From: Acidothermus sp. | GTDB taxonomy: Bacteria > Actinomycetota > Actinomycetes > Acidothermales > Acidothermaceae | NCBI GenBank assembly: GCA_023512015.1 | Contig: JAIMAI010000010.1 | Location: forward strand, 1 to 64,000 | Reading direction: 5' to 3' | Length of the DNA stretch: 64,000 nt | Shown here: piece after piece, positions 1 through 64,000 of the stretch | How positions within the stretch are numbered: the stretch's first letter is position 1 | How the letters are laid out: every line of letters starts with the position of its first letter | Position numbers and translations under genes: made by a program | The notes under the pieces: generated by a model | What the model was told of the DNA's origin: nothing | Databases searched by the model: none | The model's input: the letters and a program-made list of their open reading frames with translations, nothing else

Positions 1-2
1 GC

Positions 3-398
3 GAAAACCAAGCCATCGCCACCGTCCTCGCCTTCTTCGACGCCATGAACTACCAAATCGACACCGGCAGCACTGATCACTTCAACGGTATCGTCAGCTC
101 CTATTGCGCGAAGTGTGCGCAGGTCGTTGCAGAGACCCGTTCATTGCAAACAAATGGTAATCACATTCAAGGAGGCCACTTTCACGTCATCAGTGTCGAT
201 TCAGTATATCCCACAGATGCGGCCCTAATATCCGTTCTCGTCACGGCACGAGAGGACGCCGGTGAGCAACTCGATGTCAGCGGCAATATCTTGCGTTATT
301 TCCAGCAGATTCCACCAACACAAGTAGGATTGTCAGTAAACATCGAAACTCAGCACGCGATCATCCAGCACTTCTACTATATCGGGCGGTCGTCGTGA
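3..398 (+). CDS. DUF6318-like protein, 5' truncated by window edge
   Basis: The frame is open from the first bases of the window, so the N-terminus is missing. The visible part starts ENQAIATVLAFFDAMNY and carries a C-A-K-C pair followed by a GGHF stretch. This matches the layout of DUF6318 domains in actinobacterial secreted lipoproteins: an aromatic helix with a TGxT-like turn, then a CxxC and a GG(x)F/W element. The signal peptide and lipobox would lie upstream of the window and cannot be checked. Function unknown; the family is usually surface-anchored. Base composition is less GC-rich than the core genes further on. Confidence 0.6.
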   Translation, partial: ENQAIATVLAFFDAMNYQIDTGSTDHFNGIVSSYCAKCAQVVAETRSLQTNGNHIQGGHFHVISVDSVYPTDAALISVLVTAREDAGEQLDVSGNILRYFQQIPPTQVGLSVNIETQHAIIQHFYYIGRSS

Positions 399-425
399 GG
401 AGAGCTCTTCGATCCTAGCGTGTAG

Positions 426-872
426 TTGCATTTTGATTGTTATATCAACTTTCATCGATGCGTCCTCGTCGACCAAGTGCCCGCCGACGGTTCGGACGGC
501 GGAAGTAAGGGCGTGTGCGGCGCGGGACCCGACGCGACCTCCGCCTCGTTAGACAGGCTGTACGCCGCGATGGTCGGCACAGTGCCGGATCCGGCAATCG
601 TTCGGGTAGAGGTCAGGCTGAACGGGCGTACGACACGCGCCGACGTCGTGGCGCAGTATTTTGCGATAGCGCCTCCCGAGGGACTCGCACCGTCGTCCGT
701 AACTGGATCCGTCCTAATCACCGGCTTTTACGCTGATGGGAAAAGGCTGGGAGCTGGTCGCTCACTCTTTTCCCATCCGTCGATCCGTGCACATCGAAGG
801 TCGCAGGATCGATTTGCCATTCGCCGTCGGCCGCATCATAATGAGATCCGCGATAACTCGCAGCAGGCATAA
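426..872 (+). pseudogene. Probable gene remnant with a C-terminal domain of an actinobacterial hypothetical protein
   Basis: This 148-codon frame follows the DUF6318-like gene in the same reading phase. Its middle part (about residues 58-110: IVRVEVRLNGRTT..., AQYFAIAPPE, VLITGFYADGKRLG) resembles a C-terminal beta module common in actinobacterial hypothetical proteins, in which strands read like VxVxLxDGRTVxA, YFxxxxPP and VxAYDxxGRxLG. The first 30 residues and the arginine-rich tail look non-native, and no ribosome binding site precedes the ATG. I read it as a degraded or truncated gene; a short genuine hypothetical protein is the alternative. Confidence 0.35.
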
Positions 873-1210
873 GCACACGAAGAATACTAAGACTTAGCGA
901 GATAGTGGGACGACAACCGCGGCTTCCACCACCCGATATTTCTCTATCCGATGAGCCTACGGCGCCCTAGTCAGCAGGCCACCAACAATCTTGGGGACGA
1001 CCACGCGAGTGAGCCATTAGATGAGGAATCTTCTCGACTTTGGTGAATGGTAGCCGGCTCCTCGACCACTCGACACTTCCCGATCCGCGGAGCCAACGTC
1101 GCAGCTGAACTGCCGTCCCAAAAGCATCGAGGCGGTGGACACCCCTTCTCCACCGCCTCGATGTGCCCAATAGCCGCCAAGCCAGAGGGCAGCGTCGCTA
1201 CGTTTGCCGC
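873..1210. other. Intergenic stretch, no gene seen
   Basis: No supportable coding frame. The short ORFs listed here on both strands are arginine-rich and lack ribosome binding sites. The only structure seen is the strong inverted repeat at 1125-1163, described separately as the acs terminator. Confidence 0.6.
1125..1163 (-). terminator. Rho-independent terminator of acs
   Basis: Perfect 15-bp inverted repeat: CATCGAGGCGGTGGA, 9-nt loop, TCCACCGCCTCGATG. Read on the minus strand the stem is followed by CTTTTGG, a short T-run. It begins 48 bases beyond the acs stop codon, in the right place and orientation to end the satP-acs transcript. Confidence 0.8.
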
Positions 1211-3352
1211 TTATTCGACTCTCCCGAAGGAGCGAATCTCCTCCAACTCCTCAGGCGTCAACTGCCGCGGCACCTCACCGCGATTGATCTTCTCCGTTTG
1301 AACAGCCCGGCGAATCTCCTCCACAATCTCCGGATTGGCAAGAGTCGTGGTGTCTCCGACGTCCGTGAAGTTGGAGATGCCCGCGAGGATACGCCGCATG
1401 ATCTTAGCTGACCTCGTCTTCGGTAGGTCCGGGACGATCCACACACTCTTGGGCCGGGCAATCTTCCCTATTTCTCTTTCGATCGCCTGCGTCACTTTGG
1501 CCGTTATCTCCGGGCTCGGTTGGACATCCGGCTTGAGGGAGACGTACATCTCGACGGCACGGCCGCGCAGTTCGTCCATCACGGGCACGGCGGCCGCCTC
1601 GGCCACCTCCGGAACGGTCAGGGTCGCCGCCTCGAGCTCCTTGGTGCCGAGCCGATGACCGGCAACGTTGATGACGTCGTCCACCCGGCCGAGAATTCGG
1701 AAGTAGCCGTCCGCGGCCTGGACCGCGCCGTCTCCCGAGAAATACGGCCAGTCACGCCAGTCCTTGCTCGACCGGTCGCGACAGTACTTGGCGTAGTAGG
1801 TCTGCACGAAGCGTTCCGGCTGCTTCCAAATCCCTTGGAACACCCCCGGCCACGGATTGCGGATACACATGTTGCCCGCACGGCCACTGCCGGGTGGCAC
1901 GACCTCGCCGTTCTCGTCGTAAATCACCGGAAAGACGCCGAGAACACCCGGCCCGCAACTACCCGGCTTCATCGGCATCAACGCCGGAAGTTGGCAGCCT
2001 AGGAACCCTCCATTCTCCGTCTGCCACCAGGTATCGACGATGACAGCCTCACGCTTGCCGATGACCTCGTGATACCACCGCCACACGTCGGGCTCGATCG
2101 GTTCCCCGACTGTCGTCATGAGTTTGAAGTGGTAGTTGTATTTCGCGGGCTCGTCGGGTCCAACCTTTCGGAGCATCCGGATGGTCGTCGGCGATGTGTG
2201 GAAGATGTTCACACCCAACCGTTCGGCGATCCGCCAGGGCCGGCCGGCGTCCGGATAAGTCGGCGTCCCCTCGTACATGACGCTCGTCGTCCCTAACGCC
2301 AGCGGACCGTACACGATGTAGCTGTGGCCTGTGATCCATCCGATGTCGGCGAAGCACCAGTAGGTGTCCTCAGGATGAATGTCAAGGTAGTACTTCGAAG
2401 TCCCGGCCACGTAGGAGAGGTAGCCTCCCGTGGAGTGCTGACAGCCCTTGGGGCGTCCGGTCGTCCCGCTGGTGTACATCAGGAAGAGCGTTGCTTCGGC
2501 CGGCATGGAGACCGGGTCGACCAGTGCGCCGCGATACTGCGGCATGATTTCGTCGACGAAGAAGTCGCGCCCCTGCACCATGGGCGACTTCGACGCATAC
2601 TGGCCGGAATGACGCCGGAATACCAAAACTTTCTCGACCGGGCAGCCGAGTTGATTTGCCCGCTCGACCGCTTCGTCCGCTTTCACCTTGTGGTCGAGGA
2701 GCTCACCCGACCGGTAATAGCCATCCATCGTGACGAGGATCTTGCTCTCGGCGTCCGCGATACGTTCTCCACACGCCGCACCGCTGAAGCCCGCGAACAC
2801 CTGCGAATGAATGGCACCAAGACGTGCACAAGCGAGCATCGCGATCGGAAGCTCGAGGACCATCGGCAAGTGCAGCGTGACCCGATCACCGGTCTTCACT
2901 CCCGCGAAATCCCGCAGGAGCACGGCGAATTCGTTGACCCTTCGATAGAGCTCCTGATAAGTAAGCGCTACGGTGGGCTGATCCTCCGGCTCCGGCACCC
3001 AGATGAACGCCGCCTTGTCACGACTGTTCGCCAAATGACGGTCGACGCAGTTGTAGCACGCGTTGAGTCGTCCGCCGACGAACCACTTCCAGAAAGGCGG
3101 GTTGCTGGTGTCGAGCGTGGTATGCCAGTAGCGGTCCCACGTCAACAAGTCCGCGTACTCACGAAAGCATTCGGGGTAGTTCTCCTCGCGGAACCGCTCC
3201 AGGAGTGTCGGGTCCCCTGAGTTGGCCTGCGCGATGAAACTCGCCGGCGGATAGACGTAGGGCTCCTCCTTCCAGTGAACCGCGATCTGAGCCTCACTGA
3301 TCTGTATTTCCGGCGCGTCGACTTGGGTTGCGCGATCGTCTGCTGCCACCAT
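1211..3352 (-). CDS. acs: Acetyl-CoA synthetase (AMP-forming), acetate-CoA ligase type
   Basis: Activates acetate, or a related short acid, to acyl-CoA through an acyl-adenylate in the cytoplasm. The 713-residue protein has the ANL-family P-loop MYTSGTTGRPKG, the acetate-pocket motif WWQTENGG, the hinge region GYFRILGRVDDVINVAGHR and the C-terminal lysine motif PKTRSAKIMRR. The canonical last motif is PKTRSGKIMRR, whose lysine is the acetylation-controlled catalytic residue; here the preceding glycine is alanine. The protein is somewhat longer than the usual ~650 residues. It lies 72 bp behind satP on the same strand, opposite an ActP-like symporter operon, which fits an acetate-uptake role. 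Propionate or another short acid is a possible alternative substrate. Confidence 0.9.
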   Translation of the reverse strand: MVAADDRATQVDAPEIQISEAQIAVHWKEEPYVYPPASFIAQANSGDPTLLERFREENYPECFREYADLLTWDRYWHTTLDTSNPPFWKWFVGGRLNACYNCVDRHLANSRDKAAFIWVPEPEDQPTVALTYQELYRRVNEFAVLLRDFAGVKTGDRVTLHLPMVLELPIAMLACARLGAIHSQVFAGFSGAACGERIADAESKILVTMDGYYRSGELLDHKVKADEAVERANQLGCPVEKVLVFRRHSGQYASKSPMVQGRDFFVDEIMPQYRGALVDPVSMPAEATLFLMYTSGTTGRPKGCQHSTGGYLSYVAGTSKYYLDIHPEDTYWCFADIGWITGHSYIVYGPLALGTTSVMYEGTPTYPDAGRPWRIAERLGVNIFHTSPTTIRMLRKVGPDEPAKYNYHFKLMTTVGEPIEPDVWRWYHEVIGKREAVIVDTWWQTENGGFLGCQLPALMPMKPGSCGPGVLGVFPVIYDENGEVVPPGSGRAGNMCIRNPWPGVFQGIWKQPERFVQTYYAKYCRDRSSKDWRDWPYFSGDGAVQAADGYFRILGRVDDVINVAGHRLGTKELEAATLTVPEVAEAAAVPVMDELRGRAVEMYVSLKPDVQPSPEITAKVTQAIEREIGKIARPKSVWIVPDLPKTRSAKIMRRILAGISNFTDVGDTTTLANPEIVEEIRRAVQTEKINRGEVPRQLTPEELEEIRSFGRVE

Positions 3353-3424
3353 CTCGGCCTACTCCCTTCTCCACTCCCCTACTGGTACGTTTGCGTGGCT
3401 CGCACTGCGCTAACGCGGCGGGAA

Positions 3425-4102
3425 CTAGCTGCGCGGGAAGGGATCGGACGACGCGACAGCCGGCCTGCTTCCCACACGCACGATCGGCCGGCCGACAGGT
3501 GCAAACGGGCGACCGACCATTCCGTTGATAACCCCGGCCGATGACGTGTACCACGCCACGATGGCGGTGATGACGCCGACGATTCCGCCGGCTTTGACGA
3601 TATTCGTAGTGCCGTTGAAGAAACCGATCACTAGCAGGACTTCGGTGACCTCGAGGGTCAGGAAGACACCGAACACCGCCCAGTTGACCCACAGGCTCCA
3701 CAACAGCATGTAGGTGTTGAACAGAAGGAACGCAAGGAGAATCCACGCGAGATCGTTGTCTACCTGCGACCCGTTTTGTGCAGTAGGGGCCACCAACTTC
3801 ACGTACAGGCCGAGGCCGATCCAGAAGCCACCGTACGTGGAAAATGCGGTGGCGCCGAATACGTTGCGATTGCGGAACTCCCACATGCCGGCCAGCAACT
3901 GGACCAATCCGCCGTATGCGAAGGCGTACCCGAGCCAGGCATCGGTCCCGTTGGTCCAGCCGGCGTTCTTCGCCGACAGGAGAAACGTCGTCAAGGCGAA
4001 ACCTGCAAGTCCGAGAGGAGCTGGATCTGCCGGCGTGGGCAATCCGGTCACCCTGGTCGATTGCTCTTGTTCGAGCCGCCCGGGTTCCAAGGTCGTGGCC
4101 AC
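3425..4102 (-). CDS. satP: Acetate/succinate transporter, GPR1/FUN34/YaaH (SatP) family
   Basis: Six-helix membrane channel or transporter for acetate and related acids. The family signature is clear: an NPxPLGLxGF-like start (PADPAPLGLAGFALTTF), an AYGGLVQLLAGMWEFRNRNVFGA segment and a TAFSTYGGFW motif. The ORF can be extended 100 codons upstream, but that extension is not family-like. GTG at 4102 is preceded by AACGGAGGCTGAA, a strong ribosome binding site, and gives 225 aa, the normal size. It is the first gene of satP-acs. A proline-rich 30-residue tail follows the last helix. Confidence 0.88.
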   Translation of the reverse strand: MATTLEPGRLEQEQSTRVTGLPTPADPAPLGLAGFALTTFLLSAKNAGWTNGTDAWLGYAFAYGGLVQLLAGMWEFRNRNVFGATAFSTYGGFWIGLGLYVKLVAPTAQNGSQVDNDLAWILLAFLLFNTYMLLWSLWVNWAVFGVFLTLEVTEVLLVIGFFNGTTNIVKAGGIVGVITAIVAWYTSSAGVINGMVGRPFAPVGRPIVRVGSRPAVASSDPFPRS

Positions 4103-4464
4103 TTCAGCCTCCGTTCGTTGATACGACCGCTCTCGTCCGATGCGGCTGAGCGTGTCGAGGAGTCGTCCGTCTACTGCTGATCGTTGGAGATCTCGGGATC
4201 CCACGCAATGCCGCCTGCTTCCGGCGTCGCCGAATGGCCTGATGCTTTCGCCGAACGCGCTCGTTTCGCCGCCGAACGGCAGAGGATCAAGGGTCTTCGG
4301 GTTTGCCCCTGCCGCAATCGAGTGATCACGTGTCGAGCTGACACAGCGGACCGCCGCCACGCCCGGCACCCCCCACCGAGGGGCCGCCGTCCGCTTCGGC
4401 ACGCATCATGCGGCCTTCGGAGCCGCACGGTGCCATACTGCGGACAAAAGAGTCCCGGTGACGC
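4103..4464. promoter_or_regulatory. Divergent promoter region between satP-acs and the LytSR-symporter operon
   Basis: 362 bp with no credible gene; the ORFs here are shadows. It must hold the promoters of both acetate operons. The only symmetrical element I can see is GTGATCAC inside GAGTGATCACGTG near 4322-4329. I could not assign -35/-10 boxes or LytTR-type direct repeats with confidence. Confidence 0.45.
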
Positions 4465-5667
4465 GTGGACGGGTTCATGGTGGCCGACGCTCCGCTCTGG
4501 TTTGCCGCAGCCTCGGTGTTGGGAATCATCGCGGCCGCGTTTCGGTACGGGCTGCGGGGTGGCCGCGATCTAGGCACGTCGAGCCAGCGGGCGACCTACC
4601 AGGTACTGCGCACGGCCAATCTCGCCGCCCCTCCCCTCCGCACGGGTCTGACAGCCACGAGCGCCCAGCAGGCGGTGGCACCGTTACGTTCCCTGCTCCA
4701 GACCCGTGGGATCGTGATCGCCGACCCAGAAGGTGTCGTGGCCTCCGAAGGAGTGGACGACGTCCATCGCCGTCTCCTCGCCCCCGCCCTGCGGCGCACC
4801 ATCGGTTCCGGCCGACCTGAGGTGCTGTCGCGAGACGACCTGAATTGCGGAGAAGGGACGTGCGAGTTGCAGACTGCCGTCGTCGTCCCGCTGAGCGTCG
4901 CGGGAACGGTCCTCGGGGCGCTCGCGGCCGTCGACGCCACTGCGCGCGCCGGATTACTGCGGCTCAGCGGCGAAGTCGCCCGGTTCGTCTCCACGCAACT
5001 CGAACTCGCGGAACTCGACCGGTCACGGGAACGTGCCATCCGCGCCGAACTGCGCTTCCTGCGCGCCCAAATCTCTCCGCATTTCGTGTACAACGCTCTG
5101 ACGGCAATCGAGTCGTTCGTTCGCTCCGATCCTGAACGCGCCCGCCGGTTGCTCATCGGCTTCGCGGATTTCACCCGTTATTGCTTCCGAAGTCACGGCC
5201 ATTTCACGACAATGGCCGAAGAGCTCCGCCTCGTCGAGATCTACCTCGAGCTGGAACAGGCGCGATTCGGGAATCGCTTCGCGGTCACGTTGCGCGTCGC
5301 TCCTGAAGTGCTGCCGGTGCGAGTCCCCTCACTGGTGTTGCAGCCTATCGTCGAGAACGCGCTCCGCCATGGATTGGAGCCCAAGCAGTCTGGGCGGCTC
5401 GACATCACCATCGAAGATGCCGACACCGAGGCGGTCGTTTGCGTCGAGGACGACGGCGTAGGCGCAGACCCGCAACGGTTACGGCGTATCCTCGCCGGGA
5501 CCATCGATGACGAGCCGGTTGGGCTGCGCAACGTGGACGAACGTCTTCGTACCGTTTTCGGCGACGAACGTGGGCTGGTCATCGAAACCGCCCCCGGTGC
5601 CGGTACCAAAGTAACCTTCCGGGTACCGAAATACCACGCCGCCATTCTGACGGGGGCGTCTCGATGA
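4465..5667 (+). CDS. LytS/YehU-type sensor histidine kinase
   Basis: Sensor kinase of a two-component pair. One hydrophobic segment (about residues 10-28) anchors it. A GAF-like region follows (about 60-180). The His_kinase domain carries the phosphoacceptor in FLRAQISPHFVYNAL (His about 206), and the ATPase domain shows VENALRHGLEPKQ and VEDDGVGADP. Unlike classical LytS proteins there is no five-helix 5TM-Lyt sensor, so it may sense a cytoplasmic or membrane-near cue. The start is GTG at 4465, with in-frame ATG at 4477 as an alternative. The stop overlaps the regulator start (ATGA). By position it probably controls the symporter encoded three genes downstream. Confidence 0.88.
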   Translation: MDGFMVADAPLWFAAASVLGIIAAAFRYGLRGGRDLGTSSQRATYQVLRTANLAAPPLRTGLTATSAQQAVAPLRSLLQTRGIVIADPEGVVASEGVDDVHRRLLAPALRRTIGSGRPEVLSRDDLNCGEGTCELQTAVVVPLSVAGTVLGALAAVDATARAGLLRLSGEVARFVSTQLELAELDRSRERAIRAELRFLRAQISPHFVYNALTAIESFVRSDPERARRLLIGFADFTRYCFRSHGHFTTMAEELRLVEIYLELEQARFGNRFAVTLRVAPEVLPVRVPSLVLQPIVENALRHGLEPKQSGRLDITIEDADTEAVVCVEDDGVGADPQRLRRILAGTIDDEPVGLRNVDERLRTVFGDERGLVIETAPGAGTKVTFRVPKYHAAILTGASR

Positions 5668-6416
5668 CCATGCGCACCCTGTCGGTTCTGGCGGTCGACG
5701 ACGAACCGCCGGCGCTCGACGAACTCGTCTATTCGCTGCAGCAATGCGGTGATGTCGGGCGGGTCACGCCGGCGGGGAATGCCACCGAGGCCTTGCGCCA
5801 TCTCGAGCAAGAGAGTTTTGACGCCGTCTTCCTCGACATTGTCATGCCGGGACTCGACGGGTTGGAGCTTGCCCGGGTGCTCGGCCGTTTCGCCCAACCT
5901 CCGGCCGTCGTGTTCGTAACCGCTCACGAACAGTACGCCGTCGCGGCTTTCGGGGTTCGAGCGGTTGACTACGTCCTCAAGCCTTTCGACATCCCGCGTC
6001 TCGCGGCCTCCCTGGAACGAGTACGGGCGCATTTCGCGGGTGCTCCCGAGCAGGTCGAAGACGACGACCTCCCGACGCTTGCCGCCGAACTCCCGGGGCG
6101 GACGGTTCTGATCGACCGCGCCGACGTGGCGTGGATCGAAGCGGCGGGCGATTACGTACGCGTGCACACCACAGACGATCGGTCGTACCTGGTGCGTATT
6201 CCTCTGACAATGCTGGCGGATCGTTGGGAGCGGTATGGATTCGCCCGCATTCACCGTAGCTACGTGGTGGCGCTGCGGGCGGTGCGTGAGCTGTGCACTC
6301 AGGACGGCCAAACGACCGTCCTGGCCGGGGGACGACAACTGCCGGTGAGTCGGCGGCATCTGCGCGAATTCCGCGACCAACTCCTGCACGGCCGCAGCGG
6401 AGCGGACAAGCCATGA
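5664..6416 (+). CDS. LytTR-family response regulator
   Basis: Receiver domain (residues 1-115) with the acidic pair DDE (12-14), phosphoacceptor Asp58 in VFLDIVMPGLDG and Lys106 in DYVLKPFD. A C-terminal LytTR DNA-binding domain (about 145-245) includes VAWIEAAGDYVRVHT and FARIHRSYVV. It is translationally coupled to the kinase by a 4-bp overlap and to the next gene in the same way. LytTR regulators of this group often control an adjacent transporter (BtsSR and YpdAB are examples), which suggests control of the symporter operon and perhaps of satP-acs. Confidence 0.9.
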   Translation: MTMRTLSVLAVDDEPPALDELVYSLQQCGDVGRVTPAGNATEALRHLEQESFDAVFLDIVMPGLDGLELARVLGRFAQPPAVVFVTAHEQYAVAAFGVRAVDYVLKPFDIPRLAASLERVRAHFAGAPEQVEDDDLPTLAAELPGRTVLIDRADVAWIEAAGDYVRVHTTDDRSYLVRIPLTMLADRWERYGFARIHRSYVVALRAVRELCTQDGQTTVLAGGRQLPVSRRHLREFRDQLLHGRSGADKP

Positions 6417-6799
6417 CCGCCAAGCCGCCGCGCCAAATCGTCACCGGGCGGCCACGGAGACGTGAGGCGGGCCGAGCATACCCGGCAATCGAGGACCTGT
6501 ACACCGCCAACAGCTACGGGCAGACCTTGCTGCGTTCCCTCATGCGGGCACAGCTCGGGCTGAGTTTGAGCGTGCTCGCTCCGGCCGCCGCCGTCGTGGC
6601 CCTGTACCCGCTGCTCGTCGTACTCGTGCCGTCACTGGCGCACGCGACCGTCGGGTTCCTTCCCGTCTCTCTCGTCGTACTCGGAGGAGGGATCTATCCT
6701 CCGCTCGTCGCTCTCGCCTTCTGGTACGTGCGGCGCGCCCGGCGCATCGAGGAAAGGTTCATCGAGCTCCTGCTCAAGGAAAAGGAGGACGGCGGATGA
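6413..6799 (+). CDS. Small two-helix membrane protein (DUF485/DUF4212-like) accompanying a solute symporter
   Basis: 128 aa. A basic N-terminus is followed by the segment ...NSYGQTLLRSLMRAQLGLSLSV and two membrane helices (about residues 52-75 and 82-105), then a charged tail ending KEKEDGG. This is the layout of the small DUF485/DUF4212 subunits that sit next to SSS-family acetate or monocarboxylate symporters. ATG 6413 overlaps the regulator stop by 4 bp, and its own stop overlaps the zinc-ribbon gene, so the longer ORF from 6293 is not the native start. Confidence 0.75.
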   Translation: MTAKPPRQIVTGRPRRREAGRAYPAIEDLYTANSYGQTLLRSLMRAQLGLSLSVLAPAAAVVALYPLLVVLVPSLAHATVGFLPVSLVVLGGGIYPPLVALAFWYVRRARRIEERFIELLLKEKEDGG

Positions 6800-6954
6800 G
6801 CGACGAACCGGTCACATCCCACGACGACGTGGGCGATCCGGCCTGTTGGGCCAACCGAGTCTGCCTGCGCTGCGGGGCTTTCGATGAGGAAAACCGCGGT
6901 TCTCGATGCGCCGTCTGCGGATACGTGCTTTCGATCGATGCTGATGAGGCATGA
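6796..6954 (+). CDS. 52-aa zinc-ribbon miniprotein
   Basis: Below the ORF-track cutoff but well supported: ATG 6796 overlaps the upstream stop (ATGA) and its TGA overlaps the start of the symporter gene (ATGA). The sequence has an acidic N-terminus and two Cys pairs, CLRCG and CAVCG, 15 residues apart, typical of a single treble-clef or zinc-ribbon fold. Four cysteines in 52 residues and double translational coupling argue for a real protein. Function unknown; the position between the small subunit and the symporter suggests a regulatory or assembly role for the transporter. Confidence 0.75.
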   Translation: MSDEPVTSHDDVGDPACWANRVCLRCGAFDEENRGSRCAVCGYVLSIDADEA

Positions 6955-8684
6955 CCGCACCAGCGTCGATCGCCGCAGTGCTCGTGGTGGCGATCGCCAC
7001 CGGACTTCTGGGATTACGGGGAGTGCGCGTCGCGCGCACGCCGGCGGACTTCCTCGTCGCGGCACGACAGGTTCCTCCGGTCCTGAATGCGTCCGCGATT
7101 TCCGGAGAGTATCTTTCGGCGGCGTCTTTCCTCGGAATCGCCGGCCTGGCCATGGCCGAAGGGCTGGGCGCCTTGTGGTACGCGGTCGGATACGCCGCTG
7201 GATACCTCGTCCTGCTGGCCGTGGTCGCCGCGCCGCTCCGACGCTTCGGCGCCTACACGGTTCCTGAATTCGTCGAAGGCCGTCTGGACGCCCCTAGGCT
7301 GCGGCGACTCGCGACCGCAGCAGTTATCGTCATCAGCGGCTTTTACTTGCTCCCTCAGCTACGAGGCGCGGGGATCACGTTACAGGACTCCTTCGGGGCG
7401 CCGTATTGGGCTGGGGTGCTCATCGTCGGCGTCGTCGTCACGATTGCGATCGCAAGCGGTGGGATGCGTGGAATCACCATCGTGCAGGCATTCCTGTTCT
7501 GGCTGAAATTGCTTGCCCTCGCCTTTCCGGCACTCGTGCTCCTCGCCTTCGTCCGTCACCCGCCGCTCGACGACGTGGTGCGACAAACCGCTCCGACCTT
7601 CCCTCGCCCGACGACCGTTCACGTCCCCCAGTCCGTCACCTTCGACGTCACGCACGCCGTTCCCGTCAGCGCATCCGGAGTGGTCGACGGGTCGGCCGTG
7701 AAGGGAAGCTATCTCCTCGAGCCCGGGCGGCACCGGGTCGAAGGAGGCAGCACCTTGGTCTTCCCGGCGCATGCCCTTGCTCCTCACGTCGAGGGTCTGC
7801 ACCCGCTGACCGGTGCGCAATGGGCCTCCCCGCTGGTTCGGCTGAATGGGACCCTCACCCACCCGCTTGCCGCGACGTACGGCGTCATCATCGCCACGTT
7901 CCTCGGCGCACTCGGCCTTCCCCACATCCTGGTGCGCTTCTATACCAATCCCGATGGGCATTCCGCGCGACGCACGACCGCCGTAGTGGTGCTGTTCGTC
8001 TCCACGTTCTATTTGCTCCCCGGGTTGTTCGCGCTCCTCGGGCGGTTGAATGCACCGGGTCTATATGTGACGGGGCAGACCGACGCCGACGTGTTGGTTT
8101 TGCCGCGAGTTCAGGCCATGGGCGCGACGGGAGCATTGCTCGCCGCCGTTACGGCCGCCGGCGCTGTGGCCGCCTTTCTCTCCACCTCCTCCGGCCTACT
8201 GATCGCCATGGCGGGGGCCATCAGCCACGACATCATGGGCCGCGGTTCTAGAGCTTTTCGCAGTGCAGCCCTCGGTTCGGGATTCGCCGTCACCGCCGGA
8301 GCGCTTGCCGTCGCCGGATTCTCCATCAACGTCCTCGTCGGCTGGGCTTTCGCGATCGCCGCTTCGTCCTTCGGGCCCCTACTCGTCCTCGGGATTTGGT
8401 GGCGGGGACTGACCCGCATCGGTGCGACCGTCGGACTTCTGGTGGGCGGAGGGGCGGCGACCGCGGCCGTCATCGCGTCCATGGCAGGCGTCGGCCGGAC
8501 GGGTTGGCCAGCCGTGCTGCTCGCGGAACCCGCGGTGTGGACGGTTCCGCTTGCTTTCGCCGTCATCGTCGTGGTATCCAGACTGACGAGATGGACCCTC
8601 CCCGCTGACGTCACGGGGAAACTGCTCGCGCTGCACATACCGGAAGAAATTCGTAGCCTCGAACGCCGCAAGACGCGAGTGTGA
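6951..8684 (+). CDS. Sodium/solute symporter, ActP/MctC-like monocarboxylate permease
   Basis: SSS-family (SLC5-like) cation-coupled importer, 577 aa with about 13 hydrophobic segments. Recognisable parts are the N-terminal DFLVAARQVPPVLNASAISGEYLSAASFLG, GLGALWYAVGYAAGY, and AAFLSTSSGLLIAMAGAISHD, all features of the acetate/pyruvate permeases ActP and MctC. A long periplasmic-type insertion (about residues 205-280) is as in ActP-type proteins. It ends the LytSR operon and converges on priA with a 3-bp gap. With satP-acs on the other side, acetate, propionate or pyruvate are the likely substrates. Confidence 0.88.
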   Translation: MTAPASIAAVLVVAIATGLLGLRGVRVARTPADFLVAARQVPPVLNASAISGEYLSAASFLGIAGLAMAEGLGALWYAVGYAAGYLVLLAVVAAPLRRFGAYTVPEFVEGRLDAPRLRRLATAAVIVISGFYLLPQLRGAGITLQDSFGAPYWAGVLIVGVVVTIAIASGGMRGITIVQAFLFWLKLLALAFPALVLLAFVRHPPLDDVVRQTAPTFPRPTTVHVPQSVTFDVTHAVPVSASGVVDGSAVKGSYLLEPGRHRVEGGSTLVFPAHALAPHVEGLHPLTGAQWASPLVRLNGTLTHPLAATYGVIIATFLGALGLPHILVRFYTNPDGHSARRTTAVVVLFVSTFYLLPGLFALLGRLNAPGLYVTGQTDADVLVLPRVQAMGATGALLAAVTAAGAVAAFLSTSSGLLIAMAGAISHDIMGRGSRAFRSAALGSGFAVTAGALAVAGFSINVLVGWAFAIAASSFGPLLVLGIWWRGLTRIGATVGLLVGGGAATAAVIASMAGVGRTGWPAVLLAEPAVWTVPLAFAVIVVVSRLTRWTLPADVTGKLLALHIPEEIRSLERRKTRV

Positions 8685-8687
8685 GAG

Positions 8688-9416
8688 TCAGTTCTCGGCA
8701 GCCGCAGCCAAAGCTTCGCGAACGGTAAAGCTGCCCGCGTACAGCGCTTTCCCGATGATGAGCCCCTCGACCCCGAGCGGAACGAGCGACGCGACCGCAC
8801 GGACGTCGTCCAAGCTCGCGATACCGCCGCTCGCCACCACGGGCCGGTCCGTGGCGGCACAGACCTGCCGGAGCAACTCGAGGTTCGGCCCCCCGAGAGT
8901 ACCGTCGCGCTCCACGTCGGTCACCACGTAACGGGCGCACCCGTCGGCGTCCAGGCGAGCCAGGACGTCGAACACGTCCCCTCCCTCGCGGGTCCACCCC
9001 CGCGCCGCAAGCCGCCGTCCGCGGACGTCCAACCCCACCGCGATTTTCTCCCCGTACTCGGCGATGACGCGGCGCACCCATTCGGGATTCTCCAGCGCCG
9101 CGGTGCCGATGTTCACCCGCGCGCATCCGGTGGCGAGGGCGGCGCGCAACGAATCGTCGTCCCGGATACCGCCGGACAACTCGACCGCGATGTCCAGTTT
9201 GGCGACGACTTCGGCCAAGACCTCCCGATTGGAGCCGCGGCCGAACGCCGCGTCGAGGTCGACCAAATGCACCCAGCGGGCACCTTGTTCCTGCCAGGCA
9301 AGGGCAGCCGCAAGCGGCGAACCGTACCGGGTCTCGGTACCCGCTTCCCCACGGACCAGCCGCACCGCCTGCCCCCCGGCGACATCGACCGCCGGCAGGA
9401 TTTCCAATCCGCTCAC
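8688..9416 (-). CDS. priA: Phosphoribosyl isomerase A (HisA/TrpF bifunctional)
   Basis: TIM-barrel isomerase of histidine biosynthesis converting ProFAR to PRFAR; in actinobacteria without trpF the same enzyme also isomerises PRA for tryptophan. Visible motifs: [23 protein letters not shown] at the N-terminus with the catalytic Asp, [39 protein letters not shown] and [15 protein letters not shown] 9416 overlaps the hisH stop (GTGA) and gives 242 aa, the usual size; the ORF-track start would overlap hisH more. The bifunctional call is from taxonomy, not from a residue test. Confidence 0.9.
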
Positions 9417-10027
9417 GCCCACGCCTCCAACCAATTCCGCAGCACGGCCGCTCCCGCATCACCGGATTTCTCCGGATGGAACTGCGTCCCGACGACCACG
9501 CCGTCCTCGGCGGCCGCCAGGAAACGATCTGCGTCGTAGCGGCACCACGTCGCCGTCGGCGCCGCGTCGTGCGGGGCGTACGAATGCACGAAATAGAAAC
9601 GTTCGTGTTCGACCCCGCGGAACAGCACACTACCGTCCGAAGCCGCGACGGTGTTCCACCCCATGTGGGGCAGGATCGAAGCCCGCAATTGTTCGACTCC
9701 GCCCGGCCAGAAACCGATGCCGTCGCTGCGCACCCCGTGCTCGACCCCGAAACCGAACAATACCTGGAATCCCACGCAAATCCCGAAGATCGGGCGGCGG
9801 GTCTCCAGCCGCTTGCGTAACACCTCAACGGCTCCGACCCGCGTCAGCCCGCTCATGCACGCGGCGAAAGCCCCAACCCCGGGCACCACCAGGCCGTCGG
9901 CGTCCAACGCCTCGTCGGCGTCCGCGCTGATACGGACGTCGGCGCCGACCCGTTCCAGCGCACGCTGCGCCGAACGCACATTCCCCGACCCGTAGTCGAG
10001 GACGACGACCCGCGGCCTCCTACGCAC
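9413..10027 (-). CDS. hisH: Imidazole glycerol phosphate synthase, glutaminase subunit
   Basis: Class I glutamine amidotransferase that supplies ammonia to HisF. The triad is complete: Cys84 in [10 protein letters not shown], and His184 and Glu186 in [10 protein letters not shown]. The oxyanion-strand glycines are present in VVPGVGAF. The nucleophile loop reads GICVGFQ instead of the common GICMGMQ, a conservative change. At 204 aa it has normal length. Its partner hisF is not in this window; priA follows directly with a 4-bp overlap. Confidence 0.92.
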
Positions 10028-10060
10028 ACCCTCTCCCCGACGGCGTGTTACTCGGCGTCC

Positions 10061-10645
10061 TCACAGCACGCCCTTGGTACTCGGGATTCCGGGACCACCG
10101 TCGAGACGCACCGCGTCCCGCAACGCTCGCGCCACGGCCTTGAATTGCGCTTCGGTGACGTGGTGGGCGTTACGCCCTTCCAACACCCTGATGTGCAGGC
10201 ACATCTGCGCCTGCGCGACGAACGATTCCCAGATGTGGCGGGTGAGGGTCGTTTCGTAAGTGCCGATCAACTCGACGATCGGCGGTTCCACATGGACCAA
10301 ATACGGTCGACCCGACACATCCACGGCGACCTGGCAGAGGGTTTCGTCGAGCGGCACCAACGCGTCACCGAACCGACGAATCCCCGATTTGTCACCCAAC
10401 GCCTCACGGAACGCCTGCCCGAGGGCCAGCGCGGTGTCCTCGACCGTGTGGTGGGCGTCGACGTCGAGGTCCCCGTGGGCCGTAACGTAAAGGTCGAACC
10501 CGCCGTGTTTGCCGAGCTGAGCCAGCATGTGGTCGAAGAACGGCACTCCGGTGGAAATGCTCACCTCACCCGTACCGTCGAGGTGGAGGGTGACCGTGAC
10601 CGTGCTCTCCTTGGTAGCCCGGTGCACTTTGGCGACTCGGCTCAT
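10061..10645 (-). CDS. hisB: Imidazoleglycerol-phosphate dehydratase
   Basis: Sixth step of histidine synthesis, dehydrating IGP to imidazole-acetol phosphate. The 194-aa monofunctional form has both Mn-binding repeats: FFDHMLAQLGKHGGFDL, DVDAHHTVEDTALALG, and in the second half HIWESFVAQAQMCLHI and RNAHHVTEAQFKAVARAL. There is no N-terminal phosphatase domain, as usual in actinobacteria. The start overlaps the hisC stop (ATGA); hisH follows after 33 bp. Confidence 0.95.
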   Translation of the reverse strand: MSRVAKVHRATKESTVTVTLHLDGTGEVSISTGVPFFDHMLAQLGKHGGFDLYVTAHGDLDVDAHHTVEDTALALGQAFREALGDKSGIRRFGDALVPLDETLCQVAVDVSGRPYLVHVEPPIVELIGTYETTLTRHIWESFVAQAQMCLHIRVLEGRNAHHVTEAQFKAVARALRDAVRLDGGPGIPSTKGVL

Positions 10646-11784
10646 CGCACGAACTCCTCACGTCGTGCCGGAGAAGCGACTGCGAGGAACGCCTCGCGAA
10701 AGGCGGCCATCTCCTCCGGCGTCCCGATGCTGACCCGCAGCCATCCCTGCGGACCAGTCTCCCGCACCAGCACTCCCCGGTCGACCAATCGCTGCCACAC
10801 CTCGTGAGAATCCTGGAAAATTCCGGTAAGCACGAAATTGGCGTCGGAATCGGCGACGGTGAATCCTTCAGACCGCAGCCAGGCCACCATCGCGTCACGT
10901 TCCGCACGGATCGCCGCGACCTGGGCGAGCAATTCATCGGCGTGCGCCAGCGCGACCCGTGCGACGGCCTGGGTCACCGAGGAAAGGTGGTACGGCAGCC
11001 GGACGATCCGAAGCCCGTTCACGATTCGGGAATCCGCCACGAGATATCCGAGCCGCACCCCCGCAGCGGCGAAAGCCTTGCTCATGGTGCGGGTCACGAC
11101 CAGATTCGCCAACTCGTCGAGGAGGGTCAGCGCACTCGGCGTCCCCGGACGGCGGAACTCCGCGTACGCCTCGTCGACGACGACCAGGCCGTTGTGCTCC
11201 GCCGCCGCTTCCGCGATCGCCCGCGTGACCTCCAGCGGAAGAGCCGTCCCGGTCGGGTTGTTCGGCGACGCCAGCAACGTCACCGCCGGCTGGTGGCGAC
11301 GCACCGCCGCCACCGCCGCGTCGGCGTCCACGGTGAAATCCGCGCGTCGCGGCTCGGTCACGTAGCGAGTGAACGTGTCGCGACAATATTGCGGATACAT
11401 CGAATACGTAGGGGAAAAACCGAGGGCACAGCGGTCCGGGCCACCGAAGGCCAGCAGCAGTTGGTGGAGGATTTCGTTGGATCCGTTCGCCGCCCAGACC
11501 CGATCCACGTCGACGGTCACGCCTTCGGTATGCGCCAGATACCCGGCCAAATCGGCCCGCAAAACCGTCGCCTCACGATCCGGGTAACGGTTGAGGCCGC
11601 CCGCGATTCTCCCGATTTCCTCGGCCATGTCGGCGACCACCGCGGGCGGCGGCGGGTACGGATTTTCGTTGGTGTTGAGCCGAACCGCCACCGCCAACTG
11701 AGGAGCGCCGTAGGGCTCCTCCCCCACCAGATCGGCCCGAAGCGGCGGAGTGAACCGCGGCGGAGGAGCGAATTCCGGGCTCAT
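10642..11784 (-). CDS. hisC: Histidinol-phosphate aminotransferase
   Basis: PLP-dependent fold-type I aminotransferase, 380 aa. Substrate and cofactor motifs seen: [14 protein letters not shown] at the N-terminus, [38 protein letters not shown] and the PLP-lysine segment [16 protein letters not shown]. It overlaps hisD upstream and hisB downstream by 4 bp each, so the three are translationally coupled. Some actinobacterial HisC enzymes also act on aromatic keto acids; this cannot be judged here. Confidence 0.94.
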
Positions 11785-13106
11785 CGGGGAACCCTCGCAC
11801 GGACGGCGGCCACGTGCGCCCCCAAATCCTCCGCGCCTCCGAGCGCATCGATCGGCTCGGCGACCGCAGCAAGAGCGTCCCTGCTCGCGTGGACTTCGTG
11901 GACCATGCGCAGGAAGGAGAACACCGAAAGGCCGCCCGTGAACCGGGCCGTCCCCCCGGTCGGCAGCACGTGATTGGAACCGGCGAGATAATCACCGAGA
12001 CTCACCGGCGCGAACGGGCCGACGAAAATCGCCCCCGCATTGCGAACGCGGCGGGCTACCTGCTCGGCGTCGGCGGTGAGGATTTCCAGGTGCTCGGCCG
12101 CCCACGCGTCCACCACCGCCACACCCGCATCGACGTCCGCGACGAGCACCGCCGTCCCCTGGCCGCGCAACGCGGCGCGCACCCGCTCGGAATGCGGCGT
12201 CGTCGGTACGAGGCGGGACAATTCGGCGTCCACCGCATCGAGAAGGCCGGGTGAATCCGTCACCAGAACACAAGCGGCGAGCTCGTCATGCTCCGCCTGC
12301 GCCACCAGATCCGCCGCCACATACGCAGGATCCGCGCCGTCGTCCGCGAGAATCGCGATTTCGGTCGGGCCCGCTTCGGCGTCGATGCCGACGGTCCCGC
12401 GCACCACCCGTTTGGCGGCCGCCACGTAGACGTTCCCGGGGCCGGTGACGACGTCCACCGGTTCGACGTGCTCGCCCTGCTCGGCGCTGCTGCCGTAGGC
12501 AAGCAACGCGACCGCCTGGGCACCGCCGACCGCGTACACCTCCTCCACCCCAAGCAGGCCGCACGCCGCCAGCACCGCCGCGTGCGGCAACCCGCCGTTC
12601 GTCCGCTGCGGCGGTGAGACCACCGCGATCGATTCCACTCCGGCGACCTGAGCCGGGACGACGTTCATCACCACGCTGCTCGGGTAGGCGACGAGACCCC
12701 CGGGGACGTACAGCCCCACCCGACGGACCGGCACCCACCGTTCGACCACCCGGGCGCCCTCGCCGACGGTCACCGTGACGTCGCGGGGACGTTGCGCCTC
12801 GTGGACCAACCGGACCCGCCGGGCGGCTTCGATCAACGCCGCACGCACCGGACCGTCCAGCGCCTCGGCCGCAGCGGCGATCGCCTCCCGCGGCACCCGC
12901 AGCCGCTCCAGCTCCACGCCGTCGAACCGCTTGGTGATCTCCCGGACGGCGGCGGCTCCCCGCTCCGCCACCTCGGCGCACAGCGGGCGGACGGCGTCCA
13001 GCGCGGCCTCGACGTCCAGCCGGGCGCGCGGGAGGAAGCGGCGTAGTTCGGCGGCCGGGGGAACGCCGTCACGGAGATCGACGCGGCGTAGCCACTGATC
13101 GGTCAC
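11781..13106 (-). CDS. hisD: Histidinol dehydrogenase
   Basis: Zinc and NAD enzyme oxidising L-histidinol to histidine, last step of the pathway. Motifs include [69 protein letters not shown] and the C-terminal [17 protein letters not shown] 13106 has GAGAGG about 6 bases upstream and yields 441 aa, the family length; the 40-codon upstream extension in the ORF track is not family-like. First gene of hisDCBH-priA. Confidence 0.95.
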
Positions 13107-13238
13107 GATGTGCCTCTCGATGCCCTCGACTCGCAGGGACGCGGAAAAGCCTACCGAGGAAGCGCGGACCAGCCGCGGACGACCAGCCTGCGCGGTTTTC
13201 GCGGAAACTGCCGGGCGCTGGCGACCCACCGTGCAGTG

Positions 13239-13823
13239 TCAGCGTTTTTCGGTGACCACCGAGACGACGAGGACGACCAAGACGGCGATCAGCGGCCAAG
13301 CCATCAGGAACGGCTGGGCCTGCAACTGAAGGAAATAGTGGTGGGTACCGGCAGTGGCCTCGGCGGCCCATCGGTGTGCCGGCCCACCGCTGATCCACAT
13401 TCCCAACCACGACATGAGGTACGACGCCCCGACACCGCCCGCGGCCATCGCCACCGCGACCGCCGTGCCCCGATGACGACCGAGGAGCATCGCGATCCCT
13501 CCGCAGAGCACCCCGGCGACCACGGCGATGAAGAGGAAGGTCATGTCCGCGGCCACGAACGCCCGCGGCTCGGAGCCGACGATCGACACCTGGTGGGACG
13601 CCGTCACCGATGCGGTCGCCCTGGGCGCGAGCGCTACCCAAATCAGCGCCGCGAAGACTCCGAGGGGCAGCAGGGCGAGGGTGCCGAGCAGCGCGGTCCA
13701 GTAGTCGGCCGGTTCGAGGAGCGGACGGGCGGGCTCCGCCGCTTGCGGCACGTCACTGCGGTACGGCGCCGGGCGGGGCCCGGGGTACGGCGTCCACGGG
13801 GGCGTTGGCTCGGTCTCGCTCAC
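13239..13823 (-). CDS. Uncharacterised four-helix membrane protein
   Basis: 194 aa. A proline-rich cytoplasmic N-terminus (PPWTPYPGPRPAPYRS) precedes four hydrophobic segments at about residues 42-65, 90-113, 120-140 and 170-190. The outer loop between helices 1 and 2 is about 25 residues and carries no obvious motif. The layout is reminiscent of DUF2567-type actinobacterial proteins, but I do not assert that family. It follows the ABC permease by 12 bp on the same strand and probably belongs to that operon, ahead of hisD. Confidence 0.7.
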   Translation of the reverse strand: MSETEPTPPWTPYPGPRPAPYRSDVPQAAEPARPLLEPADYWTALLGTLALLPLGVFAALIWVALAPRATASVTASHQVSIVGSEPRAFVAADMTFLFIAVVAGVLCGGIAMLLGRHRGTAVAVAMAAGGVGASYLMSWLGMWISGGPAHRWAAEATAGTHHYFLQLQAQPFLMAWPLIAVLVVLVVSVVTEKR

Positions 13824-13835
13824 CCAACCCTCGCT

Positions 13836-14663
13836 TCAGATTCGAACGGCACGCCGGTACGCCCAGGTAGCACAGGCCAGAGCCAAGATACAGACCCCGA
13901 CGCAGATCCCGAGGTCGGTACTGATCGCCGTCCAATCGGGGCGGACCCGCAGCGCCTCCCCGAAGGCGTCGACCGCGTACGTCGAGGGCACGAATATCCG
14001 CACGACCCGCAGCAGCTCCGGCAGCCGGGACGCCGGCACCAAACCGAAGAACATCACCACCGCCATGCCGAGCTGCCCTGCGACCGTGGCGATTTCCTGC
14101 CGCGCAGGCAAAAGGCCGAGGATCGCGCCGAGCCCGGCCAGCGAAATTCCGGCCAGCACCACCACGGGGACGATGACCCAAATGTGGGCAAGCGGCAGCC
14201 CGTAGAAAATCGCGCCGCCGACGGCGACCAGCAGCGTGCCGGGCACCGTGAACGCCGACCACGCCGCGGCGGTGCCCAGCACGAGAGCGGACGCCGGAAT
14301 CGGCAGCGCCGCGAAATAGTCGAGCGCCCCGGTCGCTTTGAGTAGCCCGAAACGTTGGGCGAGTAAATTCAACGCGACGAAGGAAACCACGGTGACCGCC
14401 GAGCCGGAGACCACCGACTGCACGGTGATGTCGCTGCGGGTCGCGACCAGCCCTTTGAGCAGCACCACCAGCCCGACCGATTGCACCGTGGCCGCAAGGA
14501 AAATCGGGATCGCCCCGGCACGGGCCCGGCCCAGTTGCCCCACGAGGATCGCGCCGAGCGCGGCGAGGAATCGTGGACGCGTCGGAATCACGGAATTCGC
14601 CGACGATCCCGACACGGCGGGCAACGGACCCGGGAGGCGCGAGGAAGCAATATCGGCGGTCAC
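13836..14663 (-). CDS. ABC-2 type transporter permease
   Basis: 275 aa with six predicted helices, of the ABC-2/DrrB-like export class. FLAALGAILVGQLGRARAGAIPIF starts the core; a long helix pair around FVALNLLAQRFGLLKATGALDYFAALPIP is typical of permeases that partner drug or lipid export ATPases. GTG 14663 overlaps the ATPase stop (GTGA), whereas the ORF-track N-terminus is only the ATPase gene read in another frame. Substrate unknown. Confidence 0.82.
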   Translation of the reverse strand: MTADIASSRLPGPLPAVSGSSANSVIPTRPRFLAALGAILVGQLGRARAGAIPIFLAATVQSVGLVVLLKGLVATRSDITVQSVVSGSAVTVVSFVALNLLAQRFGLLKATGALDYFAALPIPASALVLGTAAAWSAFTVPGTLLVAVGGAIFYGLPLAHIWVIVPVVVLAGISLAGLGAILGLLPARQEIATVAGQLGMAVVMFFGLVPASRLPELLRVVRIFVPSTYAVDAFGEALRVRPDWTAISTDLGICVGVCILALACATWAYRRAVRI

Positions 14664-15661
14664 GTGCGGTCCAAGGACTCGTGGCCGCCGAAAGCGACGT
14701 AGACGTCTTCCAGCGACGGGGTACTGAGGGCGAAATCGTCGAGGAATTCCAGCAGCGGCCCGGCGGTGACCTCGGTGACCACAGCGCGGGCTTCGGGCGC
14801 GGGCAGCCGCAACGCCCAGCGCCGTCCCCGCACCTGCGCCGCCGACCGCAGACGAGCGATGAGCGGATCGCGCTCGGGAGGATCCCGGCGCCACGCGAGC
14901 TCGACGTGAAGGGTGTCGCCGAAGCGGGCCTTGAGCTCCCCCGGCGTACCGCTCGCGATGACCCGCCCGCGGTCGAGGATCGCGACGTCGTCCAACACCG
15001 TCTCCGCTTCGATCACGTTGTGGGTGACGAGTACGACCGTGCACCCCCGGCCCGAGCGTCGGCGTTCCACGGCGTCCCAGACCGCCCGGCGGGCAGTCGG
15101 GTCCAACCCGGTGGTCGGCTCGTCGAGCACCAGAATCGGTCGTTCCCCGGCCAACGCCGTCGCGAAGGCCGCGAGGCGCCGTTGCCCGCCGGAGAGTTTT
15201 CCGATCGGACGGCGGGCCAGTGCCGTCAAATTCAATTCGTCGAGAATGCCTGCGGCCACGGCCCGAGCCTGCGCCCGCGGCACGCCGCGTAGCCGAGCGG
15301 TCGTGTCGATGGCCTGCGCGACTGTGAGGTCGGCAAGCGCCGCGTCTTCCTGCGGTAGATACGCGACGAAACGGCCGGCGAGCTGCGGCCTGCCCACGAG
15401 ATCGTGGCCGAAGAGTCGGATGGATCCGGCGTCCGGGCGGCTCAGCCCCACGAGCTGGCGCACCAAAGTGGTCTTCCCGGCGCCGTTCGGTCCGAGAACG
15501 CCGAAGATACGCCCCGCGTCGATCCGCAAGTCGATTCCGGCCGATGCGGTCACCGTGGTGCCGCGGCTTCGGTACCGCTTGACCACACCCCTGACGTCGA
15601 ATGCGGCGGAAACAGGCGGCGCGACGGCGGCGGTCAGCGGACCGGCAAGGTTGCTCATCAC
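14660..15661 (-). CDS. ABC transporter ATP-binding protein (export type)
   Basis: 333 aa. Walker A GPNGAGKTTLVRQL, signature LSGGQRRLAAFATAL, Walker B ILVLDEPTTGLDP and switch His in VLVTHNV are all intact. A C-terminal extension of about 90 residues after the cassette (RFGDTLHVELAWRRDP...) is common in DrrA/CcmA-like ATPases of ABC-2 exporters. It is coupled to the permease by a 4-bp overlap. Two palindromic 11-bp repeats lie 50-70 bp upstream. Confidence 0.88.
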   Translation of the reverse strand: MMSNLAGPLTAAVAPPVSAAFDVRGVVKRYRSRGTTVTASAGIDLRIDAGRIFGVLGPNGAGKTTLVRQLVGLSRPDAGSIRLFGHDLVGRPQLAGRFVAYLPQEDAALADLTVAQAIDTTARLRGVPRAQARAVAAGILDELNLTALARRPIGKLSGGQRRLAAFATALAGERPILVLDEPTTGLDPTARRAVWDAVERRRSGRGCTVVLVTHNVIEAETVLDDVAILDRGRVIASGTPGELKARFGDTLHVELAWRRDPPERDPLIARLRSAAQVRGRRWALRLPAPEARAVVTEVTAGPLLEFLDDFALSTPSLEDVYVAFGGHESLDRT

Positions 15662-15710
15662 CCTCAGGCTACGTACGTGAGCGGGGTCACCCGTCCGTCG
15701 GGCGGGTCCG

Positions 15711-15732
15711 GGCGAGCGCTCGGCGAGCGCTC
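15711..15732. repeat. Two tandem 11-bp palindromic repeats upstream of the ABC operon
   Basis: GGCGAGCGCTC occurs twice head to tail. Each copy contains the perfect 8-bp palindrome GAGCGCTC, so two symmetrical half-turn sites sit one helical turn apart, 50-71 bp before the ATPase start. A third partial AGCG run follows. It could be a regulator site for the exporter operon, or a chance GC-rich repeat. Confidence 0.4.
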
Positions 15733-15766
15733 AGCGTTCAGCGATCGGTCGGCCTCCGGCGAGTGG

Positions 15767-18700
15767 TCAACGTTCGGCGAAACACGCCGGCCCAAGCAAT
15801 TCCTTCAGGTCCCCCATCAGCGCCGGGGTGGGGTCGACCCTCAGCCGGTCGTCGAGGCGGACGACGGTGGTGCGCTCTCCGTTACGGAGCGCCAGCCTCA
15901 CCTCGGTGGGACCGGGATGTGTGGCGAGGATTTCCCGCAGCCGGGTGACCAGCGGGGGGACGCACCGTGAGACCGGGAGTTGCAGCACGATCGGGGCGCG
16001 CCGTGCACCGGAGAGATCGGGGACGACGAGCTCGGACGCGATGATCGTGGGCACGTCGTCGCGGCGATTGAGCCGTCCCTTCACGCAGACGATCGCGTCT
16101 TGGGTGAGCAGGGTCCCGTACTGCTGGTACGCCTGGGGGAAGAAGAGCACCTCAATGGCGCCGTCGAGGTCTTCGATGACCGCAACCGCCCACGGGCTGC
16201 CCTGTTTCGTGATGCGCCGGGTCAACGAAGCGACGATCCCCCCGATCGTCACCTGCGCGCCGTCGGGACGGTCGTCATCACCGACCAGGTCGGCGATGGA
16301 GCAGTCAACCATGCGGGCGAGCAGATGGTCGACCCCGAGCAGCGGATGGTCGCTCACGTACAAGCCGAGCATTTCGCGTTCGGCGGCGAGCAGCACCGAT
16401 TTCTCCCATTCGTCGCCAGGTACGTCGACCGGGTGGACGAACGGAGCCGCCTCGGCGTCCTCCCCGCCGAAGAGGTCGAATTGTCCGACGGCCCGCGCCC
16501 GTTTCGTCTCCATCACCGAGTCGATGACGTCGGCGTGGACGGCGAGCAGTCCGCGTCGGGTATGGCCGAGGGAGTCGAATGCCCCCGCCTTGATGAGGGA
16601 TTCGACGACCTTCTTGTTGCAGACCACCGGCTCGACCTTGGCGAGGAAATCGAAGAAATCGGTGAAACGACCCTTGGACCGCCGTGTTTCGATAATGGAG
16701 GCGACGACGTTCTCCCCCACGTTACGGATCGCCGAGAGGCCGAAACGGATGTCGTCGCCCCGCGGGGTGAAGGTGGCGTCTGATTCGTTGACGTCGGGGG
16801 GGAGCACCTTGATGCCCATGCGCCGGCACTCGTGGAGGTAGAGCGCCGACTTGTCCTTGTCGTCCTTGACGCTGGTGAGCAGCGCGGCCATGTACTCGGC
16901 GGGGTAATTTGCCTTGAGATAGGCGGTCCAGTAGCTCACCAGCCCGTAGCCGGCGGTGTGCGCCTTGTTGAACGCATAATCCGAGAAAGGAACGAGGATG
17001 TCCCAAAGGGTGCGGATTGCGTCTTCGCTGTAGCCGTTCTTGCGCATCCCTTCGGAGAACGGGATGTACTCCTTGTCGAGGATTTCCTTCTTCTTCTTGC
17101 CCATCGCCCGCCGCAGCAGGTCGGCCTGCCCGAGGGTGTAGCCGGCGACGCGCTGGGCGATCGCGATGACCTGCTCCTGGTAGACGATGACTCCGTAGGT
17201 GTCGTCGAGGATGTCGGCCAAAGGCTCGGCCAGCTCGGGGTGAATCGGTTCGACCGGTTTACGCCCGTTCTTGCGGTCGGCGTATTCGTTGTGCGCGTTG
17301 GCGCCCATCGGGCCGGGCCGGTACAGCGCGAGGACGGCGGAAATGTCCTCGAAATTGTCCGGGCGCATGGAACGCAGCAGGGCGCGCATGGGTCCGCCGT
17401 CCAACTGGAAGACGCCGAGGGTGTCGCCCCGCTGCAGGAGTTCGTACGTCGCGGGATCGTCGAGCGGAAGCTCCTCCAGGACGAGCTCGATACCCCGATT
17501 GGCCTTGATACCGGCGAGGCAATCGTCGAGGACGGTCAGGTTGCGCAGACCCAGGAAATCCATCTTGAGCAGCCCGAGGGCCTCACACGCGCCCATGTCG
17601 AACTGGGTGATGATGGCACCGTCCTGCTCGCGCCGCTGGATGGGGATGACGTCGAGCAGCGGCTCGCGGGAGAGGATGACGCCGGCGGCATGCACCCCCC
17701 ACTGTCGTTTGAGCCCTTCGAGGTTGCGCGCGGTGTCGACGATTTTCCGGACGTCCGGATCGGCTTCGTAGACGGAGCGGAATTCGGCGGCTTCCGGATA
17801 GCGTGGATGCGCCGGGTCGAAGATGGCGGCCAGCGGCATGTCGCGTCCCATCACCGCCGGCGGCATGAGTTTCGTGATCCGATCGGACGTCGAGTAGGGG
17901 TATCCGAGGACGCGCGCGGAATCCTTGATGGCCTGCTTCGCTTTGATCGTGCCGTAGGTGATGATTTGGGCGACGTGGTCCTCGCCGTATTTCTCGGTGG
18001 CGTAGCGGATCATGTCGCCCCGGCGACGTTCGTCGAAGTCGATGTCGATGTCGGGCATCGAAACGCGCTCGGGGTTGAGGAACCGCTCGAAGAGCAGCTT
18101 GTGTTTGATGGGATCGAGTTCGGTGATCCCGAGCGCCCAGGCCACCATCGACCCCGCAGCGCTGCCGCGGCCCGGCCCGACCCGGATGCCGTTCTCCTTG
18201 GCGTAGCGAACGAGGTCGGCGACCACGAGGAAATACCCCGGAAAACCCATCTGGCAGATGACCTTGAGCTCGTAGTCGGCCTGTTCCCGGTAGGCATCCG
18301 GTACCCCGGATGGGAATCGACGCTGCAAGCCGGCTTCGACCTGCTTGACCAGCCAGGATTCCTCGGTCTCACCGGCGGGTACCGGGAACCGCGGCATGAG
18401 GTTCGCGCCCTCGGCGAATTCCACCCGCACGCGCTCGGCGATGAGCAGCGTGTTGTCGCAGGCTTCGGGAAAATCACGCCAGAGTTCCCGCATCTGCTCG
18501 GGTGACTTGAGGTAAAACTCTTTGGCGTCGAATTTGAAACGGTTCGGGTCGGCCAAGGTCTTGCCGGTCTGCACGCAGAGCAGCACCTCGTGGGCTTCCC
18601 AGTCGGCGGCGTAGGTGTAGTGCAGGTCGTTCGTCGCAAGCAACGGCAGCCGCAGATCTCGGGCGATACGCAGGAGGTCTTCACGCACCCGCCGTTCGAT

Positions 18701-19291
18701 CTCCAAACCGTGGTCCATGAGTTCGCAGAAGAAATTCTCCGGACCGAAGATGTCGCGGTAATCCGCTGCGGCTTGGCGTGCGGCTTCGTAGCGGCCCTGC
18801 TGCAGCAAGCGGTTCACCTCACTGCTCGGGCACCCCGTGGTGGCGATGATGCCTTTTGCGTAGGTGGCAAGGAGTTCACGGTCCATACGGGGCTTGTAGT
18901 AGTACCCCTCCAGGCTGGCCAAGCTGGAGAGGCGAAAGAGGTTGTGCATGCCTTCGGTGTTCTCAGCCAGCAACGTCATGTGGGTGTACATCTCGCCGGC
19001 GTTGTCGTCACCCACGCCGGCGGCGCCGAGGCTGGCTTTCTTGCGTTCGAAACGGCTGCCGGGCGCGAGATACCCTTCCATCCCGATGATGGGGTTGATC
19101 CCGCGAGCCTTCGCTTGCTTGTAGAAATCGTAAGCGCCGTAGACATTTCCGTGATCGGTGATGGCGATCGCGGGCATACCCATGGCCCCGGCTTCGGTGA
19201 GCAAGTCCTTGATCCGCGCCGCACCGTCGAGCATCGAGTACTCGGTGTGCACGTGCAGATGAACGAAGCTCTCCCTACGCCCGCCTGGCAT
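15767..19291 (-). CDS. dnaE: DNA polymerase III alpha subunit
   Basis: Replicative C-family polymerase, 1174 aa. The N-terminal PHP domain is recognisable from [15 protein letters not shown] and [14 protein letters not shown]; in actinobacteria this domain can be the proofreading exonuclease. The palm carries [14 protein letters not shown] and the catalytic [12 protein letters not shown]. The fingers include [27 protein letters not shown], and an OB fold near the C-terminus shows [21 protein letters not shown] 19291 is preceded by GGAGGGGAGTCTC, a strong site, so the ORF-track start 21 bases earlier is not used. It is transcribed away from bioF. Confidence 0.96.
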
Positions 19292-19379
19292 GAGACTCCC
19301 CTCCGGCCACATTCAACCGGAGTGAGCCTAGCCTGCGGTGCACCGACACCGAAGCTCCCTGCGCAGATAGGCTCCTGCT

Positions 19380-20642
19380 GTGGACGATCTCGCCGGACGT
19401 GATCCGTCGAGCTGGCTCGCGCGATTGCGACGCCGCGCCGAGTTGCGGGCCCGCGCCGGGTTGCGCCGGGAGCTCGCCTACCGCAACGCCGAGGACGACG
19501 TCCTCGATCTCGCGGGCAACGACTACCTCGGCCTCAGCCGCGATCCGAGGGTGGTCGAGGCGGCCTGCCGGGCGGCACGTCGGTTCGGCCTCGGGGCGAC
19601 CGGGTCGCGGCTGGTCCGAGGCTCGACCGCCGTCCACTGCGAGCTCGAAGCGGCGGCGGCGGACCTGCTCGGCCAGCCGGCTGCATTGGTGTTCTCGTCG
19701 GGGTACCTGGCCAATCTCGCGGCGGTAGCCGGGGTGTGGAGTCCCGGCGCCGTGATCCTGCGGGACGCTCACGCCCACGCCTCTCTCGTCGACGCGTGCC
19801 GGCTGACCGGAGCTTGCGTCGAGGTGATCCCGCACAACGACCTCGCCGCGCTGCGGGAAAGGCTCGCGGCACACCGCGGGCGGCCGCTGATGGTCGTCAC
19901 CGAATCGGTGTTTTCGGTGGACGGCGACCTCGCGCCCCTGGCCGACCTGCACCCCATCTGCCGCGCGGCGGGCGCGATCCTCGTCGTGGACGACGCCCAC
20001 GCCTTCGGTGTGCTCGGGCCCGACGGCGGCGGAGCGGTGCGCGCGGCGGGGTTGGCCGACCGACCCGACGTCGTGGTCACGGCGACCTTGTCAAAGGCTT
20101 TGGGGGCTGCGGGCGGAATCGTCGCGGGTCCCGCGGAATTCATCGACCACCTCACGCAAACGGCCCGCACTTTCGTCTACGACACGGCTCTTCCACCCGC
20201 CGTCGCCCAAGGTGCGCTGGCCGCGTTGGAAGTAGCCAGGAATTCGCGGGACCTCCGTGACTCGGTGACCCGTAGAGCACGGGCCGCCGCCGGATTCTTC
20301 ACCCGCGAAGGGTTCGTGGTGCCGCACCCGCCCGGTGGCGGAATCGTCGCGCTCTGCGCCCCCAGCGCGGAAAGTGCGGTCCGGTGGGCGCGAGAATGTC
20401 GAATGCGCGGTGTGACCGTGGGGTGTTTTCGTCCGCCGTCCACCCCCGATGAAATCTCTCGGCTCCGCGTCACGGTCTCCATGGCCTTGTCGGACGACGA
20501 ATTCACCCGCGCCGTGGAAGTGATCGCATCGTGTGGTCGGCTGGTGGCCGCGAATTCCCTGCGGTATGACGGCCGGTTCGCGGACGCTGACCCAATAGGT
20601 ACGGCGAACGGTGTCTTCGCCGGGAACGGAAGCGTGCGGTGA
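19380..20642 (+). CDS. bioF: 8-amino-7-oxononanoate synthase
   Basis: PLP enzyme of the alpha-oxoamine synthase family, condensing pimeloyl thioester with L-alanine in biotin synthesis. Features: DLAGNDYLGLSRDP, GATGSRLVRGSTAVHCELE, VFSSGYLANLAAV, ESVFSVDGDLAPL, VVDDAHAFGVLG and the PLP lysine (about Lys239) in TATLSKALGAAGG. 420 aa, slightly long because of a 30-residue C-terminal tail. The start is GTG without a clear ribosome binding site, in an 88-bp gap divergent from dnaE. The stop overlaps bioD (GTGA). Confidence 0.93.
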   Translation: MDDLAGRDPSSWLARLRRRAELRARAGLRRELAYRNAEDDVLDLAGNDYLGLSRDPRVVEAACRAARRFGLGATGSRLVRGSTAVHCELEAAAADLLGQPAALVFSSGYLANLAAVAGVWSPGAVILRDAHAHASLVDACRLTGACVEVIPHNDLAALRERLAAHRGRPLMVVTESVFSVDGDLAPLADLHPICRAAGAILVVDDAHAFGVLGPDGGGAVRAAGLADRPDVVVTATLSKALGAAGGIVAGPAEFIDHLTQTARTFVYDTALPPAVAQGALAALEVARNSRDLRDSVTRRARAAAGFFTREGFVVPHPPGGGIVALCAPSAESAVRWARECRMRGVTVGCFRPPSTPDEISRLRVTVSMALSDDEFTRAVEVIASCGRLVAANSLRYDGRFADADPIGTANGVFAGNGSVR

Positions 20643-21361
20643 CAGCGGATTCGCCGGCGATTCGCGGGCCGGTGGTGGTGAGCGGCACCGACACCGAAGT
20701 GGGGAAGACGGTCGTCACCGCAGCGATTGCGGCGGCGGCAAAAACCCGCGATCTGCGCGTCGCGGTCGCCAAGCCGTGCCAGACCGGAGTCACCGCCGGC
20801 GGGGAATCCGATGTCGACGTCGTGACCCGGTTGGCAGACCCCGACACGGCGGTGACTCTCGCCTCCTACGGTCCGCCGCTCGCCCCAACCGTCGCCGCCC
20901 GCCTCACGGGCGCTGCCCAGGTGCGCCTGCACGGCGTCGCGAAAGAAATTCGAAACCTGGCCTCCCACCACGACCTGGTCCTGGTTGAAGGTGCCGGAGG
21001 GCTGCTGGTTCCCATGGGGGAACGGAATTGGACGGTGGCAGAACTCGCCGTCGAATTACGCGCACCGGTCGTGGTCGTCGTCCGGGCCGGGCTCGGCACC
21101 TTGAATCACACCGCTCTCACCCTGGAGGCCCTGGCTCGACGGGGGGTCCGTGGCATTGTCGTCGTCGGCGCGTGGCCGGTGGAACCCGACCTGGTGCACC
21201 GCACCAATCTGCGGGAATTGCCGGAGCTTGCCGGCGTCGTCCCGGAATCCGTCGGCGGGCTCAGCACGACGACCTTCCGAGAAGCCGCGCCGAAATGGCT
21301 GACGCCCAGATTGCACGGCGAACTCGATATCTCGGAGTTCATCGCACGTGAGGGGCGGTGA
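20639..21361 (+). CDS. bioD: Dethiobiotin synthetase
   Basis: ATP-dependent carboxylase forming the ureido ring of dethiobiotin. The P-loop reads VSGTDTEVGKTVVTAAIA, followed by AVAKPCQTGV with the substrate lysine. LVEGAGGLLVPMGE and TLNHTALTLEAL are the other conserved blocks. 240 aa, typical. GTG 20639 overlaps the bioF stop. It is one of the earlier pathway genes; bioA and bioB are 20 kb away on the other strand. Confidence 0.94.
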   Translation: MTADSPAIRGPVVVSGTDTEVGKTVVTAAIAAAAKTRDLRVAVAKPCQTGVTAGGESDVDVVTRLADPDTAVTLASYGPPLAPTVAARLTGAAQVRLHGVAKEIRNLASHHDLVLVEGAGGLLVPMGERNWTVAELAVELRAPVVVVVRAGLGTLNHTALTLEALARRGVRGIVVVGAWPVEPDLVHRTNLRELPELAGVVPESVGGLSTTTFREAAPKWLTPRLHGELDISEFIAREGR

Positions 21362-21365
21362 GCGC

Positions 21366-22487
21366 ATGCTCCGCTCCCAAGAATTGGTCTCGCCCCAGCC
21401 GCGTTTTCCCGAAGAGCCGGGACGCTTCGCCATCGTAGGAAGCGGTTGGCGCACCGAATTCCTCCTCCGCATCGCGGCTGCCGCGCCCCGGTGGTTTTCC
21501 GTCGTGGGGGTCGCAGCACGCAACACGGCACGCCGCGAATATCTTGAAACGACCTGGCGCGTACCGTGTTTTTCGACCCTCGACGACCTGCTCTCCGCAA
21601 CACAACCGGAATTCGTGGTAACGGCGGTATCGTGGGAGGCCTCACCCGACTTCATCGAGGCAATCGTCCGCCACGGTCTGCCGGTGCTGGCCGAAACACC
21701 CCCCGCACCGGACGTCGACGGGCTCAGGGCACTGTGGTCGGTGGTCGGTGGCAGCGGCTTGGTACAAGTCGCCGAACAGTACACACGGATGCCCGCCCAC
21801 CAGGCCAGAATTGCCACGATTCGAGAAGGAATCATCGGCGAACCGACCTCCGCGGAGATTTCGTCGACCCACCTCTACCACGCGGTTTCCCTCATCCGCC
21901 ACTACCTCGACGTCGGGTTCGACCCGGTCGAGGTTCGCGCCCATACGACGGTGACGCCCCTCGCCGATCCGCTGCGGCGCGACGGCTGGACCGGCGACGA
22001 AACTCCCCACCCGACCACCACGACGTACGCGTGGCTCGACTTTCACGGAAAATTCGGCATCTACGACTTCACCGACAACCAGTGGTGGAACCCGCTTCGG
22101 GCGCGGCGGATCGTCGTCCGCGGGAGCAGAGGGGAATGGGTGGACGACACCGTCACCCGGCTGGCAGACCCCAGGACTCCGGTGACGTCCCACCTGGTCC
22201 GCCGTCGCACCGGTATCGACCTCAACCTCGAAGGAATGGAGCTCGACCACATCAGCGTGGACGGCTCCGTGCGCTACCGCAACAGGTTCTTCGGGTCCCG
22301 CTTCTCCGAAGACGACCTCGCCGTCGCAGAAATCCTGGCCGATATGACCGCATGGGTACGCGGTGAGGCGCCACCCCCGTATCCGCTGGCCGAAGCCTGT
22401 CACGACCACGCCGCCGGCTGCGCCATCGTCGAGGCAGCGCGCACCGGCGGGGTGGTCACCGTCGCGGATGAACTCTGGCAAGGGTAG
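21366..22487 (+). CDS. Gfo/Idh/MocA-family NAD(P)-dependent oxidoreductase
   Basis: 373 aa. An N-terminal Rossmann fold starts FAIVGSGWRTEFLLRIAAAAP and continues VAARNTARREYLE. The conserved EKP motif of the family is replaced by AETPPAPD (about residue 105). The C-terminal half is the alpha/beta domain with LYHAVSLIRHYLDVGF, where the family has its catalytic histidine. ATG 21366 has GAGGGG upstream; GTG 21348, overlapping bioD, is an alternative start. It follows bioD by 4 bp, yet no biotin step needs such an enzyme, so substrate and role are open. Composition matches the core genome rather than the following block. Confidence 0.82.
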   Translation: MLRSQELVSPQPRFPEEPGRFAIVGSGWRTEFLLRIAAAAPRWFSVVGVAARNTARREYLETTWRVPCFSTLDDLLSATQPEFVVTAVSWEASPDFIEAIVRHGLPVLAETPPAPDVDGLRALWSVVGGSGLVQVAEQYTRMPAHQARIATIREGIIGEPTSAEISSTHLYHAVSLIRHYLDVGFDPVEVRAHTTVTPLADPLRRDGWTGDETPHPTTTTYAWLDFHGKFGIYDFTDNQWWNPLRARRIVVRGSRGEWVDDTVTRLADPRTPVTSHLVRRRTGIDLNLEGMELDHISVDGSVRYRNRFFGSRFSEDDLAVAEILADMTAWVRGEAPPPYPLAEACHDHAAGCAIVEAARTGGVVTVADELWQG

Positions 22488-22508
22488 CGCGGGCACACCC
22501 GCTCCCAG

Positions 22509-22543
22509 TGTCTGCGCAGCCTCCGGGCCCGAAGGCGCAGACA
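22509..22543. terminator. Possible shared hairpin between convergent genes
   Basis: TGTCTGCGC and GCGCAGACA form a perfect 9-bp stem around a 17-base loop that can itself partly pair (CCTCCGGGCCCGAAGG). It sits in the 103-bp gap between the Gfo/Idh/MocA gene and the convergent EboE-like gene. No T-run follows on either strand, so it may be a weak terminator or simply a stable stem. Confidence 0.35.
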
Positions 22544-22590
22544 GCCGGCGCCTAGGATCACGCCCCTCTTCTCGAGCGGCTGGCCCTCGA

Positions 22591-23802
22591 TCACCGCGCC
22601 TCGAGCTCTGCGGTAGCCCATTCCAGTTCCCGAACGATGCCGTCGACCAGTGACCAAGCTGTCGCGTCGCGAGGCAAAACGTCCCATGTATACGTTTCAA
22701 TCTCCAATTGGTCGGCGATGGGACAGTTCCTGTGGAGCTCGAGTACCCCCTCGAGAACCGACCGAGTCGTCCTCAACCGACCGATCCGCGAAAGAAAAAT
22801 CGGGACATGGACGTGCGACCGACACTCCCCCTGCCGACCCCCCTCGACGTTTCCAAGTGCCCGTAGGGCATCCGGTATTGTCAGAAAGCGCTGGATGCCG
22901 CCATCTGAGCGTACAAATGTCTGGGAGAGGTAGATGGTCTCACCGAATCTCGCAAGATCTGCGAGCGTCTCGTCGCCGAGATCTTGTGCCCAGAGAGCGG
23001 ACGCAAGCTGGAGCTTGAAGATGGGGATGTCCGCGGCGAGGATCCTCTTGATCGACTCGACGACATCTTCGAAAAGGGCCGCTTGGTGGCAACAGTCGAA
23101 GACCACGCCCAGATGACGACGTGCGTGCGCTATGGCCTCGGATACGGGTAAGCGAGCGATCTGCGCCAGATTCGCGGCAGCCTCCTCCGAATATACGAAC
23201 TCATCGAAGAATCGGATCACGTCGTCCGTGCCCTCGAGGAAGCAGTAAGGCTCGGGCTCGAGTGCGAGCTTTACCCGGCAGCCCGTTCGCTCCTCGATGT
23301 CGATTAGCTCGGCCACGACCTTGAAGAGCTGGCGAGCCACACGCCGGTAAACGACGTCGCTTGCGGCACCGGTCCTTCGGAACCCGATCGGAACGGTTTG
23401 GATGGTCGGCGAGACGAGTCCGCGAGACAGCCCAACGAGCAGATGGGCTACACCTTTGGTATAGGAGACTCTATCGTCTGTCGTCCAATCGGGCTCGTAG
23501 ACCTTCTCCATTACTCGTGTGCCCTTGAACCGGCCGTATGGGAAAGCGTTCGCGGTGTAAACGTACATATGGTTATCTGCGAGCCAACGTGATAGCCTGT
23601 CCCGCTCGCCGTCGTTGGTCAGCAAGGTCTGCACGACGTCATTCGACAGACGCAGCGAAACCGGAAAGGATCCGCTTACCCCTAGCTTGTCTTTGATCGC
23701 GGGTAGATAGGTCTGGATACTCGTCCACAGCTGATCCCAGGTATCGCTCGGGTGAACCAAAGTGGAGTACCCCAGCACTGACGTGCGATCTCGTAAAGCC
23801 AT
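22591..23802 (-). CDS. EboE-like TIM-barrel protein (xylose-isomerase-like fold)
   Basis: 403 aa. The N-terminus (STLVHPSDTWDQLWTSIQTYLPAIK), the block LADNHMYVYTANAFPYGRFKGTRVMEKVYEPDWT and the barrel motifs RVKLALEPEPYCFLEG and GVVFDCCHQAALFED match EboE, the metabolite-traffic protein of ebo (edB) operons. Those operons normally also contain eboB, C, D and F, none of which occurs here. The Glu, Asp and His residues in the barrel suggest a metal site as in sugar-phosphate isomerases/epimerases. It is the last gene of the minus-strand catabolic run; its ATG overlaps the VOC stop by 1 bp. Precise reaction unknown. Confidence 0.78.
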   Translation of the reverse strand: MALRDRTSVLGYSTLVHPSDTWDQLWTSIQTYLPAIKDKLGVSGSFPVSLRLSNDVVQTLLTNDGERDRLSRWLADNHMYVYTANAFPYGRFKGTRVMEKVYEPDWTTDDRVSYTKGVAHLLVGLSRGLVSPTIQTVPIGFRRTGAASDVVYRRVARQLFKVVAELIDIEERTGCRVKLALEPEPYCFLEGTDDVIRFFDEFVYSEEAAANLAQIARLPVSEAIAHARRHLGVVFDCCHQAALFEDVVESIKRILAADIPIFKLQLASALWAQDLGDETLADLARFGETIYLSQTFVRSDGGIQRFLTIPDALRALGNVEGGRQGECRSHVHVPIFLSRIGRLRTTRSVLEGVLELHRNCPIADQLEIETYTWDVLPRDATAWSLVDGIVRELEWATAELEAR

Positions 23803-24353
23803 TACGCCTCTCCGGAATTCTCCATCACGGCGCTGATGGCCTCGAGTGACGGTCGCGACTTCAAATACGCCGCGATCGCAGACTCACGCTCCTCCTTCAG
23901 GTAGTAAGCAACCTCGACGAGCTCCAGCGCGAGTCCGTCCGGATCGCTGAAGTAGACCCACCGCCAACCGGCAAGGGGTCCGTCATCCACCACATTGACG
24001 TCTGAGTAGAATGAGACGCCTTTCGCCTCCAGCTCGGCCTTCTTCGCGTAAACATCGTCGACCCGAAAGCAGACATGAGCCGCGCCGAGATGGTTGTTTG
24101 GGATTGGACGGACATGCCGAAGCTCGGGGGCATCATATTCGATCAACTCAAGGGACGAATGCTCGCCAACCCAGAACGACACTTGTCGCAAACGCGCATC
24201 AGGCACGCCAACACCCTTTGACAACTGCGGTCCCTCGAACCAAGGAGTCGGCTCATTTGCAAATGGAAGGCCTAGGAGATCGTGGTAGAAGTAAATAGAT
24301 CGATCAAGATTGCGCACGACAAGGCCAACGTGGTGAATGGCGTACAAGTCCAC
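23802..24353 (-). CDS. VOC-family (glyoxalase/dioxygenase superfamily) protein
   Basis: 183 aa. Two beta-alpha-beta-beta-beta units are visible: AIHHVGLVVRNLDRSIYFYHDLLGLPF and AAHVCFRVDDVYAKKAELEAKGV, ending WVYFSDPDGLALELVEV. Metal ligands would be His8-9, Glu in SLELIEY, His in AAHVCF and Glu in LALELVE, so the usual H/E/H/E set seems present. GTG 24353 is chosen because AGGAGG lies 6 bases upstream; the longer ORF runs into the dehydrogenase gene. In this context a lyase, isomerase or epimerase acting on the imported substrate is possible. Confidence 0.8.
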   Translation of the reverse strand: MDLYAIHHVGLVVRNLDRSIYFYHDLLGLPFANEPTPWFEGPQLSKGVGVPDARLRQVSFWVGEHSSLELIEYDAPELRHVRPIPNNHLGAAHVCFRVDDVYAKKAELEAKGVSFYSDVNVVDDGPLAGWRWVYFSDPDGLALELVEVAYYLKEERESAIAAYLKSRPSLEAISAVMENSGEA

Positions 24354-24363
24354 GGTGCTCCTC

Positions 24364-25446
24364 CTACCTCTCCGACACGGCATCCGGACGGGGCGATACA
24401 AGGACCTTGATTTGGTCTCCTGTCGGATCGATGAGCTTCTTGAAACCGTCCTCGACGACCCTGGTGAGCGAGATTTGTGACGTGACAATGCGACTGACGT
24501 CTAATTTTCTGGAAGCCATGAGTCGGATCATTCGGGGCCAGCTCGTTACGAGGTAGCACCAACTACCGATGTAGCTGACCTCTTTTTGCGCTAGCAACAT
24601 CGCATCGATAGTCGCCGGTGCGGTGTGGAGCCCGAGCTGGACGATACGGCCGCCGCGCCGCACGTTGTCGAGTGCGCTCGACAAGCCTGCCGACGTACCC
24701 GAGCACTCAGCACCGACATCCGCTCCCAATCCTCTTGTCATCGTCTTGAGCAGATCCTCGAGCTCACCCCCACGAGGATCGACCACCGGTCCTACGTCAA
24801 GTGCGCGCGCACGAGCTGCGCGAGCGGGATTTGGCTCAGAAATGATCACCGTGGCAGCCCCGCAGGCCGCGGCGTAAAGCGCAGCAAGTGAGCCGATCGG
24901 TCCCGCACCCGTCACCAGCACGACGTCGCCCGCCGACACCTTGGCTAGGTCGATCCCGTGGGCTGCCACACTCGCAGGCTCGACAAGCGCTCCCTCGAGA
25001 TCAGTCACGCTCTCAGGTAGCGGACTTACTTGGTATTCCTTCACCACGGCATACCGTGCGAGACCTCCCGAGTGAGAGGAGAGTCCGGTGCAGGCAAAGC
25101 TTTCACACAAATGTCCCAATCCAGCGCGACAATAATCGCAGTGCCCGCATATGATGGCCGGCATTACCGCCACACGGTCGCCGGGTGCGACCGACCTCAC
25201 GCTTCCGCCAACCTCGACAACCGTGCCCGATAGTTCATGGCCAAGGATTTGCGGCAGCTGCGCCTTGGTCAACGGGTGGGGCGTCGTCGGAATCACAATT
25301 GGACCAACGGTGTACTCATGGAGATCCGTACCGCAGATGCCGCACCACGAGACCTCGATCAAGACATCGTCGGGTGCACCGATGCTCGGTTCGGTAACGT
25401 CCTCGATCCGGAGATCCCGTTTCCCGTAATATCGCGCCGCCAGCAT
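24364..25446 (-). CDS. Zinc-dependent MDR alcohol dehydrogenase, 2,3-butanediol dehydrogenase-like
   Basis: 360 aa. The catalytic zinc site is WCGICGTDLHEY and GHELSG, the structural zinc lobe CGHCDYCRAGLGHLC, and the Rossmann motif VTGAGPIGSLAALYA. The insertion GPIVIPTTPHPLTKAQLPQILGHE closely resembles the region before GHE in bacterial R,R-butanediol dehydrogenases and related polyol dehydrogenases. Of two adjacent ATG codons the second (25446) has GAGGG at proper spacing. It starts 23 bp after the importer ATPase and is followed by the VOC gene 10 bp on, so one transcript is likely. Substrate inferred only as a vicinal diol or polyol. Confidence 0.85.
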   Translation of the reverse strand: MLAARYYGKRDLRIEDVTEPSIGAPDDVLIEVSWCGICGTDLHEYTVGPIVIPTTPHPLTKAQLPQILGHELSGTVVEVGGSVRSVAPGDRVAVMPAIICGHCDYCRAGLGHLCESFACTGLSSHSGGLARYAVVKEYQVSPLPESVTDLEGALVEPASVAAHGIDLAKVSAGDVVLVTGAGPIGSLAALYAAACGAATVIISEPNPARAARARALDVGPVVDPRGGELEDLLKTMTRGLGADVGAECSGTSAGLSSALDNVRRGGRIVQLGLHTAPATIDAMLLAQKEVSYIGSWCYLVTSWPRMIRLMASRKLDVSRIVTSQISLTRVVEDGFKKLIDPTGDQIKVLVSPRPDAVSER

Positions 25447-25469
25447 CATTCCCTCACTTTCCACAAGCC

Positions 25470-27962
25470 TTAGACTCTTCGCCGCGCTTGACTGTACACG
25501 GCCGCAGCAACTAAGATCACTAGACCTTGGAACAGATACTGCCACGTCTGGCTCAGGTTGAGAAACACCGTGCTATTGAGCATCTCAACAATGAGCGCCG
25601 CTCCCAGCAAGCTTCCGACGAAGGTGCCGCGCCCTCCTAAAAGGGACGTCCCTCCGAGAACGACCGCACTGATGCTGCTAAGGGTGTAGCCGACACCTTG
25701 CGACGCGTCGCCTACTCCGAGCTGAGCAAGGAGGACGACGCCGCCCAGGAGAACGAGTAGGGAACCGAACACGTAAGCGCTCACGACCGTGGCGCCTACT
25801 CGCACACCCAGGCGCCTCGTCGATTCGATGTCCGAACCGACACCTCTGAGCACCATTCCGAGCCTGCTTCCACGAAGTGCGAGCTCCATCACGATGGTCA
25901 AGACGAGCAGCACGATAAACACGACAGGAACCGCGCCCACGGTATGCTTGATCGGTCCGGTGATCGAACTCGCGATGTAACCCCCTGGTGAGCTCCTCAG
26001 GAGGAATCCCAGTCCTTGGAGCGCAATGTAGGTCCCCAGCGTCGCAGCCACAGGTGTGAAACGTGCACCCCTGATCAGGCCACCATTCACTAGGCCCGTA
26101 CCCGCCGCTGCTACGACCATTAGAACGAAGCCGAGTATCACAGAGCCTACGGAGAAGCCTTCCGTCAGGAAGAAGGATCCGACTACCACTACGAACCCGG
26201 CCAACGGACCAACGGATAGATCGATACCGCCGGTCATGAGCACCGCCGTCTGGCCTGCCGCAATGAATCCGAGTGCTGCCAGCGACATCAAGAGTGAGGT
26301 GAGATTGAAGGGTTCTAGGAAACGATGATTCCTCCCGAAGACAACGGCTCCAAGTACCACGATCGCGAGACTTAGGACGAAGACCGGCGCGTAGTCGCCT
26401 TCTAGGAATCGCCGCAGCCGAGTCGCGCCGGAAGCTCGGCCGCGCGCGCTGCTTGTCGCAGCGTGCCCGGTCGCCCGAAGCGCAGACGTCACGATGCGCT
26501 CCTCGGTAACATCGTCACCGCGCAGGACGTCTATTACCGAGCCTCGAGAGATCACCATAACCGTATCGCAAAGACCCTCGATCTCCTTTGCATCTGACGA
26601 TGCCACCACGACTAGGACGCCCTCGTCGGCTAGCTGGCGCAGAAGCTGGTAGATCTCGGCGCGAGCGCCGACGTCCACACCTTGTGTTGGCTCATCCGCA
26701 ACCAGCATCGCCGGCTTTGCGAGCAACGCACGCGCGAAGACGGCCTTCTGCTGGTTCCCACCCGAGAGCGCCTCGATGGGCGCGTCGGTCGAGGGAGCAC
26801 GGATCGCCAGCACACTCATGACTTCGAGCAGAGCTTCCCGCTCTTGCCGTCTCGAGACCAAACCCCGGCTCTCGATCCGCCCTAACGCCGCAAGTGTGAC
26901 GTTCTCGCGAACAGAAAGTCCGTTGAAGACACCCTCGGCCTTTCGATCCGGTGGTATGAAGGCACACAGCTGACGACGCCTCCGGGCGGAGCAGCGCTCA
27001 CCGTTGATGACGACCGTGCCGCGAGACGGACCAATGCCGGCAAGCGCCCTGAGGATCTCACTCTGTCCGTTGCCCACTATCCCGAAGAGACCGACAATCT
27101 CGCCCCGTGCCATTGAAAAGGACACGTTCGAGAAGCGCGGTCCCGAGAGCGCTTCAACGGATAAGGCCGTCTCCGTGCTCTCGTCTGCGATTGCTGCACG
27201 CTTGGGTGGGAACGTCGACGCGAAGTCTCGTCCGACAATGAGCGATAGCAGCTGAGCGTCGGTAATTCGGTCGACCGCGAAAGTTCCGCGCAGACGTCCG
27301 TCACGAAGGACGGTCACAACATCGGCAATCTCCCGTACCTCTGCGAGTCGATGCGTTATGTAGACCACCGCAGTCCCACGAGCCGCCGCCTCGCGCACCA
27401 AGGCGAACAACCGCTCGGTGGCGTCAGGACCCAGTGGAGCTGTCGGCTCGTCCAATATCAGCAGCGCTGGCTTGACGGCGAAGGCCTTCGCGAGTTCGAT
27501 GAGATGCCGTTCTGCGAGATCAAGAGCGCCGACTCTGTCCTTCGGATGGCATGTCGCGCCGACGACACTCAGGAGCTCGCGAGCTTTGGACCCTGTGCGC
27601 GTCCCATCGTCGAAGAGTGCGGGGAGTGCGACCCGAAGATTCTCCTCGACGGTCAGGTCGGGAAGCAACGCGGGATGCTGATGTACGACGGCGATGCCGA
27701 GAGCAGAGGCATGACTCGGCGTGAGATGGGGGACCTCTTTCCCGTCATAAAGGATACGGCCCATCGATGGCTGCAGAATACCGCCCGCTATATTCACCAA
27801 GGTCGATTTGCCGGCGCCATTCTCACCGAGAAGGGCGTGAACCTCGCCAGGTCGGATATCGAGCGTGACATCCGACAGCGCCGTCACGCCACCGAAGGTC
27901 TTCGTGATGCCCTCGAGCCGCAGTAGCGGTTCGACTGCGACCGTCGTGACCTCATCACTCAT
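25470..27962 (-). CDS. Fused ribose-type ABC importer: two ATP-binding cassettes plus permease in one chain
   Basis: 830 aa. Cassette 1 (about 10-235): GENGAGKSTLVNI, LDEPTAPLG, HRLAEVREIAD, with a degenerate signature. Cassette 2 (about 250-490): degenerate P-loop GIVGNGQSEIL, PPDRKAEGVF, signature ALSGGNQQKAVFARAL, VADEPTQGVDVG. After a basic linker (about 500-525) comes a complete RbsC-like permease with about 10 helices, including GQTAVLMTGGIDLSVGPLAG and VVLGGTSLLGGRGTFVGS. Normally RbsA (about 500 aa) and RbsC (about 320 aa) are separate. ATG 27962 is taken as the start, with AGGAG upstream. A second free permease is encoded at 29329, so the importer may have two different permease halves. 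Confidence 0.88.
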   Translation of the reverse strand: MSDEVTTVAVEPLLRLEGITKTFGGVTALSDVTLDIRPGEVHALLGENGAGKSTLVNIAGGILQPSMGRILYDGKEVPHLTPSHASALGIAVVHQHPALLPDLTVEENLRVALPALFDDGTRTGSKARELLSVVGATCHPKDRVGALDLAERHLIELAKAFAVKPALLILDEPTAPLGPDATERLFALVREAAARGTAVVYITHRLAEVREIADVVTVLRDGRLRGTFAVDRITDAQLLSLIVGRDFASTFPPKRAAIADESTETALSVEALSGPRFSNVSFSMARGEIVGLFGIVGNGQSEILRALAGIGPSRGTVVINGERCSARRRRQLCAFIPPDRKAEGVFNGLSVRENVTLAALGRIESRGLVSRRQEREALLEVMSVLAIRAPSTDAPIEALSGGNQQKAVFARALLAKPAMLVADEPTQGVDVGARAEIYQLLRQLADEGVLVVVASSDAKEIEGLCDTVMVISRGSVIDVLRGDDVTEERIVTSALRATGHAATSSARGRASGATRLRRFLEGDYAPVFVLSLAIVVLGAVVFGRNHRFLEPFNLTSLLMSLAALGFIAAGQTAVLMTGGIDLSVGPLAGFVVVVGSFFLTEGFSVGSVILGFVLMVVAAAGTGLVNGGLIRGARFTPVAATLGTYIALQGLGFLLRSSPGGYIASSITGPIKHTVGAVPVVFIVLLVLTIVMELALRGSRLGMVLRGVGSDIESTRRLGVRVGATVVSAYVFGSLLVLLGGVVLLAQLGVGDASQGVGYTLSSISAVVLGGTSLLGGRGTFVGSLLGAALIVEMLNSTVFLNLSQTWQYLFQGLVILVAAAVYSQARRRV

Positions 27963-28019
27963 GCCGATAGGTCTCCTGCTCCCGGGAATCATTGATGTTC
28001 TCGGTCCCACGGAGCGGGC

Positions 28020-28053
28020 CGGTTGGCCTTGTCCGCCCTTTGGAGGCCAACCG
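28020..28053 (-). promoter_or_regulatory. Intercistronic stem-loop between binding-protein and ATPase genes
   Basis: CGGTTGGCC and GGCCAACCG form a perfect 9-bp stem with a 16-base loop, in the 135-bp gap after the substrate-binding-protein gene. Stem-loops at this position in other importer operons stabilise or attenuate the transcript so that more binding protein than membrane components is made. No T-run is seen, so it is read as a processing or stability element rather than a full terminator. Confidence 0.5.
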
Positions 28054-28097
28054 ACCCACTTCGTGGTCCATCATCCTTCCTCAAGGCTCGGAAGGAA

Positions 28098-29273
28098 TTA
28101 CTTCAGTAACTTGGCCTGCTCGTCACCGGGCAATTCAGCCGACAGATAGACATCGGGGGGTAGATCTCTTCTGCATGTAACGGGATGCGGCTTACCCGTT
28201 ACCGAATTCTCGAAGATCGGCCCCACGAAGTTCTTCTGTGTCGGAGTCTTTCCGCCCGAGGCCAGGGCGACGGCCCAGTCGATGGCAAGGCGTACATTGT
28301 CATTCTCGGTGGAAATCGTGAAGAGTTTGAAGTCAGGATTCTTTGCCTTGTGATCCTCATAGAAGCACGCCAGCGCGTTGCCGTCTGAAGTCGCGAGTGC
28401 CGGTATCGAACGACCCTGCTTCTCGAACTCGGGAAGAGCACCAACCAGAGACGGACCGAAGTCCGAGACGATCGCATCGATCTTCGGGTATTTCGCAATG
28501 GCGGCACTCAAGACCCGCTGCGTCAAGGCCGGATCCCAGTTCGTGACCTCGAACGGTTGCTGACCGATGAACTTGAATTTGCTTGGATCGAGTACCGACT
28601 TCATACCTTTCAGTTCATCAAGGCCCTGGCTGTTACCTGCGGGACCGGAGAGGAACAAGATGTTGCCGCCCTGGGGGAGCACCTGGGTAAGCCACTGCGC
28701 CCAGTGAACCCCATCAGCTACAAAGTCGGTACCGATGAAGACGTTGTAATCCTTGCCGTCGGTCCCGCCGGGAAAGACGCGATACGGCACCGTCACCACG
28801 CCAGCCTTGTATGCACTCTGAAGAGCCGGCAGGATCGCCTTACCTGCATCGGGGAAGACCACAAGCGCGTTGACACCCTTCGCCACCATGGCCTGAATGT
28901 CGGAGATCGCTTTCTGTGTGTTCCCCTGCCCGTCGGCGTAGTAATACGCCTCGACACTCGGGCACTTGGACGCCTCATCCTGCGCGGAGGCACGCGTCAC
29001 GATTCGCCAGCTGTTATCCCCGAAGCCATCGGTCAACGCTAGCTTGATCTTCTTCGGGCCGCACCAGCTCGGCACACCGGATGCGCCGCCACTACTTGCT
29101 TGAGCACCACCGCTTGTGCCCGCCGACGCGGCTGGTCCCCCAGACTGCCCGTTACCGGCAGCTGTGGACGACGTCCCGGACGACGAAGTGCCACTACTGC
29201 ATCCAGCTATGACTGCAGCTAGGCTGACGCCCACCAGGACCGGTCGCAGTCGATGTACGAGTCTTGCCATCAC
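28098..29273 (-). CDS. Sugar ABC transporter substrate-binding lipoprotein (RbsB/Periplasmic_BP_4 type)
   Basis: 391 aa. Signal peptide with lipobox VIAGC (Cys25), then a low-complexity Ser/Thr/Gly/Ala linker of about 45 residues that tethers the domain to the membrane. The mature part has the type I binding-protein pattern: KIKLALTDGFGDNSWRIVTRASAQDEA, QAMVAKGVNALVVFPDAG, NVFIGTDFVADGVHWAQWL, LFLSGPAGNSQGLDELKGM, DAIVSDFGPSL and ALATSDGN. It should capture the substrate for the fused ATPase-permease and the separate permease on either side. The ligand cannot be deduced. Confidence 0.9.
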   Translation of the reverse strand: MMARLVHRLRPVLVGVSLAAVIAGCSSGTSSSGTSSTAAGNGQSGGPAASAGTSGGAQASSGGASGVPSWCGPKKIKLALTDGFGDNSWRIVTRASAQDEASKCPSVEAYYYADGQGNTQKAISDIQAMVAKGVNALVVFPDAGKAILPALQSAYKAGVVTVPYRVFPGGTDGKDYNVFIGTDFVADGVHWAQWLTQVLPQGGNILFLSGPAGNSQGLDELKGMKSVLDPSKFKFIGQQPFEVTNWDPALTQRVLSAAIAKYPKIDAIVSDFGPSLVGALPEFEKQGRSIPALATSDGNALACFYEDHKAKNPDFKLFTISTENDNVRLAIDWAVALASGGKTPTQKNFVGPIFENSVTGKPHPVTCRRDLPPDVYLSAELPGDEQAKLLK

Positions 29274-29328
29274 TCTCTAGCCTCCTTTTTCTGACATGGC
29301 TGCCTGACAATCGGCGATCTAGTCGTCG

Positions 29329-30339
29329 TTAGGTTTCTGCCGACCTCGTTCGCCTTCTTCGGACCAGGGCTCTCAGCTCTGACCAGGGAATGGTGTACAG
29401 CGCCACGCCTACCGCGAACGCTACGGCTTGCGTCAAAGTCTGGACCGCATAACTTGCCCCGAGTGCCAGAACGAGCTGCTCGAGCTGGGTGAGAAAGAGC
29501 GCGGCAAGCGCGGACTCGACAAGATACCCCCTACCACCCAGCAGGGACGTACCACCGAGCACAACGGCGGCGACTGATGACAGCAGATAGGTATCACCTT
29601 GAAATGCGGATGGCTTGTTGATGATACCGGCAAGCAGTACCGCTCCTACCCAATAGAGCACTTGGGCACCGACATACGCCATTGCTACATGCCGCTGCAC
29701 ATTGATGTTGACGATCCGAGCGGCACGGGGATTCGCTCCGACTGCTTCGAATCGGCGCCCTGATACGGTCCGCTTGACGATGAGAGTCACGACTACAAGA
29801 ACGACGACAGCGACGTAGATCGAATTGGGGACTCCGAGCAAGGTACCCCCGGCAATATGTGCCATCAAGCTGGTCGTTTGGCGTGGTGTGCCCCCAGAGA
29901 TCCCGAGAACTACGGCATACAGCAATGCGTTGGTCCCGAGAGTCGCGACGATTGCATTCATCCGCAGCAGAGCTACTAGAATGCCATTCAGGACTCCCGC
30001 AAGTACTGCAGCGAGAAGGGCAAGCGCAATTGCAGGTAGGAGCCGTGCGTTGTCGCCGTAGGCCTCATGAGAGACGATCACTACCCCGAGGGAGATGGCA
30101 CCCGCAACGGAGAGGTCGATACCGCCTTGCATGACCACGAGTGTTTGGCCTAACGCAACAATCGCAAGCACCGCAGCGAATGGAAGAGCGCCCTGAAGTG
30201 CTCCCCAGCTCACGCTGCTGGGAGCGAACAGCAGCCCTGCCAGCAAGACCGCAGCGAGCGCGATGATCATCGTGGTGAGGCCGCGTGAGGCTCGCACCCT
30301 TGCACGGATAGCTCGGAGAGGGAGCTGTTCTTCCGCCAC
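29329..30339 (-). CDS. Ribose-type ABC transporter permease (RbsC-like)
   Basis: 336 aa with about ten hydrophobic segments. Family motifs: GQTLVVMQGGIDLSVAGAISLG, GVLNGILVALLRMNAIVATLGT, GRRFEAVGANPRAARIVNI and VVLGGTSLLGGRGYLVES. It parallels the permease half of the fused protein at 25470 but is clearly a different sequence, so a heterodimeric membrane domain is likely. GTG 30339 is preferred over GTG 30354 because GGGAGGGCCA stands directly before it. First gene after the promoter at 30411-30439. Confidence 0.88.
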   Translation of the reverse strand: MAEEQLPLRAIRARVRASRGLTTMIIALAAVLLAGLLFAPSSVSWGALQGALPFAAVLAIVALGQTLVVMQGGIDLSVAGAISLGVVIVSHEAYGDNARLLPAIALALLAAVLAGVLNGILVALLRMNAIVATLGTNALLYAVVLGISGGTPRQTTSLMAHIAGGTLLGVPNSIYVAVVVLVVVTLIVKRTVSGRRFEAVGANPRAARIVNINVQRHVAMAYVGAQVLYWVGAVLLAGIINKPSAFQGDTYLLSSVAAVVLGGTSLLGGRGYLVESALAALFLTQLEQLVLALGASYAVQTLTQAVAFAVGVALYTIPWSELRALVRRRRTRSAET

Positions 30340-30410
30340 TGGCCCTCCCTTCACTGGCTGGTCCTCTACTCCGGCAAAGGTGTCAGGCTCGGGCGCCTGC
30401 GTTTGACGAC

Positions 30411-30439
30411 ACTATACGGTTAGCCATCTATGTTCACAA
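30411..30439 (-). promoter_or_regulatory. Near-consensus promoter of the importer genes
   Basis: On the minus strand TTGTGA (30439-30434) and TATAGT (30416-30411) are separated by exactly 17 bp, a good vegetative sigma-factor promoter. Transcription would start near 30404 and leave a leader of about 65 bases before the permease start. The sequence between this promoter and the upstream dehydrogenase stop carries the repeat arrays described next. Confidence 0.6.
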
Positions 30440-30463
30440 GGCTCGAACACAAGTCCGTTCCGG

Positions 30464-30482
30464 CTGTGACCACACTGTGACC
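30464..30482. repeat. Two CTGTGACC direct repeats, one helical turn apart
   Basis: CTGTGACC begins at 30464 and again at 30475, an 11-bp period, 25-43 bp upstream of the -35 box of the importer promoter. The core TGACC appears in opposite orientation (GGTCA) in the three 19-bp repeats just beyond, giving five copies of one half-site in 68 bp. This looks like a regulator-binding array. Confidence 0.45.
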
Positions 30483-30485
30483 CTT

Positions 30486-30542
30486 CAGAGAGGTCATGAT
30501 TGCCGAGAGAGGTCATGATTGCCCAGAGAGGTCATGATTGCC
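30486..30542. repeat. Three perfect 19-bp tandem repeats upstream of the importer promoter
   Basis: The unit (C/G)AGAGAGGTCATGATTGCC is repeated three times without spacer at 30486, 30505 and 30524, differing only in the first base. Each contains the palindrome TCATGA. The array begins 47 bp upstream of the -35 box at 30439. Tandem operators for an activator or repressor are the simplest reading; a recent slippage duplication is the alternative. Confidence 0.75.
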
Positions 30543-30591
30543 GCGCAAGGCAAGCGATCCGAATAACGGGCGCAACCTTCATTCGGCCAAG

Positions 30592-30603
30592 GATCATATG
30601 ATC
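30592..30603. promoter_or_regulatory. Perfect 12-bp palindrome GATCATATGATC
   Basis: An uninterrupted 12-bp palindrome, AT-rich within a GC-rich genome, 75 bp after the ADH stop and about 150 bp upstream of the importer promoter. It may be an additional operator. The 338-bp gap 30340-30677 holds no gene; it contains only this palindrome, the repeat arrays and the promoter. Confidence 0.4.
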
Positions 30604-30677
30604 ATCTGCTACTGATGCAGATTCCTGCTCGATTCCGCTCACCGAAGAGATCTTCTGATCTGCCGATCTTGGCGACA

Positions 30678-31727
30678 CTAGCGAGTGACGTCCACAACGA
30701 ACTTCTTCGATGCGCCGATCCGGGCGGTAGGAGCGAAGGCGTCGGACAAGACCGTTGTGAGAGGGACGACATGAACCCCGATTATCGAAGCGATCCGTTT
30801 TGCACACAACAACGAGAGCGCATCGGGAAGATTTCTCGAACAGACGTGCGCGACACTGGTCCTGATTTCAACCTCGCTGAGTACCAGCTTTGCCGCGTCG
30901 AGCGGCTGCGGAGCCTTTTGTAGCCCCACGAGGAGGACGCGTCCGCCGCGCTCGACAAGGCCGGCGGCACGACCAAGGCTGCCGAACGAGCCGGAGCACT
31001 CGATCACGACCTCGGGCGTGCTACCGACGAGTTCCCGAATCTCGTCCGGAGCAGCCTCTGGAGACACGAGACAGGAACGAGTCGCTCCCAAGGCCCGTGC
31101 CACGCGGAGGCGCTCCTCACTGACATCGACGGCCGTAACCGGACCTCGGTGCCTTGCCAGACCCGTCAGGATGAACGCACCGATCGCCCCTATACCCAGC
31201 ACGGCAACGTGTTCGTCGCCCCGTAACTCGGCACGGTCGATCGCATGAAGACCAACAGCGAGAGGTTGAGCCAAGACCGCTTCCTCGTCTGGACAAGCCG
31301 CAGGAATCTCGATCAAGGTCGACTGAGGAACGGCAACGTATTCAGCCAGCGCACCGTGGGTAGACAGGCCGATCGTATAGTAGCGATCGCACAGGTTGGT
31401 GCGCCCTGCATTGCACCAGCGACATCGGCCACACGAGACACCAGCACCGCTCGCCACGCGTAGCCCAATCCATTTCCGCGCCGCAGGACCGGCGTCGACC
31501 ACGGTGCCTATGAATTCGTGCCCTAGGATGATCGGGCCGTGATGCCCCGTCACAGGATGCCTATCCCGTAGCGGAACCATCAGTGGGCCATGATCATATT
31601 CGGAGAAGTCAGTGCCGCAAAGGCCGTTGAGGGCTACCTTCACCAGGACGTCGCCGTTCCCGAGAGCCGGGCTCGGCACATCTTCGATACGAAGATCCTT
31701 TGGCGCGTAGAGAACCGCAGCGCGCAT
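30678..31727 (-). CDS. Zinc-dependent MDR dehydrogenase (polyol/threonine dehydrogenase-like)
   Basis: 349 aa. Catalytic zinc residues in NGLCGTDFSEY and GHEFIGTVVDAG, an intact structural zinc lobe CGRCRWCNAGRTNLC and the Rossmann motif VLGIGAIGAFILTGLA are present. The sequence MVPLRDRHPVTGHHGPIILGHE before the GHE motif is again butanediol-dehydrogenase-like, but the protein is clearly distinct from the one at 24364. ATG 31727 follows GGAGG at 11 bases; GTG 31745 is possible. It follows the third MDR gene by 23 bp. Probably one oxidation step of the imported substrate. Confidence 0.84.
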   Translation of the reverse strand: MRAAVLYAPKDLRIEDVPSPALGNGDVLVKVALNGLCGTDFSEYDHGPLMVPLRDRHPVTGHHGPIILGHEFIGTVVDAGPAARKWIGLRVASGAGVSCGRCRWCNAGRTNLCDRYYTIGLSTHGALAEYVAVPQSTLIEIPAACPDEEAVLAQPLAVGLHAIDRAELRGDEHVAVLGIGAIGAFILTGLARHRGPVTAVDVSEERLRVARALGATRSCLVSPEAAPDEIRELVGSTPEVVIECSGSFGSLGRAAGLVERGGRVLLVGLQKAPQPLDAAKLVLSEVEIRTSVAHVCSRNLPDALSLLCAKRIASIIGVHVVPLTTVLSDAFAPTARIGASKKFVVDVTR

Positions 31728-31750
31728 TGGTGAATCCGCCTCCACAAGTA

Positions 31751-32731
31751 TCAGAGGGACGCCGACGAAACGATATGCACCTTGACCTGCGAGCGATCGT
31801 TCTGCACAGCGTCGATTGCCCTCGTAGCATCCGCCAATGGGAATTGACTGGTGACAATGGGGCGTAGGTCCAGTCCACTCTGCTCAAGGAATCGCAAGGT
31901 ACGCTCCCACACGCCTGGTGATCCGACGATTCCTCGTATTTGCAGTTCTTTGGCCTGGATGAGTCCCAGGCGAGCGGGTATCCGCTCGCCGATGTTGATG
32001 CCGATGCATACGACACGGCCTCCGTAGGCCGCCACTTCGAACGCTTGGGTGAGCGCCCCTGCCTTGCCACTCGCCTCGAATACCACCGTGGCGCCCGCTC
32101 CGTGGGTCAGGTCGAGAACTGCCTCGGTCAGCTCACGTGCCTCCGGATCCAGGACCGTTTCGGCCCCCAATCGTGTCGCCAACTCGCCACGCTTGGGGTC
32201 CGGCTCGACCACCAACACGCGACATCCTCGTGCCCGGCAAGCGGCGACGACGCCCAAGCCGATCGGACCCGCGCCGAAAACCACGACGGTATCGCTCGCG
32301 TCGGGGTGATCTGCTCTGAGCGTGGCGTAATACCCACAGCTGAACGGCTCGACAAGCGCACCCTGAGTCCAGTCCAGACTCTCCGGCAGCTTGTGCAGCC
32401 ATGCTTCCTTGGCAACAAAGAACTCGGCTGCAGCACCACTGATGCTGAAGCCGAAATGATCCCGACCTATCACGCATTCGCCCACTACCCGGTCACCTTC
32501 TCGAAGACTCCTCACGTTGCGACCGGTTGCCACGATCACGCCACTCCATTCGTGACCTGGAATGATCGGGAATTCGATCGGGATGATGTAGCGGCCCGCC
32601 AGCAGCTCGAGGTCGGAGTGACAGATACCGACCGCTCGCGTCGCCACCAGGACCTCATCGTCCGCTATGGACGGGATTGGGATCTCGTCTACCTCGCAAC
32701 GACCGGGGTTTACGAAACGCAATGCCAACAT
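31751..32731 (-). CDS. MDR-family dehydrogenase lacking the structural-zinc lobe
   Basis: 326 aa. The catalytic site is retained (AVGICHSDLELL, GHEWSGVIVATG, and Glu in GALVEPFSCGYYATL), as is the NAD(P) motif VFGAGPIGLGVVAACRARG. After GDRVVGECVIGRDHFGFSISGAAAEFFV the four-cysteine structural zinc loop is missing, shortening the protein by about 20 residues relative to its neighbours. MDR enzymes without this zinc are known among sorbose/threonine-type and quinone-reductase branches. ATG 32731 has AGGTGGG upstream. Third MDR enzyme in this operon. Confidence 0.84.
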   Translation of the reverse strand: MLALRFVNPGRCEVDEIPIPSIADDEVLVATRAVGICHSDLELLAGRYIIPIEFPIIPGHEWSGVIVATGRNVRSLREGDRVVGECVIGRDHFGFSISGAAAEFFVAKEAWLHKLPESLDWTQGALVEPFSCGYYATLRADHPDASDTVVVFGAGPIGLGVVAACRARGCRVLVVEPDPKRGELATRLGAETVLDPEARELTEAVLDLTHGAGATVVFEASGKAGALTQAFEVAAYGGRVVCIGINIGERIPARLGLIQAKELQIRGIVGSPGVWERTLRFLEQSGLDLRPIVTSQFPLADATRAIDAVQNDRSQVKVHIVSSASL

Positions 32732-32845
32732 CGCACCCACCTACAAGTCAGAGCTCGAACGGGCCGACGCGACTAGTCAACGGCGCATCGGCGGCAGCGT
32801 CATGCCACGAAGTCACCATACCGAGTGGAGTCCGAGAGCGCCGTG

Positions 32846-33631
32846 TCATACGAGTACCATCCCTCCGTCAACCATGAAGACCTGCCCTGTCACACAATCG
32901 GACTCCGAGGAAGCCAGGAACGTTGCGATACCGACGAGTTCCTCCGGCTGAACCGGACGCCCAAGCAAGCTCCCACCCGCGAAATTCTTCAGCGCTGTAC
33001 CTGGCTGCTCACTCTCACCGATCTCGACGAAATCCGTATCGAGCTGCTTCCACAGCGGTGTGTCGACCGCGCCGGGAGCGAACGCATTACAGGTGATACC
33101 GTATGGCGCCAATGCGCGTGCCGCCGCCTGCGTCAACGCGTTGACGGCGAACTTGCTCGCCGAATACGGAGCAAAGCTCGGATAGCCTTGTCGTCCCGCG
33201 ATTGACGAGGTATTGATGATCTTACCACGACGAGAGGGAATCATGCGTTTCGCCGCCTCCTGGATCCCAATGAGGGTACCGAGCGCATTCACACGCATGA
33301 TCATGTTCCAATTCTCCTCGGTCACCTCCAGAAACGGCATGGGCTTGTTCACGCCGGCATTGTTGAACACCACATCCAATCGCCCGACGTCGGAGACAAA
33401 GGCATCCAATGCTCGGGAGACCTCTCTGCGCTCACTGACATCCACGACGAGCGGTAGGGCACGACCACCGTCTGCCTCGATCAACGCGAGAGTAGCTTGA
33501 AGAGCCTCTTGATCCCGATCAGCAAGGCCCACATATGCACCTTCACGTGCCAGCCCTTGCGCAATAGCGCGGCCGATACCTTGCCCCGCTCCTGTGACGA
33601 CAATGCCAAGCCCTGCAAGTCTGTCGACCAT
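32846..33631 (-). CDS. Short-chain dehydrogenase/reductase (classical SDR)
   Basis: 261 aa. The cofactor motif TGAGQGIGRAIA, then NNAGV, the catalytic Ser in INTSSIAGRQGYPSFAPYSASKFAVNAL (Ser, Tyr and Lys all present) and the C-terminal SDCVTGQVFMVDGG are complete. Asp in GLADRD after beta-2 suggests NAD preference. The closest recognisable types are diacetyl/butanediol reductases and sugar or polyol SDRs. GGAGGCTACG precedes the ATG. It lies between the lipoyl-domain gene and the third MDR gene on the same strand. Confidence 0.88.
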   Translation of the reverse strand: MVDRLAGLGIVVTGAGQGIGRAIAQGLAREGAYVGLADRDQEALQATLALIEADGGRALPLVVDVSERREVSRALDAFVSDVGRLDVVFNNAGVNKPMPFLEVTEENWNMIMRVNALGTLIGIQEAAKRMIPSRRGKIINTSSIAGRQGYPSFAPYSASKFAVNALTQAAARALAPYGITCNAFAPGAVDTPLWKQLDTDFVEIGESEQPGTALKNFAGGSLLGRPVQPEELVGIATFLASSESDCVTGQVFMVDGGMVLV

Positions 33632-33796
33632 CGTAGCCTCCGACCGTTGGGAGAACCTTCGTACTCTCCATACCCGCTCTTCTCGTCATTAGATGACACA
33701 CAACAGAACGCGTAGTAAGCGAGCCAACTCGCCACTGGCCGCCACCCTCAGCTCCGCCGACGTACCCTCGGCGCTCTGCCGACGTACCCTCGGCCT

Positions 33797-34027
33797 TCAC
33801 TCGATCAGTGCTATGACAGTACCCACCGCTACTTCTTCACCCGCCTCAAATCGGACTTCTTTCAGCACGCCTGTTGCTTGTGCTGGGACCTCGACATCCA
33901 CCTTGTCGCTGGAAACCTCGAGGAGCGGCTCATCGGCATGTACGTGATCACCAACCGCTTTGAGCCATGCCTTGATGGTTCCGGTTTGAACGGTCTCGCC
34001 GAGCTGTGGCATCTTCACCTCGAACAC
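33797..34027 (-). CDS. Stand-alone lipoyl-domain protein (E2 arm without catalytic core)
   Basis: 76 aa from GTG 34027 (GGAGGGACCT upstream); ATG 34039 or 34018 are alternatives. The whole protein is one biotinyl/lipoyl domain: VKMPQLGETVQTGTIKAWLKAVGDHV, then the lipoylation motif LEVSSDKVDVEVPA with Lys42, then GVLKEVRFEAGEEVAVGTVIALIE and stop. An E2 acyltransferase would continue with an E1/E3-binding domain and a 230-residue core; neither follows, and the downstream gap is too short. It comes directly after E1alpha and E1beta, so it should accept the acyl group from that E1. No lipoamide dehydrogenase is in the window. Confidence 0.85.
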   Translation of the reverse strand: MFEVKMPQLGETVQTGTIKAWLKAVGDHVHADEPLLEVSSDKVDVEVPAQATGVLKEVRFEAGEEVAVGTVIALIE

Positions 34028-34072
34028 AGGTCCCTCCATCGTCCATTCATCACCGTCTAAGCAGCCCAATCC

Positions 34073-35053
34073 TCAGGACGCCAGGTGCTTCTCGACCGTG
34101 TCCACGATGCGTTCGACACTGGGAAGGGCCGCGTCCTCGAGCACGTCCGCAGCCGGCAATGGAACATGCGGAGTCGTGATTCGGATGGGCGCGGCCTTGA
34201 GGTCGTCCCACGCTTCTTCGACGACAATCGAGAGGATTTCAGCTCCCCAGCCACAGAGACGTGGGTTCTCCTCAACCGTGAACAACCGACCAGTTGCACG
34301 CACGCTGTCCAGTAAGGTAGTGACATCCAGAGGGACGAGCGACCTCACATCGACAACCGTCAACTCGATGCCACGCTCACGAGCGAGTCGGTCGGCGGCT
34401 GCAAGCGACCGTGGAACCATCGCCCCCAGGGAGAGGACCGTGGCGTCCTCGCCCTCTCTTCGCACAACCGCTTTGCCCAACTCGTCGACGAGCTCTCCCT
34501 CAGGCACCTCCTCTCGGACGGCGTACAGGGCCTTGTGTTCCAAAACGACGACCGGATCTGGATCACGGATCGCCGCGGCGGTCAAGCCTACGACGTCACG
34601 CGGGGTCGACGGCGCTACCACCTTGAGTCCTGGAATCATCATGACCCAGTTCTCGACGCTCTGTGAATGTTGCGCTCCGAAACGAACTCCCCCACCGTTC
34701 GCCGTCCGAATGACCAACGGGACCGATATCTGTCCGTTCGTCATGTAGCGCGTCTTGGCCACTTGATTAGCGATCTGATCCCAACAAACAGCGAAGAAGT
34801 CAGCAAACATGATCTCCGCTACCGGTCGGAGGCCATTCATCGCAGCGCCCAACGCGGCACCAATAATGGCCTGCTCCGCGATAGGAGTATCGAGAACGCG
34901 CGACGACCCGAACTGGTCCAACAGGCCTGCGGTGGCCTTGAAGACGCCGCCAGCGGCCGCCACATCCTCACCAATGAGGACCACTTTAGGATCACGGCTC
35001 ATCTCTTGGGCAAGAGCACGAGCAACTGCCTCTCGATAACTCAAGATCGCCAT
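34073..35053 (-). CDS. 2-oxoacid/acetoin dehydrogenase E1 component, beta subunit
   Basis: 326 aa, transketolase-like pyrimidine-binding domain plus C-terminal domain. Recognisable blocks: MAILSYREAVARALAQEMSRDPKVVLIGEDV, the ThDP-activating Glu region TPIAEQAIIGAALGAAMNGLRPVAEIMFADF, GGGVRFGAQHSQSVENW and VVDVRSLVPLDVTTLLDSV. This is the PdhB/AcoB/BkdA2 type. It overlaps E1alpha by 13 bp. GGGAG precedes the ATG. Whether the substrate is pyruvate, a branched oxoacid or acetoin cannot be settled from motifs alone. Confidence 0.9.
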   Translation of the reverse strand: MAILSYREAVARALAQEMSRDPKVVLIGEDVAAAGGVFKATAGLLDQFGSSRVLDTPIAEQAIIGAALGAAMNGLRPVAEIMFADFFAVCWDQIANQVAKTRYMTNGQISVPLVIRTANGGGVRFGAQHSQSVENWVMMIPGLKVVAPSTPRDVVGLTAAAIRDPDPVVVLEHKALYAVREEVPEGELVDELGKAVVRREGEDATVLSLGAMVPRSLAAADRLARERGIELTVVDVRSLVPLDVTTLLDSVRATGRLFTVEENPRLCGWGAEILSIVVEEAWDDLKAAPIRITTPHVPLPAADVLEDAALPSVERIVDTVEKHLAS

Positions 35054-36069
35054 GATGCACTCCCGTCTGCCCAGAGGTTCGTCTCGACGAGGCTGATCTC
35101 TGGCGGCGGAGCGCTTCGCGCCGCTTCCACGGCGCCGTCCACCTCGGCGGTAGCCTTGGCCTCTATCTCATCCAGCTCGGCCCTAGAGAAGCCGCTCGAG
35201 ACTAGGTAATCGGCGTAGCACGCGAGCGGATCACGCGCCAGCCACGCCTCGACCTCTTCCTTGGGACGGTAAGTGCCTGGGTCGGTGCGCGAGTGTCCGC
35301 TCTGACGATACGTCAGAGCTTCGATCAGAACGGGTCCGCCGCCCTCTCGACATTCGGCAAGCGACCGTCGTGCGACGTCGAACACCTCGGCGACGTCATT
35401 GCCGTCCACCATCGTCGCAGAAAGCCCGTATGCTGAAGCGCGATCGGCGAGTGGATGGCGCACAGGCGTGACGGCCGAGATTGCCGTGTATTCCATGTAC
35501 AAATTGTTCTCGCACACGAACACGACGGGTACGCGCCATACTGATGCAAGGCTCAGGGCTTCGTGGAAGGCACCAATGTTGGTTGTGCCGTCACCAAAGA
35601 AGCAAACAACCACCTGCTTGGTGCCGCGCGACCGAGCTGCCCAGGCGGCACCGACGGCAACCGGAAGATGGGCTCCGACAATCGCATACGAACCCATCAT
35701 CCCGTGCTCAACACTGGTCAAGTGCATGGAGCCGCCCTTCCCAGCCATCAATCCTGTGGCGCGGCCCATCAGCTCGCCCATAACCGCACTCATCGGTACC
35801 CCACGGGCAAGAGTGTGAGCGTGACCACGGTACGTGGCGAATGTGAGATCAGTCGGTTCCATCGCCCGGGCGAAACCGGCGGCAACCGCTTCTTGCCCGA
35901 GAGACAGATGCGAAGTTCCCTTCACCAACCCTTGCAAGAACAGGTCGTAAGCGCGTCGCTCGAAGAGGCGTAGTCGCACCATGAGTTCGAAGAGTGCGAG
36001 CTCATGACCATTAATCTCTCCCTTGAACGCGGGCCGCGATGGCAATCCAAGATCGGTAGGAAGAAGCAA
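35041..36069 (-). CDS. 2-oxoacid/acetoin dehydrogenase E1 component, alpha subunit
   Basis: 342 aa. The ThDP-binding motif is intact: GDGTTNIGAFHEALSLASVWRVPVVFVCENN. Also HLSLGQEAVAAGF, ATYRGHAHTLARG and the phosphorylation-loop-like YRQSGHSRTDPGTYR are typical of AcoA/PdhA. TTG 36069 is taken as start because AACGGAGGTTGATA precedes it; no better ATG or GTG lies near. First gene of the minus-strand run of twelve genes. The short AcoA-like length and diol-dehydrogenase neighbours favour an acyloin (acetoin-type) substrate, but this is inference. Confidence 0.9.
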   Translation of the reverse strand: MLLPTDLGLPSRPAFKGEINGHELALFELMVRLRLFERRAYDLFLQGLVKGTSHLSLGQEAVAAGFARAMEPTDLTFATYRGHAHTLARGVPMSAVMGELMGRATGLMAGKGGSMHLTSVEHGMMGSYAIVGAHLPVAVGAAWAARSRGTKQVVVCFFGDGTTNIGAFHEALSLASVWRVPVVFVCENNLYMEYTAISAVTPVRHPLADRASAYGLSATMVDGNDVAEVFDVARRSLAECREGGGPVLIEALTYRQSGHSRTDPGTYRPKEEVEAWLARDPLACYADYLVSSGFSRAELDEIEAKATAEVDGAVEAARSAPPPEISLVETNLWADGSASWRS

Positions 36070-36118
36070 TATCAACCTCCGTTACGGTTGTACAGTCTCG
36101 ACCGAGGACTAGGTGTAC

Positions 36119-36148
36119 AGTGTTGGCGAACAGGCTAACACTTGTCAA
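36119..36148 (-). promoter_or_regulatory. Promoter/operator candidate before the E1alpha operon
   Basis: A consensus -35 hexamer TTGACA (minus strand, 36148-36143) is followed at once by the inverted repeat AGTGTT-N12-AACACT (36119-36142). No good -10 hexamer is visible at 17-18 bp spacing, so an activator may be needed. The sequence CTTGTCAAG here resembles AGTGTCAAG in the regulator gap at 37815. Confidence 0.35.
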
Positions 36149-36220
36149 GACTTCGCAAGCAACCGCGAGGCACCCTTCATGGCAGCTGCGCGTAGATGAT
36201 CCCGGAAAGGAGCCTTCCAC

Positions 36221-37111
36221 GTGCGAGTAGCGATCTTAGGCCTGGGCGCCATCGGAAGCGCGATCACTGAGCGCCTACACGCGGAAGGCGCAGAGCTGAC
36301 CATATGGAACCGCACCCGCGATCGTGCCACGCAGATCGGCGCACGCCTGGGGGTGTCTGTGGCAGACACGCCAGCACATGCTGTCGCCGACACGGCGATA
36401 GCCCTCACAGCTCTCGCCGACCGCGCCGCCTGCGAAGCCGTCTTCTCGGGTGCGGACGGCATTCTGGCGGGAGCGCATCCGGGCCTCGTCGTCTGCGACC
36501 TCAGCACAGTAGAGCCATCCGTCTCTCGAAGTCTGGCGCCAGTCCTTCGTGCGAAAGGCGCGGACGTCATCGATACCCCGATCTCGGGAAGCACCGTGCT
36601 CGCACGTCGCGGGGAGTTGACCATCATGATCGGTGGTGACGATGAAGCCATCGCTCGAGCACGGCCTGTCTTGGAACTCCTGGGTCGGCAACTTTTCCAT
36701 GTCGGCCCCGTCGGGAGTGGCGCTGCGATGAAGCTGGCTGTGAACACAGTTCTCCACGGGCTCAACGAAGCTCTGGCAGAGGGACTCGTGCTTGCTGAAA
36801 GTGCCGGGATACCCCGCTCTCTTGCATATGACATCCTCGCGAAGAGTGCCGTGGGAGCGCCATTTGTCCACTACAAACGTCGCAACTTCGAAGATCCCGA
36901 TAACGCCAGCGTGGACTTCCGCTTGGCCTTGGTCTGCAAGGATCTGAGGCTGATCCGCGAGTTTGCAGAACAGACCGGAGTACTGTTACCTCAGCTAGAC
37001 ACCAACCTCAGAGTCGCACAAAGAGCCTGTGAACAGATGGGCGACCGCGACATGTCTACGCTGGCCGTCTATCTGCGAAAACACAGCAAGCAGCTCGCAG
37101 ACGAGCCCTAA
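36221..37111 (+). CDS. NAD(P)-dependent 3-hydroxyisobutyrate dehydrogenase-family protein
   Basis: 296 aa beta-hydroxyacid dehydrogenase. N-terminal Rossmann motif VAILGLGAIGSAITERL; CDLSTVEPSVSRSL; substrate loop DTPISGSTVLARRGELTIMIGGD; catalytic Lys in GSGAAMKLAVNTVLHGLNEALAEG; and the all-helical C-terminal domain with KDLRLIREFAEQTG. GTG start with GGAG upstream. It is divergent from the E1alpha operon and converges on the regulator with overlapping stop codons. Likely oxidises or reduces a hydroxyacid (hydroxyisobutyrate, tartronate semialdehyde or similar) arising in the same pathway. Confidence 0.85.
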   Translation: MRVAILGLGAIGSAITERLHAEGAELTIWNRTRDRATQIGARLGVSVADTPAHAVADTAIALTALADRAACEAVFSGADGILAGAHPGLVVCDLSTVEPSVSRSLAPVLRAKGADVIDTPISGSTVLARRGELTIMIGGDDEAIARARPVLELLGRQLFHVGPVGSGAAMKLAVNTVLHGLNEALAEGLVLAESAGIPRSLAYDILAKSAVGAPFVHYKRRNFEDPDNASVDFRLALVCKDLRLIREFAEQTGVLLPQLDTNLRVAQRACEQMGDRDMSTLAVYLRKHSKQLADEP

Positions 37112-37758
37112 TTCTGCTCGGTCACAAACCAAACGCCGACGGCCGGCTGCTTCCCATCGTTCCGCAGCCGATGAGGTGTAGTGGAGTTGAACGATACAGC
37201 GTCGCCGGGCCGGAGCCGATACTCGTCGAAGCCCAATGTGAGGATCAACTCACCACTGATCAAATAGCCGTACTCTGCGCCGTGATGTCGCATGAGGCCA
37301 CCGTTGCTCGAGGACGTACCACCCGGGTGATAGGTGATCAGTAGGAACTCGACGTGGCTGTGGGGCAAACGGCCGAGCCACTCCCACGTCACTCCGGAAT
37401 CAAGGTGAAGCACCTTGCGATCCTCTGGAGTGACCACCGGGCCCAGCCGCTCGTGTCGCTCGTCCCGAGCGGCGCGAGCCGGCGGCGAGAGATCCATCTC
37501 GACAGAATCTCGCGACGGCCTGGGCCTCGCAAGTAGCTCCTTGGACGGCTGCTCGAAGACCTCCTCCATCGGCAGACCCAACGCCGTGGTAATCGCGTAG
37601 AGCGTACTCACCGATGGTTGACTCTTCCCTGTCTCGATTTGAGAAAGCAGACTCGCCGAGACTCCGAGATCGCGAGCAAGACTTCTCAAACTAATGCCCT
37701 TCCGCAACCGCGCACGTCGCAGGCGCGCGCCGACCTGCGGCAGCTGAGCGACGATCAC
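37108..37758 (-). CDS. XRE-family regulator with C-terminal cupin sensor domain
   Basis: 216 aa. An N-terminal helix-turn-helix (about 9-65: GARLRRARLRKGISLRSLARDLGVSASLLSQIETGKSQPSVSTLY) is joined to a cupin_2 barrel (about 125-210: MRHHGAEYGYLISGELILTLGFDEYRLRPGDAVSFNSTTPHRLRN) that should bind a small ligand. GTG 37758 follows AGGAGGTCAG. Regulators of this type usually control the neighbouring catabolic genes in response to an intermediate. The gap to the divergent M24 gene contains an inverted repeat over the -35 box. Confidence 0.9.
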   Translation of the reverse strand: MIVAQLPQVGARLRRARLRKGISLRSLARDLGVSASLLSQIETGKSQPSVSTLYAITTALGLPMEEVFEQPSKELLARPRPSRDSVEMDLSPPARAARDERHERLGPVVTPEDRKVLHLDSGVTWEWLGRLPHSHVEFLLITYHPGGTSSSNGGLMRHHGAEYGYLISGELILTLGFDEYRLRPGDAVSFNSTTPHRLRNDGKQPAVGVWFVTEQN

Positions 37759-37814
37759 CTGACCTCCTCGGTCCGCCTCAGCACCGCCTCGAGGGCAGTG
37801 CGTTACGACGCTGT

Positions 37815-37858
37815 GTGTCCAGTACTACTTGACACTGTTTCAGCGCCGTCAATAGAGT
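37815..37858 (+). promoter_or_regulatory. Promoter of the M24 gene with overlapping operator-like inverted repeat
   Basis: TTGACA (37829-37834) and TAGAGT (37853-37858) with an 18-bp spacer form a good promoter for the M24 gene. The imperfect inverted repeat GTGTCCA-N7-TTGACAC (37815-37835) covers the -35 box, the classical position for a repressor operator. The divergently encoded XRE-cupin protein is the obvious candidate ligand. Confidence 0.55.
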
Positions 37859-37888
37859 AGCAGGGACAACGCAAGGAGGGCGGCAACA

Positions 37889-39259
37889 GTGACCATTCGT
37901 ACCTACGGGCCAAACGCAGTGGATTGGGAGCTCCGGATCGACCTTGAACGCCTGCGACACGATCGACTCGCCCGTTTACGCGACACAATGGAGAGGACCG
38001 AGCTAGGGGCCCTGCTGGCGTTCGACTTTTCCAACATTCGCTACATGACTGCGACTCACATAGGCACCTGGGCCATCGATAAATTCATCCGATTCGCTCT
38101 GCTCATGCGCGGAGCCGAACCGATCGTCTGGGACTTCGGTTCCGCGGCTCGACACCATCAATTGTTCAATCCCTGGCTCGACGGACCACGACGCGCTCGC
38201 GCGGGCATTTCGACTCTGCGCGGCGCCTTCCATCCGGATGCGGGCATTGCCTCCGAGCTTGCGCGCAAGATCGAGTTTGAGTTGCGTGAACATGGTCTCG
38301 CCGACGCTCCGCTCGGCGTCGACGTCGTCGAGATGCCGGTGCTCTCGGCCCTCGAAGCCCGAGGCATCCGCGTCGTCGACGGTCAACAGGTCTTTCTCGA
38401 GGCCCGCCGTATCAAGACGCCAGACGAAATCGCTCTCCTTACTCACGCTTGCGCAATGGTCGATGCCGCTTATGAAGAGCTCTATGCCTTCTTGCGACCC
38501 GGCGTTCGGGAAAATGAGTGTGTCGGACTGGTCAGTAAAACGCTCTACGACCTGGGTAGCGAGTTCGTAGAGGGAGTAAACGCTATTTCCGGCGAACGAT
38601 GCTCACCCCATCCGCACGTCTACAGTGACCGCATCATTCGCCCGGGCGACCCAGCGTTTTTTGATATCCTGCATAGCCACCTCGGGTACAGAACGTGCTA
38701 TTACCGCACCTTCGCCGTCGGCAGTGCCTCCGTCGCAATGCGCGATGCCTACAAGCGATGCCGCGAATACATGGACGCTGCGATTGCCATGGTCAAGCCC
38801 GGTGTGACCACCGCGGACATCGTCGAGTTGTGGCCAAAGGCTCAGGAGTTCGGCTTCCCGGACGAGGAAGCGGCGTTCGCCCTTCAGTACGGCCACGGTG
38901 TCGGACTCTCGATCTGGGAGAAGCCCATCTTCAGTCGGCTGGTCTCACTCGAACACCCAGAAGTAATCGAAGAAGGAATGGTCTTCGCTCTCGAGACCTA
39001 CTGGCCGGCGTCCGACGGCTGGTCCGCTGCACGAATCGAGGAAGAAGTCGTGGTGACGGCGGACGGATGCGAGGTGATCACCAAGTTCCCCGCCGAGGAA
39101 CTCTTGGTCGCCGGGCGTCGCTACTGGACGATCAACCAACCGCTGCCCACCCTTCGCGAGCCCGAGTCGCATCGCAACACCGCAGTCGGACGCGGTAGCT
39201 CGCCATCTGCAGGCGTCAAGAGTGCCGACGTCGCTACATCAGCTCAGCCTTCACGGTGA
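37889..39259 (+). CDS. M24 (pita-bread fold) metallopeptidase-family protein with altered metal site
   Basis: 456 aa, similar in layout to Xaa-Pro dipeptidase, creatinase and DddP-like enzymes: creatinase-type N-domain (1-175) and M24 C-domain (185-400). Expected ligands are Asp259 (FFDILHSHLGY), a second Asp 11 residues on which here is Cys270 (GYRTCYYRTF), His336 (YGHGVGLSIWEKP), Glu369 (ALETYWP) and Glu384 (RIEEE). The Asp-to-Cys change suggests a mononuclear or non-peptidase enzyme. The tail (about 410-456) is low complexity. AGGAGGG precedes the GTG start. Peptidase, creatinase-type amidinohydrolase or lyase activity is possible. Confidence 0.82.
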   Translation: MTIRTYGPNAVDWELRIDLERLRHDRLARLRDTMERTELGALLAFDFSNIRYMTATHIGTWAIDKFIRFALLMRGAEPIVWDFGSAARHHQLFNPWLDGPRRARAGISTLRGAFHPDAGIASELARKIEFELREHGLADAPLGVDVVEMPVLSALEARGIRVVDGQQVFLEARRIKTPDEIALLTHACAMVDAAYEELYAFLRPGVRENECVGLVSKTLYDLGSEFVEGVNAISGERCSPHPHVYSDRIIRPGDPAFFDILHSHLGYRTCYYRTFAVGSASVAMRDAYKRCREYMDAAIAMVKPGVTTADIVELWPKAQEFGFPDEEAAFALQYGHGVGLSIWEKPIFSRLVSLEHPEVIEEGMVFALETYWPASDGWSAARIEEEVVVTADGCEVITKFPAEELLVAGRRYWTINQPLPTLREPESHRNTAVGRGSSPSAGVKSADVATSAQPSR

Positions 39260-39347
39260 TCACGCAGATATCATCAGCCAGATACATCCCTGAGAACATC
39301 CCTGCTCCAAGACAGCCGGACCTCGGAACAAGATACGGGAGGGTACC

Positions 39348-40418
39348 GTGACTCCAACGGCGTTAGTGATCGGTGCAACGGGCATCGCCGGGTATGCGTG
39401 CTCTAACGCCCTGTTGAACGCTGGTTATCGGGTACTCGGCCTCTCGCGAACGCCACGCTATGAAATCAAGGGCGTCGAGCAGGTTTACGCTGATCTCTTC
39501 GATCCTGACTCCCTTGAAAAGGCGCTTGCGGCACACAAGGTCACTCACCTAGTCTTCACCGCTTGGCAGCGACGTCAGACGGAGGCAGAGAACTGCGCCG
39601 TCAACAGTACCATGTTGAAAAACGCAATCGAGACAGCAGTCCGCAGTGGTGAACTCAGCCACGTCGCCCTGATCACAGGCCTAAAGTACTATCTGGGCCC
39701 CTTCGAAGCATACGCGAAGAGTGCACCAGAAACGCCATTCCGCGAAGAACAGGGGCGCCTTCCGTATGAAAACTTCTACTACGTACAAGAAGACCTCCTT
39801 GCAGATCTTGGATCAAGATACGGCTTCTCCTGGACGGTACTGAGACCTCATACCCTCATTGGGTACGCCTTGGGTAACGTAATGAACATGGGTGTGACCC
39901 TCAGCCTGTATGGGTCTATTTGCCGATTCACCGGTAGGCCCTTCGTCTTTCCGGGAAGCCCACAGCAGTGGCAGGGCGTCACCGATATCACGGATTCCCG
40001 ACTACTCGGGCGCCAGGTGGTGTGGGCGTTTGCCACTCCCAGCGCAAGAAACCAAGCATTCAACAGTGTGAATGGAGACGTCTTTCGATGGCGTTGGATG
40101 TGGAAGCAGATTGCCTACGAATTAGGTGTTGAACCAGCAGAATACCCCGGCCATCCGTCTCCGTTGGAAGAACAAATGGCGGAGGCAGATGACGTCTGGA
40201 GTCGTATCGTCCGGCAGTATGATCTCAAGCCTTACAGGGCATCGGAACTTGCGTCATGGTGGCACACGGATGCTGACTTGGGTCGTCCGATCGAAGCTTT
40301 CGCGAGCATGAACAAGAGTCGCGCGTCAGGATTCTTGGAGTATCAAGACAGCCTTGAATCCTTCCGCGACTTGTTCCAGCTCCTGCGGGCCGAACGCATC
40401 ATTCCTCCCGCTGCGTGA
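39348..40418 (+). CDS. PRISE-type SDR (progesterone 5beta-reductase/iridoid synthase-like)
   Basis: 356 aa atypical SDR. The cofactor motif is ALVIGATGIAGYACSNAL with SRTPR after beta-2 (NADPH type). PRISE hallmarks are present: TGLKYYLGPFEAYAKSAPETPFREEQGRLPYENFYYVQED, containing the catalytic Lys (TGxKxY) and Tyr (NFYY). Plant and bacterial relatives reduce activated enones or enals by 1,4-addition. GGGAGGGTACC precedes the GTG start. It follows the M24 gene on the same strand after 88 bp and is the last gene of the lower-GC block. Confidence 0.82.
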   Translation: MTPTALVIGATGIAGYACSNALLNAGYRVLGLSRTPRYEIKGVEQVYADLFDPDSLEKALAAHKVTHLVFTAWQRRQTEAENCAVNSTMLKNAIETAVRSGELSHVALITGLKYYLGPFEAYAKSAPETPFREEQGRLPYENFYYVQEDLLADLGSRYGFSWTVLRPHTLIGYALGNVMNMGVTLSLYGSICRFTGRPFVFPGSPQQWQGVTDITDSRLLGRQVVWAFATPSARNQAFNSVNGDVFRWRWMWKQIAYELGVEPAEYPGHPSPLEEQMAEADDVWSRIVRQYDLKPYRASELASWWHTDADLGRPIEAFASMNKSRASGFLEYQDSLESFRDLFQLLRAERIIPPAA

Positions 40419-40474
40419 GCTGGGCGCCGTCCGCATAGCAAACCACCATTATGGCGGACCGCCGAACGAGGCTG

Positions 40475-41668
40475 TTACGCCGCGCCGTACTCACTCACCA
40501 CCAACGCGTCAGGAATACGAAACGACAGATTCGGTGGGTAGTGCGGCCAGCGGACGATCCGACAGCGGCCGAGCAGATCGGCGGCCGCAGCAACAGTGGT
40601 CTCCGCCTCCATCGTCGCTAACAACGCCCCAAGACACCGGTGTGGCCCCGCACCAAACGCCAGATGGCGGCGCGATCCACGCTGTCCGGGCAGGAATGCC
40701 TCCGGATATTCGACCTCGTCGGGATCTCGACCCGCCGCGGCCAATCGGAGCACCACCGAAGCTCCCCGCGGGATCGGTGTCCCCGCAAGGACGACGTCGC
40801 GGGTAGTGACCCGCCGCCAGGTCACCACCGGAGTCTCCAGTCGCAGCCCTTCGGCTACGACATCGGCAGTCGAGGCCCGCCCGGTGCGCACGGCGTCCAG
40901 CACCTGCCGCTCGCGCATCAGTCGCGCGAACAGAGCGGTGAGGAATTGGGACGTCGTTTCCTGGCCCGCTACCGCTAAGAAGAACAGCACACCGACGATG
41001 TCGTCTTCGTCGAGGCCGAGCAGGGAAGCATTGTCGCGCAGGGTCGCGGCCAAGCCGTCCCCGGTTCGGGCGAAACGCCGCAGCCGCGCATGGTACGCGC
41101 CCACCTGATCGGCCAATTCCCATTGCCGTGCGGGGGTGAGCGGCGCCCAGAACAATTCCAGGGCCGCGACCGCGAAACTCTTGACCACCTCGATGTCATC
41201 GGGGGGAAGTCCGATGATGCGGTCGAGGACGAGGAGCGGAAGCGGTCGGGCAATCGTCGCGTGCAGGTCGACGATTCCGTCCCGCTCCAGCCGCTGCGCG
41301 GCTTCGGCGACGAGACGTCGGGCAAGCCGTTCGATGAACGGGCGATGGGTGGCAATCACCGCGGGACTGAAATAGGGAGCAAGCAACGCCCGGATGCCCG
41401 GATGCGTCGGCCCCGAATTGTTCGCCAGGGTGTGCGGGAGCCGGAATCCGTGGCCGGCCAGGGTCCGCAGTGCCGCGACCTCCATCGGCGTCTCGGCGTC
41501 CAACGCGTTCTCCGCGGCGAACGTTTCCTGATCGAGCAGAACGCGGCGGACCAAATCCCGTGACGACACAAGCCAGTGGCGCCCCACCTGCTGCACCGGG
41601 GCGTCGGCCGCATACCAGTCGCGGTACAGCAGCCGCGCGACACCCTCCTCGACGGGGACGGCGCTCAC
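40475..41668 (-). CDS. Cytochrome P450 of the biotin operon (BioI-like role proposed)
   Basis: 397 aa soluble bacterial P450. I-helix AGQETTSQF (about 234-242), K-helix EGLR (273-276) and heme loop [14 protein letters not shown] with thiolate Cys345 are intact. GTG 41668 overlaps the bioA stop (GTGA), so it is translationally coupled to a biotin gene; the longer ORF is only bioA in another frame. In Bacillus, BioI (CYP107H1) cleaves long acyl-ACP to pimeloyl-ACP. No bioC or bioH is seen here, so this P450 may supply the pimeloyl precursor. No ferredoxin gene is adjacent. Confidence 0.85.
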
Positions 41669-43041
41669 TCCCCGACCTCCGCGACTTGCGCGACTTCCGC
41701 GACGGCCGCGCGGATCGCCGCCGTGATGGCGTCGATGTCGTCGTCGGTGCAGATGTACGGCGGCATCGTGTAGACCAGATCGCGGAAGGGGCGCAGCCAC
41801 ACCCCGCGGCGCAGCACCGCACGGGTCACCGCCGGTACGTCCACCGGTTTCGTGAGCTGCACGACTCCCACCGCGCCGAGCACCCGCACGTCACGAACCC
41901 CCGGCAGCCCGCGGCACGGTTCCAAGCCGCACGCCAAACGCTGTTGGATACCGGCGACCTGTTCCCGCCACTTGCCTTCGCGCAACAATCCCAGGTTCGC
42001 CCGGGCGATCGCGCAGGCCAGCGGATTCGCCATGAACGTCGGGCCGTGCATGAGGACCTCGGCTTCGCTCGCAGACACCCCTGCGGCGACCTCGGCGCTG
42101 CAGAGCACGGCGGCGAGGGTGAGGTAGCCACCGGTCAACGCTTTGCCGACGCAGCAAATATCCGGGACCACGTCGGCGTGGTGGAGCGCAAAGAATTCCC
42201 CGGTCCGCCCGAACCCGGTCGCGATTTCGTCGAATACGAGCAGCAGGCCGAACGCATCCGCGAGTTCTCGCAGCACCCGCAAACAGGCCGGCGGGTAGAC
42301 GTGCATTCCCCCGGCGCCTTGCAGCACCGGCTCCACGATGATGGCGGCAAGTTGGTCGGCGTGTTCCGCGACGAGACGCGAGGTGACCGCCGTCCATTCG
42401 GCGATATCCGCGCCCAGCCCGGACGGCGGACACGGCGCGAACACCTGCTGCGGGAGGCCGCCGGCGAAGAGCCGGTGCATTCCCTCCACCGGATCGCAGA
42501 CGCTCATCGCCCCGAGGGTGTCGCCGTGGTAGCCGCCGCGGAGCGCCAGGATGCGCGAACGCGGGCGGCCGCGTCCGGCTTGGTACTGGATCGCCATCTT
42601 CAGGGCCACTTCGACCGCCACCGACCCGGAATCGGCGAAGAAGACGTGGTCGAACGCGGGTCGGCCCGCCCGATCGGTGACCAGTTCCAGCAGATCCGCG
42701 GCGAGCATGATGGCCGACTCGTGGGTGAGACCGCCGAACATGACGTGGCTCATCCGCGCGAGTTGGTCACGGGCCGCGGCGTCGAGGACCGGATGGCGGT
42801 AGCCGTGGATCGCGCACCACCACGACGACATGCCGTCGATCACCTCGGTGCCGTCGGCGAGCCGCAACCGCACGCCGGATGCGCTCTCCACCCGCCAAAC
42901 CGGTCCGGGGGTGGTCGCTGAGTCGTAGGGATGCCACAGGTGCGCCCGATCGAAGGCGAGCAGGGGGTCCGCAGCGACTTGCGAGCCTGGGGACGGGCGG
43001 ACGGTGGTTGGCGTCGTCGTCCGCAACGAAGGCACCCTCAT
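41665..43041 (-). CDS. bioA: Adenosylmethionine-8-amino-7-oxononanoate aminotransferase
   Basis: 458 aa PLP enzyme transferring the amino group of SAM to KAPA to give DAPA. Motifs: [23 protein letters not shown], the substrate pocket [20 protein letters not shown]-like cofactor loop [50 protein letters not shown] and the PLP lysine in [21 protein letters not shown] 43041 overlaps the bsaP stop (ATGA) and removes a 52-codon shadow extension. Upstream of P450 in the yjbQ-bioB-bsaP-bioA-P450 chain. Confidence 0.95.
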
Positions 43042-43235
43042 GCCACCTCCCCGTGCTGCGGGCAACGCGCCGTCCAGCCGACGGGGAGAACCTGGACGAC
43101 GAGCCGCCTCCCGCACTGCGCGCAGTACCGCGGGGGTTCCCAGACCCGCACCACCCCGCACGCGCCGTGGTCGCCCTCGGCCTGCGGGGACCCGCACCGC
43201 TCGCAGAACACCCCGGCCACCGCCGCGCAGATCAC
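43038..43235 (-). CDS. bsaP: Biotin synthase auxiliary protein BsaP-type zinc/cluster-binding miniprotein
   Basis: 65 aa with seven Cys/His candidates: [46 protein letters not shown]. This is the pattern of BsaP, the small protein encoded beside bioB in mycobacteria that is needed for biotin synthase activity. The gene is locked between bioB (GTGA overlap at 43232-43235) and bioA (ATGA overlap), so co-translation with BioB is expected. Assignment rests on size, cysteine pattern and position. Confidence 0.85.
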
Positions 43236-44290
43236 AACGCCTTCGACAAGGCCGACAGCTCGGCGGAGCGGATCGGCTCCCCGAGTTCCTCCAAGAGCGC
43301 CAGATCCGCCTGCGGGGCCCGGCCCAGCGTCGTCAGGTAATTCCCGACGATCAAGCCGTTTCCTCCACCCCGCAACGCCTCGCGGATGCCGTCGTCCCCG
43401 AGCGTGAGCTCCCGTCCTCCCGCGAAACGCAGGATCGTCCGCGGCAGCGCGAGGCGAAACATCGCCGCAGCCCGCAACGCCTCACCAACGGGCATCACCG
43501 GCAGCGTCGCGAAAGGCGTTCCCGGACGCGGGTTCAAGAAATTGAGCGGCACTTCATCGGGCGCCAATTCGGCTAATTGCGCGGCGAATTCCGCCCGTTG
43601 GTCGAGAGATTCACCCATTCCGAGAATTCCGCCGCAACACACTTCCATTCCGGCCGACCGCACGAGTTGCAGCGTCTCCCACCGCTCTTCCCACGTGTGC
43701 GTCGTCACCACCCGGGGAAAATACGACCGCGCGGTCTCCAGATTGTGGTTGTAGCGATGCACCCCGAGTTCGGCCAATTCCGCCACCTGGTCCGGATGCA
43801 GGATGCCCAACGAGCACGCGATATTGATGTCGACCGTTTCGCGGATCGCCCGCACCGCAGCGCGGACCTGCCGCATGAGTTTTTCGTCCGGACCGCGCAC
43901 CGCCGCGACGATGCAGAATTCGGTCGCTCCGGTCGCCGCGGTCTGTTCGGCCGCGGCCACCAAAGCCGGGACGTCGAGCCACGCGCTGCGCACCGGGGAA
44001 TCGAACCGCCCGGATTGCGAGCAGAAATGGCAGTCCTCCGGACAGCCTCCGGTCTTCACCGAGACGATCCCCTCGACCTCGACCCCGGGCCCGCACCAGC
44101 GCAGCCGCACCCGGTGAGCGATGTCCAGCAGCGCAGGAAGGTCGTCGTCACCGACCTCGAGCAGGGCCCGCAGGTCCGACTCGGTCAGCCCGATCCCCTC
44201 GTCGACCACCCGCTCGGCGCGCGCAAGGACGTCGTCCACCTCGGCCTCCCTGATCGTGTCGCCTCGTCTGCGGGCGCCGGTTCGAAGCAT
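43232..44290 (-). CDS. bioB: Biotin synthase (radical SAM)
   Basis: Inserts sulfur into dethiobiotin, last step of the pathway. 352 aa with the radical-SAM triad [21 protein letters not shown]. Further blocks: [59 protein letters not shown] and the [2Fe-2S] ligand Arg region [13 protein letters not shown] 44290 overlaps the YjbQ stop by 1 bp (TGATG); the longer ORF is YjbQ in another frame. Followed by bsaP. Confidence 0.95.
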
Positions 44291-44691
44291 CAGCCGGGGA
44301 GGAACGACAAGCGCAGCCTCCGCCGGGTGTTGTCGACGTTCGGGTCGACCACGACGATGCTCTGCCAGGTGCCCAGGGTGACCCGTCCGGCCACCACCGG
44401 GAGAGTAATGGACGGCGGCACGAAAACCGGGATGACGTGGTCCCGGCCGTGTCCCGGTGAGCCGTGGGCGTGCCGATACCGCCCGTCCCGCGGCCACAGC
44501 CGCTCAAGCGTCGCGGCCAGGTCCTCCTCGCTGCCCGAGCCGGTCTCCATCAGGGCGACCCCGCAGGTCGCGTGCGGGACGAAGATGTTGACCAAGCCGT
44601 CCCCGCGGCCGTGGCAGAACCGCGCCACCTCCTCGGTGACGTCGGTCACCAGCCGCGAGCCGGTCGCAACCGCGATCTCAGTCGTTTCCAT
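44290..44691 (-). CDS. YjbQ/UPF0047-family protein
   Basis: 133 aa, full family length. Conserved parts are [78 protein letters not shown]; the two His and the Glu are the metal-site residues. Family members have been reported with weak thiamine-phosphate synthase activity, but the cellular function is unsettled. Direct coupling to bioB (stop and start share a base) is a notable context. Confidence 0.88.
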
Positions 44692-44743
44692 GCGCCCAGC
44701 ATGCGGCCCGGCTTTCGACCGGTGAGAGTCGGCTCGGCGGTGC

Positions 44744-45154
44744 TCACACTCCGAGCGCAGCGGCCGCCTTCTCGTAATCGGCGGGAGCCACCCACAGCAA
44801 CATCCCGTAGCGGCCTCCGCCGGCGGCAACCGCAGCCGCCGCCGTGACGTTGACCTGCGCGTCGGCAAGGGTGGCGGCCACCTCGGCCATCGCCCCCACG
44901 CGGTCCTCGCCTTGCACCAGGAACGCCTGCTTGCGGGGGCTCGTGCTCAGGCCGGCTCGTGACGCCGCCTGCTGGAGAACCTCCGCATCCTCAGGCACGA
45001 GGTCGATCTGGGATCGACCGTCGCCGGTGGGGAAAGCCAATACCGCCAGCAAGTTCACCCCTTGATCGGCAAGAGCCTGGAAGACCCGACGCCCTTCTCC
45101 GGGCGCATCGGGAACCGTTACGTAGAAGTAATCCACCCTGCGCACCTCAGCCAT
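44744..45154 (-). CDS. ACT-domain-like small regulatory protein
   Basis: 136 aa made of two ACT-like units: VDYFYVTVPDAPGEGRRVFQALADQGVNLLAVLAFPTGDGRSQIDLVPED and KQAFLVQGEDRVGAMAEVAATLADAQVNVTAAAAVAAGGGRYGMLLWV. The glycine turns GEGRRV and GAMAEV are where amino-acid ligands bind in ACT dimers. ATG 45154 follows GGAGGGTGCGCG. No catalytic domain is attached, so it may be a free ligand sensor. Partner unknown; the gene lies 52 bp before yjbQ-bioB. Confidence 0.78.
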   Translation of the reverse strand: MAEVRRVDYFYVTVPDAPGEGRRVFQALADQGVNLLAVLAFPTGDGRSQIDLVPEDAEVLQQAASRAGLSTSPRKQAFLVQGEDRVGAMAEVAATLADAQVNVTAAAAVAAGGGRYGMLLWVAPADYEKAAAALGV

Positions 45155-45287
45155 CGCGCACCCTCCTTCGTGTCGGCTCCGGCGGTCGCGCCCGGGTCCG
45201 CCCCGGCGCCGATCCGCCCCGGTGGCCCGACGGCGGCAACCTGCCGTCGTCCGCGGATACCTGACGACGATAGGCCGCCGCGGGCGC

Positions 45288-46232
45288 TCACGCCGCCCGT
45301 CGGGCGCGATCCAGAGCCGCGGCAAGATCGCCCGGATACGGCGAGGTGAGATCGAGCGGATCCCCCAGGATCGGGTGATCGAAGCTGAGGCGCACGGCGT
45401 GCAACCACTGGCGCTGCACTCCGAGACGAGCGGCCAGCGTGGGATCGGCACCGTAGGTGAGATCGCCCACGCACGGGTGGCGGATCGCGGCCATGTGCAC
45501 CCGAATCTGGTGGGTTCGCCCGGTCTCCAGCTCGATCTCCAGGAGACTGGCGGCGGGGAGCGCTTCCAACGTGGTGTAGTGGGTCACGCTCGGTTTGCCG
45601 CCCGCGACCACGGCGAAGCGGTAGTCGTGCACCGGGTGCCGATCGATCGGGGCGTCGATCGTGCCGCGTACCGGGTCGGGGTGTCCCTGCACCAACGCGT
45701 GGTAGATCTTGCGAACGCTCCGTTCGCGGAAAGCCCGCTTCAACGCCGAATACGCCCGCTCGCTCTTTGCCACCACCATGAGCCCGCTGGTGCCGACGTC
45801 CAGTCGGTGCACCACGCCTTGGCGCTCGGCCGCCCCCGACGTCGCGATCCGGAAACCTGCGGCCGCAAGCGCGCCGACCACCGTCGGTCCCTCCCAGCCC
45901 GGGCTCGGATGCGCCGCCACACCCGGGGGCTTGTCGACCACCACGATGTCGGGGTCGTCGTAGACCACGGCCATGTCGGCCACCGGGGTCGGGACGACGG
46001 CGGGCTCGCGGGGTGCGGCCACCGGAAGGTGCACCTCCAGCCACGCACCCGCCTTCAGTCGGGTGGATTTCGTCGGCACCTGCCCATCGATGCGGATCAG
46101 TTCCTGCGCGATGAGCTGATCCACCCGGGTGCGGGAGAGCCCGAGCAGCCGCGCCACGCCGACGTCGACCCGCTCCCCGTGCAAGCCTTCCGGCACGGGG
46201 AGGTGACGCTCCTCGAAGCCACTCGCCGTCAC
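45288..46232 (-). CDS. RluA-family pseudouridine synthase (RluD-like)
   Basis: 314 aa. An N-terminal S4 RNA-binding domain ([33 protein letters not shown]) precedes the catalytic domain with the active-site Asp in [24 protein letters not shown], then [42 protein letters not shown]. It modifies uridines of 23S rRNA in most bacteria; the exact site is not deducible. GTG 46232 overlaps the lspA stop (GTGA), the common lspA-rluD pair. Confidence 0.92.
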
Positions 46233-46846
46233 CAATCTCGATCTTCCGAACGTCCGGGGGTCTGGGGGACGGGGAACTCGCGTCGGCCATCCTCCTGCGC
46301 ACCCTGAGCATGGCGGGGGGCTGCCCGGGTTCCGTCGATCTGTCGGCCGCTGAGTGCGAGCAGGACGGCGAGCACACCCCCGATCGTGATCGCCGCATCC
46401 GCGATGTTGAAGACGGCGAAGTGGGGCAGGCGAATCCAGTCGACCACTTCACCCCGGAGCACCCCCGGGGAGCGGACCAGCCGGTCGATGAGGTTGCCGG
46501 TCGCCCCCCCAAGGAGCAGCCCGAGCACCCACGCCCAGGCCACGCTGGAGAGCCGCCGCGCCGTCCGGACGATCACGATGATCACTCCGATTGCGACGAG
46601 CGCGAAGAGGGCGGTCGCCCCCGTCCCGATGCTGAACGCGGCTCCGGCGTTGCGGGTCTCCTCCAAGGTGAGCAGGCCGCCCAGCAAGCGAATCGGCGGA
46701 TGATCGGAGAGCGTCGCCACCACGATGATCTTCGAGATGACGTCGAGGGTCAGCACCGCCGCCGCAACGCCGATGAAGATACCGAGCCGCCGCCGAGGCG
46801 CAGGGGTGGAGGGGGAAGTCAGCGGCGTTCCTCCCGTTGCTTGCAT
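46229..46846 (-). CDS. lspA: Lipoprotein signal peptidase II
   Basis: Membrane aspartyl protease that cleaves signal peptides of prolipoproteins. 205 aa with four helices. Conserved: LDVISKIIV (helix 1), [13 protein letters not shown] (NxGxAFS), GNLIDRLVR with the first catalytic Asp and VDWI...[11 protein letters not shown] with the second. ATG 46846 overlaps the TraR/DksA gene by 28 bp and has no strong ribosome binding site, so the start is somewhat uncertain. The C-terminal 35 residues are hydrophilic and variable. Confidence 0.92.
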
Positions 46847-48198
46847 GACACACACAGCGTCGCACGCGGATTGGCCTGCAGGCGCAACTTGTTGATCGGT
46901 TTGCCGCAGTTCTCGCATCGTCCGTAGGTGCCGTCGGCTATGCGAGCCAGCGCATGCTCGGTCTGCACCAGAAGATCGCGCGCGTTGTTGGCCAACGACA
47001 TCTCGTGCTCGCGCTCGAACGTCTTGGTGCCGGCGTCCGCCTGGTCATCACCCGCGCCGTCACCGCCGTCACGCATCCGTTCCGCCAGCTCCGATTCAGT
47101 GATCTCGATTTCCCGGCGCAGTCGAACGATCTCCGCTTCGAGCTCGGCGCGGATGTCGTCGAGCTCCTGCTCGGTCCAGGTGAACTCGTCGTCGTCGACC
47201 GTCACCGCGGAGGCGTCGGGAGCGGCGGCGGGCGGATGCGGCGCGTCGCCGCCACCGTCCGTGGTCGCGACTGCCGGTTGCGCGGGAGCGGCGTCCGACG
47301 CGTCGGTCGAGGCGGCGGGACCGGACGGCGGCTGTGGCTCGGCGCCGGGGAGTTCGGCCGCGGCGGGAGTTTCCGGCTCCTCGCGGACCGCGGTCGGCTG
47401 CTCCTCCTCGCGGATGACGGTCGGCTGCGGCGGGGCCGACGCAGCCGTCCGAGGCTGGGACGCCGTGCGCCGCGTGGTAGCGCCGGCCTTCTTCGCAGGG
47501 GTGGTGCCGGTCTTCTTCGCCGGGGTAGCGGCGGCCTTCTTCGCCGGGGGCTGGGAGGAAGCAGTCTTCTTCATCGAGGCCTGGGAGGAAGCAGCCTTCT
47601 TCGCAGGGGCTCGGCCCGTTGCCTTCGCGGTGGCCTTCGTCGTTGCCTTGGCAGGCGCCTTCGTCGTCGCTTTCGCGGGCGTCTTCGTCGCAGTGGCCCT
47701 TGTGGCCGTTGCCTTTGCCTTGGTGGCCGTTGCCTTCGCGTTCGCGGCGGCCTTCGCCGGGGCGGACGCCTTCTTCGCCACGGCGGTTTTCTTGGAAGCC
47801 GTCGCCCTCTTCGTCCCAGCGGCGGCAGCGGCCTTGGTTGCCGCCTTCTTCGCCGGCGCCTTGGCCGCAGATGCCTTCGTTGCCGTGGTCTTGGCGGCCG
47901 TGGTCTTCGTGGCCGTCACCTTCGTCGTCCGGCTCGTGGCCCGCGCCGCCGAGGTGGACGCCGACCCTCGCGCACTCGCCCGAACGGCCGCCTTGCCACG
48001 CGTCGTCGACTTGGACGGCGTGGTGGCGGCGGTGCGCTTGGCCGGTGACGACCCGCGGCCGGCCGCGGTGCGCGCGGAACCGCCGGAACGGGGAGAGGAT
48101 GTCCGCCTGGCCGCCGCGGGAGAGCTCGCGGCCGTCGTTTTCGCCGTCCCCGCCCGGCTTGCTGATCGAGCTTGGGTGGTGCGCCGCTGTGCTGGCAT
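46819..48198 (-). CDS. TraR/DksA-type zinc-finger protein with long histone-like Lys/Ala/Pro tail
   Basis: 459 aa. Residues 1-220 are basic and repetitive (PAKKA, ATKA, TKAPAKATTK-type repeats), like histone H1 or HupB tails. Residues 225-320 are acidic and Pro/Ala-rich. The C-terminal 110 residues form a DksA/TraR domain: coiled coil (QELDDIRAELEAEIVRLRREIEITESELAERM) and zinc finger GRCENCGKPINKLRL...CVSC. The domain probably acts on the RNA polymerase secondary channel while the tail binds nucleic acid. ATG is preceded by GAGGGGG. It is divergent from ileS. Confidence 0.88.
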   Translation of the reverse strand: MPAQRRTTQARSASRAGTAKTTAASSPAAARRTSSPRSGGSARTAAGRGSSPAKRTAATTPSKSTTRGKAAVRASARGSASTSAARATSRTTKVTATKTTAAKTTATKASAAKAPAKKAATKAAAAAGTKRATASKKTAVAKKASAPAKAAANAKATATKAKATATRATATKTPAKATTKAPAKATTKATAKATGRAPAKKAASSQASMKKTASSQPPAKKAAATPAKKTGTTPAKKAGATTRRTASQPRTAASAPPQPTVIREEEQPTAVREEPETPAAAELPGAEPQPPSGPAASTDASDAAPAQPAVATTDGGGDAPHPPAAAPDASAVTVDDDEFTWTEQELDDIRAELEAEIVRLRREIEITESELAERMRDGGDGAGDDQADAGTKTFEREHEMSLANNARDLLVQTEHALARIADGTYGRCENCGKPINKLRLQANPRATLCVSCKQREERR

Positions 48199-48455
48199 CG
48201 AGGCCCCCTCGAACCTCTTCGATCTCGATCGAGGATCCGGTCAGCGGAGAATATGCCGACCGCTTCTCCCGGCGCAACGCGCCACGCCGATCGCCGAAAC
48301 GCGGGCGGCTGCGCCGCTGCCCGCAGCGTACGCGGACCGAGCACCTCCCGCCACCGGCCGCCCGGCAGTAGTCCAAGCCGCGCACAACCCCCACATAGAC
48401 TTCCCACCGCGAAGGAAGCTCGGGGTTCGTGTCGAAAGAGGCCGGAGGCGACAGG

Positions 48456-51400
48456 GTGTCCCGTAAGCGCAGATTCTCTCCCCTCCCCGCGCAAGTCGAT
48501 CTGCCTGCCCTCGAACATGAGGTGCTGCAACGGTGGCGCGACACCCGAGTCTTCGAACGGTCGCTGGAGGCCAGCGCCGGACGGCCGCAGTGGACCTTCT
48601 ACGAGGGGCCCCCCACGGCGAACGGAACCCCCGGAACCCACCACGTCGAAGCCCGGGTCTTCAAGGACCTCTTCCCCCGTTACCGCACGATGAAAGGCTT
48701 CCACGTTCCGCGGAAGGCCGGGTGGGACTGTCACGGCCTGCCGGTGGAACTGCAGGTGGAGCGGGAACTCGGGTTCTCCGGCAAGCAGGACATCGAGAAG
48801 TACGGGATCGCGGAGTTCAATGCCCGCTGCCGGGAATCCGTGCAGCGGCACGTCGACGCCTTCGCCCGGATGACCGAGCGGATGGGCTACTGGGTCGACA
48901 TGTCGCAGGCCTACTGGACCATGGACCCGACCTACATCGACTCGGTCTGGTGGTCGCTCAAGAAAATCTTCGAAGCCGGCCTCCTCGTCCAAGACCATCG
49001 GGTCGCGCCCTACTGCCCCCGCTGCGGCACGCCGCTGTCGGACCATGAGGTCGCGCAGGGGTACCTCACGGTCACCGACCCGAGCGTCTACGTCCGATTT
49101 CCCCTCACCTCCGGGCCCTTCGCCGACCGGGCCGACCTCCTGGTGTGGACGACGACCCCCTGGACCCTGGTCTCCAACACCGCGGTCGCCGTCCACCCCG
49201 ACGTCGAGTACGTCCTCGCCGATCCCGGTGACGGCGGCACCCCGGTGATCGTGGCGGCTCCGCTGGTGGAATCCGCACTGGGCAGCGCAACCATCCGGAA
49301 TCGCTTCCCCGGGCGAGCCATGGAGCGGTGGAGCTACCGCCGTCCCTTCGACCTGGTGCGCTTCGACGAAGCAGCGCACTATGTCGTCCTCGCGGAATAC
49401 GTCACCACGGACGACGGCACGGGCCTCGTCCACCAGGCGCCCGCTTTCGGCGCCGACGACCTGGCGGTGAGCCGGGTCTACGACCTGCCGGTGGTCAACC
49501 CGGTACGCCCCGACGGCACCTTCGACCCGGCGGTGCCGCTGGTGGGCGGCATGTTCTTCAAGGACGCCGACCACGTCCTCGTCGAAGACCTGCGTTCCCG
49601 CGGCCTCCTCCACCGGCTCGCGCCCTACGAGCACAGCTACCCACACTGCTGGCGCTGCGACACGCCGCTGCTGTACTACGCGCTCCCCACCTGGTACATC
49701 CGCACCACGGCGATCAAAGAGAAGTTGCTGGAGGAGAACGAGAAAACCAACTGGTACCCCGAGACGATCAAGCACGGCCGGTACGGCGATTGGCTGCGCA
49801 ACAACGTCGACTGGGCGCTGTCCCGCAACCGCTACTGGGGCACCCCGCTTCCGCTCTGGCGGTGCGCCGAAGGGCACCTGACCTGTGTGGGATCCCGCAG
49901 GGAACTCGGGGAGCTGGCCGGCCGGGACCTCACCGACCTCGATCCGCACCGGCCCTTCGTCGACGAGATCACGTTTGGCTGCCCGCAGTGCGGGGCGACG
50001 GCAACGCGGGTCCCCGAAGTGATCGACGGTTGGTACGACTCCGGGGCGATGCCGTTCGCCCAATTCGGTTACCCGTACCAGGGCAGGGAGGAGTTCGAAC
50101 GCTCCTACCCGGCGGATTTCATCTGCGAAGCGATCGACCAGACCCGCGGCTGGTTCTACACCCTGATGGCGGTCGGCACCCTGGTCTTCGGCCGCTCCAG
50201 CTACCGCAACGTGGTCTGCCTCGGGCACATCCTCGCCGAGGACGGCCGCAAGATGAGCAAGCACCTCGGCAACATCATCGAGCCGATTCCCCTCATGGAA
50301 CGCCACGGCGCGGACGCGCTGCGCTGGTTCATGCTCGCCTCCGGTTCCCCGTGGGTCGCCCGCCGGGTCGGACACGACGCCCTCGACGAAGTCGTCCGCA
50401 AGGTGCTTCTCACGTACTGGAACACCGCCTCGTTCCTCGTGCTGTACGCCAACGCGAGCGACTGGACGCCGTCCGACCAAGCGCCGCAGGTCGCCGACAG
50501 GCCGCTGCTCGACCGGTGGGTACTCAGCCAGTTGCACGCCACCGTCCGGGACGTCGACGCCGGTCTGGAGGTGTTCGACTCGGCAGGGGCCGGGCGTCGG
50601 CTGGCGCAGTTCATCGACGATCTGTCGAACTGGTACGTGCGCCGTTCGCGGCGCCGGTTCTGGGACGGCGACCCCGCCGCCTTGGCGACGTTGTACGAGT
50701 GCGTGGAGGTGCTGACCCGGCTGCTCGCGCCGTTCGTGCCGTTCATCACCGACGCCGTCCACCGCTGCCTGGTGAGCGAGATGGACCCGAGCGCCCCGGA
50801 CTCCGTTCACCTGCGGGATTGGCCCGCCGCCGAGCTCACGCTGGTCGACCCTGTGTTGGACGAGCAGGTGGCCGTCGTCCGACGGGTCGTCGAGCTGGGG
50901 AGAGCGGCACGGGCGGAGTGCAAGCTGCGAACCCGTCAGCCGCTGCAGCGGGCGCTGGTCCGCGCCCGCGGATGGGCCGCCGTCCCCCCCGAGCTCGCGG
51001 CCCAAGTCGCCGACGAGCTCAACGTCCGTGCCGTCGTCGACGCCGCGACCAGCGACATCGAAGTGATCACTAAGACGGTGAAGCCGAACTTTCGCGCGCT
51101 CGGTAAACGGTTCGGCAAACGCACCCCCCAGGTTGCGGCCGCGATCGGCGCCGTCGAACCGGGAGCCTTCAGCCGCGAACTTGCTTCCAAAGGGGTCGTC
51201 CGCGTCGCCGTCGACGGTGAGGAGGTGGAGCTCACCGCGGACGACGTGATCGTCGCGGAGAGCCCCGCTGAGGGATGGGTGGTCGCAAGCGACGGAGAGA
51301 CGTTCGTCGCCTTGGACACCACCCTCACCCCCGAACTCGTCTCGGCCGGCCTCGCCCGCGAGGTCATCCGATTTCTTCAGGAAGCCCGCAAGAACTCCGG

Positions 51401-51602
51401 TCTGGAGATCACCGACCGGATCGAGCTCTGGTGGCGCGCCGATCGGGACGACGTCGCCGCCGCGATCCGCGACCACGCCGCCACGATCGCCTCCGAGGTG
51501 CTGGCGGTCGCCTTCACCGAGGGTCGACCGAACGCGGACATCCGGCCCCACCGCGACGACGACCTCACCCTCACGGCGTGGCTGCGGGCCGCTGGGGGTT
51601 GA
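48456..51602 (+). CDS. ileS: Isoleucyl-tRNA synthetase, type 2
   Basis: 1048 aa class Ia synthetase. The HIGH element is replaced by GTHH (ANGTPGTHHVEARVFKD); KMSKS reads GRKMSKHLGN at about residue 600. The editing domain CP1 is present (LLVWTTTPWTLVSNTAVAVHPDVEYV, DDGTGLVHQAPAFGADD). DWALSRNRYWGTPLP and WYDSGAMPFAQFGYP are core motifs. The C-terminus lacks the zinc-finger of bacterial type 1 enzymes, in agreement with type 2. GTG 48456 has GGAGGCGACAGG before it; GTG 48429 is an alternative. I found no T-box element in the 257-bp leader shared with traR. Confidence 0.95.
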   Translation: MSRKRRFSPLPAQVDLPALEHEVLQRWRDTRVFERSLEASAGRPQWTFYEGPPTANGTPGTHHVEARVFKDLFPRYRTMKGFHVPRKAGWDCHGLPVELQVERELGFSGKQDIEKYGIAEFNARCRESVQRHVDAFARMTERMGYWVDMSQAYWTMDPTYIDSVWWSLKKIFEAGLLVQDHRVAPYCPRCGTPLSDHEVAQGYLTVTDPSVYVRFPLTSGPFADRADLLVWTTTPWTLVSNTAVAVHPDVEYVLADPGDGGTPVIVAAPLVESALGSATIRNRFPGRAMERWSYRRPFDLVRFDEAAHYVVLAEYVTTDDGTGLVHQAPAFGADDLAVSRVYDLPVVNPVRPDGTFDPAVPLVGGMFFKDADHVLVEDLRSRGLLHRLAPYEHSYPHCWRCDTPLLYYALPTWYIRTTAIKEKLLEENEKTNWYPETIKHGRYGDWLRNNVDWALSRNRYWGTPLPLWRCAEGHLTCVGSRRELGELAGRDLTDLDPHRPFVDEITFGCPQCGATATRVPEVIDGWYDSGAMPFAQFGYPYQGREEFERSYPADFICEAIDQTRGWFYTLMAVGTLVFGRSSYRNVVCLGHILAEDGRKMSKHLGNIIEPIPLMERHGADALRWFMLASGSPWVARRVGHDALDEVVRKVLLTYWNTASFLVLYANASDWTPSDQAPQVADRPLLDRWVLSQLHATVRDVDAGLEVFDSAGAGRRLAQFIDDLSNWYVRRSRRRFWDGDPAALATLYECVEVLTRLLAPFVPFITDAVHRCLVSEMDPSAPDSVHLRDWPAAELTLVDPVLDEQVAVVRRVVELGRAARAECKLRTRQPLQRALVRARGWAAVPPELAAQVADELNVRAVVDAATSDIEVITKTVKPNFRALGKRFGKRTPQVAAAIGAVEPGAFSRELASKGVVRVAVDGEEVELTADDVIVAESPAEGWVVASDGETFVALDTTLTPELVSAGLAREVIRFLQEARKNSGLEITDRIELWWRADRDDVAAAIRDHAATIASEVLAVAFTEGRPNADIRPHRDDDLTLTAWLRAAGG

Positions 51603-51790
51603 GCCCGGACGCCGCTGCATCCCCCGATCGACCCACGAGCGAAACACCCATTCGGCGCAGTCAAGACGCCCACCTTCGGGTGCCGATGTGAAGGACACGG
51701 GGATCGGTGGCCTGGTCGGCTGGCGCCCTCGGCGACGCGAGTCGCCCGGGCCGCCGCCCGCGCAAGCCAGCGCGCGACGGGAGGTCGACA

Positions 51791-52291
51791 GTGGCGGTGG
51801 CACCCCACATCGGTCAGCCCCCTCCTCCGGCCGTGTCGTTACGCCCCGGTGCGGTGGCTGTTCCAGCGCTCGCCAGTCAAATTCGTCCCGCTCTCGTCCT
51901 GCCCGAACGGGAGACCCGAGAGCTGATCGCACAAGCCCGGCTCCACGACGTCGGCAACGGCGGGTGCTTCGCCGCCGGACCGGCCGGGATTCAGGTGTGG
52001 AGCGGCCCGTTCGACGGCCCCGGCGGTACCCGGGGCTCCGCCGTCCATCTCGGATCCGTGGACTGGAGCTACAACACCCCGGTCAAGCACTACGCCACGA
52101 TTTACCGAGCGATGGTGACCGCGGAAGGGGTCGCGCGGGGGGAGACGACCGCGTCGATCCTCGGGCGGGTCCTCGCTCTCACCGGGCTGTCGGTCGACGG
52201 AACGCGGCTTACGATGCCGGCACCTCCGGCACGCGACCCGTTCCGTCAACGCTCCCGTTGGCCGAACGTGGTGGACCTCACCGCCCAGTGA
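51791..52291 (+). CDS. Conserved hypothetical protein of actinobacteria
   Basis: 166 aa. The central region LPERETRELIAQARLHDVGNGGCFAAGPAGIQVWSGPFDGPGGTRGSAVHLGSVDWSYNTPVKHYATIYRAMVT is well composed, with high-GC codon use like its neighbours. I recognise no catalytic motif. GTG 51791 has GGGAGGTCGACA upstream, and the 28-codon extension in the ORF track is arginine-rich and unlikely. It stands alone after ileS and converges on the small membrane protein gene with a 6-bp gap. Confidence 0.7.
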   Translation: MAVAPHIGQPPPPAVSLRPGAVAVPALASQIRPALVLPERETRELIAQARLHDVGNGGCFAAGPAGIQVWSGPFDGPGGTRGSAVHLGSVDWSYNTPVKHYATIYRAMVTAEGVARGETTASILGRVLALTGLSVDGTRLTMPAPPARDPFRQRSRWPNVVDLTAQ

Positions 52292-52297
52292 GCCGCG

Positions 52298-52477
52298 TCA
52301 CGGGTATCGGCGCGGACGACGCCGCCAGGGAAACGCGCTCGCCACGATGGTGAGGAACGCCGCGAGGCTGAGGGCGATGGCCGCGTAGTACAGCACGGGT
52401 CGGGTCAGCAGCACCCCGAGGCCAACGCACACGGCTGCGATGAAGACGGCCGCCCCACTCAATTTGATGACCAGCAC
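52298..52477 (-). CDS. 59-aa two-helix membrane protein downstream of divIVA
   Basis: Shorter than the ORF-track cutoff. GTG 52477 follows CGGAGACGTCC, 12 bases after the divIVA stop. The product has two hydrophobic helices (AAVFIAAVCVGLGVLL and YYAAIALSLAAFLTIVASAF) joined by a TRP turn and ends with the basic tail PWRRRPRRYP. Codon use is typical of this genome and positive charges sit at the ends. Position at the end of the division cluster suggests an envelope role, but no function is known to me. Confidence 0.6.
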   Translation of the reverse strand: MLVIKLSGAAVFIAAVCVGLGVLLTRPVLYYAAIALSLAAFLTIVASAFPWRRRPRRYP

Positions 52478-52489
52478 GGACGTCTCCGC

Positions 52490-53341
52490 TCAGCCGTGCG
52501 TGGGAGGGATTTCGGGACCCTCCTCAACCTCGAAACCGCTTGGCGGCGCTTGGCGGACCGGACCCCCCGGACCCTCCGGATGCCCGCCGATCCCTGGTGA
52601 AGGCGGCGCGGCCGCAGCGCCCGAACCGGGAGAGGGACTCACTCCAGGCGGCGTCGGAGAAGGTCCGGCCCCCGGTGGCGCGGCCGGGGCGAAGGGGCCG
52701 GACGGCGGACGCGGTTGAGCGGGTGGGGCGAGCGGCGGCACCGGAGGGGCTCCGGACGACGCGCCCGGGCCGGGAGGAGCGCCGACGGAAGGTGCGGAAG
52801 GACGGACCGGGGTGTCGGCCCCGCGGCCTTCCAGATCGCGAAGCTGGTTCTCCAAGTAGGCCTTGAGACGCGCCCGGTACTCCCGTTCGAAAGCGCGGAG
52901 CTCCTCGACCTTCCGTTCCAATCGTTCCCGTTCGGCGTCCAGGTTGCCGACCACCGCCCGATGTTTCTCCTGGGTCTCGCGTTCGAGCTGTTCGATCCGG
53001 CTGCGGGCCTCCCCCATAAGCCGGTCGGCTTCCCGCTTGGCTTCAGCGATCATCTCGTCGGCGGTGCGCTGCGCGGCGGCTAGGACCCGAATCGCCGCTT
53101 CCTGCGGGTTCTCCCCGCCCGGTGCCGGTGCGGACGGCGCCGACGGGCGGGCTTCCGCCTGTTTGAGCGCTTGTTCTGCTGCGGCGAGCCGCGCCCGCAG
53201 GTCGGCGTTCTCCCGGTGCAGCCGGCCGAGCTCGGCTTCGACTTGGTCCAGGAAGTCGTCGACCTCAGCTTCGTCGTACCCCCCACGCAGCCGGGAGCGG
53301 GTGAACTGCTTGTTGCGGACGTCCTCTGCGGTCAGCGGCAT
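52490..53341 (-). CDS. divIVA: DivIVA/Wag31-type polar growth and division protein
   Basis: 283 aa. The N-terminal membrane-curvature domain MPLTAEDVRNKQFTRSRLRGGYDEAEVDDFLDQVEAELGRL is diagnostic. A long coiled coil follows (about 85-165: AAQRTADEMIAEAKREADRLMGEARSRIEQLERETQ...), split from the first by a Pro/Ala linker. The last 100 residues are a Pro/Gly-rich disordered tail. In actinobacteria it recruits wall synthesis to the poles. Usual neighbours yggT and sepF are upstream. Normal length. Confidence 0.94.
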   Translation of the reverse strand: MPLTAEDVRNKQFTRSRLRGGYDEAEVDDFLDQVEAELGRLHRENADLRARLAAAEQALKQAEARPSAPSAPAPGGENPQEAAIRVLAAAQRTADEMIAEAKREADRLMGEARSRIEQLERETQEKHRAVVGNLDAERERLERKVEELRAFEREYRARLKAYLENQLRDLEGRGADTPVRPSAPSVGAPPGPGASSGAPPVPPLAPPAQPRPPSGPFAPAAPPGAGPSPTPPGVSPSPGSGAAAAPPSPGIGGHPEGPGGPVRQAPPSGFEVEEGPEIPPTHG

Positions 53342-53375
53342 CGGATCACCTCACAGGGGTTGAGCTTGGACGAGA

Positions 53376-53660
53376 TCATAGGGATGCGACCACCGACTGG
53401 AGAATGACGACACCGATGAACAGCCCGATCCAGGCGATGTCGAGGCCGAACCGGCCGATGCGCAAGGGCGGCACCAGCCTGCGCAGCGCCCGAAGCGGCG
53501 GATCGGTGATCGAATAGCAGATTTCCAGGACGACGAGCACGGCTCCGCGGGGTCGCCACTCGGTTGCGAAGACCTGAACCCAATCGAAGACGAGACGGAC
53601 TATCAGAAGGATCAAGAAGATCCAGAGGATGACCTCGATGAGCGTCCATAGCGGGGTCAC
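53376..53660 (-). CDS. YggT-family membrane protein
   Basis: 94 aa with two helices (LIEVILWIFLILLIVRLVFDWV and LDIAWIGLFIGVVILQSVVASL) around the conserved loop ICYSITDPPLRALRRLVPPLRIG, the YGGT signature (YxxTDPxLxxxRRxxPP). The family is universally placed between sepF and divIVA in Gram-positive division clusters and is linked to cell shape and osmotic resistance. Starts at GTG and lies 34 bp before divIVA. Confidence 0.92.
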   Translation of the reverse strand: MTPLWTLIEVILWIFLILLIVRLVFDWVQVFATEWRPRGAVLVVLEICYSITDPPLRALRRLVPPLRIGRFGLDIAWIGLFIGVVILQSVVASL

Positions 53661-53854
53661 GGGAGGGTCTCCGCCGTCCTTCGCTGATCGGCTCCGTCTG
53701 CGTACCCCGAGCTTAGCCCGATCGGGGCAGTTTTCCGCCGCCCGACACAGCGCACACCCCGATCGTCAGTGCCGGGAAGAGCGGCGCGAGCAGCCCGGAT
53801 GAACGGAAGAGTCGGCAGGGATGGACGTCACGCCCCACCGCCGGAGATGTCGGC

Positions 53855-54364
53855 TCACGACTGGTTGAAGAATCCGCCTTCGGCCATGCGGCGCTTGTCC
53901 TCGGCGGTGACCTCGACGTTCTGCGGCGACAGCAAGAAGACCTTATTCGTGATCCGCTCGATGCTCCCCCGAAGACCGAAGATCAGGCCGGCGGCGAAGT
54001 CGACGAGACGCTTGGCGTCGGCGTCGTCCATCTCCGTCAGATTCATGATCACAGGGATGCCTTCGCGGAAGTGCTCGCCGATCGCGCGCGCCTCGTTGTA
54101 GGTACGCGGGTGCAATGTGGTGACCCGCAACGGCGCTGCCGCAGGCCGCTCCTCGAGTGCGCGCGGTGTCACCTCCCGGTCAGCGTCGTCGCGGAGCTCG
54201 GCCCGCCGCAACGGAGCGGGACGGCGGGTCGCGGCGGCGTCACTCGCGTGCGAGACCCGGCGCGGCTCAGGTTCCGGCTCCTGGTAGTCGTCGTAGTCGT
54301 CGTAACGCTCCTCGTCGTCTTCGACCAGGCCGAGGTAGACGGCCGCCTTGCGCATGAAGGCCAT
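53855..54364 (-). CDS. sepF: Cell division protein SepF
   Basis: 169 aa. The N-terminal amphipathic membrane anchor is [19 protein letters not shown], followed by an acidic/basic linker. The SepF core (about 80-165) has [70 protein letters not shown]. It tethers FtsZ filaments to the membrane and in actinobacteria replaces FtsA. ATG 54364 follows GGAGGGAAGAGCCG. Usual place after yggS. Confidence 0.94.
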
Positions 54365-54430
54365 CGGCTCTTCCCTCCGAACCACTAGGACGACCGGCGT
54401 GACCGAGACAGGCACACCGCAGCAGCGAGC

Positions 54431-55189
54431 TTATCCAGCAGCAGGCCGCGGGCCCAGCAATGCCGCGCCGACACGCACGTGCGTCGCGCCGGCGGCGATC
54501 GCGGCTTCCAGATCGCCGCTCATTCCGGCCGACATGATCGTCGCATCTGGGTAGCGTTCGTGCAGTCGGTGGGCGACCTCGGCCAAGGTCTCGAAAGCGA
54601 GGCGTGGATCGCCGTCCACCGGAGCGATGCCCATCACCCCGCGCAGCGCCAGCTCGGGGACATCGGTGAGCAGGTCGGCGAGCCCGAGCGCCTCCGCCGG
54701 CGGCACGCCGCGACGCGAACCGGTCACCGCAGGCGGGTCCAGGTTCACCTGGATGAGGCACGGCAGGACCCGGCCGACGTCGCGGGCTCCGGCGGCGAGT
54801 CTGGGGAGCTGCTCCGGGCGGTCCACGGAGTGAACCAGCGCCGCATACCGCGCGACGGACCGGCACTTGTTGGTCTGCAGGGCCCCGACGAAGTGCCACC
54901 GCAGGACGTCCGGATCCATGCCCTTGGCCGCGAGCGCCGCCCGTTTGGCTCGGGCCTCCTGATCCCGGTTCTCTCCGATGTCGCGGATTCCGAGCTCATG
55001 CAGCAAGCGGATGTCGGAGGCGGGGAACGTCTTCGTCACCGCGATCACGGTGATCTGGGCAGGGTCGCGTCCAGCAGCCTGGCAGGCGCGACCGATCCTT
55101 TCCCGCAAACGGCGCAGGTTCTCGGCGAGGACGGCGCGGCGTTCCGCGGAAGACGGCGGGACCGGGCCCTGGTCGCCGTCCGTCGTCAC
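54431..55189 (-). CDS. YggS/PROSC-family pyridoxal-phosphate homeostasis protein
   Basis: 252 aa fold-type III PLP-binding protein. The PLP lysine is in ITVIAVTKTFPASDIRLLHELGIRDIGENRDQEA; WHFVGALQTNKCR is the second conserved block; LRGVMGIAP and SAGMSGDLEAAIAAGATHVRVGAALLG bind the phosphate. It keeps free PLP low and has no known enzymatic substrate. GTG 55189 overlaps the pgeF stop (GTGA). Confidence 0.92.
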   Translation of the reverse strand: MTTDGDQGPVPPSSAERRAVLAENLRRLRERIGRACQAAGRDPAQITVIAVTKTFPASDIRLLHELGIRDIGENRDQEARAKRAALAAKGMDPDVLRWHFVGALQTNKCRSVARYAALVHSVDRPEQLPRLAAGARDVGRVLPCLIQVNLDPPAVTGSRRGVPPAEALGLADLLTDVPELALRGVMGIAPVDGDPRLAFETLAEVAHRLHERYPDATIMSAGMSGDLEAAIAAGATHVRVGAALLGPRPAAG

Positions 55190-55965
55190 GCCTCCAACCA
55201 TGCCAGCAGGGCGTGCCGCCCGGTGCGGCCGTCGCGGCGATGGGAGAAGAAGCGGGGGTCCTCGTAGGTGCAACCCGCGACGACTCGGGTGACCTCGACT
55301 CCCCGCAGGCCAAGCTCCGCGTCCACCCCGGCCCGCAGGTCGAGCGCGGGGCGTCCCTCGGGAGTGCGGACGGCAGCGGCCGGAACCTTCGCTACGACCC
55401 GCGCGGCGACGTCCTCCCCGACCGGATAGCAGGCGGAGCAGATCGCCGGTCCGATCGCGGCGAGCAGCGGACCCTTCGCGCGGACGCGGACGGCGTCGAC
55501 GACCGCTTCGACCACACCGGCGAGCAGCCCCCGCCAGCCGCAGTGCCCGACGGCCACGACTCCGCCGCCTACGTCCGTCACTGCGAACGGAACGCAGTCG
55601 CCGGCAAGCGCCGCCAGCCCCACACCGGGCACGGTCGTCACCATGCCGTCGGCGACCGGGTCGGCGGCGGCTGAAGCGCGGGGAAAATCGATCTCCTCGA
55701 TGTGGGCACCGTGTTCGGCGTACTGGAAGCAGACGCTTCGCAGGCCGCAGGAGGCCTTCACGCGGCGGCGATTCTCGGCGACGGCGATCGGATCGTCGCC
55801 TACGGCGGTGCTGAGGTTGAGGGTGTCGTAGGGGGCGCGGCTCACTCCCCCCGCGCGGGTCGTCACCGCGAACCGGACCGCCGCCCCCAGCGAGCCGAGG
55901 AGCAACCCGGAACGCTGAGCGGCCGAGCCCGCCTTACTTGAGGAAGTCGGGGACGTCGAGCTCAT
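55186..55965 (-). CDS. pgeF: Peptidoglycan editing factor PgeF (YlmD, DUF152)
   Basis: Multicopper-oxidase-like single-domain protein of the purine nucleoside phosphorylase/laccase-domain family. Conserved: [65 protein letters not shown] (metal His and Cys) and [38 protein letters not shown] 55965 overlaps ftsZ by 32 bp and gives 259 aa; TTG 55905 (239 aa) is equally plausible, since the family core begins soon after it. Standard neighbour of ftsZ. Confidence 0.9.
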
Positions 55966-57178
55966 CCGCCTGATCGTCGAAGACGATCGTGCGTCGGGGT
56001 CGCGGCGGAGTCGGGAAGGACGGCGGCTCGAAGCGTCCGTCGTCCGCCGCCGACCGCTCACCGGCAGCCGCGCCCACCGGAGCGAGCGGCGCGGTGGGCT
56101 CCGGCGCCGCAGCCGGCGTCGGCGGAGACAGGGTCACCGAGGGCTGCGGCGCAGCAGGGGTGGGGCGGTCGGCAGGAGAGCCCTGCTCGGCCTTCTCGCG
56201 GGCGGTCAGACGCGCACGGGACGGCGGCAGCACCCCGCCGTCGAAGCCGGCAGCGATCACTGTGACCCGTACCTCGTCTCCCAACGCGTCGTCGATCACA
56301 GCGCCGAAGATGATGTTGGCTTCGGGGTGGGCGGCCTCCGCGACCAGCCGCGCCGCCTCGTTGATCTCGAATAGGCCGAGGTCGGAGCCTCCCGCCACCG
56401 AGAGGAGGACGCCGCGAGCCCCGTCAATGGACGCTTCCAACAGCGGGCTGGAGATGGCCATCTCGGCCGCCGCGACGGCACGGTCCTCGCCGCGGGCGGA
56501 CCCGATCCCCATGAGCGCCGAGCCGGCGTTCGACATGATCGACTTGACGTCGGCGAAATCGAGATTGATCAACCCGGGGGTCGTGATCAGCTCTGTGATC
56601 CCCGAAACACCTTGAAGCAGGACTTGATCCGCGGAACGGAACGCGTCCAGCACGCTGATCTTGCGGTCGCTGATCGAGAGTAGCCGGTCGTTAGGGATCA
56701 CGATGAGGGTGTCGACCTCGCCGCGCAGAGCCTCGATTCCGCGTTCCGCCTGCTCGGCGCGGCGGCGGCCTTCGAAACCGAACGGACGGGTGACGACGCC
56801 GATGGTGAGGGCACCGAGGGAGCGCGCCACCCGGGCGACGACGGGAGCTCCCCCGGTCCCGGTCCCGCCTCCTTCGCCGGCGGTGACGAAGACCATGTCG
56901 GCGCCCTTGAGGACCTCTTCGATGTCCTCGACGTGGTCTTCGGCGGCCCGCCGTCCGACCTCCGGATCGGCCCCCGCGCCGAGGCCGCGGGTGAGCTCCC
57001 GACCGATGTCGAGCTTGACGTCGGCGTCGCTCATGAGCAGCGCCTGGGCGTCGGTGTTGATGGCGATGAACTCGACCCCCTTGAGCCCTACCTCGATCAT
57101 GCGGTTGACGGCGTTCACGCCGCCTCCGCCGATCCCCACAACCTTGATCACAGCCAGGTAGTTCTGGGGAGCTGCCAT
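55934..57178 (-). CDS. ftsZ: Cell division GTPase FtsZ
   Basis: 414 aa tubulin homologue. The N-terminal [20 protein letters not shown], the GTP-binding [19 protein letters not shown], the synergy-loop T7 motif [12 protein letters not shown] with catalytic Asp, and a Pro/Ala-rich linker (about 320-390) are seen. The C-terminal peptide [10 protein letters not shown] binds SepF and FtsW in actinobacteria. The gene immediately upstream is murC; ftsQ, which normally lies between, is absent. Confidence 0.97.
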
Positions 57179-57240
57179 TTCTGCGTTGCCTTCCGTCGAG
57201 TCCGGACTGCCTCTGCTCTCGGCGTGTCGCGTACCCTCAC

Positions 57241-57269
57241 CCTCAAGTAGAGGCTTATAGTTATGTCAA
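57241..57269 (-). promoter_or_regulatory. Putative ftsZ promoter element
   Basis: On the minus strand TTGACATAACTATAAGCC is followed by CCTCTACTTGAGG, an inverted CCTC/GAGG pair, 60-90 bases before ftsZ. Similar TTGACATAACT...CCTC sequences precede ftsZ in other actinobacteria as I recall them. TTGACA is a consensus -35, but no hexamer at 17-18 bp fits the -10 consensus well. The rest of the 243-bp gap has nothing coding. Confidence 0.4.
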
Positions 57270-57421
57270 CCTGGCATGACCCTACGCAGCGGACGGCCGA
57301 CCGGTCAACGATGCCGTTCGGCGTGTCGCCGATCGGCCGTGTGTCATGCCACCGTCGCGCTCAGCCCCACGGGCGCCCGCAGTGCTGCGCGCAACCCCAG
57401 CGCGCAGCCTTACCGCTGCCC

Positions 57422-58834
57422 TCAGCCCCACCGTTGCCGAAGAGCATCGAGAACGAGCGGCGGCAGCAGGGCGACGTCCCCTCCGGCGCCCATCGTCACG
57501 ATGAGATCTCCCGGTCGGGCGCGGTCCACCAACTGCGCTGGGACGGCGGACCACGAAGGTTCGAAGACCACCCGGGACGACGGGAGAGGCACTGCCGCGG
57601 CAAGCGCCGTCCCCGTACCGTCCGGCAGCGGGGTCTCCCCCGGCGCATACACCTCCATGACGACGACCTCGTCCGCCAACGCCAACGCCTCGCCGAACTC
57701 ACGGCGGAACGCCGCCGTCCGGTAGTAGTGGTGCGGCTGGAAAGCGACGACCAGCCGACCGCCGTCCGCGACCACCCGGGCGGCCCGCAACGTTGCCGCG
57801 ATCTCCGTGGGGTGGTGGGCGTAGTCGTCGAAGACCCGGATTCCGCCCACTTCTCCCTGGGGCTCGAACCGCCGACGCGCTCCGGTGAACTCCCCCAGAC
57901 CGGCGACGATCTCCGCAAGCGGGAGACCCAGGCCGAGGCCGACCGCAATCGCAGCAGCCGCATTCTGCACGTTGTGCGTCCCCGGGACGCGCAGCCGCAC
58001 CTCCCCAAGAGACTCGCCGTCCGCGGCGACCCGGAATCGGCTCCCGAGTCCCGCGACCTCCACCTCCTCGATGCGGACGTCGGCATGCTCGCTGCTGCCG
58101 TAGCAGCGCACGGCGGTGCCGCGCTCCCGCGCACGCTGCGCGAGCCAGGCGGCTCCGGGATCGTCGGCGCACGCGACCAGGAAGCCGTCGACCGGAATCT
58201 TCGCGGCGAAGTGATCGAAAGCGTCACGGATCGCGTCGAGATCCGGGAAGTGGTTGAGATGATCGGCTTCGATGTTGGTGACCACGGCCACCTCGAACGG
58301 CAGCAGCAGGAAGGACGCGTCGCTCTCGTCGGCTTCAGCGACGAAGAACGGCCCTGTCCCGGCGTGCCCGTTGGAGCCTGGTTCCCCCAGGTCCGCGCCG
58401 ATCGCAAACGACGGATCCGCCCCGCACCTCTGCAACATCCGCACGATCATCGACGTGGTCGTGGTCTTGCCGTGGGTGCCCGCCACCGCGATGCCGCGGC
58501 TCCCGGCCATCACCGCCGCGAGGGCCGCCGCGCGGGGCAGCACCCGGCATCCGCGCTCGCGAGCCGCCTTGACTTCGGGGTTGGACGGCGGGACGGCGGT
58601 GGAGACCACCACGGTGTCCCCCGGACCGAGGGCGGCGACGTGGGCGGGGTCGTGGCCGACGTCCACACTCGCGCCTACGGCCCGCAGCGCGGCGAGCACT
58701 CGGGCGTCGCGTGCATCGCAGCCGGAGACCGCAGCGCCGCGGGCGAGCAGGATACGCGCGATGCCGGACATCCCCCCACCCCCGATACCGATCATGTGGA
58801 TGCGGCCGAGCTCTTCCAGGCCGGGCACGGTCAT
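57422..58834 (-). CDS. murC: UDP-N-acetylmuramate--L-alanine ligase
   Basis: 470 aa Mur ligase adding L-Ala to UDP-MurNAc. Rossmann start [21 protein letters not shown] loop [40 protein letters not shown] with the carbamylation-region residues, [17 protein letters not shown] and [16 protein letters not shown] with [12 protein letters not shown] 58834 overlaps the murG stop (ATGA). Confidence 0.96.
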
Positions 58835-59958
58835 CGCGTGCCCCCGATGCGCCGACTCTCCGCCGCCTGCAGCACCAAGTCGGCGAGCCGCTCATCGGCG
58901 TCCCGACGGCCGTGAGCCGCGGCCCGCTGCGCCATCTGCGCCAGCCGCTCCCGATCCGTGACCAAAGGAAGCACGACCGAGCGGATCGCTCCGCGCCGCA
59001 GCTCCGCATCCGAGATCAGCACGCCTCCCCCGGCCCGCACCACCGGACGGGCGTTGAGCCGCTGTTCCCCGTTGCCGTGAGGCAACGGCACGTACACCGC
59101 CGGCAACCCGACTGCCGCCAACTCCGCGCAGGTGAGCGCGCCTGCGCGACACAGCAGGAGGTCCGCCGCCGCATAGACCAGCTCCATGCGATCGGCGTAG
59201 GCGAGCAGCACGTACGGCGGCGCGTCGGAGGGAAGGCCGGCGCGGGCGGCGTCCGCCGCCGGCTGGACTTCGGCGAACTGCTTGGGACCGGCGACGTGGA
59301 CCACCTGGACTCCGGCGGTGGCCAGCTCGGGAAGCGCATCGATCACCGCTTGGTTGATCGAGCGAGCTCCCTGGGAGCCGCCGGTCACCGCAAGGGTCGG
59401 GGCGTCGGGGAGTAAGCCGAAGTGCTCCCGGGCCTCGGCTCGCAGCTTCGCCCGGTCCAGAGTCGTGATCGCCGTCCGGAGGGGGATACCGACCGTCACC
59501 GCGTGGGGCAGACGGATCGAGGGATCGGCCACGGCCACGAAGCGGGTGAACCGAGCCCCCCACCGGTTCGCCAGGCCGGGCCGGGCGTTCGCTTCGTGGA
59601 CGACGTACGGAAGTCGCATCCGGCGGGCAGCCAGGTACGCGGGCAGGGCGACGTACCCGCCGAACCCCACCACGACGGAGGCTCCGACGTCGGCGAGGAT
59701 CTTCTCCACGCTGGTGACCGCTTCGCGCAGCCGCCCGGGCACGGCGAGCAGGGCGGGCGTGAGGCGACGCGGCAGCGGCACCGCCGGAATGAGGGCCAGC
59801 TCGAATCCGCGGGCCGGCACCAGGCGGGTTTCCAGACCACGGCTCGTACCGAGCATCGTCACCCCGATCCCGGGGTCTCGCCGCCGCAGCGCTTCGGCCA
59901 AGGCGAGCGCGGGCTCGATGTGACCGGCGGTCCCCCCGCCGGCGAGGACGACGTGCAC
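58831..59958 (-). CDS. murG: UDP-N-acetylglucosamine--lipid I N-acetylglucosaminyltransferase
   Basis: 375 aa GT28 enzyme making lipid II at the inner membrane face. [22 protein letters not shown] is the glycine-rich acceptor loop; [36 protein letters not shown] (donor loop) and [34 protein letters not shown] are present. The usual family form is HEQN; here it is HEAN. GTG 59958 lies 5 bases after the ftsW stop; the longer ORF is ftsW in another frame. Confidence 0.95.
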
Positions 59959-59963
59959 GGCCC

Positions 59964-61274
59964 CTACCCGGCCATCCGGGGCCGAGCCCCACCCGGACGG
60001 TCGTGACCCGCAGGGCTCGGCGCGAAGCGGCGGAGAACCCGGCTGATCCGACCGGGTCCGCGGGCCGCACGGGCCCGCAGTGCGGCCGGCTCGTGGCGGG
60101 CCAACGACATGAGCACCCCCAACGCCACCATCGTCGGGATCAGCGAGGACCCTCCTGCGGAGATGAGCGGGAGCGGAATACCCGTGATCGGAAGCAAGCC
60201 GATGACCGCTCCGATGTTCACCAGGGCCTGCACGGTGATCCACGCCGTGATGCCGCAGGCTGCGAGCCGGGCGAAGCTGTCGCGGCTGCGTTGGGCCACC
60301 CGAATTCCCGCGTAGGCCAGAACGGCGAAGACGGCCAGCACCGCGAGCGACCCGACCAAACCCAGTTCCTCCCCAATGATCGCGAAGATGAAGTCGTTGT
60401 GCGCTTGGGGAAGATACCCCCACTTCTCTCGGCTGTTACCCAAGCCCAACCCCCACCAGCCGCCCGAGCCGAGGGCGTAGATTCCCTGGCCCGCCTGCCA
60501 GCCGGTGTTGTGGAGGTCGGAGAACGGGTCGCCGAAACTCAACAGCCGCTGCAGCCGGTACGGCTCACTGATCGCGAGGTATGCGACGGCGGTTGCGGCC
60601 AAGCCCACCAGAAGGACGAAGAGGCGCAGCGGCGTACCGACCACCCAGAGCAGCACCAAGACGATCGCCATGAGCACCAGCGAGGTACCGAGATCCCGCT
60701 CCTTCAACACCAAGCCGATCAGCACTGCGCTGATCGGAGCCAACGGGATCAGGAGGTGGCGGTAGGCGTCCAGCGTGCCGTACGCCTGCTTGCGGGCGAG
60801 CAGATCCGCCCCGAAGATCACCAATGCGAGCTTCGCGAGCTCCGACGGCTGCAACGACAGTCCTCCGAAGGCCAGCCACCGACGCGCACCGTTGATCGAC
60901 ACACCGAGGCCCGGGACCAGGACGGCAAGCAAGGCGACGGTCGTGACGATCAGCAGCGGGTACGCCGTCCACCGCAGGACGCGAAGCGGCGTCACCGCTG
61001 CCGCGATCATCAGTGGGAGCCCGATGCCGACCCACAGAGCTTGCTTCTCGGCGATCGCAAGGGAAACCCGGGTGCCCTCTACGTAAGAGGCGGACCAGAC
61101 CATGACCAGGCCGAAACCGGTGAGCAGACAACTGCAGGCAAGCACCAGATAGAAGGAGGCAAGCGGTCGCCCAAGCAACGGCAGCCGCCCCGCGGCGATC
61201 CGGCCGTGCCGCTGAGCCGAGCGGGCACCGACCCTGCCGACCGGCCGACCCCCCGTGATCGAAGAGACGCTCAC
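59964..61274 (-). CDS. ftsW: SEDS peptidoglycan glycosyltransferase FtsW
   Basis: 436 aa with about ten helices. SEDS signatures: [97 protein letters not shown] with the catalytic Asp region, and [18 protein letters not shown]. It polymerises septal glycan together with a class B PBP. GTG 61274 overlaps the murD stop (GTGA). The basic C-terminal tail is about 35 residues. Confidence 0.95.
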
Positions 61275-62767
61275 CTGGGCTCCCCTCCGCCGTCCGACTC
61301 GCCCCGCTCGTCGTGTCGCGCGATGCCGAGGAACCGCCGGACGGCCTCCGCGAACGCCTCCCCGCGCTGCCGGTAGTCGCGGAACATGTCGTACGACGCC
61401 GCGGCCGGGGAGAGCACGACGGTGTCCCCAGGGGCCGCGAGGTCGGCTGCGGCGCGTACGGCGGTATCCAGGACGGCGGACACGTCCCCAGTCTCGGCTC
61501 CCCCGACGTCGACGACCGGCACCTCGGGGGCGTGTCGACGCAACGCCTCGGCGATCTCTTTGCGGCACTGGCCGAGGAGCACCACCCCGCGGAGCCGGTC
61601 GGCGACCTGGGCGACGAGCTCGTCGAAGGAGACGTCCTTGCCGAGCCCCCCGGCAACCCACACGATCCGCTCGAAGGATGTGAGGGCGGCAGCCGCGGCG
61701 TGCGGGCTGGTGGCCTTGGAATCGTCGACCCAGCGTACGCCCCCGGCCTCGGCGATTGTGGCGAGGCGGTGAGGAGCGGGCGTGAAAGCCCGCAACCCGT
61801 CGCGCACCGCATCGGCGTCCACCCCGTAGGCACGGGCGAGCGCCGCCGCGGCGAGGGCGTTGGCGACATTGTGCGCACCGGGGACCGGGATGTCTCCGAG
61901 GGCGGCCAGCCGGACGGCGTCGTGCTCGGGATCCCCGACGAACGCCCGGTCCACCAGCCACCCGTCGTAGATGCCGAGCTGGCCGGGGCGCGGCGAGGAC
62001 AAGGTGAACCCGACCCGCCTGCCGGGGGCTCGGGCGAGCAGCCGGACCGTCTGCGGATCGTCGAGGTTGCCGACCGCACAGGTGCGGGCGTGCGCGAAGG
62101 CCAGGCCCTTCGACGCGGCGTAATCGGCGAACGACCCACCCCACCAGTCCAGGTGATCGGGCGCGACGTTGAGCACGGCCGCCGCGAGCGGCGCAACCGA
62201 GCGTGACCAATGCAGTTGGAAGCTCCCGAGTTCAACGGCCAGCACATCGTAGGGGCCATCGACGAGATCGACCAAGGCCACGCCGATGTTTCCGGCGGCG
62301 AGCGTCCGCAGCCCGGCCGCACGAAGGATCGCTTCGAGCATGAGGGTCGTCGTGGTCTTGCCGTCGGTACCCGTCACCACCAGCCATTCCGCAGCCCCCG
62401 GGGGACGTAGCCGCCAGGCAAGCTCCGGTTCTCCCCAGACCGGGACGCCGTGGGCGGCGGCGGCCGCGAACAGCGGAGCCTCCCGTCGCCAACCTGGGGA
62501 GGTGACGACGAGTTGGACGCCGTCCGGCCAGCTCGCGCCGTCACCGAGGCGGACCTGCACCCCCGCGTCGCGAAGCTCCGCGGCCACGGCCTGCTCCGCC
62601 GGACCGTCGCGGTCGTCCACGGCGATGACCCGCGCTCCCCTGGCGGCGAGCACCCGCGCCGCCGCGCGGCCGGCGATCCCGACACCGGCGACGCACACGG
62701 TGAGCTCGTGCCACGGTGCGTCGTGGCCGGCGTCCGCAAGCCAGCGGGGGCTCGAAGGGACAGTCAT
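61271..62767 (-). CDS. murD: UDP-N-acetylmuramoylalanine--D-glutamate ligase
   Basis: 498 aa Mur ligase. N-terminal [42 protein letters not shown] loop [82 protein letters not shown] and [28 protein letters not shown] stands where ELSSFQL is usual. ATG 62767 overlaps the mraY stop; the ORF-track extension is mraY in another frame. Confidence 0.95.
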
Positions 62768-63825
62768 CCCTGCCACGTGATCCACTCCCCGTAGAAGACA
62801 CCGAGGCCGAGGGCAACCGCCAGACCGGCGATGATCCAGAATCTGATGACGATCGTGACCTCCGCCCAGCCCTTGAGCTCGAAATGGTGTTGCAGCGGAG
62901 CCATCTTGAACACTCGGCGGCGGGTGAGCTTGAACGAGGCGATCTGCACGATGCTCGACATGGTGATCAAGACGAAAAGTCCCCCGAGGATCGCCAGCAG
63001 CAGTTCGGTGTGGGCCATCACCGCCAACCCCGCCAGACCACCCCCGAGGGCGAGCGAGCCCGTGTCTCCCATGAAGATCCGCGCGGGGGCGGCGTTCCAC
63101 CAGAGGAATCCCGCGCATGCCCCGGCGAACGCCGCCGCCACGATCGCAAGGTCGAACGGGTCGCGGACCTCATAACAGCCGGGGGCCATCTTGGTGAGGC
63201 AAGCATTACGAGCCTGCCAGAACGTGATGATCACAAAAGCGGCGAAGACCATCGTCGCGGTGCCGGTGGCCAGGCCGTCCAAGCCGTCGGTGAGGTTGAC
63301 GCCGTTGGAGGTCGAGGCCACCAGGATCAACGCCCAGATCACGAAGCCGATGGTGCCGAGGGTCACCGTGGTGTCCCGTACGAACGACACGTGCGTGGAC
63401 GCCGGCCGCAACCCCGCGTGATTGGGGAACTGCACGGCGAGGATCCCGAAAACCACGGCGACGATGATCTGTCCGGCGAGCTTGGTACGAGCCCGTAGAC
63501 CGAGGTTCCGCTGCATCCTGATTTTGATCATGTCGTCGAGGAAGCCGACCAGTCCCAGGCCGGTGGCAAGGGCGAGGACGAGGACCCCAGAAGCGGTGGG
63601 CCCGGAGCCGACCGATCCGTTTGCAGCGAGGTAGCCGAGGATCGCCGCGGCAAGGATCACCGTGCCGCCCATCGTCGGAGTTCCGCGCTTGGTGTGGTGG
63701 GTGGTGGGGCCGTCGTCCCGGATGAGCTGGCCGTAGCCCCGACTGCGGAAGAAGCGGATTGCCAGCGGCGTCCCGAAGAGCGACACGATGAGCGCGATGG
63801 AGGCGGCGACGAGGATCACTTTCAC
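62764..63825 (-). CDS. mraY: Phospho-N-acetylmuramoyl-pentapeptide transferase
   Basis: 353 aa, ten-helix enzyme making lipid I. Conserved [54 protein letters not shown] with the DD(M) motif, [41 protein letters not shown] and [25 protein letters not shown] 63825 overlaps the murF stop (GTGA). Confidence 0.96.
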
Positions 63826-64000
63826 GCCGACCCCTCACCGAAGGCCGGCTCTCCGAGCAACCGTGCCGCGACCCGCTCCAGACCGAAGGCTCGGGACGCC
63901 TTGACGAGGACGACGTCCCCGTCGGCGAGGTCGGGGGCGAGGAGCGCGGCCGCGGTCTCGGCGTCGGTCACGTGATCGACGGAGTCCATCCCGGCCTCGA
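63822..64000 (-). CDS. murF: MurF (UDP-MurNAc-pentapeptide synthetase), C-terminal fragment cut by window edge
   Basis: Only the last 58 codons are inside the window. The frame [51 protein letters not shown] contains the C-terminal MurF signature GDxVLVKxSRxxGLE. The TGA overlaps the mraY start. Gene order murF-mraY-murD-ftsW-murG-murC is the normal one. Confidence 0.9.

Follow-up and report, generated by a model that had tools for sequence, protein, structure and literature searches.

An operon in the 64-kb window analyzed here (the whole stretch of DNA, C2:1-64000 of a MAG that is 87% complete and lies in 75 contigs) probably encodes a dissociated, or split-E2, 2-oxoacid/acyloin dehydrogenase, in which a free lipoyl protein would deliver the acyl group in trans to an acyltransferase core whose gene lies elsewhere. 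This is the most economical reading of the operon. All of its components belong to known families; what differs is that the lipoyl domain is unlinked to give a free carrier, whether or not a free core accompanies it.

The operon comprises three complete genes on the minus strand in the order E1alpha-E1beta-lipoyl. The first (35041..36075) encodes the E1alpha subunit of a ThDP-dependent 2-oxoacid/acyloin dehydrogenase (PF00676 E1_dh, E 8.8e-73). Its start codon is uncertain, with homology beginning near 36051, and it scores 334 bits against TIGR03182, below the cut-off of 394. It carries the motifs GDGTTN and GHSRTDP, which are conserved throughout the E1 family. The second gene (34073..35053) encodes E1beta, with PF02779 Transket_pyr and PF02780 Transketolase_C domains and a score of 353 bits against NF006667, above cut-off; its AQHSQ motif conserves the His used in reductive acylation. 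A sequence-only reading of this DNA had described the E1 pair as intact, and the three Pfam matches together with the catalytic motifs confirm a heterotetrameric-type E1 that possesses both the ThDP motif and the acylation His. The two E1 genes share an overlap of 13 nt, and the ATG (34039) of the third gene follows E1beta after a gap of 33 nt.

The third gene (33797..34039) encodes a free-standing lipoyl protein of 80 aa (PF00364 Biotin_lipoyl, E 1e-22), which is complete and covers positions 2-73 of the 73 positions of the model. Counting from the ATG at 34039, the predicted lipoyl lysine is Lys46 in an SSDKVD motif; an alternative in-frame TTG start at 34069 would give a protein of 90 aa. 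The earlier description of a lone lipoyl domain with this motif stands, but its length of 76 aa and its assignment of the site to Lys42 do not. The top lipoyl models for the protein are actinobacterial SucB/AceF E2 domains, with 94.7 bits for the lipoyl part of SucB_Actino, and the closest relative among solved structures in the PDB is a PDH E2. Since the profile search gave no match to GCV_H (PF01597) and E2 lipoyl models scored best, the protein is read as an E2-type lipoyl domain and not as an H-protein; these profile matches and the DKVD sequence rule out both an H-protein and a biotin carrier.

The lipoyl domain is not covalently joined to an acyltransferase core, as its ORF stops at 33797, and the operon consists of E1alpha, E1beta, and a lipoyl protein of the E2 type (about 80 aa), with neither a subunit-binding domain nor a core nor an E3. 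An AcoC-type E2 (lipoyl plus transferase) and AcoL were likewise absent from the operon. An HMM search of the whole 64 kb in all six frames detected no E2 core (PF00198), leaving core-free flanks of about 34 kb downstream and about 28 kb upstream of the E1-lipoyl genes. The sequence-only reading had asked whether a frameshift might hide an E2 core after the lipoyl gene; the six-frame search rules this out, and the next gene is that of an SDR dehydrogenase, whose start (33631) lies 165 nt downstream of the lipoyl stop.

The statement that no E2 core or E3 is present holds for the operon and, for the core, for the entire window, but not for the genome, where profile searches located four PF00198 cores, all outside the window, and an E3. 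Three of the cores belong to full E2s. Those on C33 (447-aa frame) and C9 (407 aa) each lie beside their own E1beta, and that on C74 is a SucB/AceF-like E2 (527-aa frame) directly after an E3-like protein of 470 aa. The fourth, on C43, is part of a KGD/OdhA-type fusion of about 1290 aa without a lipoyl domain. A full-length E2 elsewhere, which had been named as an outcome that would count against the sequence-only reading, therefore does exist three times over, but none of the cores is visibly paired with the window E1. LipA and one protein of the BPL/LplA/LipB family were also detected in the genome. Collectively, the predicted parts for converting an acyl-lipoyl group to acyl-CoA and for re-oxidizing the carrier are present in the genome, outside the operon. 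Two further candidates for free lipoyl proteins in this genome were rejected. A short match on C24 has a biotin-type ESMKM motif and follows a carboxylase, and a match at one end of contig C65 most likely belongs to a full E2 truncated where the contig stops, as its E1 groups with that of L049, which has a full E2. As a separate observation, no AceE-type E1 (PDH_E1_M) was matched in the genome despite the AceF/SucB-like E2 next to E3 and the KGD/OdhA-type protein, so that a classical AceE-AceF PDH could not be shown.

From these parts we infer the substrate, that the carrier is lipoylated, that it hands over its acyl group in trans, and which core receives it, as follows. First, E1alpha-beta with ThDP would decarboxylate or cleave the substrate and reductively acylate the lipoyl group that the free 80-aa carrier bears at Lys46. 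Second, the acyl-dihydrolipoyl carrier would diffuse to an acyltransferase core encoded elsewhere, yielding acyl-CoA; the likeliest cores are the SucB/AceF-like E2 beside E3 on C74 or, on C43, the E2o domain of the KGD/OdhA-type protein, which has no lipoyl domain. Third, the shared E3 on C74 would re-oxidize the carrier. The substrate may be an alpha-hydroxyketone or a 2-oxoacid derived from a sugar or polyol that is taken up by the adjacent ABC importer and oxidized by the SDR and zinc dehydrogenases.

The suggestion of such a substrate comes from the genes that follow the operon on the same strand. The SDR dehydrogenase (32846..33631), a probable pathway partner, has as its closest curated model an acetoin reductase/2,3-butanediol dehydrogenase (TIGR02415), against which it scores 249.6 bits, below the cut-off of 304. 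Two zinc-type polyol/alcohol dehydrogenases (31751..32740, PF00107/PF08240; 30678..31745, PF08240/PF00107) are also probable pathway partners. Beyond them, open frames of a ribose/xylose-type ABC importer (25470..30354) encode a permease (29329-30354), an xylF/rbsB-like binding protein (28098-29273), and a fused ATPase-permease (25470-28010).

Compared to canonical E1alpha-beta/E2/E3 complexes (PDH, BCKDH, and Aco), the operon shares the E1 subunits, the E2-type lipoyl domain, and the gene order E1alpha-E1beta-lipoyl; it differs in that the lipoyl domain is a separate 80-aa protein and that no subunit-binding domain, core, or E3 accompanies it. The window E1beta is about 50% identical to those of two E1-E2-E3 operons, in Rhodococcus PD04 and Klebsiella, the former lying near a gene annotated as acetoin reductase. 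Compared to the Aco system, the window has neither the AcoC-type E2 nor AcoL, and its SDR neighbor resembles acetoin reductase below cut-off. Other small free-standing lipoyl carriers are known: GcvH and LbpA are H-protein-type and serve glycine cleavage and Hdr-like sulfur oxidation (PMC6067878). The window protein, in contrast, matches E2-type models and not GCV_H, and its partners are different.

The use of a lipoyl group in trans has a precedent in actinobacterial OdhA/KGD, in which the E1 and acyltransferase rely on lipoyl groups of another protein (PMC10415282, PMC7568260), as proposed for the window; a protein of this type is the one encoded on C43. In the OdhA/KGD case the lipoyl domain resides on a full-length E2 (AceF), whereas the window operon encodes it as a free protein alongside the E1. 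Together with the split operons described below, this precedent lends good comparative support to the earlier suggestion that the lipoyl protein may shuttle the acyl group to a core encoded elsewhere. There is no need to postulate a special new acceptor.

The window is not alone in having this layout, and comparison of gene orders indicates that many unrelated bacteria have a complex broken up in the same way. A PLSDB search with the lipoyl proteins yielded annotated counterparts on complete plasmids; the gene table being incomplete, cores were sought in the DNA itself. The triplets that the sequence-only reading had proposed to look for, in which E1alpha and E1beta accompany a free lipoyl protein of 76-82 aa with no nearby core in the stretches covered, were found in Sinosporangium, Rubrobacter, Sphingobium, Croceicoccus, Thermus, and Azospirillum. 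In Rubrobacter indicoceani, E1alpha, E1beta, and a 79-aa lipoyl protein are followed by sugar ABC genes, which the window importer resembles, with a zinc dehydrogenase upstream, so that the surroundings are of the same kind as those in the window. Sphingobium RAC03 and Croceicoccus have SDRs, a cupin, M24, E1alpha, E1beta, and a 79-aa lipoyl protein. The operons of Thermus thermophilus TF24, with a lipoyl protein of 82 aa, and Azospirillum B510, with one of 76 aa, are lipoyl-only. A candidate from Caballeronia (H102) was rejected as a free lipoyl protein because its lipoyl domain is only the start of a 601-aa frame. Where a genome has a short lipoyl gene, several E2 cores are encoded elsewhere in it. 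With a layout this widespread and recurrent, an ordinary E2-type lipoyl domain, and E2 cores and E3 in the genome, the earlier notion of a new minimal E1-lipoyl system is overstated.

In other operons the E2 is split with both of its parts retained. Rhodococcus erythropolis BG43 has E1alpha, E1beta, a bare core of 238 aa, and a lipoyl protein of 80 aa. Shinella WSC3-e has E1alpha, E1beta, an 80-aa lipoyl protein, glpD, an aldolase, a bare core of 225 aa, and its own lipA. Phaeobacter has M24, E1alpha, E1beta, a 428-aa dilipoyl protein, SSADH, a core of 292 aa, and E3. Pfam searches found no lipoyl domains in these cores and no cores in the lipoyl proteins. These operons resemble the window in combining E1alpha-E1beta with a separate lipoyl protein; they differ in that the separate core lies in their cluster, and their E1beta is only 43-44% identical to that of the window. 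They show that lipoyl domain and core can stay together in a pathway without being one polypeptide. In the E1beta tree, Rubrobacter (lipoyl only) and Shinella (split) are sisters with support of 100/100, which places the lipoyl-only and split states close to each other in evolution, and the short-lipoyl label changes at least five times on starred branches. Related free lipoyl genes evolve under purifying selection, with pairwise dN/dS of about 0.11-0.19 in four of five pairs and about 0.5 in one.

On Agrobacterium plasmid pAt15955 (L209:3524-7007), a fused E1alpha-beta (821-aa frame) and a free 77-aa lipoyl protein are accompanied by a separate alpha/beta hydrolase, which follows the lipoyl gene and matches the AcoC transferase domain at 159 bits. 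A lipA gene of its own and genes for a sugar ABC importer lie close to this locus. This arrangement, and several lipoyl-only operons with no core over the 10-20 kb examined, would fit an alternative in which a dedicated non-PF00198 partner (a hydrolase, a transferase, or a local dehydrogenase) takes the acyl group and the acyl-CoA of a shared E2 is not the product. We regard this alternative as unlikely for the window. No alpha/beta hydrolase was present among the ten window neighbors profiled, and the AcoC-like hydrolase is itself a separated acyltransferase and thus supports transfer to CoA in trans. The dehydrogenases known from the families found next to the operon use alcohols and not thioesters, which counts against a dehydrogenase as acceptor, and the earlier suggestion of a different local acceptor gained no specific support.

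Within the E1 family itself, what varies is the E2. In the genome collection, 80 loci have an E1beta 68-74% identical to that of the window, and 28 of 397 sampled Actinomycetota genomes, its own included, have an E1beta match at E<=1e-105. The state of the E2 was counted at 112 loci with an E1beta score >375 bits, where the counts describe sampled loci and not frequency in nature, "no core nearby" refers to the stretches fetched, and loci beyond the classes given were cut by contig ends. A full E2 is present in the same stretch at 34 loci, mostly of Pseudomonadota, and neither lipoyl domain nor core, despite adequate flanks, at 45, mostly of Actinomycetota. A free short lipoyl gene occurs at four, the window among them; at one locus (L095) a lipoyl domain continues in frame into E1beta, and another (L186) has a lipoyl-less E2 core. 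Close relatives of the window E1 thus exhibit all states: full E2, core without lipoyl, lipoyl without core, and neither. Relatives with an E2, with a short lipoyl gene, or with neither do not differ in their ThDP, phospholoop, and acylation-His motifs.

At the Sinosporangium loci (L058 and L059) and L112, E1alpha and E1beta flank the short lipoyl gene, and no core is nearby. Their lipoyl proteins are 71-84% alike, and that of the window is only 56-58% like them and is encoded after E1beta, which suggests that its position is probably of separate origin. The closest E1 relatives (L060 and L081) have no lipoyl gene nearby, so the window's lipoyl gene stands alone in its clade. It has no close relative either: a search of 297 genomes of the class for the lipoyl protein at E<=1e-24 gave a match in none but the source genome.

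Several of these relatives deserve separate mention. The protein of L186 (L186:4622-6079) is E2-like, with a core but no lipoyl domain, and its gene adjoins that of an E1 belonging to the same family. A subunit-binding-like motif, read by eye from the sequence, occurs in three to four copies ahead of its core, and a search of that genome gave no free lipoyl gene. In L095 (L095:5755-6010), the lipoyl domain runs in frame into E1beta through a linker of about eight residues, uninterrupted by a stop. It was not accepted as a firm case of fusion, as it comes from one MAG and an SD-like GGAGG and a GTG precede E1beta; it could be a one-base artefact and was used as weak support. L046 and L047 are lipoyl-less E1 clusters with M24, E1alpha, E1beta, and an amidohydrolase, to which L047 adds a two-cupin protein, gene sets pointing to an unfamiliar catabolic pathway.

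Several points count against the split-E2 reading: none of the cores can be assigned to this E1, the lipoyl gene is isolated among its relatives, the MAG is incomplete, and most actinobacterial relatives have an E1 with neither lipoyl domain nor core within several kb. The last of these implies that the E1 may not strictly need its own carrier. The lipoyl gene could then be a relic or optional extra, with the E1 acylating the lipoyl domains of full-length E2s in trans or releasing an aldehyde to an adjacent ALDH. The 45 loci with neither part, of which 16 have an SSADH-like ALDH, and the lipoyl-less E2 core of L186 are in line with such a role. We nevertheless hold it to be improbable. The lipoyl ORF is complete with its motif, purifying selection acts on related free lipoyl genes, and the acylation His is kept even at loci without a lipoyl gene, contrary to what a lipoyl-independent E1 would suggest. 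Furthermore, no ALDH lies beside the window E1.

It is very unlikely that a dedicated separate E2 core exists and is simply missing from the incomplete MAG, which would make this an ordinary split-E2 system. The completeness and fragmentation of the assembly leave room for a missing core, and the separate core of Shinella lies 2.7 kb from its lipoyl gene; however, the flanks of the window operon are core-free over far longer distances, and the complete plasmid of Rubrobacter, which is sister to Shinella, has no core after the E1-lipoyl genes. An assembly or sequencing artefact, in which a frameshift or chimera removed the E2 core, is extremely improbable even though this is MAG sequence and the operon was seen once in the genus, as no frame of the window holds a core and the stop falls where the lipoyl domain naturally ends, just as it does in free lipoyl proteins encoded by isolates and complete plasmids.

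The efficiency of 2-oxoacid dehydrogenases is, by the standard account, due to lipoyl arms covalently tethered to a large E2 core. Operons that encode E1, lipoyl domain, and core as separate proteins suggest that tethering is dispensable, and their recurrence suggests that the textbook dehydrogenase complexes can work in pieces common to several pathways. More tentatively, many bacteria may possess a fully dissociated E2, in which discrete lipoyl carriers serve pathway-specific E1s and feed interchangeable, shared, or even non-PF00198 acyltransferases, although we would not yet favor this wider generalization. If it is true, lipoyl proteins act like acyl carrier proteins and not as tethered swinging arms. 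Shinella, R. erythropolis, Rubrobacter, and Sinosporangium provide gene-defined systems for asking whether pathways share acyl-lipoyl proteins in trans, a question that applies to actinobacterial OdhA too. For annotation, these results offer a likely role for many small "biotin/lipoyl-containing proteins" adjoining E1 genes. In the open-access literature searched, no description was found of the E1 plus free-standing lipoyl layout or of the split-E2 operons of R. erythropolis BG43, Shinella WSC3-e, and Phaeobacter.

On the other side of the operon, the window contains genes of a recurrent, partly conserved neighborhood of this E1 family, which comprises an M24 hydrolase (DddP/creatinase-like), a beta-hydroxyacid dehydrogenase, and, at many loci, an SSADH-like aldehyde dehydrogenase. 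A beta-hydroxyacid dehydrogenase resembling tartronate-semialdehyde reductase (36221..37111, plus strand; PF03446/PF14833) belongs to cluster c5, found near the E1 at 24 loci. It is followed by an XRE-cupin regulator (37108..37758, minus strand; PF01381/PF07883) and by an M24 (creatinase/DddP-like) hydrolase or lyase (37889..39259, plus strand; PF00557, E 4e-39) of cluster c3, found near the E1 at 33 loci. The M24 protein scores 135 bits against the DddP model, whose cut-off is 600. It matches the M24 proteins of L044-L047, L193, and L194 at about 810-830 bits and those at loci with a closer E1beta at about 500-560 bits; its nearest relatives thus lie at loci other than those with the closest E1beta, and the cluster looks mosaic. 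Between the lipoyl stop and the SDR gene, two direct-repeat copies of a 17-bp near-palindrome (GCCGAGGGTACGTCGGC) occur 22 bp apart at 33756-33794 and are possible operators or RNA hairpins.
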